Shown: piece after piece, positions 1-42,680 of the stretch
How the letters are laid out: every line of letters starts with the position of its first letter
How positions within the stretch are numbered: position 1 is the stretch's first letter
Assembly (NCBI GenBank): GCA_028870705.1
Contig: JAGWPD010000030.1
Location: 1 to 42,680, forward strand
Direction: 5' to 3'
DNA: 42,680 nt
Origin: Gammaproteobacteria bacterium
Lineage (GTDB): Bacteria > Pseudomonadota > Gammaproteobacteria > Steroidobacterales > Steroidobacteraceae
Made by a program: the position numbers and the translations under genes
Notes under the pieces: generated by a model
What the model was told of the DNA's origin: nothing
Databases searched by the model: none
Seen by the model: the letters and a program-made list of their open reading frames with translations, nothing else

Positions 1-2619
1 ACCCGTTTCGGCCTCGACGATGCGCACCTTTCCATCCACCATGCCGGCGGCCAACCGTTGGCCATCGGCTGAGAATGCGACATTCCGGAACTCGACACCG
101 CTGAGCGAGAAGCGCACCTTGCGCGATGAGATGTCCCAGATACGCGCCACATGCTTTTCCGACACGGTCACGATGCGCATGCCGTCGGGAGAGTAAAAAG
201 CCGCGCCGACTTGGTCTTCCTGGTCAGGGAGCGTCGCGACTTCAATGCCTGTCCAGGCGTCCCAGATGTGCGGCGCATGGTCCCAACAAGCCGTCAGTAT
301 CCGCGCGCCATCTGGCGAGTACATGGCGGTCAGTACGGCACTGTGAGCGACGGGCAATATCGCCACCGCCGGATCGCTCGCCCGAATCTCCTGGAACACA
401 TTGACCGCAGCGGCGTCCGGGGGATGCAACGATTGCGGGTGCCGCAGCACTTCCAGAATGATGCCCCGCGCGAGGGCGATGTCATCGTCCTTGAGGCGTT
501 CACTGGCCGTTTCCGTGAGCAGACGCAATTGTGCCTTCACGGTCTGGGCCGTCTGGACTTCCGCTTCATGTTGCTTGCGCGTGGCAACGATCCCGGCAAT
601 GGAGGCCAGCACCGCCAGGATGGCGATGACGCCCACGGCAAATCGCTTAAGGCGCGCGCTGCGACGATCGCGCTGCACGGATTGCGCGATGAAATCGCGC
701 ACCGGATCGGCCAGCACGATCCCGGCCGATTCCAGGTTACTGAACGAGAAGAGCTTGTCGGCGCTCGCGAGCCACGCGTCTGACTGCCCATGCTGCTGCC
801 ACAAGCGGGCCTCGCGCTGCGCGAGTTCGCGCGCTTGCAACAGACCCGCCTCCTCACGCAGCCAATCGGTGAGTGCCGGAAGGGTGTGCAGGAGCGTATC
901 ATGCGCAAACGCCACTACCGGGCGCCCTTCACGCTGATCCGTCACGCACAATCGTGCATCGATGAGCCGTCTCAGGAGCTGTTGCTGCCCGGAATCGGTG
1001 GCACTTTCGGACAGTGGCGCATAGCGACGCGTCGCGACCCCGTTCTCGTCCACGCTTACCAGACTGCGGAACAGCCTGGCGAGAATGCCTGTGGACGCTC
1101 CGTCGTCCATCCGCAAAGCGGCGGCCGCTGCGGAAGCGATACTGCCGGTCAACCCTCCCAACGCATGGTAGGCGGACCAGGTCAGCTGCCGTCCCACGCG
1201 GCGCAGGTAAAGTTCATTGAGCGTGAACTGCAGGAGCGGTAGTCCGTGCTGTTCATGATAGGCATCTTCGCGCAGCTGCCGATCAAGCCGCTTGCCCGCC
1301 GCGTTGATTTCAAAGCTCAGGTCGGCGGCTGTGGCGGGAAGCGCGATGACCTCGTCGAGTGTCGCACCGGTAAGCGTCGCGAGGTAATACTGCCCCTCGT
1401 TCGCCCCGAATACGTGACGCAAGGATTCGATGCGCTTGAGGTTCGGCAAGGCATCGGCGCGTGCCGACGCAAGCGTCCACACGCCCTGTGCCTGGAGCTG
1501 CGCGAGAAAGCTTCCGAAGGCCTCGAGCAGCGAGCCATCGGGATCAAGAGCCAGAAGTTCTTCGAATTGATCGACGATCCAGACGAAGCGCAGCCTGGCC
1601 GGCCACTGCATGACGATCCGGTCTGTCAGGCCATCAAGCGCGTTCACGGAACTGGTCCAGGCGCCCTCCTCCCAGCCGGTAATGCGGGCCCAGCAGGCTT
1701 GAATCGATGCGCTCAGCTGGCCTTCATCCACGGGTGGCGATAGCAGTCCTGGCCGCCACACGGCGTGGCGTACATCCGGACTGATGGGTCGTTCTTCCAG
1801 GGTCCTGCGCACGTGCCGCTGCTGCGTGCGGAGATTCGCCAATGCGGGCAACACGCCGGCACGGAGGAAGGAGCTCTTGCCGCTCCCGCTGGCGCCTTCC
1901 ACCAGGATACCTGGAGTGCCGGTGCGCTCGCGCCGGCACAGGAGATCCAGAACCTCCTGCACTTCGCGGTCGCGGCCGAAGAACACGGCCTGATGCTCAT
2001 ATTCAAAGCTCTCGAGACCACGAAAGGGGTTGCCCAGGTACACCTTGTCGAGCCGATAGCCAAGAAAATGCAGGGCCTCATCGAGATGCCCGACGGCTTG
2101 CAGCGTGAGGTGCGGTGGAACGCAGGTACGCGCAAGCCAGCGCCCTGCCTCGACGCCGTCGGCGGCGGGATAGAACACCACGGCGCGTCGACCTGGGGTC
2201 AACGCGCTCAGTGCGGCATCGAGTTTGGCTGCAATGTGATCAACGCTGCCTACAGCGCCCTCGCCGTCCAGCACGCTGGTGGCGGCGAGCGCCACGGGCG
2301 TCAGGGCCGATGGCTGCCACGCTGAGGTCGTCAATGCGAGTGCAAAGAGCAGATCGCTGCTCCGGCCCGTCACGCTCGCCAGATCAGTCGGTATTTCGTA
2401 CTCCACCCAGAGCTGTGTGCGGACGATGCCTTCCCCGAACAGCACGCGATAGGCGAGCTCGCCGGCAGTCTTCGCCGATTCGAACAGCCGATCGTTGCGG
2501 ACCGGCCGAAAGTGCACCGAAAGTCCGGAGAGACCCGGGAATTCCCGGAGCGTGCGGACCCGCAGCGGCCAGCTCCTGGCCTCACCCTCACCGTCGACGA
2601 GCAGCAGGACATAGTCCAT
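1..2619 (-). CDS. Lon-like protease domain / STAND NTPase / WD40 protein, 3' end outside window
   Basis: This reading frame is open from an ATG at 2619 to the window edge (873 codons, no stop) and is missing from the ORF track because it is incomplete. Residues 60-190 match the Lon (S16) proteolytic fold: [14 protein letters not shown] fits the catalytic-serine segment (GPSAG in Lon) and [16 protein letters not shown] fits GQVLPIGGLKEKLLAA, leaving Ser87 and Lys132 as a candidate dyad. A linker [14 protein letters not shown] follows, typical of STAND NTPases behind an effector. Walker A is GASGSGKSS (242-250) and Walker B is [12 protein letters not shown] (about 342-353). A hydrophobic helix lies near 657-678, and WD-type repeats (YSPDG..ILTA..HIWD) begin near 745. 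It starts 4 bp after the upstream gene ends. I infer a sensor ATPase controlling a protease. The NTPase and WD40 are secure; protease activity is not. Confidence 0.85.
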
Positions 2620-2623
2620 GGGA

Positions 2624-3160
2624 CTATCCGTTGTCGGGTGGCTCTTCGAGTTTGACCCGACCTTGCCTGAAGTCGGACACTGCGATTTCGACGCCGGCCG
2701 GCAGTGTGCCGATCGCTTTGCCTTCGGCATCGAACTGACCGAGTTCGAATCGCTCACTGCCATTCCAGAGGAACGCAGTCTGGCCAATGACCCGTTGGAT
2801 CAGCTCTGGCGGGCAGCGCACCAGCACGCAGATGGACGAAGCGATAGCATCGCTTCCCTCGTCATAGGCGAGCGATACACGAAAGCCGCGGGCGGTGACC
2901 AGTTCGGGCGGTCTGCTGCCCGGATCCCAGGTGGTAGCCGCAGCCAGGAGTTGCAGCACTTGCAGGCGCCCGCCCGGATGGTTTGCGCAACTGATCGCCT
3001 GTTCCTCGCGCGCCCGCAGCGTCTCATCGCGCGCCAGCCGCGCCGCAGCCAGGAGGGCCTGGTAACGATCGTGGGATAACGCGGTGGCCGCGTGCGCTTC
3101 GCGCTGCGCGAGCCAGCGCGGGAACTCATCAAAGAGCGGCGGCGTGAACGGTTTAGACAT
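2624..3160 (-). CDS. Unrecognised 178-aa protein between sigma factor and STAND protein
   Basis: I do not recognise this family. The chosen start ([13 protein letters not shown]) overlaps the sigma gene's stop in the arrangement ATGTCTAA (8-nt overlap), which suggests translational coupling; the longer ORF-track start at 3205 would run far into the sigma gene. The N-terminal half (about 1-80) is helical and rich in Ala, Arg and Glu. The C-terminal half reads like a small beta domain ([40 protein letters not shown]). There is no signal peptide or membrane segment. The FDA.G...GTLP.GV pattern recalls small beta domains in regulators that travel with sigma/STAND gene clusters, but that is only an impression. 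By position it could be an adaptor, a sigma regulator or a substrate of the neighbouring Lon-like domain. Confidence 0.75.
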
Positions 3161-4415
3161 GGTGTGTGGCTCCCACGGCGGACGAGGCTGCAGGGCCGTG
3201 CTCATGGCAAGCCGCGAAGCGGAGGTAGGCTTCCTGCACTTTTTCGATGATGTACTTCACCTGGTTTCGCGTGAGCTCCAGCTGCGCTGCGGTCTCCTCC
3301 TGCGTGTGCCCCTCCCCCATCAGAGCCAGTACCGCGAGCGTGCGGTCGAGCTTCCGGGTCGGCGAGTCGAGCCGCGCACGCTCCGCCATGGCTTGCCCAC
3401 GAGTCTGTGCCTGGAGACAACCGTTCCTGGCCGCTTCGACGGGCCGGCGAAGATACGCGTAGAACTTCTCGAGAAACTCGGTGTGCTCGAGCTGGAGTGT
3501 CGGATCAGACACCGGCAAATCGGTGGTCGTCGTCTGGTGCCGGAACGAGACGACTTCGTCGCCACCACGTGCGCAGCCTCCGTCGGTGTCCGATTCACCT
3601 TCCCCGTCTGAGGGTTCCAACGGATGGTCCGCCAGCGGCACAAGATCCGGGGGCGGCGTCAGCTCACGTTGCGCTCCGGTGCCACCGCGCTTGATTCGAC
3701 CGCGTTTCCTGCACTCATCAAGGTACAACGTCATGGCCATCTCGAACAGATATCCGTTGGTAGGCACGCGGAGCTGCGGGAGCGCTGCTGTGATGGTCCA
3801 CGTGCCACTCACGAAGGGCACGAGGGCCGGACAGTGCTGCGCGGCGGCCGCGGCGCGGGACGAGGCGATGGCCAGCTCGCTGTGAAAGCATGATGCGAAG
3901 TTTTCGGGATCTTCTGCTCGCGCGTCTGTGGATTCGGGCGCCTCCCACCGGATCCCGAGCCTGACTGCGTTCAGAACATTCAGTCCCTCGCGGACCAGCT
4001 CGGGTATCCGGGCGCTGATGCGATCGAGCAGGGCTTTCCAGGCCCGGTCCTCCGGATCTGCTGTGGCAACGGGTCTGAATCCCATCGCTTCGTCACGAAA
4101 GGAGCCGACCTGGCGCGTCCATTCGCTGACCTGACGTTCGTGCAACGCACCCCATGGGAGCGGGCGGATGCTGGGAAGTGTGGTCGTGATCACGGCCGAA
4201 GCCTGGCGTCGTCCCCGGCCAATGCGATCGAAGAATCGCAGCAGCGCGTCCTGGGCGAGTTCCTCGAGCTGCGTCGGATCCCAACGGGACATCCGCACGA
4301 GATACCGAACGACAGCCGGAAATGCGACTGCAAAATAGGCGCTGAACGCACGTTCAAATCGCCGCTCATCCGCTTCGGACAACCAGGCGTAGAGCCGTTG
4401 ATCGAGTGGCGTCAT
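3153..4415 (-). CDS. Atypical sigma-70-family sigma factor heading the STAND operon
   Basis: Predicted to be 420 aa from the ATG giving MTPLDQRLYAW; the ORF stays open upstream to 4742, but that extension is Arg/Pro-rich and looks non-coding. Residues about 20-75 (FERAFSAYF..VVRYLVRM..DPTQLEELAQDALLRFFDRI) resemble sigma region 2, including the DLxQDxxLR-like helix. Residues about 355-400 (RTLAVLALMGEGHTQEETAAQLELTRNQVKYIIEKVQEAYLRF) form a region 4-type helix-turn-helix. Between them is an unusually long segment of about 270 residues, whereas ordinary ECF factors are near 180-200 aa in total. It probably directs RNA polymerase to its own operon or to a dedicated regulon. It overlaps the next gene by 8 nt. 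The assignment as a sigma-like DNA-binding protein is good; its regulon is unknown. Confidence 0.75.
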   Translation of the reverse strand: MTPLDQRLYAWLSEADERRFERAFSAYFAVAFPAVVRYLVRMSRWDPTQLEELAQDALLRFFDRIGRGRRQASAVITTTLPSIRPLPWGALHERQVSEWTRQVGSFRDEAMGFRPVATADPEDRAWKALLDRISARIPELVREGLNVLNAVRLGIRWEAPESTDARAEDPENFASCFHSELAIASSRAAAAAQHCPALVPFVSGTWTITAALPQLRVPTNGYLFEMAMTLYLDECRKRGRIKRGGTGAQRELTPPPDLVPLADHPLEPSDGEGESDTDGGCARGGDEVVSFRHQTTTTDLPVSDPTLQLEHTEFLEKFYAYLRRPVEAARNGCLQAQTRGQAMAERARLDSPTRKLDRTLAVLALMGEGHTQEETAAQLELTRNQVKYIIEKVQEAYLRFAACHEHGPAASSAVGATHHV

Positions 4416-4758
4416 GTGGTCCGCCGCGCCGGGTCGTTCTTGCATGCATCGGCGCGGTACAGAGCCGCATCTTGGACGCGAACGGCGCAGTCTCGCAAGC
4501 GACAAGCGGATGCGGAGCGGTGGGGCGGGCCGCGCCATCGGCGTATCGACCCGGCGGCCGCTGACCGGCCGCGACCGCGCAGGGACCTCTGCGAAAGTGG
4601 TGCAAGTGTTCATCACGTCAGGGTTTTTGGGTCCGGGCTTCCGGGATCCCGATGGTCTGCAGGTGGGCCACTGACCCCCTGTTGAGTACCTGGTGAACGC
4701 CGGATGGCGGCGAATTGGTGAATTTCGGGCCGGGCGGAGCACCCGAACCTGCCCACCC
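4416..4758. other. Intergenic region upstream of the sigma operon
   Basis: These 343 bases hold no convincing gene. Short ORFs here on both strands are Arg-rich and lack ribosome binding sites. The region must carry the promoter of the minus-strand sigma operon, but I see no strong -35/-10 pair. If the sigma factor is autoregulated, its recognition sequence would be expected here and need not resemble the housekeeping consensus. The stretch 4610-4650 (rich in T and G) is the least GC-rich part and is a reasonable place to look. Confidence 0.5.
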
Positions 4759-5019
4759 TCAGTTCAGCAGCGGGTCGTCCTTCGGCAGCTGGTGCGCGTA
4801 CCAGGTCGCGAGCCGATGGCGGATCGATTTCTCGCTCACCTGCTCCTCGGGCATCGGCGGGATCTTCCTGTCGTGCACCAGCAGCCGATAGACGTACAGC
4901 GCCTTGTCACTGGCTGAATCGGTGCGTTCGAAGACCACTGCGCCACGCTGCTCCGCGTACGCCACGCCGGCCGCCAGCGCCGCCTTGAACAGTTCGGCTT
5001 CGTGCTTGAGTTTTTTCAT
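4759..5019 (-). CDS. Small DUF5062-like protein
   Basis: An 86-aa cytoplasmic protein beginning MKKLKHEAELFKAALAAGVAYAEQRGA and ending in a basic/aromatic stretch (SIRHRLATWYAHQLPKDD). The beginning and overall size resemble the DUF5062 family of small gammaproteobacterial proteins, whose function is not known to me. It is divergent from the GreA/GreB-type gene, with about 44 bp between the two chosen starts, so the promoters must be packed together. There is no membrane segment or recognisable catalytic motif. The call as a real gene rests on its coherent composition and family-like start. Confidence 0.7.
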   Translation of the reverse strand: MKKLKHEAELFKAALAAGVAYAEQRGAVVFERTDSASDKALYVYRLLVHDRKIPPMPEEQVSEKSIRHRLATWYAHQLPKDDPLLN

Positions 5020-5063
5020 CGAATCCGTTGAGCTCCTGCGGTCCGCGGCGCATGATGTTCACC

Positions 5064-5528
5064 ATGAGCCGGGCATTCGTCAAGGAATCGGATCACGACG
5101 GCGCGCCACTGCCCGAACGCGCCATCAGTGTGCACCCGAACCTCGTGACCGAACGCGGCCTGACGCAGCTCGATGCACGGGTGCGCGAGCTCGAAACCGA
5201 GCGGAGCGCGGCCCGCGCCGCGAACGACACCGCCGCGCTGGCGCGCATTGCGCGCGACCTGCGTTATTTCCAGGCCCGGCGCGAGAGCGCGCGGCTGGTG
5301 AAACCGGCCGCGCAGCCGCAACAGGTGCGCTTCGGCGTGCGCGCGCTGCTGCGCCTGCCCGGGGGCGCCGAGCGCGCGTTCCAGCTGGTGGGCGAGGACG
5401 AGGCCGACCCAAAGGCCGGCCTCATCAGCTACGTGTCACCGCTCGCGAAGGCCCTGATGGGCAAGGGCGTGGGCGATGAGCTGCCGTTCGGCGCGCACAG
5501 CGCCGAGATCCTCGCGCTGCAGGGCTGA
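5064..5528 (+). CDS. GreA/GreB-family transcription elongation factor-like protein
   Basis: A 154-aa protein from MSRAFVKESD; the ORF-track start at 5028 adds 12 residues that the family does not usually have. The opening MSRAFVKESD..LPERAISVHPNLVTERGL is typical of a stand-alone GreA/GreB-domain family in proteobacteria. Residues about 35-75 form the helical part (ARVRELETERSAARAAND..ALARIARDLRYFQARRESARLV). Residues about 85-154 form the FKBP-like C-terminal domain (GAERAFQLVGEDEADPKAGLISYVSPLAKALMGKGVGDELPF). Gre factors rescue backtracked RNA polymerase, or occupy its secondary channel. It is convergent with rhlE, and a GC hairpin lies between them. I am confident in the family, not in cleavage activity. 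Confidence 0.85.
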   Translation: MSRAFVKESDHDGAPLPERAISVHPNLVTERGLTQLDARVRELETERSAARAANDTAALARIARDLRYFQARRESARLVKPAAQPQQVRFGVRALLRLPGGAERAFQLVGEDEADPKAGLISYVSPLAKALMGKGVGDELPFGAHSAEILALQG

Positions 5529-5532
5529 GCCC

Positions 5533-5554
5533 GGCGCCGGCCGAGGCCGGCGCC
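5533..5554. terminator. GC-rich hairpin between convergent greA/B-like and rhlE genes
   Basis: GGCGCCGGCC-GA-GGCCGGCGCC is a perfect inverted repeat with 10-base arms, placed four bases after the stop of the Gre-family gene and about eight bases before the stop of rhlE on the other strand. Its position suits a bidirectional terminator. It lacks a T-run on either side, so intrinsic termination is not certain. Confidence 0.5.
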
Positions 5555-5562
5555 GCGTTGCC

Positions 5563-6681
5563 TCAGGCCGCGACCGGGATCGACCGTCCGAGCATCTTCT
5601 CGATGGCGCGCAGGCGGTCGCGCTCGTCGCGGCTCACCAGCGACACGGCTTCGCCGCTCCGTCCGGCGCGGCCGGTGCGGCCGATGCGATGGACGTAGTC
5701 CTCGGGCACGTGCGGCAGTTCGAAGTTCACCACGTGCGGCAGCTCCTCGATGTCGAGGCCGCGCGCGGCGATGTCGGTGGCCACCAACACCTGGATCTTG
5801 CCCTGCTTGAATTCGTCGAGCGCGCGGGTGCGGGCGCCCTGCGATTTGTTGCCGTGGATCGCGGCGCAGCGCAACCCATCGCGCCCCAGCCGTTCGGCCA
5901 GCCGGTTGGCGCCATGCTTGGTGCGCGTGAACACCAGGCTCTGGCGCACACCGCCGTCGTTGAGGATGCGCGCCAGCAGCGGGTGCTTGTGCGCGGTGTC
6001 GACGTGGTACACGCGATGGTCGATCAGCTCGACCGGCGCATTGCGCGGCGCGATGTCGATGCTGTGCGGTTCGCGCAGGATCCCGCGCGCGAGCCCGCGG
6101 ATCTCCTCCGAGAAGGTCGCCGAGAACATCAGGTTCTGCCGCTGCCTGGGGAGCGCGGCGATCAGCTTGCGGATCGGGCGGATGAAGCCCATGTCGAGCA
6201 TGCGGTCGGCCTCATCGAGCACCAGCATTTCGATGCGCGACAGATCCACCAGCTTCAGCTGCAGGTGATCGAGCAGCCGGCCGGGCGTCGCGACGATGAT
6301 GTCGACGCCCTCGGCGAGCGCCTTGACCTGCGGCTTGGGGCTCACGCCGCCGAACACCAGCACGCCACGCTGGCGGAGGTGGCGGCCCAGTTCCTGGAAA
6401 TTCTCGGCGACCTGCGCCGCCAGCTCACGCGTCGGCACCAGCACCAGTGCGCGAGGGGCACGCGGGCCACGCGGCTCGGGCAGTGCCGCATCGAGCCGCT
6501 GCAGGATCGGCAGCGCGAACGCCGCCGTCTTGCCGGTGCCGGTCTGCGCCGCGGCCTGCAGGTCATGCCCGGCCAGCACCAGCGGAATGGCCCGCGCCTG
6601 GATGGGGGTCGGCGCCGTGTAACCGGCGTCACGCACGGCCCGCAGCAGCGCGGGGTGCAAATCAAAGGTTTCAAATGACAA
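5563..6681 (-). CDS. rhlE: RhlE-type DEAD-box ATP-dependent RNA helicase
   Basis: An RNA-unwinding ATPase likely involved in ribosome assembly or RNA turnover. I place the start at a TTG giving [13 protein letters not shown], the usual RhlE start, because GGAG sits seven bases upstream; the longer ORF-track start adds 35 atypical residues. The protein is then 372 aa. The Q motif is GYTAPTPIQ (20-28), motif I AQTGTGKT (45-52), Ia PTRELAAQ, Ib TPGRLLD, II DEAD (156-159) and III SAT (187-189). Motifs IV-VI are in the second lobe ([40 protein letters not shown]). It ends soon after the helicase core ([15 protein letters not shown]), so the long basic tail of many RhlE proteins is absent. It is the only gene on this strand between its 303-bp upstream gap and the hairpin. 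Confidence 0.93.
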
Positions 6682-6692
6682 GGCAATACTCC
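6679..6692 (-). promoter_or_regulatory. Ribosome binding site fixing a TTG start for rhlE
   Basis: On the minus strand GGAG is followed by TATTGCC and then TTG, a seven-base spacing. The TTG codon begins MSFETF, the expected N-terminus of RhlE proteins. No ATG in the vicinity gives a family-like beginning. Confidence 0.7.
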
Positions 6693-6984
6693 ATGCGTCG
6701 CCCGGAGCGCGATCAACGCGCTGTCGGTACAGGCAACAAATCAATGTTGAATGAATCCTGCGCCTGTCAGACGGCCCAAGGGCCACCCGGCGTAGAAGGT
6801 TTGCAGGAGGGGCAGATGAGTCCCGGACCGGGACTGAATTAGAACCTCAGCACGCGGGACCGACGCCCGCGTATTCGACAAACTCGGCGCGGAGTGTACA
6901 GCAAAAGCACGCCCGGAGCGAGCGGCGTTTCACAGAACGCGGCCTGGAGCGCGCAGCCTCGCGGCGCGGGACCGCTCGCGCGCG
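6682..6984. other. Intergenic region between rhlE start and scoB end, with two small hairpins
   Basis: These 303 bases contain no gene I can support. Two inverted repeats stand out: AGTCCCG-GAC-CGGGACT at 6819-6835 and ACGCGGG-ACCGACG-CCCGCGT at 6852-6872. Either could help end the scoAB transcript, which runs into this region on the minus strand, or form a structured leader for rhlE. Neither has a T-run. The rhlE promoter must lie here, but I see no strong consensus. Confidence 0.4.
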
Positions 6985-7626
6985 CTAGCGCGGCGGCAGG
7001 AATTTCGCCGTGGTCTTGGCGCGGATCTCAGCGAGCGTCACGCCCGGCGCCATCTCCAGCAGCTCGAATGGCGCATGCCGGTCGGGCCGGCTGAACACCG
7101 CAAGATCGGTGATCAGCTTATCGACCACGTTCGCGCCGGTCAGCGGCAGCTCGCAGCGCGGCTTGAACTTCGCGCTGCCATCCTTCGAGGTGTGCTCCAT
7201 CACCACGACCACGCGCTTGACGCCGGCAACCAGGTCCATCGCCCCGCCCATGCCCTTGACCATCTTGCCCGGGATCATCCAGTTGGCCAGATCGCCGTTC
7301 TCGCCGACTTCCATCGCGCCCAGTATCGACAGGTCGATGTGGCCGCCGCGGATCATGCCGAAGCTGTCGGCCGAGGAAAAATACGAGGACATCGGCAGCT
7401 CGGTGATGGTCTGCTTGCCGGCGTTGATCAGGTCCGGGTCTTCCTCGCCCTCGAACGGGAACGGGCCCATGCCGAGCATGCCGTTCTCCGATTGCAGCAC
7501 CACGCGCATGCCGGCGGGAATGTAGTTCGCGACCAGCGTCGGGATGCCGATGCCGAGGTTCACGTAGAAGCCGTCGCGCAGCTCCTGCGCGCCGCGCGCC
7601 GCGATCTCATCGCGCGTCCAGCCCAT
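6985..7626 (-). CDS. scoB: 3-oxoacid CoA-transferase subunit B
   Basis: The beta subunit of a succinyl-CoA:3-ketoacid CoA-transferase, which moves CoA from succinyl-CoA to acetoacetate or a related 3-oxoacid in ketone-body and polyhydroxybutyrate breakdown. The 213-aa length is normal. The motif [13 protein letters not shown] carries the catalytic glutamate (Glu47), to which CoA is transiently linked, and [13 protein letters not shown] precedes it. [22 protein letters not shown] is the typical mid-protein segment. Its ATG overlaps the scoA stop by one base (TGATG), so the two subunits are translationally coupled. The exact acid accepted cannot be decided from sequence; acetoacetate is the usual substrate for this subfamily. 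Confidence 0.92.
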
Positions 7627-8357
7627 CAGGCGGCTCCCGCGGCGGGGCGCTGGCGCACGGTGCGGTTCTCGATGGTCTTGAGATAGCCGCTGCCCCGGAT
7701 GATGCGCTGGACGAAGATGCCGGGCGTGTGGATCTTGTCCGGATCGAGCGTGCCCGCCTCGACCAGTTCCTCGACCTCGGCGACCGTGACGCGCCCCGCG
7801 CTCGCCATCATCGGGTTGAAATTGCGCGCGGTCTTGCGATACACGAGATTGCCCTCGGTGTCGCCGCGCCAGGCCTTCACCAGCGACAGGTCGGCGGTGA
7901 GGCCGGTCTCGAGCACATAGGTGTCGCCGTTGACGACGCGCTGCTCCTTGCCTTCGGCCACCAGCGTGCCGGCGCCGGTGCGCGTGTAGAAACCCCAGAT
8001 GCCCGCGCCACCGGCCCGGATCCGCTCCGACAGCGTGCCCTGCGGGTTGAACTCGAGCTCGAGCTCGCCCGCGAGGTACTGGCGCTCGAATTCCTTGTTC
8101 TCGCCGACGTAGGAGGAAATCATCTTGCGGATCTGGCGCGTCTTCAGCAGCGAGCCCAGCCCGAAGTTGTCGACGCCGGCATTGTTCGACACCACGGTCA
8201 GGCCCTTAACGCCCGAATCGCGCAGCGCGATGATCAGGTTCTCGGGAATGCCGCACAGCCCGAAGCCGCCGGACATCACGGTGATGCCATCGCGCACCAC
8301 GCCCGCGAGCGCGGCGCGCGCATCGGCGTAGACCTTGGGGCCGGTGGGTATAGCCAT
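7626..8357 (-). CDS. scoA: 3-oxoacid CoA-transferase subunit A
   Basis: The 243-aa alpha subunit partner of ScoB. I start it at [17 protein letters not shown]; the ORF-track start at 8582 runs through the 58-bp palindrome and into arnD and is not credible. [14 protein letters not shown] (29-42) is the CoA-binding glycine-rich motif of family I CoA-transferases, and [38 protein letters not shown] is characteristic of the ScoA subfamily. The gene lies 116 bp downstream of arnD on the same strand and probably has its own promoter, because the large palindrome in between would be expected to interrupt read-through. The scoA-scoB pair forms a simple two-gene operon. Confidence 0.92.
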
Positions 8358-8438
8358 GTTGTCCGACGGATTCCCCCGATTGGCCGGGAAGATTACCGCG
8401 GAACTGCCAGTCGAACCAGCGCAAACGCGACCTGTTCG

Positions 8439-8496
8439 AGCTAGGGCCTGTTCACACTTAGAACATCGATGTTCTAAGTGTGAACAGGCCCTAGCT
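8439..8496. repeat. Perfect 58-bp palindrome, possible miniature mobile element or strong terminator
   Basis: Both 29-base arms match without a mismatch around the centre ATCGAT, reading inward from AGCTAGGGCCTGTTCACACTT. CTAG occurs near both ends, so it can also be written as CTAG, a 46-bp perfect inverted repeat, then CTAG. That layout resembles a tiny element between 4-bp target duplications, and CTAG-type targets are known for IS5-family transposons. The composition is less GC-rich than the surroundings. It supplies the last five codons and the TAG stop of arnD. As RNA it would form a very long hairpin between arnD and scoA, so it could also end the arn transcript. No transposase is encoded. 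Confidence 0.9.
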
Positions 8497-9388
8497 GGCA
8501 GGCCAGCGTGCCGCTGCGGCCGGGAACCGTGCCGGCGCGCACCGCGCACGCGGGCAGCGCGTCCACCTCGAGCGTGCCGCACAGCGTGGCGAGCGACACC
8601 AGCTCATGCCCCTGCGCCTGCCAGCCGCCCAGCAGCCGTGTCAGCACCGGCAGCAGTTTCATGCCCTCGAGTTCGGCGTGCAGCGTGAACACGTGCGAAC
8701 TGCAGCCGGGCGCCGCCGCGCGCGTGCGCTCGAGCAGCGCCGCGTGCACGTTGGCCGCGGTCAGGCCATCGAGGCCGATCAGCTCATCGAGCGTCGGCAG
8801 CGTGGTCGGGAGCTGCGGCACGCGTCCGCGGCGACCCTCGAGCAGCGGCATGAACGGCGCGGTGCCGCGCGTATCGGAGGCGTAGGCGAAGCCGAGCTGT
8901 TCTTCCAGCGCCAGCGCGGATTCGTTCATCTGCCAGCCGGCCGCGCCGTGCACGCGCGGTGCGGCGGCGAACACCGCGGCGAAGCGCTCGAGCGCGAGCC
9001 GCATCTGCCGCTCGGTCCAGGCGGCGTCGCGCGCGGCGACGAAATCCTGCCAGGCGACATGGTCGTAGCAATGTACGCCGACCTCGAAGCCGGCATCGCG
9101 GGCCGCGCGCATCTGCGCGCCGGCGCGCCTGCCGATGTCGGGACCGGGCAGCAGCGTGCCGTACATGAGGGTGCGCAGGCCGTAGTGTTCGAGCACCGAA
9201 GTACGTGCCACCTTGCCGATGAAGCCCCGGCGGAAGACCCGCCGGATGGCGCGTCCGGTGTGGTCGGGGCCGAGGCTGAAGAGAAAAGTGGCGCCGGCGT
9301 TGGCGCGCTGCAGCGCGCGCACCAGCGCCGGCACGCCTTCGCGCGTGCCGCGCAGCGTGTCGACGTCGATCTTGAGCGCGATCTGCAA
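8474..9388 (-). CDS. arnD: ArnD, 4-deoxy-4-formamido-L-arabinose-phosphoundecaprenol deformylase
   Basis: Removes the formyl group from undecaprenyl-phosphate-linked Ara4FN on the cytoplasmic side, giving undecaprenyl-P-Ara4N. At 304 aa it is close to the E. coli enzyme. It begins MQIALKIDVDTLRGTREGVPALV, the ArnD version of the NodB-type metal site (IDVDT), and contains GFEVGVHCYDHVAWQDF, AAGWQMNESAL, ASDTRGTAPFMPLLEG and LPTTLPTLDELIG, all in the expected order. The C-terminus LACQ aligns with the native end, but the following LGPVHT and stop come from the 58-bp palindrome, so an insertion has probably replaced the original last residues. It is the last gene of the arn cluster. Confidence 0.93.
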   Translation of the reverse strand: MQIALKIDVDTLRGTREGVPALVRALQRANAGATFLFSLGPDHTGRAIRRVFRRGFIGKVARTSVLEHYGLRTLMYGTLLPGPDIGRRAGAQMRAARDAGFEVGVHCYDHVAWQDFVAARDAAWTERQMRLALERFAAVFAAAPRVHGAAGWQMNESALALEEQLGFAYASDTRGTAPFMPLLEGRRGRVPQLPTTLPTLDELIGLDGLTAANVHAALLERTRAAAPGCSSHVFTLHAELEGMKLLPVLTRLLGGWQAQGHELVSLATLCGTLEVDALPACAVRAGTVPGRSGTLACQLGPVHT

Positions 9389-9422
9389 GGCCGGCTGCGG
9401 GCGCGGACTGTCCCTGGTCCGC

Positions 9423-10469
9423 CTAGTCCAGCAGGTGCGAAGCCTGCGGCAGCTGTCCGCGGTAGGCCTCGAAGATCTGCTGCAGCGCCTCGCGCATGCT
9501 GACGCGCGGCTCCCAGCCGAGTTCGCTGCGGGTGTTGTCGACCTTCGGCACGCGGTTGGCGACGTCCTGGTAGCCCTTGCCGTAGTACTCCCCGGAAGTG
9601 GTGTCGACCAGCTTGACCCTGGTGGCGTTGGCCGCGTACTCGGGATACTCGGCGGCCATCTTCAGCAGCATCCCGGCCAGCTCGCGCACCGAGTAGTTGT
9701 TCTGCGGGTTGCCGACATTGAAGATCTTCCGCGAGGCGCAGCCGTCCCTGTTCTCGATGATCTTCATCAACGCATCGATCCCGTCGCTGATGCCGGTGAA
9801 GCAGCGCTTCTGGCTGCCGCCGTCGACCAGTTTGATCGGCTCGCCGCGCACGATGTGCCCGAGGAACTGGGTGATCACGCGCGAACTGCCTTCCTTGGCC
9901 GAGTGCAGGTTGTCGAGTCCGGCGCCGATCCAGTTGAACGGCCGGAACAGCGTGTAGTCGAGCTTGCCTTCCGAGCCGTAGGCGTAGATCACGCGGTCCA
10001 TCAGCTGCTTGGAGCAGGCGTAGATCCAGCGCTGCTTCTCGATCGGGCCGTACACCAGCTCGGAAGCCGCCGGGTCGAACTCGGCGTCGCGGCACATGCC
10101 GTAGACCTCGGAGGTCGACGGGAACAGCACGCGCTTGCCGTGGCGCACGCACTGGCGAATGATCGGCAGGTTCGCCTCGAAATCGAGCTCGAACACCCGC
10201 AGCGGCTCGCGCACGTAGGTGGCCGGGGTCGCGATCGCCACCAGCGGCAGCACCACGTCGCACTTGCGGATGTGGTATTCGATCCACTCCTTGTTGATGG
10301 TGATGTCGCCCTCGAAGAACTTCATCCGCGGGTTGGACAGCAGCGGTTCGATGCGCTCGGAGTTCATGTCCATGCCGAACACGCTCCAGTCGGTGTCCTT
10401 GAGGATCCGCGCCGAAAGGTGGTGGCCGATGAAGCCGTTGACGCCGAGGATCAGTACTTTCGTGCTCAT
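9423..10469 (-). CDS. arnA: ArnA C-terminal function: UDP-glucuronate decarboxylating dehydrogenase, free-standing
   Basis: Oxidises and decarboxylates UDP-glucuronate to UDP-Ara4-ketopentose with NAD+, the first committed arn step. In E. coli this is the C-terminal half of bifunctional ArnA; here it is a separate 348-aa short-chain dehydrogenase. GVNGFIGHH (9-17) binds NAD. PSTSEVYG (117-124) contains the Ser/Glu pair specific to this decarboxylase, and YACSK (150-154) is the YxxxK motif. DVVLPLVAIATPATYV, FRPFNWIGAGLDNL and KRCFTGISDGIDALMKII are typical ArnA segments. It lies 18 bp after the formyltransferase gene and 34 bp before arnD. The Ser-Glu pair favours this over an ordinary UDP-sugar epimerase. 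Confidence 0.92.
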   Translation of the reverse strand: MSTKVLILGVNGFIGHHLSARILKDTDWSVFGMDMNSERIEPLLSNPRMKFFEGDITINKEWIEYHIRKCDVVLPLVAIATPATYVREPLRVFELDFEANLPIIRQCVRHGKRVLFPSTSEVYGMCRDAEFDPAASELVYGPIEKQRWIYACSKQLMDRVIYAYGSEGKLDYTLFRPFNWIGAGLDNLHSAKEGSSRVITQFLGHIVRGEPIKLVDGGSQKRCFTGISDGIDALMKIIENRDGCASRKIFNVGNPQNNYSVRELAGMLLKMAAEYPEYAANATRVKLVDTTSGEYYGKGYQDVANRVPKVDNTRSELGWEPRVSMREALQQIFEAYRGQLPQASHLLD

Positions 10470-10487
10470 AGTGGTGTTCCGCTCAAT

Positions 10488-11423
10488 TCAGTTGTCCTGT
10501 CGCCGGCCGTCGCCGAGCACCAGTGCGTCGCCGCCAAAGGCAGCGCGAAACGCCGCCGCATCCCGCACCCGCCCGTCGAGTTCGAATTCCAGCAGCCGCA
10601 GCACGCCATCGTGGCACAGCGCCCGCATCTCGCCGTCGACGCAGCGCAGCTCGGGTCGCGCCCCGCCGGGCCCCGGCACCGGCAGCGTGCGCAGCACCCG
10701 CAACGGCAGCCCCGCGGCCGTCGCGAAGGCGCCAGGATACGGTGGCGCCACTGCGCGCACCAGATTGTGCACGGCCATTACCCCCAGGCGCCAGTCTATC
10801 GCGCCATCGGCCGCGGTGCGGCGCCCGTAGTAACTGGCCTCCGCCTGCCGCTGCGGCCGCAGCACCGCCGTACCTGCCACCAGGCCCGGCAGCGCGCGCT
10901 GCAGGGTGAGCTCGGCGGCGACGCACACCTTGCGGAACACTTCCACGGCGGTGTCGTCCGGCAGGATCGGCACGGCCTGCGCATCGACGATGCCGCCGGC
11001 ATCCGGCCTGACCGTCATCGCATGGAGTGTGGCGCCGGTTTCGCGTTCGCCGTTCAGCACCGCCCAGTTCACCGGCACCCGCCCGCGGTACTTCGGCAGC
11101 AGTGAACCGTGCATGTTGTAGGCGCCGCGCGCCGCGGCCGCCAGCACGTCCGCGCCGAGCATGTGCCGGTAATAGAACGAGAACAGGAAATCGGGCGCGA
11201 GCGCCCGCAGCTTCGCCAGCAGCGCCGGCGCGTTCGGGTCGGCCGGCGTGAGCACCTCGAGGCCATGCCAGCGTGCGTGGCGCGCGACGCTGTCGAACCA
11301 GAGCGGCTCGCCCGCTTCCGTCTCGTGCGTGACGACCAGCGGCACCTCGACGCCCTGCCCCAGCAGCACGCGCAGGCAGCGCACGCCCACGTCGTGATAG
11401 GCGAACACGACCGCGCGCGTCAC
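10488..11423 (-). CDS. arnA: ArnA N-terminal function: UDP-Ara4N formyltransferase, free-standing
   Basis: Transfers a formyl group from 10-formyltetrahydrofolate to UDP-L-Ara4N. In E. coli this is the N-terminal domain of ArnA; here it is an independent 311-aa protein. The formyltransferase triad is visible: Asn103 and His105 in NMHGSLLPKYRGR, and Asp141 in HAMTVRPDAGGIVDAQ. The start MTRAVVFAYHDVGVRCLRVLL matches ArnA. The C-terminal part (AIDWRLGVMAVHNLVRAVAPPYPGAF) is the usual substrate-binding extension. Its ATG overlaps the arnC stop by four bases, indicating coupling. A methionyl-tRNA formyltransferase is ruled out by the ArnA-like N-terminus and the operon context. Confidence 0.92.
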   Translation of the reverse strand: MTRAVVFAYHDVGVRCLRVLLGQGVEVPLVVTHETEAGEPLWFDSVARHARWHGLEVLTPADPNAPALLAKLRALAPDFLFSFYYRHMLGADVLAAAARGAYNMHGSLLPKYRGRVPVNWAVLNGERETGATLHAMTVRPDAGGIVDAQAVPILPDDTAVEVFRKVCVAAELTLQRALPGLVAGTAVLRPQRQAEASYYGRRTAADGAIDWRLGVMAVHNLVRAVAPPYPGAFATAAGLPLRVLRTLPVPGPGGARPELRCVDGEMRALCHDGVLRLLEFELDGRVRDAAAFRAAFGGDALVLGDGRRQDN

Positions 11424-12382
11424 GGCGGCGGCGCTGGCGGTCGCTCGAGCACCGCGCCGACGATGTAGCGCGGCCGGCGGCGGACTTCCTCGTAGATGCG
11501 CCCGACGTATTCACCGAGCAGCCCCAGGCCGAACAGCGTGACGCCGATCAGCAGGAAGGCGATCGCGAACAGCGTGAACAGCCCCTGCTCGGCCGGATTC
11601 GGCCCGTACACCAGCCGGCGCACGACCAGCGACGCACCGAACAGCAGCGAGAGGGCCGAGACCGCGAAGCCGAAGGCCGAGAACAGCTGCATCGGCACGG
11701 TCGAGAAGCCGGTCATCAGGTCGAAGTTCAGCTTGATCAGCTGGTACATCGAGTACTTCGATTCGCCCGCGCTCCGGTCCTCATGGCGCACGTCGATCTC
11801 GGTCGGGCTGCTGGCGAAGGTATAGGCCAGCGCCGGCACGAAGGTGTTGTTCTCGGAGCACAGGTTGATTGCATCGACGATCGGGCGCCCATAGCCGCGG
11901 AACATGCAGCCATGGTCGGTGATGCGGATGCGCGTGGTGCGCTCGCGCAGCATGTTGATGAAACGCGAGGCCCAGCGCCGCCAGGCCACGTCCTGCCGCT
12001 GCCGGCGTATCGTGCCGACGTAGTCATGGCCCGCATCGAGCTCGGCGACCAGCCGCGGCAGTTCCTCGGGCGGGTTCTGCAGGTCGGCATCGAGCGTGAT
12101 CACGTAGCGGCCGCGCGCATAGGCGAAGCCCGCCAGAATTGCACGGTGCTGGCCGAAGTTGGCCGCGAACAGGATCACGCGCGTGACCTCCGGCCGCCGC
12201 TCGAACTGCTCGCGCAGGAGCGAAGCGGAACGGTCGCGGCTGCCGTCGTTGACGAAGATGACCTCGTAGCTGCGCGCCAGCGCATCGAGCGCCGGATACA
12301 GCCGCGCATACAGCGCGGCGAGCGAGGCCTCCTCGTTGTAGACCGGGATGACGACCGTGATCTCGGGCGCCGCACCGCTCAC
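11420..12382 (-). CDS. arnC: ArnC, undecaprenyl-phosphate Ara4FN transferase
   Basis: A family 2 glycosyltransferase that moves Ara4FN from UDP to undecaprenyl phosphate at the cytoplasmic face of the inner membrane. The 320-aa protein opens with EITVVIPVYNEEASLAALYARL, followed by VIFVNDGSRDRSASLLRE and the metal-binding stretch ITLDADLQNPPEELPRLV. ITDHGCMFRGYGRPIVDAI and SKYSMYQLIKLNFDLMTGFS are characteristic of ArnC. Two C-terminal membrane helices (about 234-256 and 268-292) anchor it. It overlaps arnB upstream and the formyltransferase gene downstream by four bases each, so the three are tightly coupled. DPM1-type transferases are similar, but the context settles the call. Confidence 0.93.
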   Translation of the reverse strand: MSGAAPEITVVIPVYNEEASLAALYARLYPALDALARSYEVIFVNDGSRDRSASLLREQFERRPEVTRVILFAANFGQHRAILAGFAYARGRYVITLDADLQNPPEELPRLVAELDAGHDYVGTIRRQRQDVAWRRWASRFINMLRERTTRIRITDHGCMFRGYGRPIVDAINLCSENNTFVPALAYTFASSPTEIDVRHEDRSAGESKYSMYQLIKLNFDLMTGFSTVPMQLFSAFGFAVSALSLLFGASLVVRRLVYGPNPAEQGLFTLFAIAFLLIGVTLFGLGLLGEYVGRIYEEVRRRPRYIVGAVLERPPAPPP

Positions 12383-13545
12383 GCGCGCTTGCTCCGGGCG
12401 GCGCCGGCGGCGCCGGCGGCGATCGCGTCGTGGAGCGCCGGTCCCAGCGCCGCGAGCACGCGCTCGACGTCGCCATCGGCCATGGCCGGGAACATCGGCA
12501 GGCTCACGGTGCTGCGGCCGATGCGCTCGGCCTGCGGGAAGTCGCCCGGCTGGTAGCCAAGCTTGCGGAACAGCGTGAACAGATGCATCGCCGGATAGTG
12601 CACGCCGACGCCGATGCCCGCCTCGCGCATGCGGCTGATGAACACGCTGCGCACCGCCGCCTCGGGCAGCAGCACCTGGAACATGTGCCAGTTGCAGTGG
12701 GCGAAATCCTCGGGCGGCAGCTCGCAGCCGAGCGTACGGTCGAAGCGGGCGAAGTAGCGGCGCGCGAGCTCGCGCCGCCGCGCGGTGAAGGCCGCCAGCT
12801 GCGGCAGCTGGCCGAGCCCGATGCAGGCCGCGACATCGGTGAGATTGTGCTTGCCGCCGGCGAGCGTGACATCCATGCCATCCCAGCTGTCACCCGACCT
12901 GGCCGCCCCCTGCAGGCGCCACAGTTCGCAGCTGCGCGCCTCGTCGGCGTCGTTGAGCACCAGGCACCCGCCTTCGGTGCTGGTGATGTTCTTGTTGGCG
13001 TGGAAGCTGATCGAAACCAGATCGCCGATGCTGCCGATCGCGCGGCCGCCCCAGTTGGCGCCCATCGACTGCGCCGCATCCTCGATGACGCGCAGCCGAT
13101 GCGCGCCGGCCAGCGCATACAGGCGGTCGCGGTCGACCGGCAGGCCCGCCAGGTCGACCGGCAGCAGCGCGCGCGTGCGCGGTGTGATCGCGGCCTCGAT
13201 CAGCCCGAGGTCGATGTTGCGGGTGCGCGCATCGCAATCGACGAATACCGGGCGCGCGCCCGCGCGCAGCACGACATTCGCCGTGGCCACCCACGACAGT
13301 GGCGTGGTGATCACCTCATCGCCGGGCCCGACATTGAGCATCGCCAGCGCGACTTCCATCGCGCCGGTGGCCGAGCTCATCGCGCGCACCGGCCGGCCAC
13401 CGAACAGCGCCGAGAGCTGCGCCTCGAATTCGCGCACCTTCGGACCGCTGGTGATCCAGCCGGAGCGCAGTACCTCGCCGACCGCGGCGATAGTCGCCTC
13501 GTCGATCGTGGGGCGCGTGAATGGCAGGAATTTGCTGGTCGACAT
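12379..13545 (-). CDS. arnB: ArnB, UDP-4-amino-4-deoxy-L-arabinose aminotransferase
   Basis: A PLP-dependent aminotransferase of the DegT/DnrJ/EryC1 family that converts UDP-Ara4-ketopentose to UDP-Ara4N using glutamate. The 388-aa protein starts MSTSKFLPFTRPTIDEATIAAVGEVLRSGWITSGPKV, very like ArnB of enteric bacteria. The PLP lysine is Lys185 in SFHANKNITSTEGG. VIEDAAQSMGANWGGRAIG supplies the aspartate that contacts the PLP ring nitrogen, and HYPAMHLFTLFRKLGY near the C-terminus is typical. The last residues (AAGAAGAARSKRA) form a short, probably disordered tail. It lies 21 bp after the SMR gene and overlaps arnC by four bases. Confidence 0.93.
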   Translation of the reverse strand: MSTSKFLPFTRPTIDEATIAAVGEVLRSGWITSGPKVREFEAQLSALFGGRPVRAMSSATGAMEVALAMLNVGPGDEVITTPLSWVATANVVLRAGARPVFVDCDARTRNIDLGLIEAAITPRTRALLPVDLAGLPVDRDRLYALAGAHRLRVIEDAAQSMGANWGGRAIGSIGDLVSISFHANKNITSTEGGCLVLNDADEARSCELWRLQGAARSGDSWDGMDVTLAGGKHNLTDVAACIGLGQLPQLAAFTARRRELARRYFARFDRTLGCELPPEDFAHCNWHMFQVLLPEAAVRSVFISRMREAGIGVGVHYPAMHLFTLFRKLGYQPGDFPQAERIGRSTVSLPMFPAMADGDVERVLAALGPALHDAIAAGAAGAARSKRA

Positions 13546-13566
13546 GCAGGCCTGACCCCGCTGGCC

Positions 13567-13950
13567 TCAGGCGCCGCTGGAGCTGCGCGCCACCAGCCAG
13601 ACTCCGACCAGGATGATGCCGATGCCGGCGATGCGCGTGCCGCTCAGGTTCTCGTTGAACAGCCACCAGGCTGCGAGCGCGTTGACGACATAGCCCACCG
13701 ACAGCATGGGATAGGCAACGCTCACTTCGACCCGCGCCAGCGCGAGGATCCACACCACCACGCTGAGCGCATAGCAGGCGAGGCCCGCGATGATCGGCAC
13801 GTTGAAGACCAGCCGGCCGGCAATCGCCAGCGCATTGCCGGCCCGCAATTCCACGTCGGCGAGCGAGCCGGCGCCGGCCTTGAGCAGCAACTGGGCAATG
13901 GCGTTGAGCAGCACGCCCGTGAGCACCAACGCCAGCTGTGGAGCCTTCAT
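13567..13950 (-). CDS. Single SMR-type Ara4N-phosphoundecaprenol flippase subunit (ArnE/ArnF-like)
   Basis: A 127-aa, four-helix inner-membrane protein of the small multidrug resistance / EamA superfamily. In the arn pathway ArnE and ArnF together flip undecaprenyl-P-Ara4N to the periplasm. Here only one such subunit is present, starting MKAPQLALVLTGVLLNAIAQLLLKAG and containing ACYALSVVVWILALARVEVSVAYPMLSVGYVVNALAAWWLFNENLS. The chosen ATG overlaps the arnT stop by four bases (ATGA); the longer ORF-track start lies inside arnT. It may work as a homodimer, or its partner may be elsewhere in the genome. I leave the symbol blank because it cannot be assigned to ArnE rather than ArnF by eye. Confidence 0.85.
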   Translation of the reverse strand: MKAPQLALVLTGVLLNAIAQLLLKAGAGSLADVELRAGNALAIAGRLVFNVPIIAGLACYALSVVVWILALARVEVSVAYPMLSVGYVVNALAAWWLFNENLSGTRIAGIGIILVGVWLVARSSSGA

Positions 13951-15578
13951 TGCCGGACTACCGCGACCAGGGAATGCCCAGTGTATATCACGCGCATCGG
14001 CAGGCCCATCTGCTGCAGCCTGGCGTAGCTTTCGGGACGGATCAGTGCCAGCGCGTCGGCGTCGGCGCGCCATCGGGCAGCGAACTCGCCCAGGTCCGGG
14101 ATCCAGCGCCAGGGCTCCTGGGCGAGACCGAAATCGAGCTCGCCGCGATACCCGACCAGCGTGCAGGTGCGGCGCAGATAGAAAGGAATCGACTGCTCGT
14201 AGTCATCCACGCAATAGAAGGCGGTCGTGGCCCGCAGGTGGCCCGATGCGGCCGCAACGAGTTCCTGCGGTTCGCGTTGCCGCGCCAGCTCACCCGCGGC
14301 GGGCAGCAGCACGCCCAGGAGCGCCGCCACCCCAAGTGCCGCCAGCGCGGCTGCCGGCAGGGCGCCGCGGCGCACCGCCTGCCAGGCCGCCGTTGCCGTG
14401 ACCAGGCCGGCCAGCAGCAGGCCTCCGGCAATTGCACCGATGGCCGGCTCGGCCGGAACTGCCAGGCGTGCCGCGACACCAGGACAGCACCACAGGCACA
14501 GCGCCAGCGCGCCCAGCGCGAGCCAGACGAGTGCCGAGATGGCCAGCGCCAGGCGGAGCCTGGCTCGTTCGAGCGAGCCGAGCGCGCGCGCGGCCAGCAG
14601 GCTCAGCGCCGGAAACAGCGGCAGGATGTACGGCACCAGTTTCGATTGCGACAGGCTGAAGAACACGAAGCAGAACGCGGCCCAGAGCGCGAGCAGCAGC
14701 GTGCCGCGATCGCCGGTGCGCAGATCGCGCCAGCTGCGACGGACGATCGCCGGCAGCAGCGGGGTCCACGGCATGAAGCCGGCCAGCAGCACCGGAATGA
14801 AGAACCAGTCGGGCTGGTAGCGCTGGTGCACGCGCGTGAGGAAGCGCGTGAACTGCTCGTGCACGAAGAAGAACTGCGCGAAGCCGGGGTTGCGCTGCTC
14901 CACGAGCCACAACCAGGGTGCCGCGAACAGCGCCAGCGCCGCGAGCGTCCACCACGGCCGCGAGCGCCACAGCAGGCTCCATTCGCGCCGCAACAGCATG
15001 TAGATGCCCGCGACGGCGGCCGGGATCAGGATGCCGACGAGTCCCTTGGACAGGAATGCGAGCGCCACGCCCAGCGCCAGCAGCCACGCGCCGCGCCGCT
15101 CATCGCCACGCGATGCGGACGGAGCGGTCAGCAGCAGCAGCCCGGCCAGCGCCAGTTCCAGCGTCACCGTCAGGCCCATGTCCAGCGTGGAGATGCGCGC
15201 GAGCCCGAGGTAGAGGAGCGAACCCGCCTGCACCAGCGCAGCGAGCATGCCGGTCGCTGCGCCATAGAGCCGCGCGCCGATCCACGCGGTGAGCAGCAGG
15301 CCGAGGAACCCGCTCAGCGCGATCCACAGCCGCGCGGTCCACTCGTGCTCGCCGAACAGCTCGTAGGCCACGGCGGTGGCCCAGTACTGGAGTGGCGGCT
15401 TCTCGAAATACTTCAATCCATCGAGGCGCGGCGTGACCCAGTCGCCGCTGGCGACCATCTCGCGCGGAATCTCCGCGTAGCGGCCCTCATCGGGATTGAA
15501 CAGCCGGTAGGTCTGCAACGGCAGGAACCACAGCGCCATCGCGCCCAGGAGCGCTGCAATCCACAGCTTTTGCTTCAT
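13947..15578 (-). CDS. arnT: ArnT, lipid A Ara4N transferase
   Basis: An integral membrane glycosyltransferase (GT83, PMT-like) that moves Ara4N from undecaprenyl phosphate to the phosphates of lipid A in the periplasm, lowering the negative surface charge and giving polymyxin resistance. At 543 aa it matches the family (about 550). The N-terminal helix is followed by FNPDEGRYAEIPREMVASGDWVTPRLDGLKYFEKPPLQYW, the first periplasmic loop with the conserved acidic residues. About 12 hydrophobic segments follow, then a soluble C-terminal domain (YCVDDYEQSIPFYLRRTCTLVGYRGELDFGL) typical of ArnT. It overlaps the flippase gene by four bases. It starts 48 bp after the asmA-like stop. Confidence 0.93.
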   Translation of the reverse strand: MKQKLWIAALLGAMALWFLPLQTYRLFNPDEGRYAEIPREMVASGDWVTPRLDGLKYFEKPPLQYWATAVAYELFGEHEWTARLWIALSGFLGLLLTAWIGARLYGAATGMLAALVQAGSLLYLGLARISTLDMGLTVTLELALAGLLLLTAPSASRGDERRGAWLLALGVALAFLSKGLVGILIPAAVAGIYMLLRREWSLLWRSRPWWTLAALALFAAPWLWLVEQRNPGFAQFFFVHEQFTRFLTRVHQRYQPDWFFIPVLLAGFMPWTPLLPAIVRRSWRDLRTGDRGTLLLALWAAFCFVFFSLSQSKLVPYILPLFPALSLLAARALGSLERARLRLALAISALVWLALGALALCLWCCPGVAARLAVPAEPAIGAIAGGLLLAGLVTATAAWQAVRRGALPAAALAALGVAALLGVLLPAAGELARQREPQELVAAASGHLRATTAFYCVDDYEQSIPFYLRRTCTLVGYRGELDFGLAQEPWRWIPDLGEFAARWRADADALALIRPESYARLQQMGLPMRVIYTGHSLVAVVRQ

Positions 15579-15626
15579 CGACGCGATCCTGCCCGCGCGG
15601 CGTCAGTGCCGCCTTGAGTCCGGCCG

Positions 15627-17690
15627 TCAGTTGCCGAACAGGCCCTTGAGCTTGTCCTGCAACTTGTCCTGGAGTTTCTGCTTCAGCTCGTCTTTCTTCT
15701 TGTCGATTTCCTGCTGCATGCGCGCCTTGACCAGCCCCGCGAGGTCCGGCCGCACCTTTGGCGCACCGAAGCTGCCCGTGACGGTCACCGGGACGGCGTA
15801 ACCGCTCAGGTCGCCGGCGCCGGCCGCATCCGCCGCATTGTCCGGAATCTTCTGCACGGTGGCCTCGAGGTGATAGTCGAGCGTGCCGGCGGCGATATCG
15901 GCGGTGCCGTGGCCCTTGACCTGCAGGTACTGGAGCGCGGCGATCAGGTCGTCGTTGGCGAGCACGCCGTTGGTGATGCGGCCGGTGGCGGATACGGCCG
16001 TGAACGGCGTGCGCTCGGGGCCGGTGCGCGCCGGAATCGGCTCCTGCTTCAGCAGCGCACGGGCGCGGCGTATTTCGTACCAGAGATCGGCGCCCTCGAG
16101 CGCCCCATTGTCGACATGGAACTCGACCGTGCCGGTGAGCGTGCGCAGCAACGCGGCCGAATCGGCGCCGACCGCGCTGGCCCTGATCGCCGCGTTGCCG
16201 CGGCCCGACACGCGCCTGGTCTCGAACATGTCGTGGAACAGCGGCGCGAAATCGACGCCGGTGACGTGCTCGTCGAAACTGACACGCGCCAGTTTGCCGG
16301 TGGCGTCGATGCCGATGTCGCCGCTGTACTGGCCACCGTACATCTGCGCCTCGGACGGGTACACGCGCACGCGGCCGTCGGCCGCGTTCAGGCCCACGCG
16401 CAGGTTCTGGTACTGCAGCCCCGCGAACACCGCCTGCCCGACCGTCAGCGCGCCGTGCATGTCGAGGCCGCGCAGCAGCGCGACCGGAAGCGGCGTCGGT
16501 GGCGCAGCGGCGGCCTGCGGTTGCGCCGGCGTGGCCGGCGCGGGGGCGAGGTAACGATCCGCGTTGATGCGGTCGACATGGAGGTCGAAATCGAGCGCGG
16601 TGGTGTCGAGGTCGCCGATGCCCGCGCGGCCCGTTGCAGTCGTGTCATCGACGCGCAGGCGCAGCCCCGACAGCATGATCGACTTGCCGCTCGCGGCCAG
16701 CGTGCCGCTGAATGCGCAGGCGCCGAACACGGCCGGATCGCGCGTCGCCGGCAATCTGATGCCGAACTTATCCAGCAGGGCGCGCAGCGGAATGCTCGCG
16801 AGCTGCACCGGACCGCCGATGGCCGGCGCATCGAGGATCCTCGTGCCTTGCAGCGCCCCCGTGAGCGTGGCGCCGGCAGCGCGCACTTCCATGCCGGGCA
16901 GTTTCAGGGTCTGCGCCTTGAGGTCGGCGTCGATGCCGGCAAAGCGCAGCTCGACCGGCAGGCCTTCGGCCGGGAAGCCGGAACCCTTGAGCTGCAGCTT
17001 CACCTCCGGCTTCGCCAGCTGGTAGCGGCTCGCCGCCGTGTCGAGCGTGGCCTGGCCGCGCAGATCGATCTGCACCTCGAGGCCCTTGGCCTGCCGTACC
17101 GTTCCGCCGAGCTGCAGGTCGAATGCCTGCCCCGGCCTGAGCGCGCCGGTCTCGAGATTGAAATTACGCACCGCGATGTCGGTGCCGCCCTTGCGGTCGA
17201 GGTAGCGCAGCGTGCCGTCGACGATGCGCATGCTCGCCACCGAGAATTTCGGCGCGGGGCCGCTGGCCGGCCCGGTTTCCTGGCCTTTGCCCTGGCCGAG
17301 GTCGGACCAGTTGTCATGACCGGCGGCATCGACCGCCAGCCGGATCGTCGGCGACTCGACGGTCACCGCGCCAATCTCGATCTCACGGCGCAGGAGCGGC
17401 AGCAATTTCACGCCGAGGCGCGCATGGTCGAATTCCAGCATCGGCTCGGCGCCGAAGCCAGGCGCGTTGCCCAGCGTCGCGCGGCCGACCTCGATCGCGA
17501 GCCACGGATAAAGACGCAGCTTCAGCTCGCCGGGCACGCTGAGTTCGCGCCCCGTCTGCTCGCGCACCAGCTGCGCGAGCTCCTGCTTGTGCGCATTCGG
17601 ATCGAAGAACACCAGCACGTAGGCCAGTGCGGCCGCGAGCAGCAGCAGCACGGCACCGAAACCGATCAATGCGTAACGCAGGATGCGCAT
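15627..17690 (-). CDS. AsmA-family inner-membrane-anchored protein
   Basis: A 687-aa protein with a single N-terminal membrane helix (about 7-29, LIGFGAVLLLLAAALAYVLVFF) followed by DPNAHKQELAQLVREQTGRELSVPGELKLRLYPWLAIEVG, the classic AsmA opening. The body is repetitive beta structure of the kind now linked to bridge-like lipid transport in the periplasm. The AsmA C-terminal signature is near 480-650 (VTGVDFAPLFHDMFETRRVSGRGNAAIRA.. GTVEFHVDNGALEGADLWYEIRRA). It ends in a Lys/Gln-rich helix (ARMQQEIDKKKDELKQKLQDKLQDKLKGLFGN). It lies between a DUF1993 gene (23 bp) and arnT (48 bp), all on one strand, so it may be co-transcribed with the lipid A genes. Confidence 0.9.
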   Translation of the reverse strand: MRILRYALIGFGAVLLLLAAALAYVLVFFDPNAHKQELAQLVREQTGRELSVPGELKLRLYPWLAIEVGRATLGNAPGFGAEPMLEFDHARLGVKLLPLLRREIEIGAVTVESPTIRLAVDAAGHDNWSDLGQGKGQETGPASGPAPKFSVASMRIVDGTLRYLDRKGGTDIAVRNFNLETGALRPGQAFDLQLGGTVRQAKGLEVQIDLRGQATLDTAASRYQLAKPEVKLQLKGSGFPAEGLPVELRFAGIDADLKAQTLKLPGMEVRAAGATLTGALQGTRILDAPAIGGPVQLASIPLRALLDKFGIRLPATRDPAVFGACAFSGTLAASGKSIMLSGLRLRVDDTTATGRAGIGDLDTTALDFDLHVDRINADRYLAPAPATPAQPQAAAAPPTPLPVALLRGLDMHGALTVGQAVFAGLQYQNLRVGLNAADGRVRVYPSEAQMYGGQYSGDIGIDATGKLARVSFDEHVTGVDFAPLFHDMFETRRVSGRGNAAIRASAVGADSAALLRTLTGTVEFHVDNGALEGADLWYEIRRARALLKQEPIPARTGPERTPFTAVSATGRITNGVLANDDLIAALQYLQVKGHGTADIAAGTLDYHLEATVQKIPDNAADAAGAGDLSGYAVPVTVTGSFGAPKVRPDLAGLVKARMQQEIDKKKDELKQKLQDKLQDKLKGLFGN

Positions 17691-17713
17691 GGTTGTTCCC
17701 GTGCCGCTCCGCT

Positions 17714-18220
17714 TCAGACCAGGCCGATGAAATCCGGCTTGGACAGTTCCAGTCCGTTGTGGCGCAGGATGGCGTACGCGGTCGTGTAGTGGAAATAGAA
17801 ATTCGGCAGCGCGTAGCCGGTGAGGTACGCCAGGCCCTTGAACGACAACTCCCGCTGACCGGCCTTGACGTTGATCTGCCGGGTTTCCGAGCCGTCGATC
17901 TGCGCTGGCGTGAGCGTGGCGACGAACCGGCGCGTGCTGGCGATGCGCGCCTGGAAATCATCGAAGCTGGCCTCGTTGTCCTCGAACCTGGGCGGCTCCA
18001 CGGCCGCGAGCCGCGCGCAGGTGCCCTTGGCGAAATCGCAGGCGATCTGGATCTGGCGCGTGAGCGGGAACATGTCGGGCGCCAGGCGCGCGGCCAGCAG
18101 GACCGCCGGGTTGATCTTGCGCCCCTCGGCCCAGGCCGCGGCCTTGGTGAGGATCGCGGTCAGGTTGCCGAGGCTGCGGTCGAATACGGGGGCGGACGCC
18201 TGGTACATCGAAATGCTCAT
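17714..18220 (-). CDS. DUF1993 family protein
   Basis: A 168-aa protein beginning MSISMYQASAPVFDRSLGNLTAILTKAAAWAEGRKINPAVLLAARLAPDMFPLTRQIQIACDFAKG, which is the DUF1993 pattern. This family belongs to the DinB-like four-helix-bundle fold; its biochemical role is not established. The start is set by AGGAG five bases upstream of the ATG; the ORF-track start at 18541 runs through the divergent ABC transporter gene. It is the first gene of the run that continues into asmA and the arn cluster, and it is divergent from the ABC exporter gene with 46 bp between them. Confidence 0.88.
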   Translation of the reverse strand: MSISMYQASAPVFDRSLGNLTAILTKAAAWAEGRKINPAVLLAARLAPDMFPLTRQIQIACDFAKGTCARLAAVEPPRFEDNEASFDDFQARIASTRRFVATLTPAQIDGSETRQINVKAGQRELSFKGLAYLTGYALPNFYFHYTTAYAILRHNGLELSKPDFIGLV

Positions 18221-18266
18221 GGAAACTCCTCGGGGACTTGCCGGCCGGACGCCATAGAATAGCGCA

Positions 18267-20087
18267 ATGGAGCCAGCCAAGGAGTTCCGCCTCGGGGCGG
18301 CGTATGGCGCGGGCGTGCGGCCCGCGCCGCGCCGCCTGGCGCCGCTCGCGGCGCTGGCGCCATTCGTGCGGCCGCATCGCGTGCTGATCATGCTGGCGCT
18401 GCTGGCGCTGGCGATCGCCGCGGGCGCATCGCTCCTGTTGCCGGTGGCGGCGCGCGAAGTCATCGACCACGGCTTCAGCCGCGGCGACGCGGCGCATGTC
18501 GGCCGGTACTTCCTCGGGCTGCTCGCCGTGACCGTCGTCATGGGCCTGGCTTCGGCGAGCCGCTACTACCTGGTCACCTGGATCGGCGAGCGCGTGGTCG
18601 CGGACGTGCGCAACCGCGTGTTCGGCCACGTGCTGTCGTTGTCGACGGAATTCTTCGAGCGCGTGCGCACCGGCGAACTGCTCTCGCGGCTGACTGCCGA
18701 CACGACCCTGGTGCAGACCGTGATCGGCTCGTCCGCGTCGTTCGCGCTGCGCAGCATCGTGATGGCGCTCGGCGCGCTGGTGATGATGGGCGTGACCAGC
18801 CCGAAGCTCACCGCGATCGCCTTCCTCAGCGTGCCGCTGGTGCTGGTGGCGATCATCCTGATGGGGCGGCGCGTGCGCGGCCTGTCGCGCGCGGCGCAGG
18901 ATCGCATCGCCGAGACCTCGGCGCTGGCGAGCGAAGTGCTGAACGCGATGCCAACCGTACAGGCCTATACGCACGAGCCAGCGGATCGACGTCAGTTCTC
19001 CGACGCCACGGAGCTGGCCTTCGCCAGCGGCATCCGCCGCACGCGCTTCCGCGCGGTGATGACCGCGGCCGTGTTCATGCTGGTCGGCGCCAGCATCGTC
19101 GGCGTGCTCTGGATCGGCGCGATCGACGTGCTGGCCGGGCGCATGAGCGGCGGGCAGCTCGGCCAGTTCGTGCTCTATGCGGTGATCCTGGCCAGCTCGG
19201 TGGGCGCATTGAGCGAACTGTGGGGTGAAGTGCAGCGGGCCGCCGGCGCGACTGAGCGCCTGATGGAGATCCTCGCGACCGAAGCGCAGGTGCGCGCGCC
19301 CGCCGTTCCGGACCACTTGCCCACGCCGGTGCAGGGACGGCTGGAATTCAGTGGCGTGCGCTTCGCCTACCCGACACGCCCGGATCATGCCGCGCTCGCG
19401 GAGTTCAGCCTGGCCGTGGCGCCCGGCGAGGCGGTCGCGCTGGTCGGGCCTTCGGGTGCCGGGAAGTCCACGGTGTTCCAGCTGCTGCTGCGCTGCTTCG
19501 ATCCGGGTGCGGGACGCATCCTGCTGGACGGCGTGGATATCGCCAAGCTCGATCCGGCGCAGCTGCGCGCACAGATCGCCGTGGTCGCGCAGGAAGCGGT
19601 GATCTTCGCCGGCAGCATCGCCGACAACATCCGTTACGGGCGGCCCGGGGCCGGCGATGACGAGGTGCGCGCGGCGGCCGTGGCCGCCGCCGCCGATGAA
19701 TTCGTGCGCCAGCTGCCGCAGGGATACCAGACGCGCGTCGGCGAGCGCGGCGTCACGCTCTCCGGCGGGCAGCGCCAGCGGCTGGCGATCGCGCGCGCGA
19801 TGCTGCGCGACGCGCCCGTACTGCTGCTCGATGAGGCGACCAGCGCGCTCGACGCCGAGAACGAGCGTCACGTGCAGCAGGGACTGGCGAACCTGATGGC
19901 CGGCCACGGGGGCCGCGCCCGCACCACGCTGGTCATTGCGCATCGGCTCGCGACCATCCAGCGGCTGGGCCGCATCGTGGTGATGGACCAGGGTCGCATC
20001 GTCGCGCAGGGCAGCCACGCCGAGCTGATCCGCGGCGAAGGCCTGTACGCGCGGCTCGCGGCCCTGCAGTTCCAGCCGGTCACTTGA
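18267..20087 (+). CDS. ABC exporter, fused permease and ATPase (MsbA/multidrug type)
   Basis: A 606-aa half-transporter with an N-terminal six-helix domain and a C-terminal ATPase. The N-terminus is cytoplasmic, basic and Pro/Ala-rich, then TM1 begins near residue 38 (VLIMLALLALAIAAGASLLLPVA). EFFERVRTGELLSRLTADTTLVQ is the usual coupling segment. Walker A is GPSGAGKST (about 394-402), the Q-loop VVAQEAVIFAGS, the signature LSGGQRQRLAIARAML (about 498), and Walker B VLLLDEATSALD, followed by the H-loop IAHRLATI. It would act as a dimer, exporting a lipid or a hydrophobic compound. The substrate cannot be read from sequence. The next gene starts 36 bp downstream, but its relation to the transporter is unclear. 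Confidence 0.92.
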   Translation: MEPAKEFRLGAAYGAGVRPAPRRLAPLAALAPFVRPHRVLIMLALLALAIAAGASLLLPVAAREVIDHGFSRGDAAHVGRYFLGLLAVTVVMGLASASRYYLVTWIGERVVADVRNRVFGHVLSLSTEFFERVRTGELLSRLTADTTLVQTVIGSSASFALRSIVMALGALVMMGVTSPKLTAIAFLSVPLVLVAIILMGRRVRGLSRAAQDRIAETSALASEVLNAMPTVQAYTHEPADRRQFSDATELAFASGIRRTRFRAVMTAAVFMLVGASIVGVLWIGAIDVLAGRMSGGQLGQFVLYAVILASSVGALSELWGEVQRAAGATERLMEILATEAQVRAPAVPDHLPTPVQGRLEFSGVRFAYPTRPDHAALAEFSLAVAPGEAVALVGPSGAGKSTVFQLLLRCFDPGAGRILLDGVDIAKLDPAQLRAQIAVVAQEAVIFAGSIADNIRYGRPGAGDDEVRAAAVAAAADEFVRQLPQGYQTRVGERGVTLSGGQRQRLAIARAMLRDAPVLLLDEATSALDAENERHVQQGLANLMAGHGGRARTTLVIAHRLATIQRLGRIVVMDQGRIVAQGSHAELIRGEGLYARLAALQFQPVT

Positions 20088-20123
20088 CAGCCTGGCGGCC
20101 GGCGCGGATTCTCTCGCTCAGGT

Positions 20124-21236
20124 ATGGCCAGCACGCTGTGGATCGGCACCCGCAAGGGTGTCTTCGCCCTGCACCCCGATGCCCGGCGGCGCAACTGGCA
20201 GCTTGCGGGGCCGCAATTCCTCGGCCATATCATCCATCACGTCGTGCAGGATCCGCGCGAGCCGCGCCGGCTGGCGATGGCCGCGAAGACCGGCCACCTC
20301 GGACCGACGGTATACGTTTCGGATGATCGCGGCCGCAAGTGGCGCGAGGCGCTCGCGCCGCCCGCATTCCGCAAGGCGCGTGAAGGCGAGAATCCGCGCG
20401 CGGTCGAACGCGTGTTCTGGCTCACGCCGGGGCACGCCTCCGAACCCGGCGTCTGGTACGCGGGCAGCGCGCCCGCCGGACTGTTCCGTTCGGGCGACCA
20501 CGGCGATCACTGGGAACCCGTGGCGGGCTTCAACGACCATCCGATGAATCCGCGCTGGGCGGCGGGCCAGCGCACGCCGGATGGCGAGCTGCTGCACTCG
20601 ATCCGCGTCGATCCGCGCGACGCGCGCCACCTGTACCTGGCGATCTCGGTCGGCGGCGTGTTCGAGTCCACCGACCGCGGCGCCGACTGGGCGCCACTCA
20701 ACCGGGGCGTGGCGGCGACTTTCCTGCCCGACCCGGAAGCGGAATTCGGCCACGACCCGCACTGCGTGATCCAGCATCCGCTCCAGCCCGATCGGCTCTA
20801 CCAGCAGAATCACTGCGGCAGCTACCGGCTCGACCGACCGGCGCACCGCTGGGTGCGCATCGGCGAGCGCATGCCGAAGAAGGTCGGCGACATCGGCTTT
20901 CCGATCGTCGCGCATCCGCGCGATGCCGATACGGTGTGGGTGCTGCCGATGGACGGCTCGAGCGTCTGGCCGCGCACCGCGCCGGGCGGAAAGCCGGCGG
21001 TCTATGTCAGCCGCAACGCGGGCCGGAGCTGGCGCCGCCAGGACCGCGGCCTGCCGCGCACGCAGGCCTGGTTCACGGTGCTGCGCCAGGCGATGTGCGA
21101 TGACGGCGCCGCGCGGCTGGGACTCTATTTCGGCACGACACAGGGCGAAGTCTGGGCGAGCGGCGATGAGGGCGGGTCGTGGCGCTGCATCGCGCGCCAC
21201 CTGCCGGAGATCTACTCCGTCACCCACGCCAGCTGA
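20124..21236 (+). CDS. BNR/WD40-like beta-propeller protein beside MoaD/MoeB genes
   Basis: A 370-aa protein of the sialidase-like BNR superfamily: repeated turns of the type SDDRGRKWREA, SGDHGDHWEPV, STDRGADWAPL, SRNAGRSWRRQ and SGDEGGSWRCI are spaced through the chain, as in a six- or seven-bladed propeller. There is no signal peptide (MASTLWIGTRKGVFALHPD), so it is cytoplasmic, unlike real sialidases, and I do not claim glycosidase activity. Conserved segments such as GHIIHHVVQDPREPRRLAMAAKTGHLGPTVYVSDD and WVLPMDGS look like an ordered family rather than a generic propeller. It is followed by a ubiquitin-like MoaD protein after 18 bp and an E1-like enzyme, suggesting a role in the same sulfur-carrier or conjugation pathway. 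Confidence 0.85.
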   Translation: MASTLWIGTRKGVFALHPDARRRNWQLAGPQFLGHIIHHVVQDPREPRRLAMAAKTGHLGPTVYVSDDRGRKWREALAPPAFRKAREGENPRAVERVFWLTPGHASEPGVWYAGSAPAGLFRSGDHGDHWEPVAGFNDHPMNPRWAAGQRTPDGELLHSIRVDPRDARHLYLAISVGGVFESTDRGADWAPLNRGVAATFLPDPEAEFGHDPHCVIQHPLQPDRLYQQNHCGSYRLDRPAHRWVRIGERMPKKVGDIGFPIVAHPRDADTVWVLPMDGSSVWPRTAPGGKPAVYVSRNAGRSWRRQDRGLPRTQAWFTVLRQAMCDDGAARLGLYFGTTQGEVWASGDEGGSWRCIARHLPEIYSVTHAS

Positions 21237-21254
21237 GCGCCTGGGGGTCATGGC

Positions 21255-21518
21255 GTGAACATCGTCCGCGTCCCCTCCCCGCTGCGCGACTACACCGGCG
21301 GCGGAGCCAGCATCAGCGCCCGCGGGGCCAGCGTGGCGGAGATCCTCGCCGACATCGAGCGCCAGCACCAGGGCATGCGCTTCCGGATGATCGACGAGCA
21401 GGACCGGATACGCCCGCACATCCGCATCTTCGTCAACCAGCGCGAGGTGCATACGCTCGATGAAGCGGTCGGGGCGCGCGACGAGATCCACCTGATCTGC
21501 GCACTGAGCGGCGGTTGA
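21255..21518 (+). CDS. MoaD/ThiS-family ubiquitin-like sulfur carrier protein
   Basis: An 87-aa beta-grasp protein ending exactly in Gly-Gly (DEIHLICALSGG), the feature that lets the C-terminus be adenylated and turned into a thiocarboxylate. It starts at GTG (MNIVRVPSPLRDYTGG); GGGGGT lies upstream. The middle contains RPHIRIFVNQREVHTLDEAVGARDEI, the MoaD signature. It lies four bases before an E1-like gene, its likely activating enzyme. No moaA, moaC or moaE is near, so it is not obviously the molybdopterin synthase subunit; it could serve sulfur transfer to a metabolite, a tRNA or a protein. Confidence 0.88.
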   Translation: MNIVRVPSPLRDYTGGGASISARGASVAEILADIERQHQGMRFRMIDEQDRIRPHIRIFVNQREVHTLDEAVGARDEIHLICALSGG

Positions 21519-21522
21519 GCTC

Positions 21523-22662
21523 ATGACGCTCAGCCCAACGGAACGTGCGCGCTACAGCCGCCACCTGCTGCTGCCCGAGATCGGCGCGGCCGGGCAGGAG
21601 CGGCTCAAGGCCGCGCGCGTGCTGGTGGTCGGCGCGGGCGGACTCGGCTCGCCCGCGAGCCTGTACCTCGCGGCCGCAGGCGTCGGCACGCTCGCGATCG
21701 TCGACCACGATCAGGTCGAACTTTCCAACCTGCAGCGCCAGCTGCTGTTCGACACCGCCAGCGTCGGCGCCGGCAAGGCGCTCAGCGCCAGGGCGCGGCT
21801 GCGCTCGCTCAACGACGAGATCGATGTCGTCGCGCACCAGGTCGAGCTGCGCGCGGCGAACGCGCGCGAGCTGCTGGCCGGCCATGATTGCATCATCGAC
21901 GGGAGCGACCGGCTCGCTACGCGCTACCTCGTCAACGACGCGTGCGTGCTGCTGCGCCTGCCGCTGGTGTCGGCGGCGATCCATCGCTTCGAGGGGCAGG
22001 CGATGACCTACCTGCCGGGCCAGGGACCGTGCTATCGCTGCCTGTTCCCGGAGTCGGCCGCCGGCGCGGCGCCGAGCTGCGCCGAAGCCGGCGTGCTCGG
22101 CGTGTTGCCCGGCATGCTCGGCGCTCTGCAGGCCACCGAAGCGATCAAGGTCGTGCTCGGAATCGGCGCGCCGCTGGTCGGCCGGCTGCTGACCTATGAC
22201 GCCCTGGCGATGGAGTGGCACGAATTCCGGTTCCGCAGGCGCAGCGACTGCGCCGTCTGCGGCGACGCGCCCACGATCCGGACGCTCGCCGACAGCGCTG
22301 CTTCCTGCGCGCTCGATGCAGCGCCGCTCTGGCCGCGCGTCGACGCGCATGAACTGCAGCGGCGGCTGGGCGCCGCGGGCGCTGCCGGGCAGGCGGCCCC
22401 CACGGTCGTGGACGTGCGTGAGGCATACGAATACGAGGCCGGCCACCTCGACGGGTCGGTCAACATCCCGCTGGGACAGCTGGCGCGCCGGATCGGCGAA
22501 TTGCCTGCGCACTCGCCGCTCGTGTTCGTCTGCCGCTCGGGCCGCCGCAGCCAGAGTGCCTGTGAACTTTCGGCCCGCGCCGGCATTCAAAGCGTGGTCG
22601 ACCTGGAAGGCGGACTGCTGGCCTGGGCCGCGGCTGTCGATCCATCCATTAAAGTCGCGTAA
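21523..22662 (+). CDS. MoeB/ThiF-like adenylyltransferase fused to a rhodanese domain
   Basis: A 379-aa E1-like enzyme that would adenylate the C-terminal glycine of the adjacent MoaD-like protein and then supply sulfur. Residues 1-255 are the adenylating domain: RYSRHLLLPEIGAAGQERL, nucleotide-binding GAGGLGSPAS, DHDQVELSNLQRQLLF, and the cysteine in APSCAEAGVLGVLPGMLG. Zinc is probably held by CYRC and CAVC. Residues about 275-375 are a rhodanese domain with VVDVREAYEYEAGHLDGSVNIPL and an active-site Cys337 in FVCRSGRRS. This is the architecture of MOCS3/Uba4 and many bacterial MoeBR proteins. All key cysteines are present. Confidence 0.92.
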   Translation: MTLSPTERARYSRHLLLPEIGAAGQERLKAARVLVVGAGGLGSPASLYLAAAGVGTLAIVDHDQVELSNLQRQLLFDTASVGAGKALSARARLRSLNDEIDVVAHQVELRAANARELLAGHDCIIDGSDRLATRYLVNDACVLLRLPLVSAAIHRFEGQAMTYLPGQGPCYRCLFPESAAGAAPSCAEAGVLGVLPGMLGALQATEAIKVVLGIGAPLVGRLLTYDALAMEWHEFRFRRRSDCAVCGDAPTIRTLADSAASCALDAAPLWPRVDAHELQRRLGAAGAAGQAAPTVVDVREAYEYEAGHLDGSVNIPLGQLARRIGELPAHSPLVFVCRSGRRSQSACELSARAGIQSVVDLEGGLLAWAAAVDPSIKVA

Positions 22663-22686
22663 CTTGCACCTGCCGGCGCCGGGAAC

Positions 22687-22700
22687 GGGGCCGCGGCCCC
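22687..22700. other. Short GC palindrome before the RND pump genes
   Basis: GGGGCCGCGGCCCC is a perfect 14-bp palindrome in the 76-bp gap between the MoeB-like gene and the membrane fusion protein gene. It could end the upstream transcript or be a regulator site. GATAAT follows immediately at 22702-22707 and resembles a -10 box, but I find no matching -35. Confidence 0.3.
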
Positions 22701-22738
22701 TGATAATCGTGCGCCTGGATGGCGGGAGATTCCTTCAG

Positions 22739-23893
22739 ATGACGATGCTGCGTATTACGGGCCTGGTGTCGCTGGTGATGGCGGTCGCGGCCAGCTGCGG
22801 CTGCGGCAGTTCCGGGCAGGCGGGTGGCGCGGAGGCTGCCGTGCCGGTCGGCATCATCGTGGCGCAGCCGCAGCGCACCGAGATCACCACGCAGCTGCCG
22901 GGCCGCACGGTGGCGTTTCGCATCGCGCAGGTGCGGCCGCAGGTGAGCGGCATCATCCAGCGGCGCTTGTTCACCGAGGGCGCGCTGGTCACGGCCGGGC
23001 AGCCGCTCTACCAGCTCGACGCGGCGCCGTACCAGGCCGCCTTTGACAGCGCGCAGGCGCAGGTCGCGAGCGCCGACGCCAATGAAATGACGGTGCGCCT
23101 CAAGCACGACCGTTACCTCAAGCTCGCCAGCGCCGGCGATGTCAGCCAGCAGGACCGCGACGACATCACCGCGAACCTGCGCCAGGCCGAGGCACAGCAG
23201 TCGGTCGCGCGCGCCGCGCTGGAAGCCGCGCGCATCAACCTGGGGTACACGCGCATCGTGGCGCCGATCTCCGGGCGTATCGGCACGTCCGCGTTCACCG
23301 AAGGGGCGCTGGTCACCGCCAACCAGGACGCGCCGCTCACCACCGTGCAGCAGTACTCGCCGATGTACGTCGACCTGACGCAGTCGGCGGCCGAGGTGCT
23401 GCGGCTGCGACAACAGCTCGAGGCCGGCTCGCTGGCGCGCGTGGACGCCAACGGCGCGAGCGTGCGGCTGCAGCTCGAGGATGGCAGCGTCCATGGCGAG
23501 ACCGGGCGGCTCGAATTCACCGGCGTCACCGAGAGCGAGAGCACCGGCGCGATCACGCTGCGGGCGGTATTCCCGAATGCCAGGGGCACGTTGCTGCCGG
23601 GCATGTACGTGCGCGCGCTGCTGGCGGTGGGCGTGGCCCACGCGGCGCTGCTGGTGCCGCAGCAGGCCGTCAGCCGCACCGCCCGCGGCGATGCCACCGT
23701 GCTGGTGGTCAATGCCGGCAACCATGTCGAGCTGCGCGATGTGCAGGTCGAGGCCGCGCCCGACAATCAATGGCGCGTGCTCGCTGGCCTCAACGCCGGC
23801 GAACGCATCATCGTGCAGGGGCAGCAGAAAGTGCGTCCGGGTGACGCCGTCAGCGCGACGGTGGTCGACCCCGCCACGCTCTCGCGCGGCTGA
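22739..23893 (+). CDS. RND efflux membrane fusion lipoprotein
   Basis: A 384-aa periplasmic adaptor of the AcrA/MexA type. The start at MTMLRITGLVSLVMAVAASCGCGSS is chosen because GGGAGA lies about nine bases upstream and a lipoprotein signal follows directly, with AASC as the lipobox; the much longer ORF-track start lies in another gene. The order is barrel-sandwich/lipoyl half (PVGIIVAQPQRTEITTQLPGRTVAFRIAQVRPQVSGIIQRRLFTEGALVTAGQPLYQLD), alpha-hairpin, second lipoyl half (INLGYTRIVAPISGRIG), beta-barrel and membrane-proximal domain. It is paired with the HAE1 pump 11 bp downstream. No outer-membrane TolC-like gene follows, so the pair probably shares one encoded elsewhere. Confidence 0.93.
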   Translation: MTMLRITGLVSLVMAVAASCGCGSSGQAGGAEAAVPVGIIVAQPQRTEITTQLPGRTVAFRIAQVRPQVSGIIQRRLFTEGALVTAGQPLYQLDAAPYQAAFDSAQAQVASADANEMTVRLKHDRYLKLASAGDVSQQDRDDITANLRQAEAQQSVARAALEAARINLGYTRIVAPISGRIGTSAFTEGALVTANQDAPLTTVQQYSPMYVDLTQSAAEVLRLRQQLEAGSLARVDANGASVRLQLEDGSVHGETGRLEFTGVTESESTGAITLRAVFPNARGTLLPGMYVRALLAVGVAHAALLVPQQAVSRTARGDATVLVVNAGNHVELRDVQVEAAPDNQWRVLAGLNAGERIIVQGQQKVRPGDAVSATVVDPATLSRG

Positions 23894-23904
23894 GCCCGGC
23901 GGCG

Positions 23905-26900
23905 ATGGCACGATTCTTCATCGACCGGCCGATCTTCGCCTGGGTCATCGCGATCATCATCATGCTGGCCGGCGCGCTGTCGATCCGCCGGCTGGCGGTC
24001 GAGCAATATCCGAACATCGCGCCGACCACGGTGACCATCAGCGCCAGCTATCCCGGAGCCTCGGCGCGCGCGCTGGAGGAATCGGTCACCCAGGTCATCG
24101 AGCAGTCGATGACCGGCATCGATCACCTGGTGTACATGTCTTCGACCAGCAATTCGCAGGGCTTCGCCGACATCTCGCTGACGTTCGAGGCCGGCACCAA
24201 CGCCGACATCGCGCAGGTGCAGGTGCAGAACAAGCTGCAGCAGGCGGTGCGGCGCCTGCCTCAGGCGGTGCAGGCACAGGGCGTGACCGTCAACAAGTCC
24301 ACGCAGGGATTCCTGACGGTGACCGCCTTCTATTCGCCCGACGGCCGCATGTCGCGCGAGGACATCGGCGACTACATCGCCTCGACGCTGCTCGACCCGA
24401 TCAGCCGCGTCAACGGCGTCGGCACCGCGCAGATGTTCGGCTCGGGCTATGCGATGCGCATCTGGCTCGACCCCTACCGGCTCGACCAGTTCCACCTGAT
24501 GCCGGCGGACGTGTCGGCCGCGATCATGGCGCAGAACACGCAGGTCGCGGCCGGGCAGCTCGGCAGCCAGCCGGCGGTCGACGGGCAGCAGCTCAACGCG
24601 CTGGTCACCGCGCAGAGCAAGCTCACCACGCCGCAGCAGTTCCGCGACATCGTGCTGCGCGTCAACAGCGACGGTTCGGCGGTGCGGCTCAGCGACGTGG
24701 CGCGGGTCGAACTCGGCGCCGAGACCTACAATGCATCCACGCGCATCAACGGCGTGCCGTCGGTGGCAGTGGGCATGTCGCTGGCCTCCGATGCCAACGC
24801 GCTGCAGACCGCCGACGCGGTCAAAGCGCGCATCGCGGAACTGGCGCAGTACTTCCCGCCGGGGCTCGCCTACCGCATGGCCTACGACAGTTCCCGCTTC
24901 GTGCGCATCTCGATCTTCGAAGTGGTCAAGACGCTGTTCGAGGCGGTGGTGCTGGTGGTGCTGATCATGTTCCTGTTCCTGCAGAACCTGCGCGCCACGC
25001 TGATCCCGGCGGTCGCGGTGCCGGTGGTGCTGCTCGGCACCTTCGCGGTGCTGGCGGTGCTCGGGTATTCGATCAACACGCTCACGATGTTCGGCATGGT
25101 GCTCGCGATTGGCCTGCTGGTCGACGATGCCATCGTCGTGGTGGAGAACGTCGAACGCATCATGCGTGAGGAAGGACTCGATGCGCGCGCGGCGACGCGC
25201 CGCTCGATGGAGCAGATCACCGGCGCACTGCTCGGCATCGCGCTGGTGCTGTCGGCGGTGCTGGTGCCGATGGCGCTGTTCGGCGGCTCCACCGGCGCGA
25301 TCTACCGCCAGTTCTCGGTGACCATCGTCGCGGCGATGATCCTCTCGGTGCTGGTCGCGCTGACACTGACGCCGGCGCTGTGCGCGACCTTGCTGCGGCG
25401 CGCCGACGTGGCCGACCCGCACGGCACGGGGCTGCTGGCCCGGCTCGAGCGGCGCTTCGAACAGTTGAGCGCGCGCTACCAGGAAGCCGTGCGGCGGCTG
25501 TTGCCGCACACGCGGCGCGCCCTGCTGGTCTACGCCGGGCTGATCGGCCTGCTCGCGCTGCTGTTCGTCACGCTGCCCACCGCGTTCCTGCCCGAGGAGG
25601 ACCAGGGTTCGCTGATCGCGATCATGCAGCTGCCGCCCGGCTCCACCCTGCAGCGCACGATCGAGGCGCAGAAGCAGCTCGAGGGCGTGCTGCGCGCCGA
25701 CACGGGCTCGGTCAGCGCCGTGTTCTCGGTCGCCGGTCGCAGCTTCAGCGGCAACGGCCAGAACACTGGCATGTCGTTCATACTGCTGCGCGACTGGAGC
25801 GAGCGCAAGGCGGCCTCGCTGTCGGCGGCGAGCACCGCCCGTCGCGCGAACCAGGCGGCCGCGGGATTCCGTGACGCGAGCATCACCGTCACTTCCCTGC
25901 CGCTGATCCGCGGCCTCGGCACCACTAACGGCTTCGATCTGGAACTCAAGGACGTCGGCGGCGTCGGCCGCGACGTCCTGGCGCGCGCGCGCGACCAGTT
26001 CCTCGACGCGGCCAGGGCCGATCCGGACCTGGCGCGCGTGCGCATCAACGGCCTCAGCGACCAGCCGGAGTTCCACCTGCGGGTCGACCAGGTGAAGGCC
26101 AGAGCGCTGGGGCTGTCGATCGCCGATGTCAACGACACCATCTCGAGCGCCATCGGCGGCGTCTACGTCAACGATTTCATCGATCGCGGCCGCGTCAAGA
26201 AGGTCTACATCCAGGCCGACGCGCCGTACCGCATGCAGCCGGCCGACCTCGACCGCTGGTTCGTGCGCAACGGGAACAGCGAGATGGTGCCGCTGTCGGC
26301 GATCGCGAGCGGCGCCTGGGCGCTGACCGCAACGGCGCTGGAGCGCTACAACGGCAGCTCGTCGATCGAGATCGTCGGCGAGCCCGCGCGCGGCGTCAGC
26401 AGCGGCACCGCGATGGCGCGGGTCGAGGCGCTGGTGGCCAAGCTCCCGGCGGGCATCGGCTACGAGTGGTCGGGCCTCTCCTACCAGGAAAAACTCTCCG
26501 GCTCGCAGGCGCCGGCGCTGTACGCGATCTCGATCGTGTTCGTGTTCCTGTGCCTTGCGGCGCTCTACGAGAGCTGGGCGCTGCCCTTCTCGGTGATGCT
26601 GGTCGTGCCGCTGGGCGTGATCGGCGCGCTGCTTGCCGCCTGGACCCGCGGCCTCGCCAACGACGTCTACTTCCAGGTGGGGCTCCTGACCACGGTGGGC
26701 CTGACGGCCAAGAATGCGATCCTGATCGTCGAATTCGCCCGGAACCTGTACGAGGGCGGCATGGAGATGACCGCGGCGATCCTGCAGACGGTGCGCATAC
26801 GGCTGCGGCCGATACTGATGACCTCGCTGTCATTCATGCTGGGCGTGCTGCCGCTGGTGCTGAGCACCGGCGCCGGCGCCGCGGGGCGCATCGCGATCGG

Positions 26901-27027
26901 CACCGGCGTCTTCGGCGGGATGCTGGCCGCGACCGTGCTCGGGTTGTTCTTCGCGCCGCTGTTTTTCGTGATCGTGCAGCGGATGAAGGGGCCGCGCGCC
27001 ACGGCGCCGCCCGCCCCGGCGAGCTAG
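23905..27027 (+). CDS. HAE1-type RND multidrug efflux transporter (AcrB-like)
   Basis: A 1040-aa proton-driven inner-membrane pump, a trimer in the family. The N-terminus MARFFIDRPIFAWVIAIIIMLAGALSIRRLAVEQYP is typical, followed by the porter domain (PTTVTISASYPGASARALEESVTQVIEQSMTGIDHLVYMSS). TM4 contains the proton-relay pair Asp407-Asp408 in GLLVDDAIVVVENVERIM, and TM10 has Lys936 in TVGLTAKNAILIVEFA. The second porter half includes AGRSFSGNGQNTGMSFILLRDWSER. Length and motif positions match AcrB-type pumps, so the protein appears intact. It probably exports lipophilic drugs, dyes or bile-salt-like compounds; specificity cannot be assigned. The gene ends 13 bp from the convergent DUF4404 gene. 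Confidence 0.96.
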   Translation: MARFFIDRPIFAWVIAIIIMLAGALSIRRLAVEQYPNIAPTTVTISASYPGASARALEESVTQVIEQSMTGIDHLVYMSSTSNSQGFADISLTFEAGTNADIAQVQVQNKLQQAVRRLPQAVQAQGVTVNKSTQGFLTVTAFYSPDGRMSREDIGDYIASTLLDPISRVNGVGTAQMFGSGYAMRIWLDPYRLDQFHLMPADVSAAIMAQNTQVAAGQLGSQPAVDGQQLNALVTAQSKLTTPQQFRDIVLRVNSDGSAVRLSDVARVELGAETYNASTRINGVPSVAVGMSLASDANALQTADAVKARIAELAQYFPPGLAYRMAYDSSRFVRISIFEVVKTLFEAVVLVVLIMFLFLQNLRATLIPAVAVPVVLLGTFAVLAVLGYSINTLTMFGMVLAIGLLVDDAIVVVENVERIMREEGLDARAATRRSMEQITGALLGIALVLSAVLVPMALFGGSTGAIYRQFSVTIVAAMILSVLVALTLTPALCATLLRRADVADPHGTGLLARLERRFEQLSARYQEAVRRLLPHTRRALLVYAGLIGLLALLFVTLPTAFLPEEDQGSLIAIMQLPPGSTLQRTIEAQKQLEGVLRADTGSVSAVFSVAGRSFSGNGQNTGMSFILLRDWSERKAASLSAASTARRANQAAAGFRDASITVTSLPLIRGLGTTNGFDLELKDVGGVGRDVLARARDQFLDAARADPDLARVRINGLSDQPEFHLRVDQVKARALGLSIADVNDTISSAIGGVYVNDFIDRGRVKKVYIQADAPYRMQPADLDRWFVRNGNSEMVPLSAIASGAWALTATALERYNGSSSIEIVGEPARGVSSGTAMARVEALVAKLPAGIGYEWSGLSYQEKLSGSQAPALYAISIVFVFLCLAALYESWALPFSVMLVVPLGVIGALLAAWTRGLANDVYFQVGLLTTVGLTAKNAILIVEFARNLYEGGMEMTAAILQTVRIRLRPILMTSLSFMLGVLPLVLSTGAGAAGRIAIGTGVFGGMLAATVLGLFFAPLFFVIVQRMKGPRATAPPAPAS

Positions 27028-27040
27028 CGACCGGTGCCGC

Positions 27041-27316
27041 TTACAGGCCGATGCGCCCGAGCGCATCGACGATGCCGCGCAGGCGCGCGGCCAGAGCCGG
27101 ATACCCTGCCTCGAAGCGCACCGCCAGCGCTTCCAGGCGCGGCGCATGGCCCAGGTCGGCCGTGCCGCCCGTGGCGGGATTCCCACCCTGGGAAGCGCGA
27201 CCGACATCCGCTGCGATTGCCTGCAGCAGGCGGCGCGATTCCTCGTCGAGCTGCGGGGCCGCCTGCAATTCCGCGTGCAGCCGGGCCAGGGCCTCGTGCA
27301 GTGATTCGTTGCTCAT
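27041..27316 (-). CDS. DUF4404 family protein
   Basis: A 91-aa, mostly helical cytoplasmic protein (MSNESLHEALARLHAELQAAPQLDEESRRLLQAIAADVGRA..). The pattern LHxEL...LDEESRRLLxxIxxDV followed by LEALAVRFEAGYPALAARLRGIVDALGRIGL is that of DUF4404, for which I know no function. It lies alone, 48 bp downstream of dinB on the same strand, with a hairpin between, and converges with the RND pump gene. TATGAT on the minus strand six bases before the ATG looks like a -10 box, which would make the message nearly leaderless; no -35 supports this. Confidence 0.85.
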   Translation of the reverse strand: MSNESLHEALARLHAELQAAPQLDEESRRLLQAIAADVGRASQGGNPATGGTADLGHAPRLEALAVRFEAGYPALAARLRGIVDALGRIGL

Positions 27317-27336
27317 GCAGCCATCATAGCCGATTG

Positions 27337-27358
27337 GCGCCGGCAGGCCGACCGGCGC
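27337..27358 (-). terminator. Hairpin downstream of dinB
   Basis: GCGCCGG-CAGGCCGA-CCGGCGC is a perfect seven-base inverted repeat starting six bases beyond the dinB stop on the minus strand. Its position suits a terminator for the hutI-dinB transcript, though no T-run follows. It also lies just upstream of the DUF4404 start. Confidence 0.4.
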
Positions 27359-27364
27359 GGCCGC

Positions 27365-28546
27365 TCAGAACAGATCCAGCGACTGCGGAGTGTGCGTGGG
27401 CTGCGCCGCTGCCGCATTCACCAGGTTGCCGACCCGCACTCCCAGCAGGCGCAGCCGTCGCTCGAGTGGCGCGCGCTTCAGGCACTGGCCGGCGGTGCGG
27501 CGGATCACGGTCGCGTCCGCGGTGTGGAATTCCAGCGTCTGCGCGCGCGTGACCGACTGGAAGTTGTCATAGCGCAGCTTCACACCGATCGTCCGGCCCG
27601 CGTAGCCGTGCCGGGCCAGGTCGGCCGCCAGTCGTGCGCACAACGAGGTGAATACCGCGCTCAGCTCCGGCCGGTCGCGCACCGCGTGCAAGTCGCGCTC
27701 GAAGGTGGTCTCGCAACTCATCGACACCGGCTCGCTGTGCATGCTCAGGTCGCGCTCATCGCGGCCCCACGAGATCTCGTGCAACCACTGCCCGTGGTGG
27801 CGGCCGAACTGCTCGATCAGCCAGCGCGGCTCGCAGCGCGCCAGCTCGCCGATCGTGCGCACACCAAGCTGTTCGAGCCGTGCGCTGGCCTTCGGGCCCA
27901 CGCCATTGAGCTTGCGGCAGGGCAACGGCCAGACGCGCGCGGCCAGGTCGGTCGCATGGATGATCGTGATGCCATTGGGCTTGTCGAATTCGCTCGCCAG
28001 CTTGGCGAGCAGCTTGTTGGGCGCCACGCCGATCGAGCAGCTCAGGCCCGTGGCCACACGTATCGCCTGCTGGATCCGCTGCGCCAGGATCCGCCCGCCC
28101 TGCTCCGCACCGCCGGCGACCGCATCGAAGTCGATGTAGACCTCGTCGATGCCGCGATCCTCGATGCGCGGCGCGAGTTGCGCGAGCGCTGCCTTGAACA
28201 GCCGCGAGTAGCGGCGGTACTCGTCGAAATCCGCCGGCAGCAGGATTGCGGCGGGACACAGCCGCGCCGCCTGCATCAGCCCCATGCCCGAATGCACGCC
28301 GAACTCCCGCGCCGCGTAGGTCGCGGTGGTGACCACCCCGCGCCCCTGGTAACTCGCCAGCCGCGCAAACTCGCTTCCCGCCGCTTCGCTGCCCGCGCGC
28401 GCGCTGCTGCCCGCGCGGCGCCGGCCGCCGATCACGACCGGCAAGCCCTCGAGCCGCGGATGGCGCAGCAATTCCACCGACGCGTAGAAGGCGTCCATGT
28501 CGAGGTGCGCGATGCGCCGCTCGCGCGCGCCGGCAGGCTCGTTCAT
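27365..28546 (-). CDS. dinB: DNA polymerase IV (Y family), coupled to hutI
   Basis: A 393-aa translesion polymerase. Motifs in order are: IAHLDMDAFYASVE (metal-binding Asp), RGVVTTATYAAREFGVHSGM, the catalytic Asp/Glu pair in RGIDEVYIDFD, and the little-finger domain. The C-terminus THTPQSLDLF is a good beta-clamp-binding motif. Compared with E. coli DinB there is an Arg/Ala/Ser-rich insertion of about 25 residues after VVIGG (RRRAGSSARAGSEAAGSEFARLASYQ), and DEVYID replaces DEAYLD; I believe both are traits of one proteobacterial subfamily. The start MNEPAG overlaps the hutI stop by four bases (ATGA), so its translation seems tied to histidine catabolism rather than to an obvious SOS promoter. 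Confidence 0.93.
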   Translation of the reverse strand: MNEPAGARERRIAHLDMDAFYASVELLRHPRLEGLPVVIGGRRRAGSSARAGSEAAGSEFARLASYQGRGVVTTATYAAREFGVHSGMGLMQAARLCPAAILLPADFDEYRRYSRLFKAALAQLAPRIEDRGIDEVYIDFDAVAGGAEQGGRILAQRIQQAIRVATGLSCSIGVAPNKLLAKLASEFDKPNGITIIHATDLAARVWPLPCRKLNGVGPKASARLEQLGVRTIGELARCEPRWLIEQFGRHHGQWLHEISWGRDERDLSMHSEPVSMSCETTFERDLHAVRDRPELSAVFTSLCARLAADLARHGYAGRTIGVKLRYDNFQSVTRAQTLEFHTADATVIRRTAGQCLKRAPLERRLRLLGVRVGNLVNAAAAQPTHTPQSLDLF

Positions 28547-29778
28547 GGACCAGGCTGGCCGTGCCAATAGCGGCGGTGCAGGGGGCGCGCGCCGAGGTTG
28601 TGCACCAGTTCAGCGGGTTCCGCCACGTCCCAGACGGCCAGGTCGCACCACTTGCCCGCGCTGATCGTGCCCGCCTCCGCCTGCACGCCGAGCGCCTGCG
28701 CCGCATGCCGCGTCACGCCAGCCAGGCACTCGCCGACCTCGAGCCCGAATTCCACCGCCGCCAGGTTCATCGCCGCGAGGATCGAGGTCAGCGGCGAAGT
28801 GCCGGGATTGCAGTCGGTGGCCACGGCGATCGGCACGCCGGCGCGGCGCAATGCGGCCAGCGGCGGGCGTTGCCTCTCGCGCAGGAAGTAGTACGCCCCT
28901 GGCAGCAGTACCGCGACGCTCCCGGCGGCGGCAAGCGCGCCGACGCCCGCCTCGTCGGTGTACTCGAGATGGTCGGCCGACAGCGCGTGGTGCTGCGCCG
29001 CCAGCAGCGCGCCGTGCGTGTTCGACAGCTGGTCGGCATGCAGCTTGACCGGCAGCCCGTGGGTGCGCGCCGCCGCGAAAGCGCGTGCCACCTGCCCGGC
29101 CGAGAACGCCAGGGTTTCGCAGTAGGCGTCGAAGGCATCGGCCAGGCCACTCGCCGCCATCGCCGGAATCAGCTCATTGCACAGTCGAGTCACGTAGCCG
29201 TCAGCGTCGCTCGCGTGCTCGGGTGGCACGGTGTGCGCGCCGAGGTACGTGGTCATGACCGTGAGCGGCCGCTGCCGGCCGATCGCGCGCGCCGCCTGCA
29301 GCATGCGTTGTTCGGTTTCCAGGTCCAGCCCATAACCCGATTTGATTTCGAGCGTCGTCACGCCCTCGGCCAGCAGCGCGTCGACGCGCGGCAACGCCGC
29401 CTCGACCAGCTGCGGCAGCGTCGCCGCGCGCGTCGCCCTGACCGTGGCGAGGATCCCGCCGCCCGCACGGGCGATGCTCTGGTAGCTCTCGCCGGCCAGC
29501 CGGCGCGCGAACTCCGCGGCGCGATTGGCGGCGTGCACGATGTGCGTGTGGCAGTCGATGAAGCCCGGCGTGACCAGCCGCCCGCCCACATCGTCCAGTT
29601 CGGCCTGCGGGAATTGCGTCCGCAGTTCTGCCAGCGGGCCCACTGCGGCGATGCGCCCATCCCGAGCGGCGATCGCCAGCGATTCGACGGCGACGCCACC
29701 GGCCGGCGCAACCAGGGCGGGCGCGGCCGTCCAGATCCTGCCGTTGGCGATGATGCGTGTTGCGGCGAGCGCGGACAT
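28543..29778 (-). CDS. hutI: Imidazolonepropionase
   Basis: Hydrolyses 4-imidazolone-5-propanoate to N-formimino-L-glutamate, the third step of histidine degradation. It is 411 aa from MSALAATRIIANGRIW; the longer ORF-track start lies in the divergent hutF. Metal binding is shown by IDCHTHIVHAANR (His77, His79) and KLHADQLSNTHGA. EFARRLAGESYQSIARAGGGILATV and LEIKSGYGLDLETEQRML are signature segments, and ATDCNPGTSPLTSI contains the catalytic aspartate. It belongs to the amidohydrolase superfamily with hutF, from which it diverges across a 48-bp gap. Its stop overlaps the dinB start. Confidence 0.95.
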   Translation of the reverse strand: MSALAATRIIANGRIWTAAPALVAPAGGVAVESLAIAARDGRIAAVGPLAELRTQFPQAELDDVGGRLVTPGFIDCHTHIVHAANRAAEFARRLAGESYQSIARAGGGILATVRATRAATLPQLVEAALPRVDALLAEGVTTLEIKSGYGLDLETEQRMLQAARAIGRQRPLTVMTTYLGAHTVPPEHASDADGYVTRLCNELIPAMAASGLADAFDAYCETLAFSAGQVARAFAAARTHGLPVKLHADQLSNTHGALLAAQHHALSADHLEYTDEAGVGALAAAGSVAVLLPGAYYFLRERQRPPLAALRRAGVPIAVATDCNPGTSPLTSILAAMNLAAVEFGLEVGECLAGVTRHAAQALGVQAEAGTISAGKWCDLAVWDVAEPAELVHNLGARPLHRRYWHGQPGP

Positions 29779-29799
29779 GGGCGCGAGATTACCCGCCCC

Positions 29800-29822
29800 G
29801 CACCGGCGACGCCATGCGGTGC
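29800..29822. promoter_or_regulatory. Inverted repeat in the hutI-hutF divergent promoter region
   Basis: GCACCG-(11 bases)-CGGTGC lies in the 48-bp gap between the two divergent hut genes, which is where both promoters must sit. It is a candidate operator. It does not resemble the A/T-rich site I associate with HutC, and no regulator gene is present in this cluster. Confidence 0.3.
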
Positions 29823-29826
29823 TAAC

Positions 29827-31218
29827 ATGCCGGGGATGCGAGCGGGAGCCGGCACGGCGCAGAGCGCAGTCACCTACGCCAACCTGTGGCTGGACGGCCG
29901 CTGGCTGCGCGATGCCACCGTCCAGATCGACGCGGCCGGCAAGCTGACCGGCATCTCGACGGCAGCGCCGGCGGGCGGGGCGGCGATTCCCGGCCTGACG
30001 CTGCCCGGCCTCGTCGACGCGCACTGCCACGCCTTCCAGCGCGCGCTGGGCGCGTGGACGCAGCGCGCCGCGGGTTCGCACGATGATTTCTGGAGCTGGC
30101 GCGCGGCGATGTACGCGCTGGCCGGGCGGCTGCGGCGCGAAGACCTCGAGGCGATCGCGGCGCGCTGCTACCTGGAGCTGCTGCGCGGCGGCTACACCTC
30201 GGTCGCGGAATTCCTCTACCTGCACCGTCTCGGCGACCGGCAATCACTCGATGCGGATCAGGCGGTCGCGGCGGCCGCGGAATGCACCGGCATGCGCCTC
30301 ACGCTGCTGCCCACGCTGTACCAGCATGCCGATTTCGGCGCCGCGCCACCGCAGCCCGGCCAGTTGCCATTTGTGCGCGACACCAGCCAGTTCCTCGAGG
30401 ACTGGCGCGAACTCGGCCGCCGCTACCCGGCCGGCGGCGCCGTGACGCTCGGCGTGGCCTTCCACAGCCTGCGCGCCGTGGACATCGACACGATCGCGCG
30501 CGTGCACGGAACGCTGCAGGGCGATGCGCTGTGCCGCTGCGTGCACATCCATGTGGCCGAGCAACCGGCCGAAGTCCGGGCCTGCCTGAGCCACCACGGG
30601 CTGCCGCCGGTGGCGCTGCTCGCGGCCCGCGGCCTGCTCTCGCAGAAATGGGCGTTGGTGCATGCTACGCACGCGAGCGAGGCGGAGCTCACGCAGGTGC
30701 GCGCGGCACAGGCCACGGTCGTGATGTGCCCGACCACCGAAGCCGACCTCGGCGATGGCTGTCCCGTGATCGCGCCATTCCTCGAAGCCGGCGGCCGGAT
30801 GGCGATCGGGTCCGACAGCAACATCGGCCGCAGCTCGCTCGAGGAATTGCGGCTGCTCGAGTGGTCGCAGCGCCTGGCGCGCGGCCGCCGCAATGTCTTC
30901 AGCACCGCGAACGAACCGGCCGTGGCCGACCGGCTGCTGCGCATCGCCCATGCCGGCGGCGAGCATGCGAGCGGCGCCGGCAGCAGCGCCGACTTCGTGA
31001 CCTACGATGCGCAGGCGGGCGACTGGGATCTGCAGGCCAGCGCGGATTACCTCGGTGCGCTGGTGTTCGACAGCCCCGCGCCGCGCGCACGGCAGGTGCT
31101 GGTCGGCGGCCACTGGGTGATCCGGGACGGCGTGCACCGGCAAGCGGCGCAGATCGAAGCGCGCTATCGCGAGACAATCGGCAGGTTACGTAGCGACATA
31201 CAGAGTGGAAGACAATGA
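29827..31218 (+). CDS. hutF: N-formimino-L-glutamate deiminase
   Basis: Converts N-formimino-L-glutamate to N-formyl-L-glutamate and ammonia, the step that defines the five-enzyme hut pathway. It is 463 aa from the first in-frame ATG in the intergenic gap; an ATG three codons later (29836) is equally possible. The order fits Hut[20 protein letters not shown] (metal site), [86 protein letters not shown] and [21 protein letters not shown]. The stop overlaps the hutU start by four bases. It heads hutF-hutU-hutH-hutG. Confidence 0.94.
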
Positions 31219-32891
31219 ACAAGGAAGCACCCCGGGTAATCCGCGCGCCGCGCGGCAAGACATTGAGCGCACGCTCCTGGCTGACCGAAGCGCCGCTGCG
31301 CATGCTCATGAACAATCTCGATCCGGATGTCGCCGAGCGGCCGGGCGATCTGGTGGTCTACGGCGGCATCGGCAAGGCGGCGCGCAACTGGGAATGCTAC
31401 GACGCGATCGTCGCGACCCTGCGCAAGCTCGGCGATGACGAGACACTGCTGATTCAGTCCGGACGGCCGGTCGGCGTATTCCGCACCCATGCCGATGCGC
31501 CGCGCGTGCTGATCGCGAATTCGAACCTGGTGCCGCACTGGGCAACCTGGGAACACTTCAACGAGCTCGACCGGCGCGGCCTGATGATGTTCGGGCAGAT
31601 GACCGCGGGCTCGTGGATCTACATCGGCTCGCAAGGCATCGTGCAGGGCACCTACGAGACCTTCGTCGAGATGGGCCGCCGGCATTTCGGCGGCCAGCTC
31701 GCCGGCCGCTGGGTCCTGACCGCGGGCCTGGGCGGGATGGGCGGTGCGCAGCCGCTGGCGGCGACGATGGCCGGCGCCTCGATGCTGGCGATCGAATGCC
31801 GCCAATCGAGCATCGACATGCGCCTGCGCACGCGTTACCTGGACAGGCAGGCGCGCTCGCTCGACGAGGCGTTGCAGATGATCGCGGACGCGGGCCAGCG
31901 CGGCGAAGCCCTGTCGGTCGGCCTGTGCGCGAACGCCGCCGAAGTACTGCCGGAAATGGTCAAGCGTGGCATCAGGCCCGACGCGGTCACCGACCAGACT
32001 TCCGCGCACGATCCGGTGCACGGCTACCTGCCGGCGGGCTGGACGGTCGGGCAATGGGAAGCGCTGCAGAAGACCGACCCGGCCCGCGTCACCCAGGCCG
32101 CGAGTGAGTCGATGGCCGTGCACGTGCGCGCGATGCTGCATTTCAAGCGTGCCGGCATTCCGACCTTCGACTACGGCAACAACATCCGCCAGGTGGCGCT
32201 CGGCCAGGGCGTGAAGGATGCCTTCGACATCCCGGGCTTCGTGCCCGAATACGTGCGGCCGCTGTTCTGCCGCGGCATCGGCCCGTTCCGCTGGGCGGCG
32301 CTCTCGGGCGACCCGGCCGACATCGCGAAGACCGATGCGAAGGTGCGCGCCCTGATACCCAACGACGCGCACCTGCATCGCTGGCTCGACATGGCGGCGC
32401 AGCGCATCCAGTTCCAGGGCCTGCCCGCCCGCATCTGCTGGGTGGGCCTGGGCGACCGTCACCGGCTCGGGCTGGCCTTCAACGAGATGGTCGCCTCCGG
32501 CGAACTCGCGGCCCCGATCGTCATCGGCCGCGATCACCTCGATTCGGGCTCGGTCGCCAGCCCGAACCGCGAAACCGAATCGATGCGCGACGGCTCGGAT
32601 GCGGTCTCCGACTGGCCGCTGCTCAACGCACTGCTCAACACCGCGAGTGGCGCGACCTGGGTATCGATCCACCACGGAGGTGGCGTGGGCATGGGGTATT
32701 CGCAGCACGCCGGCGTCGTGATCGTCTGCGATGGCACGCCGGCCGCGGCGCGCCGCATCGAACGCGTGCTGTGGAACGACCCGGCCACCGGCGTGATGCG
32801 CCATGCCGACGCGGGCTATGACATCGCCCTGCAATGCGCGCGCGAGCACCAGCTCAACCTGCCGATGCTCACCGGCGGAGCCGCGCAGTGA
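31215..32891 (+). CDS. hutU: Urocanate hydratase
   Basis: Converts urocanate to 4-imidazolone-5-propanoate with tightly bound NAD+, the second step of histidine breakdown. The 558-aa length is normal. [29 protein letters not shown] is the NAD-binding region. [59 protein letters not shown] and [23 protein letters not shown] are the highly conserved urocanase segments, including the active-site cysteine region (CWVGLG). It overlaps hutF by four bases at the start and shares one base with hutH at the end (TGATG). Intact. Confidence 0.97.
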
Positions 32892-34423
32892 TGGTCCGCC
32901 GCACAGACTTGCGCGTCGGTGCGCTGACACTGGCGGGATTGCGCGAAGTGTACCGCGCGCCGGCGCGCATGAACCTCGCGCGCGCCGACCTGGCGCGCGT
33001 GCGCCGCTCGCGTGCGACCATCGAGGCACTGATCGCCAGCGGCCGGACCGCATATGGGGTCAACACCGGCTTCGGCTCGCTCGCCTCGACGCGCATCGCG
33101 CGCGGCGAGCTGGCGCAGCTGCAGCACAACCTCGTGCTCTCGCACGCGGCCGGCACCGGCGAGCCCTTGAGCGACGCGGTCGTGCGGCTGGTGATGGTGC
33201 TGAAGATCGCGAGCCTCGCGCAGGGCTATTCCGGCGTGCGCGCGTCGACGCTGCGCGCGCTGCAGGCGCTGTTGCGCGCCGGGGTCTACCCGCTGGTGCC
33301 CGGCCAGGGCTCGGTCGGCGCATCCGGCGACCTCGCGCCGCTCGCGCATCTGTCGGCGGTGCTGCTGGGAGTGGGCCACGTCCGCTATCGCGGCCGCACG
33401 CTCGAGGCGCTGCGGGGACTGCGCATCGCCGGCCTGAAGCCACTGCGGCTGGCCGCCAAGGAAGGCCTGGCGCTGCTCAACGGCACGCAGGTCTCGACCG
33501 CGCTGGCGCTGGCCGGGCTGTTCGAGATCGAGACCGTCTACGCCGCGGCGCTCCTGTCGGGCGCGATGTCGGTCGACGCGATGAAGGGGAGCGACGCGCC
33601 GTTCGATGCGCGCATCCATGCGGTGCGGCGCCAGCCTGGCCAGGCGGATGTCGCCGCGCAGCTGCGATCGCTGCTGCGCGGCAGCCGCATCCGTGCTTCG
33701 CACATCGACTGCGAGCGGGTGCAGGATCCGTACTCGCTGCGCTGCCAGCCGCAGGTGATGGGAGCCGTGCTCGACCTGCTGCGCACTGCCGCCGCTACGC
33801 TGCTGCGCGAAGCCAACGCGGTCACCGACAATCCGCTGGTCTTCGCCCGCGAAGGCGAGGTGATCTCCGGCGGCAATTTCCACGCCGAGCCGGTGGCGTT
33901 CGCGGCCGACCAGCTGGCGCTGGCGATCGCCGAGGTCGGCTCGCTGGCCGAGCGGCGCATCGCGCTGCTGGTCGATGCGAAGATGAGCGGGCTGCCGGCC
34001 TATCTGATCGCCAACAGCGGCGTGAATTCCGGCTTCATGATCGCGCAGGTCACGGCCGCGGCGCTGGCTTCCGAGAACAAGGCGCTGGCGCATCCATCGA
34101 GCGTGGATACGATCCCCACATCCGCCAACCAGGAGGATCACGTGTCGATGGCGACCTACGCGGCGCGCCGGCTGCTGGCGATGGCCGCCAATGCCTCGAA
34201 CATCGTCGCGATCGAGTTGCTGGCCGCGGCCCAGGGACTCGATTTTCATCGCCCGCTGCGCAGCTCGACGGCGCTCGAGGCGGTGCATGCCCGGTTGCGG
34301 CGACGCGTGCCGAGGCTCCGGCGCGATCGCTATTTCTCGCCCGACATCGCCGCGGCGCGCGCGCTGATCACCTCCGGCGAGCTGCTCGCGCACCTGGGGC
34401 CACGGATGTTCGCCGGCGGATGA
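32891..34423 (+). CDS. hutH: Histidine ammonia-lyase
   Basis: Removes ammonia from L-histidine to give urocanate, the first step of the pathway. It is 510 aa from ATG in [13 protein letters not shown]; a GTG one codon earlier is possible. [16 protein letters not shown] (140-155) contains Ala144-Ser145-Gly146, which cyclise to the MIO cofactor. [11 protein letters not shown] carries the catalytic tyrosine, and [20 protein letters not shown] and [11 protein letters not shown] are typical active-site segments. Gene order places it third in the operon, and it overlaps hutG by four bases (ATGA). Histidine rather than phenylalanine/tyrosine lyase is favoured because all other hut genes are adjacent. 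Confidence 0.96.
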
Positions 34424-35262
34424 ATACCCCGGCGTTTGCGGCGATGAAGGAACGCCGGCATCCAGCCGACACGCACAGCCTCGCGCCGGGCGGTTCGCCG
34501 CTGGTGATCAGCATGCCGCATTCGGGCACGACGCTGCCGGCCTACCTGGCGCCGCAGCTGACGCCGCTGGCGCGCACGCTCCCGGATACCGACTGGCACG
34601 TTCCCGAGCTGTACGAATTCGCGGCCGCGCTCGGCGCCACGCTGATCATCGCGCGCTACACGCGTTACCAGATCGACCTCAATCGGCCTCCCGACGATGC
34701 GGCCCTGTATGCCACCGGGCCGGCCACCGGCCTGTGCCCGGTGCAGACTTTTGCCGGCGAGGCGTTGTATGCGGATGGACGCATTGCGATCGACGCCGCC
34801 GAGGTGACGCGCCGCCGCGCGCAGTACTGGCAGCCCTACCACGATGAGTTGCGCCGGCGGCTGGCGCTGGTGCGCGAGCGCCATGGCTACGCGGTGCTGC
34901 TTGATGCGCATTCGATCCGGAGCGAAGTGCCGCGGTTGTTCGCGAACCGGCTGCCCGACATCAATCTGGGCACCTACGGTGCTCGCTCCTGCAGCCCGGA
35001 AGTGAGCGCGGCGGTGCGGGCGCAGCTCGAGCGGGCCACGGGCTTCTCGCACGTCGTCGACGGTCGCTTCAAGGGCGGCTACATCACGCGGCACTACGGC
35101 AACCCGGAACAGCGCGTACACGCGCTGCAGATCGAACTCGCCCAGTCCTGCTACATGGACGAAGCCGGTACGGCCTACGACCCGCAGCGCGCCGCGCCGC
35201 TCAGGGAGACGCTGCGCGGGATCGTCGAGGCGCTGCTGCAGCTGCCGCTGGCGCGCGCCTGA
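34420..35262 (+). CDS. hutG: N-formylglutamate deformylase
   Basis: Releases formate and L-glutamate from N-formyl-L-glutamate, the last step of the HutF/HutG branch. It is 280 aa, starting [15 protein letters not shown] at an ATG overlapping the hutH stop; the 819-residue ORF-track entry in this frame is mostly non-coding. Key segments are [15 protein letters not shown] (zinc-site His), [50 protein letters not shown] and [36 protein letters not shown], all as expected. The stop is TGA in TGATCA, whose other strand is the stop of the convergent DUF4337 gene, so the two genes abut with no spacer. Confidence 0.95.
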
Positions 35263-35820
35263 TCAGAGCCAGGCCAGGATCCAGAACGCGCCGCCGGCCA
35301 GCGCGCTCACGCCCGAGATCAGCAGCAGCCAGCGCTGGCGCGTCAGCACCGTCAGCGCCGCGAGCGCGATCGCGACCTGCACCAGCGCCAGTGCCTGCGC
35401 CAGATGGTGGTGCGGCTCGAACGCCCGCGCACTGGCCGCATCGGCGGACTTCGCCTGTTCGTCGAGCGAGCGGGCGGCCTTCTGGATTTCCGCCTTCTGA
35501 TCGGCGTAGCGCTTCGCTTCGGCGGCAAGTGCGGCACGCTCGGCCGCGGTGCCGCCGGCCGCATGCTCGAGAATGACCTGCTTGATGCCCTTGGCCTGGT
35601 AATAGGCCCATTGGTCCGAGGCTGCGGATTTCTTCAGGATCGCCTCGTTCTTGAGTTCCAGCCCCAGTGATTCACTGCCGGCATTCTGGTAGCTGATGAT
35701 CGCACCGACGGTGGCGAGCACCGCCGTGAACATCGCGACCCAGCGCCCCAGCGCATCGGCGTGCGCGGCGTGCTCGACCGCGTGATCGTGCTGCCCGTGG
35801 ACTTCGAATTCCTCGCTCAT
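35263..35820 (-). CDS. DUF4337 membrane protein
   Basis: A 185-aa protein with a His/Glu-rich N-terminus (MSEEFEVHGQHDHAVEHAAHADALG), a first membrane helix (about 26-45, RWVAMFTAVLATVGAIISYQ), a charged, probably coiled-coil middle (ELKNEAILKKSAASDQWAYYQAKGIKQ.. AERAALAAEAKRYADQKAEIQKAARSLDEQAKSAD), and two C-terminal helices (about 142-160 and 164-184). DQWAYYQAKGIK is the DUF4337 hallmark. The function is not known to me. It shares its terminal TGATCA with hutG on the other strand. It starts 33 bp after the glucoamylase-like gene ends, on the same strand. Confidence 0.88.
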   Translation of the reverse strand: MSEEFEVHGQHDHAVEHAAHADALGRWVAMFTAVLATVGAIISYQNAGSESLGLELKNEAILKKSAASDQWAYYQAKGIKQVILEHAAGGTAAERAALAAEAKRYADQKAEIQKAARSLDEQAKSADAASARAFEPHHHLAQALALVQVAIALAALTVLTRQRWLLLISGVSALAGGAFWILAWL

Positions 35821-35853
35821 GGCGCCAAAGTCTGCTGGGGCCGGCGACGGAAA

Positions 35854-38220
35854 TCAATGCACCTCGACGCTGAAATTGACACCTTCCCAGCGCGCGGCGT
35901 CGATCCAGTACGGCGTGAACGACACGCGGGCGCCGGCGGGCAGGAGCGCCGTGGCGAGGTCCAGATAATGCGTGCCCAGTCCGCCAGGCACTGTGTCGCC
36001 GTCGGTGCTGCTGCGCCAATCGTCGACCGTCCAGCGGATGCGCGCCGGCACCAGCAGCTCGATCCGCAGCGTGCAACCGGCCGGGAGCACGCGCAGTTTC
36101 TGGTTGAAGCGCCAGCCACGCAGCGTCGAACCGGTACGCTGCACGACGTAGCGCGCGTATGACTGCGGCGGCAGGTCGTAGATGCGGCCGTCGCCGAGCG
36201 AGCGCACCAGTTTCAGGTACTCCGCATGCGCCCACACCAGCGGCATCGCCGAACCGGCCGGCCGACCCAGCTGCAGCTCGCGCTCGGGGATGTCGGCGCT
36301 ATCCCAGGTCTGCTCGGGCAGCAGGCCACCCGGGCCGGCCATGGCCTCGAACGAACGCTGCAGGCGCGCCGCCGCGTGCTCGTCGCCGCGCGCCAGCTCG
36401 TAGTGCGCGCGCTCGCCGCTCAGCAACGGCCACAGCCGGCCCGTGCCGGTGCCGTCGAATGGCGAGCCATCGGCGTGTTCGCCGTAGCCATCGTCGCTGT
36501 AGCGGTGCCAGGCCGGCCCATAGGGCAACTGGGTCCGCAGCACCGCGTCGATCACGCGCACCGTGTCGGCGATGCGCGGATCGTCGGCGCCGCGCAGGCC
36601 GAAGCGCACCAGCGCGAGCGCATCGGTGGACACGATCTCGTCCGCGCGGCGCTGCGAGTCGCCGTCGGGCCGGTTGCGGATGTCGATGATCCCATCGGCC
36701 CCATCGCTGTCGCCTTCGGCGATGCGTACGTAGTAACCCGCGACGCCGCAGCGGCGGGCCAAGGGCGTGTCCTGCACGTACAGCCAGTGCTCGACCTGCG
36801 CGTTCCAGCTGTCCGCCGTCTCGCGCAGGTACGCCGCCAGCTCCGGCTCGCCGCACTTCTCGGACCATTCCGCGGCCACCAGGAGCGCTGCGATCTCGGC
36901 CGCCAGCGTATAGGGCGTGTAGCCGCCGTCCTCCTCCCAGCGATCCTGCGGCGTGACCGGCCCGTTGCACACCAGGTACGAGGCGGCAGCGCGTACCATC
37001 GGCCAGAAGCGGCGCGTGCCGATGTCGTCTGGCGATAGCGCGCCCTCGCGCGCGGCGAGGTCGAACAGCAGCACCGGCAGCGCGGTCTCGTCCATCTGCA
37101 GGCCCTGCCAGTAGGCCGTGCCGTCGACCCACATGTTCTGCGGCCAGTGGCCGTCCGCGTGTTGCGTCGAGGCCAGGTAGACCAGCGCCGCGCGCGCCTC
37201 GGCCCGCGCGCCGGCTGCCAGCAGCGCGCCGGCCGATTGCACCATGTCGCGCGGCCACACCAGATGGTAGCCGCCGAGGTCGCCATCGCCCTTGGAAAAT
37301 CCCCACGGCACCGCCAGGCTGGCGAGCAGCGCGCCCGGTATCAGTTTCGATTCGTGCGTCTTGATCACCGCGGTGCTCACCGCGGAGAGCCGCGCGCGCG
37401 GGCCGACCGCGAGGTCCGATTGCCAATGCTCCCAGGGCCTCACGTAGCGATCGAGCAGTGCCGGGAAGCCCTCTTCCAGCGAAGCCCGCGCCTGGTGCCC
37501 GGCCTCTTCGGCGCCGCGCCCCACCGCGATCGCCAGCACGGTTTCATCGTCGTGCAGCTGCAATTCACCGATCAGCGCAACGTTGCCGTTCTCGGCGCGC
37601 GTGTAGCGCCATTGCAGCGTGCCGTGCGCCATCAGGTCCTGCCAGCCGTCCGATGCGCCGACGAAGCCGACGGAGCGTGCGGCGAAACCGGCCGAGGACA
37701 TCAGGCACAGCGCGCGGTCATCGCGCGCGGCAAACAGCCCGGGCGTGTCGCGATAGTCGGCCAGCCACGCGGTGTTGCCAGCGCCGTAGTTGCCAAGGTG
37801 CGAGGCGAGCAGCACGTAGACGCGATATCCCGCGGTGTTGCCCTTGAGCGCCGCGAATTTCAGCCGCACCAGCACCACCGGCCGCTCCGCGTCGGTGATG
37901 ATCTCGGTCTGCAGCCGGAAGCGCCCCTGCAGGCATTCGGCGCCCACCGCATAGTAGGGCACGCCCGGCCGCGGGCAGCGCGTCAGGTGGCGCGCGTGGC
38001 GCTTGATCTCGGCGACGAAGCCATCGGGCCCGGCGATAAGGAAGCCGACATCGCGGGTGACCGCCTCATCGATGCGCGGCGCGTAGATCTCGTTGATGAT
38101 GCCGTGCGAGAGCGTGAACCAGATCGCGCTGCCATTGAGTGCGGTGCCGACCCCGCTCTTCGCGGCGGAAGTCCAGCGCCCGGGAATGCCCGGCCAGCCC
38201 GGCGCATAGCTCTCAGCCAT
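35854..38220 (-). CDS. GH15 glucoamylase / glucodextranase-like enzyme
   Basis: A 788-aa glycoside hydrolase family 15 protein, expected to release beta-D-glucose from the ends of alpha-glucans by inversion. The N-terminal beta domain (GIPGRWTSAAKSGVGTALNGSAIWFTLSHGIINEIYAPRID) is followed by the (alpha/alpha)6 barrel, with FSKGDGDLGGYHLVWPRDMVQSAGALLA and DGHWPQNMWVDGTAYW. The general acid is expected in QDRWEEDGGYTPYTLAAEI (about 421-440) and the base in GGLLPEQTWDS (about 630-640). A C-terminal beta segment (about 690-788) resembles the glucodextranase-type extension. There is no signal peptide, so it probably acts on intracellular glucan. It follows the SDR gene after only five bases. Confidence 0.92.
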   Translation of the reverse strand: MAESYAPGWPGIPGRWTSAAKSGVGTALNGSAIWFTLSHGIINEIYAPRIDEAVTRDVGFLIAGPDGFVAEIKRHARHLTRCPRPGVPYYAVGAECLQGRFRLQTEIITDAERPVVLVRLKFAALKGNTAGYRVYVLLASHLGNYGAGNTAWLADYRDTPGLFAARDDRALCLMSSAGFAARSVGFVGASDGWQDLMAHGTLQWRYTRAENGNVALIGELQLHDDETVLAIAVGRGAEEAGHQARASLEEGFPALLDRYVRPWEHWQSDLAVGPRARLSAVSTAVIKTHESKLIPGALLASLAVPWGFSKGDGDLGGYHLVWPRDMVQSAGALLAAGARAEARAALVYLASTQHADGHWPQNMWVDGTAYWQGLQMDETALPVLLFDLAAREGALSPDDIGTRRFWPMVRAAASYLVCNGPVTPQDRWEEDGGYTPYTLAAEIAALLVAAEWSEKCGEPELAAYLRETADSWNAQVEHWLYVQDTPLARRCGVAGYYVRIAEGDSDGADGIIDIRNRPDGDSQRRADEIVSTDALALVRFGLRGADDPRIADTVRVIDAVLRTQLPYGPAWHRYSDDGYGEHADGSPFDGTGTGRLWPLLSGERAHYELARGDEHAAARLQRSFEAMAGPGGLLPEQTWDSADIPERELQLGRPAGSAMPLVWAHAEYLKLVRSLGDGRIYDLPPQSYARYVVQRTGSTLRGWRFNQKLRVLPAGCTLRIELLVPARIRWTVDDWRSSTDGDTVPGGLGTHYLDLATALLPAGARVSFTPYWIDAARWEGVNFSVEVH

Positions 38221-38225
38221 TGCGT

Positions 38226-39008
38226 TCAGCCGCCATGGGCGAACTCGGGATAGTCGCTCATCGCACCGTCGCAGAACACCGTGCTGCCGGTCATGTAGGA
38301 GGCGAGGCCTGACACCAGGAAGGTGGCCACGCGCGCAATCTCCTCCGGTTCACCCATGCGGCCGAGCGGAATCTTGGTCAGCAGGTCGCGGAGCGTGGCG
38401 GGATTGCCCCAGACGTCCTGATTGATCGGCGTGCGTATCGCGCCCGGCGCGAGCGCCAGCACGCGCACCCCGAACGGCGCCGCTTCCTGCGCGAGCGTCT
38501 GCGTCAGCATCGCGACACCCGCCTTGCTGGCGGTGTAGGCGCTGTAGCCGCTCCACGCGATGCGCTCGTGCACGGACGACATGTTGAGCACGACGCCGCT
38601 CCGCTGCGCCACCATGCGCTGGAGCGCCGCGCGCGCGCACAGGAAGCTGCCATAGAGATTGACGCGCAGCACGCGCTCCCACGCGGCCGGATCCGCCTCC
38701 CAGGCCGGCGCGTGCGCCCCGTCGATGCCGGCATTGTTCACCAGTCCATCGATCCCGCCCCACTGCCGGTCGAGCCCGGCGTACATGGCGGCCACCTGCG
38801 CCGGATCGCTGACATCGCCGGGCAGGCCGATCGCCTCGGCACCGGCGCCGCGCAATTCCGCCAGCAATGCATCCGTCGCCTCCGGATGAACGAGGTAGTT
38901 GACCGCCACGCGCGCACCGCTGGCCGCGAGCTGGCGCGCGATCGCCGCGCCGATGCCGGAGTTGGCGCCGGTGACCAGGATGCGCGCCCGGGCGAGTGCT
39001 ATTTCCAT
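38226..39008 (-). CDS. SDR oxidoreductase, glucose 1-dehydrogenase-like
   Basis: A 260-aa classical short-chain dehydrogenase. TGANSGIG (13-20) binds NAD(P), NNAG (91-94) is structural, and Ser144/145, Tyr158 and Lys162 (SGYSAYTASK) form the catalytic set. The tail LASYMTGSTVFCDGAMSDYPEFAHGG is typical of glucose 1-dehydrogenase-like SDRs. The five-base gap to the glucoamylase-like gene makes glucose oxidation to gluconolactone a reasonable guess, but SDR specificity is hard to assign from sequence. AGGAAG lies upstream of the chosen ATG. It is divergent from the serine hydrolase gene. Confidence 0.88.
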   Translation of the reverse strand: MEIALARARILVTGANSGIGAAIARQLAASGARVAVNYLVHPEATDALLAELRGAGAEAIGLPGDVSDPAQVAAMYAGLDRQWGGIDGLVNNAGIDGAHAPAWEADPAAWERVLRVNLYGSFLCARAALQRMVAQRSGVVLNMSSVHERIAWSGYSAYTASKAGVAMLTQTLAQEAAPFGVRVLALAPGAIRTPINQDVWGNPATLRDLLTKIPLGRMGEPEEIARVATFLVSGLASYMTGSTVFCDGAMSDYPEFAHGG

Positions 39009-39082
39009 GGGTTCATTGCTTCCTCGGATGCGCTAGTGTAAGTCCGTGCCGGGCTGGCCGGGTTAATTTGCAGGTAGCACGC

Positions 39083-39847
39083 TTGTCAGGCGGAGCGGGA
39101 ACGGGCCCAAGGGCGGCTGTCGGCGCACTCATCGAGGCGACGGTGCGCGCAGCGCGCGTGCCCGGCATCCAGTACGTCGCGGTCGATCGCAACGGCGTGC
39201 TGCGCGAGTGCCACGCCGGGTGCGCCGACCTGGCGACACGCCGCCCGATGACTGCCGATACCACCATGATGGCCTTCTCGATGAGCAAGACGGTCACGGC
39301 CCTGGCCACACTGCAGCTGCTCGACCGGGGGGCCCTGTCGTTGGATGTGCCGCTTGCACGATTCGTTCCCTGGCAACCGTACGGGCCGGATGTCACGATC
39401 CGCCAGCTGCTGTGCCACACCGCCGGGATTCCGAATCCGCTGCCGCTCAGGTGGGTGCACCCGGCCGGCGACGCCGCCTTCGAGGAGCGTGCGCACCTCG
39501 ACGCCGTGCTGCGCCGGCATCCACGCCTGGCCTCGCCGCCGGGCACGCGCTACGCCTATGCCAACATCGGCTACTGGCTGCTCGGGGACGCAACCCGAGC
39601 GCTGATGCAGACGCGGCAGACCGCGCAGCGCGGTCCGATCCCGATGACGCTCGGCTGGCACATCGGCGGTCCCGCGGACACACCGTACTTCTTCAAGGAA
39701 GGCGGGGGCGGTGGATTCCACAGCATGATGCGGCTGTACCCCGTCGCGCGAGTCGGCTCGGTCGTGATGACCAACGCGACGTTGTTCAACGTCCGCGCGC
39801 TGCTGGATGCGGCGGACGCCCAGCTGCTGCGCGACCGGAACGACTGA
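39083..39847 (+). CDS. Serine hydrolase (beta-lactamase family), shortened by an internal gap
   Basis: A class C beta-lactamase-like protein. FSMSKTVTALATLQLLDRGALSLD carries the SxxK nucleophile motif, followed by IRQLLCHTAGIPNP and the YxN motif in RYAYANIGYWLLGDA. Normally about 80-100 residues (the lid and second helical part) follow before the C-terminal strands, but here GWHIGGPADTPYFFKEGGGGGFHSMMRLYP comes only about 25 residues later, with no frameshift. The final GGGGGF replaces the usual HTGG-type motif. The total is about 254 aa, against roughly 380 for relatives. The start is uncertain: I use a TTG preceded by AGG; the ORF is open to a GTG at 38996. It could be a compact variant or a decaying gene. 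Confidence 0.65.
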   Translation: MSGGAGTGPRAAVGALIEATVRAARVPGIQYVAVDRNGVLRECHAGCADLATRRPMTADTTMMAFSMSKTVTALATLQLLDRGALSLDVPLARFVPWQPYGPDVTIRQLLCHTAGIPNPLPLRWVHPAGDAAFEERAHLDAVLRRHPRLASPPGTRYAYANIGYWLLGDATRALMQTRQTAQRGPIPMTLGWHIGGPADTPYFFKEGGGGGFHSMMRLYPVARVGSVVMTNATLFNVRALLDAADAQLLRDRND

Positions 39848-39856
39848 GGCGCGGCG

Positions 39857-40303
39857 CTAGCCCGGGATATCGGGCTCGACGAGCCGGGCGAGCTGCTCGA
39901 GCGATTCCTGCCACCCGAGATAGCACATCTCGACCGGTATGGCCTCGGGCAGGCCCTCCTGCGTGACCTGCAGCTCCGTGCCGCAGGAGACCTGCTTGAG
40001 CACGATCGTGCAGGTGATGGTGCCGGGCAGGTTGGGGTCGTCGAACTTGTCCGTGTAGCGGATCCTCTCGTTCAGCACCAACTCCAGATACTCGCCACCG
40101 AAGCTGTGCGAACCGCCTTTGCCGAAGTTCGTGAACGACATCTTGAACGTACCCTGCACGCGCGCATCCAGGTGATGCACCTTGCAGGTGAAGCCATAGG
40201 GCGGCAGCCATTTGGCCAGCGCATCGGCTTCGAGGAACGCGCGATAGAGCTTCGCGGGCGGCGCGCGCAGCACGCGATGCAATCGGACCGTATTGGTGGC
40301 CAT
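39857..40303 (-). CDS. SRPBCC / AHSA1-like START-fold protein
   Basis: A 148-aa protein of the Bet v1/START-like superfamily: MATNTVRLHRVLRAPPAKLYRAFLEADALAKWLPPYGFTCKVHHLDARVQGTFKMSFTNFGKGGSHSFGGEYLELVLNERIRYTDKFDD is the AHSA1-type pattern, ending EMCYLGWQESLEQLARLVEPDIPG. Such proteins bind hydrophobic ligands or partner proteins; the ligand is unknown. The start at MATN is preceded by GGAGG; the ORF-track extension to 40453 crosses a tandem repeat and is unlikely. It converges with the serine hydrolase gene, nine bases away. Confidence 0.9.
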   Translation of the reverse strand: MATNTVRLHRVLRAPPAKLYRAFLEADALAKWLPPYGFTCKVHHLDARVQGTFKMSFTNFGKGGSHSFGGEYLELVLNERIRYTDKFDDPNLPGTITCTIVLKQVSCGTELQVTQEGLPEAIPVEMCYLGWQESLEQLARLVEPDIPG

Positions 40304-40321
40304 CCTCCCGCCTCCGTGATA

Positions 40322-40351
40322 GCGCGCATGGGCGCGCATGGGCGCGCATAG
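40322..40351. repeat. Three-copy 10-bp tandem repeat
   Basis: GCGCGCATGG occurs twice in direct succession and a third copy differs by one base (GCGCGCATAG). It lies just upstream of the SRPBCC gene, in its leader or promoter. Ten bases is about one helical turn, so it could present a site on one DNA face, or it could be simple slippage. Confidence 0.75.
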
Positions 40352-40435
40352 GCGATAGTACCCGGATTCGGCGTGCGCTAATATGCCTCGGATGGCCGGC
40401 TCGCCAGCGCCCTCAAACGAGTCGCAGGAGGCCGC

Positions 40436-40573
40436 ATGGTGGTTCGTGCACATGAATCAGTGGTGCGAAGCGCAGCTGCGCGCGGAAGCAGTGGCCAAGC
40501 CGCTGTTCGGCGGGTGTCGTTCCAGACGCTGCGGGATGAAATCCTGCGCAGCGACCCGGAGCTCGCGGCCTAG
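40436..40573 (+). CDS. Possible 45-aa small protein
   Basis: This frame is too short for the ORF track. AGGAGG lies four bases before ATG and opens MVVRAHESVVRSAAARGSSG, ending VSFQTLRDEILRSDPELAA. The C-terminal part looks like a plausible helix rather than random GC-rich translation. I do not recognise it; the last 20 residues faintly recall small antitoxin or DNA-binding fragments. It could be a remnant of a longer gene. It ends 23 bases before the convergent racemase gene. Confidence 0.35.
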   Translation: MVVRAHESVVRSAAARGSSGQAAVRRVSFQTLRDEILRSDPELAA

Positions 40574-40596
40574 CGCCGCTTGAACACCGCTCCCAA

Positions 40597-41307
40597 TCAG
40601 CCGGCGGCATGGGCGCCATCGAGCGCCCAGTCGACCGCGGCCCGCGCATGGATCAAGGTGGTGTCGAACAGCGGCACCGATGCGTCGCGGTCGCCGATCA
40701 GCAGCGAGAATTCGGTGCAGCCGAGGATGATGCCCTGCGCGCCGCGATCGACCAGGCGCGCCATGATGCCGCGCATGGCCACGCGCGAAGATTCGAGCAC
40801 ACGCCCGAGCACCAACTCCTCGAAGATGATGCGATTGGCTTCCGCGCGGTCGGCATCGCCGGGAACCAGCACGTCGAGGGCAAAGCGCTCGCGCAGGCGG
40901 TCCGTGTAGAACGGCTCGGCCATCGTGTAGCGGGTGCCGAGCAGGCCGATGCGTGCGAGGCCGGCGCGGCCGATCGCCGCACCGGTCGCATCCGTCACGT
41001 GCAGCAGCGGCAGACGCACCGCGGCTTCGATCATCGGTGCGACCTTGTGCATGGTGTTGGCGCAGATCACGATGCAGCCAGCGCCGGCCGCCGCCAACCC
41101 GCGGGCGCAGGCCGCGAGCTGCTCCCCCGCAGCCTGCCATTGGCCCGCTGACTGCATCTGCTCGATCGGCTGGAAGTCGACGCTCACCAGCACCAGCTGC
41201 GCCGAGTGCAGCCGGCCCAGCCGCGCCTTGACCGCCTCGTTGATGTGCCGGTAATAGTGAACGGTCGATTCCCAGCTCATGCCGCCGATCAGGCCGATGG
41301 TCTTCAT
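40597..41307 (-). CDS. Aspartate/glutamate racemase family protein
   Basis: A 236-aa cofactor-independent racemase, which inverts an acidic amino acid using two cysteines. Both are present: Cys82 in VICANTMHK and Cys196 in ILGCTEFSLL. The start MKTIGLIGGMSWESTVHYYRHINEAV is the classic aspartate racemase opening and fixes the initiation codon; the ORF-track start lies in the neighbouring gene. IGLLGTRYTMAEPFY and RGIMARLVDRGAQGIILG are typical. It could be an aspartate racemase or a related amino-acid racemase, and it is not MurI-like at the N-terminus. It lies ten bases after the qorB-like gene and may be co-transcribed with it. Confidence 0.92.
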   Translation of the reverse strand: MKTIGLIGGMSWESTVHYYRHINEAVKARLGRLHSAQLVLVSVDFQPIEQMQSAGQWQAAGEQLAACARGLAAAGAGCIVICANTMHKVAPMIEAAVRLPLLHVTDATGAAIGRAGLARIGLLGTRYTMAEPFYTDRLRERFALDVLVPGDADRAEANRIIFEELVLGRVLESSRVAMRGIMARLVDRGAQGIILGCTEFSLLIGDRDASVPLFDTTLIHARAAVDWALDGAHAAG

Positions 41308-41317
41308 GCGGCGCACC

Positions 41318-42160
41318 TTACAGCGCGGCGGCCACCGAGACCGACAGCGGCGTGGTCGGCCGGCCGATGAGCCGCGAGAGCTGTCGGCTGTCGTCGAACA
41401 ACGCGCCAGTCGAAGCGCACACGTCCCAGCTGGCAATCGCATTGGCGAGCGACGCGGGCAGACCGAACCCGGCCAGGGCGCGCGCGTAGTCGGATTCGGG
41501 CAGGTTCCGGTAGGGAATCGGACGGCCGACCTGACGGGAGATCTCGGCCGCCAGCTCTGCCAGCGTGTAGGCATCATCGCCGGCCAATTCATAGGTCTTG
41601 CCCTCGTGACCGGCGGAGATCAGCGCCGCCACGGCTGCATCGGCAAAATCGCGCCGCGCGGCGGATGATATGCGCCCCTCGCCCGCGGCGCCCAGGAACG
41701 CTTCGCCCGCCACCGCGCCCGGAATCGAGCCGGCATAATTCTCGGTGTACCAGCCATTGCGAAGGATGGTGTATGGCACGCCTGATGCCCTGAGTGCCTG
41801 TTCGCTCTCGCGATGCTCCGGCGCCAGATTCAATGGCGAGCGCTCGGCGTGCAGCAGGCTCGTGTACACGATCCGCTCTACGCCGGCGGTCCTGGCGGCC
41901 GCGATGACGTTGCGGTGCTGGGCCGCCCGCTGGCCGAACTCGCTGGAGGAAATCAGCAGCAGCGTGCCGACGCCCTCGAGCGCCGGGCCGAGTGTTTCGG
42001 GCCGTGCATAGTCCGCCGCGCGCACGGCCACGCCCAGCTCCGCCGCCCTGGCGGGCGTACGCGCCAAGGCCACGATGTCAGCGACCGGATGCTTTTCCTG
42101 CAGCGCCCGGACCACCAGCCGGCCGAGCTGGCCGGTGGCGGCGGCAATTGCGATGGTCAC
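41318..42160 (-). CDS. qorB: NAD(P)H:quinone oxidoreductase-like NmrA-family protein
   Basis: A 280-aa atypical SDR of the NmrA/QorB type. Residues 1-30 (MTIAIAAATGQLGRLVVRALQEKHPVADIVALAR) hold the NAD(P)-binding glycine motif AATGQLG. IVYTSLLHAERSPLNLAPEHRESEQALRASGVPYTILRNGWYTENY is diagnostic of the QorB/YtfG group. The start is a GTG with GGAGGA seven bases upstream, matching the expected N-terminus; the ORF-track start ten residues earlier lacks this. It is divergent from an HxlR-type regulator, the same arrangement as ytfG-ytfH in E. coli, so it probably detoxifies quinones under that regulator's control. Confidence 0.88.
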   Translation of the reverse strand: MTIAIAAATGQLGRLVVRALQEKHPVADIVALARTPARAAELGVAVRAADYARPETLGPALEGVGTLLLISSSEFGQRAAQHRNVIAAARTAGVERIVYTSLLHAERSPLNLAPEHRESEQALRASGVPYTILRNGWYTENYAGSIPGAVAGEAFLGAAGEGRISSAARRDFADAAVAALISAGHEGKTYELAGDDAYTLAELAAEISRQVGRPIPYRNLPESDYARALAGFGLPASLANAIASWDVCASTGALFDDSRQLSRLIGRPTTPLSVSVAAAL

Positions 42161-42173
42161 GGTGGAATCCTCC
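42158..42173 (-). promoter_or_regulatory. Ribosome binding site fixing a GTG start for the qorB-like gene
   Basis: GGAGGA, seven spacer bases, then GTG on the minus strand. The GTG opens the family-typical sequence MTIAIAAATGQLG, so this site decides the start over the upstream one in the ORF track. Confidence 0.75.
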
Positions 42174-42202
42174 GGGTGATTGCGGTGCAACGGGCGATCA
42201 AT

Positions 42203-42232
42203 GTACGATGGTCACGTACTAAAAGGAAGTAC
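42203..42232. promoter_or_regulatory. Three GTAC boxes at 13-bp spacing in the qorB-hxlR intergenic region
   Basis: GTAC occurs at 42203, 42216 and 42229, each 13 bases from the next, within the 76-bp gap between divergent qorB-like and HxlR-type genes. GTAC is its own reverse complement, so neighbouring pairs form symmetrical half-sites (GTAC-N9-GTAC). This looks like an operator array for the adjacent winged-helix regulator, which binds DNA as a dimer. The last box lies next to the ribosome binding site of the regulator gene, which would allow autorepression. Confidence 0.6.
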
Positions 42233-42236
42233 CAAC

Positions 42237-42656
42237 ATGAATGTTAGTATAGGCCGGGCCGCCCCCCACCCCGGGAGGCGCGGCCGCCGCCTCTCCCGCC
42301 GTCTGCGGCGCGGCGACCTGCTGGCCGCGGCCTGCCCCTCGCGCGAGATCCTCAGACACCTCACCAGCCGCTGGGGCGTGCTGGTGCTCATGGTGCTGGA
42401 GGGCGGCACGCATCGCTTCGCGCAGCTGCGCCGCACGGTGGGTGGCGTCAGCGAGCGCATGCTCGCGCAGACGCTGCAGTGGCTGGAAGGCGATGGCCTG
42501 GTGCTGCGCGTCGCCCTCGATGTCGTGCCGCCGCACGTCGAGTACAGCCTGACGCCGCTCGGCCGCGAAGCCGCGAGGAAGGTGCGGTCGCTCGCCGACT
42601 GGATCGAGGTCAACCTGCATCGCGTCGAGGCGGCCAGGAACGCGCGGAGCGGCTGA
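42237..42656 (+). CDS. HxlR-family winged-helix transcriptional regulator
   Basis: A 139-aa regulator. GGAAG lies about eight bases before the chosen ATG (MNVSIGRAAPHP). After a basic N-terminus of about 25 residues comes the HxlR domain: ACPSREILRHLTSRWGVLVLMVLEGGTHRFAQLRRTVGGVSERMLAQTLQWLEGDGLVLRVALDVVPPHVEYSLTPLGREAARKVRSLADWIE. Cys33 is at the position where HxlR regulators such as YodB, HypR and QorR carry a redox-sensing cysteine. It is divergent from the qorB-like gene, and the GTAC array between them is its likely operator. I infer a quinone- or electrophile-responsive repressor. Confidence 0.92.
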   Translation: MNVSIGRAAPHPGRRGRRLSRRLRRGDLLAAACPSREILRHLTSRWGVLVLMVLEGGTHRFAQLRRTVGGVSERMLAQTLQWLEGDGLVLRVALDVVPPHVEYSLTPLGREAARKVRSLADWIEVNLHRVEAARNARSG

Positions 42657-42680
42657 ACGGCCGCGCGGCGCGCGCCGCCG

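Follow-up and report, generated by a model that had tools for sequence, protein, structure and literature searches.

The analysed window, by which we mean the whole stretch of 42,680 nucleotides, carries on its minus strand an arnD-like deformylase gene (8474..9388) and, as the next downstream gene on the same strand, scoA (7626..8357), coding for 3-oxoacid CoA-transferase subunit A. Over the 3' end of the arnD-like gene lies a perfect 58-bp palindrome, just as the initial annotation had described it: positions 8439-8467 and 8468-8496 are reverse complements (29 + 29 bases, 100% complementary, spacer of 0), with CTAG near both ends (8441-8444 and 8491-8494). The 23-mer GGCCTGTTCACACTTAGAACATC occurs in the window only in the two palindrome arms, with 0 occurrences expected in shuffled sequences; the best other inverted repeats of the window are 71-83% matched, and the next-best one with arms up to 60 bases apart has 28-nt arms matched at 71%. 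The palindrome far exceeds what chance would give, and its RNA strand folds with -58.7 kcal/mol (z = -14). Comparison with other copies sets the element proper at 8444-8491, i.e. 48 bp between TA dinucleotides, composed of GGGCCTGTTCACACTTAGAACATC and its own reverse complement; the outermost AG/CT of the 58 bp are flanking sequence that matches by chance. The element consists of a left (8444..8467, plus strand) and a right (8468..8491, minus strand) terminal inverted repeat, the outer bases of the left one being common with an IS5-family insertion sequence (IS) of related genera, and it is bordered by TA at 8442..8443 and 8492..8493, which we read as the left and right copies of the target duplication within the respective CTAG. 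In the arn cluster of the window (9423-11423) ArnA appears to be represented by two separate genes, for the epimerase and formyltransferase parts.

The genome of the window (G000; 2.99 Mb, a draft of 343 contigs) was searched with a 20-base element end, allowing up to 3 mismatches, which gave 41 matches, and 0 for the reversed control. Read in context, these correspond to about 31 elements, mostly MITEs of 241-313 bp or pieces thereof, and they take the form of inverted pairs of ends 241-313 bp apart, single ends, fragments and four palindromes. Many of the single ends and fragments are located at contig ends, as expected for a repeat in a draft assembly. The full-size member of about 265 bp contains inverted repeats around two inner hairpin modules and no gene; in a 271-base stretch with such a copy the outer inverted repeats pair around two inner hairpins (-180.9 kcal/mol, z -17). 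Four other species of the genus also harbor the family, and the sister species G003 has a palindrome of its own. In a genus outside that of the window (G136) we noticed MITEs of 283-298 bp that share these ends and resemble the family in their inner modules. In 23 genomes from the order's other families the 22-base end was absent, and when about 85,000 species genomes were scanned for a sequence identical to the end, only MAG fen_1191 gave matches, at three positions that are the same as in G005. Two contigs of G000, C99 and C113 (L174, L175), both end within one MITE, and their flanking genes are adjacent and convergent in G002, so these contigs are probably joined through one element. The right flank of the C308 element is the left flank of the C256 element (L168, L173), the two elements differing in size, which points to a duplicated region or to a strain mixture in the assembly.

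Chimeric reads are a known source of perfect palindromes, and a hairpin chimera of a read end would be a product of just this kind. The two flanks of the palindrome differ, however, and run into the conserved arnD-scoA gene order, and four more palindromes have different flanks, three of them with imperfect arms and one in another assembly. Taken together, an assembly artefact is extremely improbable.

An IS with the same outer bases, which the initial annotation had proposed to look for, occurs in other genera of the family. It is 805 bp long, with complete copies of 804-805 bp in G135 (L303) and G016 (L322) and ends of the same element in G105 and G150. Its ends read GGGCCTGTTCACACT or GGGCCTGTTAACACT, and the outer 16 bases of the element, AGGGCCTGTTCACACT, are identical to one end of the G135 copy. 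The two overlapping ORFs of the IS gave profile matches to DUF4096 and DDE_Tnp_1 and to NCBIfam IS5_3; with NF033580, ORF-B scored above the cut-off and ORF-A just below it. In size and in the arrangement of its genes the IS conforms to the IS427 group of the IS5 family, whose members are of about 0.8 kb, with two overlapping ORFs, a presumed frameshift and 13-21-bp ends (PMC3281130); the window element differs from them in having no transposase gene, the IS having been found only in other genera. An IS427-type transposase was not found in G000, a 343-contig draft from which IS copies may be missing. One partial ORF-A match was noticed in a sister species, and no pair of ends at IS distance was found inside the genus. 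The IS1182/IS5_4-like and IS630 elements of the genus (L255, L257, L259, L269, L271) were rejected as partners: several are at CTAG, but their ends differ. Among them, L257 (G000:C137, about 490-1795) is a complete IS5/IS1182-like element with ends CTAGCAGCCTGATGC, inserted at CTAG with one side on a gene's TAG stop, and the IS630 elements L269 and L271 have CTAG flanks too.

The initial annotation had suggested that a minimal, IS5-like transposable palindrome had entered a CTAG site and replaced the end of arnD, as opposed to a single copy present at the same place in all relatives with no matching IS ends. Many copies, element-free relatives and matching IS ends were found instead, and we consider it very probable that the palindrome is what remains of a MITE, belonging to an IS5-family (IS427-type) insertion sequence, after loss of the core.

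The same annotation counted 46 bp between CTAG duplications; the CTAG context was borne out, while the duplication is better described otherwise and the element is 48 bp long. Target sites were compared for 30 two-ended elements, of which 19 have TA on both sides. With CTAG on both flanks a 2-bp and a 4-bp duplication are indistinguishable, and this applies to both complete IS copies as well, which have CTAG on both sides and are equally compatible with 2 bp or 4 bp. The informative flanks are those of 15 other copies: four are flanked by TA left and right (TTA..TAG, CTA..TAT, TTA..TAG, GTA..TAT) and a 4-bp repeat occurs in none, while in the remaining 11 TA is found at just one end or at no end, for which decay or deletion must be assumed. 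On account of these non-palindromic flanks, which speak against a 4-bp CTAG duplication, the data favour a 2-bp TA duplication with CTAG as the preferred context, as in the IS427 group, including IS1248 and ISPpa2 of Paracoccus, where nearly all captured members show a 2-bp duplication (PMC3281130). A comparable element is MITEPsy1 of Pseudomonas syringae, which is 100 bp long and inserts at CTAG or YTAA; according to the available part of its description it is likewise short, gene-less, directed to CTAG and thought to be IS-derived, but a 4-bp duplication was reported, and that part mentions neither a core-less palindrome nor a position at stop codons (PMC3189936).

Five core-less palindromes are known to us, four in G000 and one in G003, and all are exactly 48 bp, from GGG to CCC, plus TA on each side. 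The inner ends of the inverted repeats in full-size copies read ATCGAT (or GTCGAT/ATCGAC), a motif which belongs to the inverted repeat and at the same time, by its own palindromic symmetry, constitutes a direct repeat. Deleting the interior between two ATCGAT copies gives exactly the observed ...AGAAC-ATCGAT-GTTCT..., and in the window the ATCGAT centre (8465..8470), the sole remaining copy of this direct repeat, is the proposed deletion junction. Judged from these comparisons, the palindrome is most likely the core-deleted form of the ~265-bp MITE and not the usual form of the family. An IS427-type transposase would move the gene-less MITE in trans, cutting at TA within CTAG and duplicating TA, and slippage at the foot of the hairpin may then remove the whole interior between the ATCGAT repeats, leaving a perfect 48-bp palindrome. 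The PATEs of Haloquadratum walsbyi are a described case of repeat-mediated core loss in which the ends become fused; unlike the present family, they are of IS605 type and have no terminal inverted repeats and no target duplication (PMC3119063).

Alternatively, the 48-bp palindrome could be the mobile element itself, two transposase binding sites placed back to back, which would put it among the smallest transposable elements. Five copies of the same extent at unrelated sites in two species, with TA/CTAG intact on both sides, speak in its favor, as does the one clean empty site obtained, for the C138 palindrome (CTGCGCGACTAG[..]CTAGCGCCGCG in G000 and CTGCGCGACTAGCGCGCCGCG in G002). Moreover, if one of the two is reversed, the C138 and C310 palindromes each differ by a single mutation from what can be taken as a common 48-bp sequence. 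Deletion between ATCGAT repeats would, however, always yield a product of the same length, the arms vary in sequence among copies, and the G003 palindrome has the TTGGAAC variant seen in the other copies of G003, so we regard independent mobility of the 48-bp unit as rather unlikely. The palindromes offer a sharp test of the minimum transposable unit, i.e. two abutted inverted repeats of 48 bp in total.

Turning back to arnD as the site of the probable core-deleted MITE, the gene in G002, G003, G001, G014, G005 and G013 contains no element and ends in ...CQQ(A/L/S)-TGA. In G000 it reads ...CQ-LGPVHT-TAG, running into the palindrome, with the native TGA end gone; the element and its edge provide the last codons LGPVHT and the stop TAG (8474-8476), the TAG being supplied by the T variant of CACTYAG. 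The claim that the last codons and stop of arnD were replaced thus proved right. The arnD-scoA spacer lacks some tens of bases that G005 and G013 have, and the sequence is shared from about CAGGTCGCG on; the element therefore came with a small deletion, or a small deletion came after it. Plain insertion into CTAG is not a sufficient account here, because with the site empty arnD would read on in frame into scoA, and because of the missing spacer. The new six-residue end of arnD would have resulted from arrival of the copy and, in whichever order, removal of the native stop plus some of the spacer. For the window copy no clean empty site was found among the compared relatives.

The initial annotation further proposed a very strong terminator separating arn from scoAB, for which the sequence gave no support. 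The terminator scan revealed no T-run after the stem on either strand and no terminator-like site, and since no T-run follows the hairpin, a classical terminator at the palindrome is unlikely. It might still have been kept as a transcription terminator or as a protector of RNA 3' ends between the arn operon and scoAB, given the very stable hairpin between two gene groups on the same strand and the fact that family copies are mostly placed directly behind stop codons. The latter position, however, is accounted for by the CTAG target, and this hairpin is absent from the relatives at arnD-scoA, so in view also of the scan result we give this role little credence. The palindrome may also influence read-through from arn into sco or the stability of the RNA.

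Most family copies are located on TAG stops and leave the genes undamaged, the arnD copy being the exception. CTAG is strongly avoided in G000, whose genome is GC-rich: 36 sites were counted in 181 kb, compared to 546 expected from base composition and 160 by Markov estimate, and 13 of the 32 sites outside elements are gene stop codons. For 22 of the 40 element ends of G000, the edge TAG, formed by TA and the first G of the element, is the precise end of a gene-like frame, compared to 0 and 0 gene ends in the other two frames, and most of these genes also have a TAG stop at the corresponding position in relatives that lack the element. By eye, the peptides ending at elements include what we take to be the ends of SmpB, YidC, PurL, PstB and AccD. 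Since CTAG is avoided and often occurs as C-TAG, and since the element begins with G, so that TA + G restores TAG on both sides, copies on such stops would do no harm and would build up there. The excess at stops beyond the availability of CTAG is only weak (21 of about 30 elements compared to 13 of 32 other CTAG sites, Fisher p = 0.02, weaker if n = 31); we do not claim active targeting of stop codons, the simplest reading being target plus survival rather than active aiming. A target avoided by the genome can in practice become a stop-codon address, and a gene-less element thereby spreads over tens of genes, apparent smpB, yidC, purL, pstB and accD among them, without breaking reading frames. 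The stronger combined proposal, that two abutted 24-bp ends are a complete mobile unit and that the family uses C-TAG stops genome-wide as a harmless landing site, its first base restoring the stop on both sides, also between convergent genes, is in our opinion doubtful. BOX and SPRITE of Streptococcus pneumoniae and QMITE2 of Coxiella are similar in lying at gene 3' ends, where they can give a stop or a C-terminal extension; their sequences are different, and the available parts of these reports describe no single-codon precision through a CTAG/TAG target (PMC3049150, PMC5896051). In G003 a 48-bp family palindrome (L145; G003:C76:44185-44234) lies between convergent genes and appears to give the TAG stop of both, and in G000 a single family end (L072; G000:C114:1166) is placed directly behind an apparent smpB, just upstream of a tmRNA-like gene.
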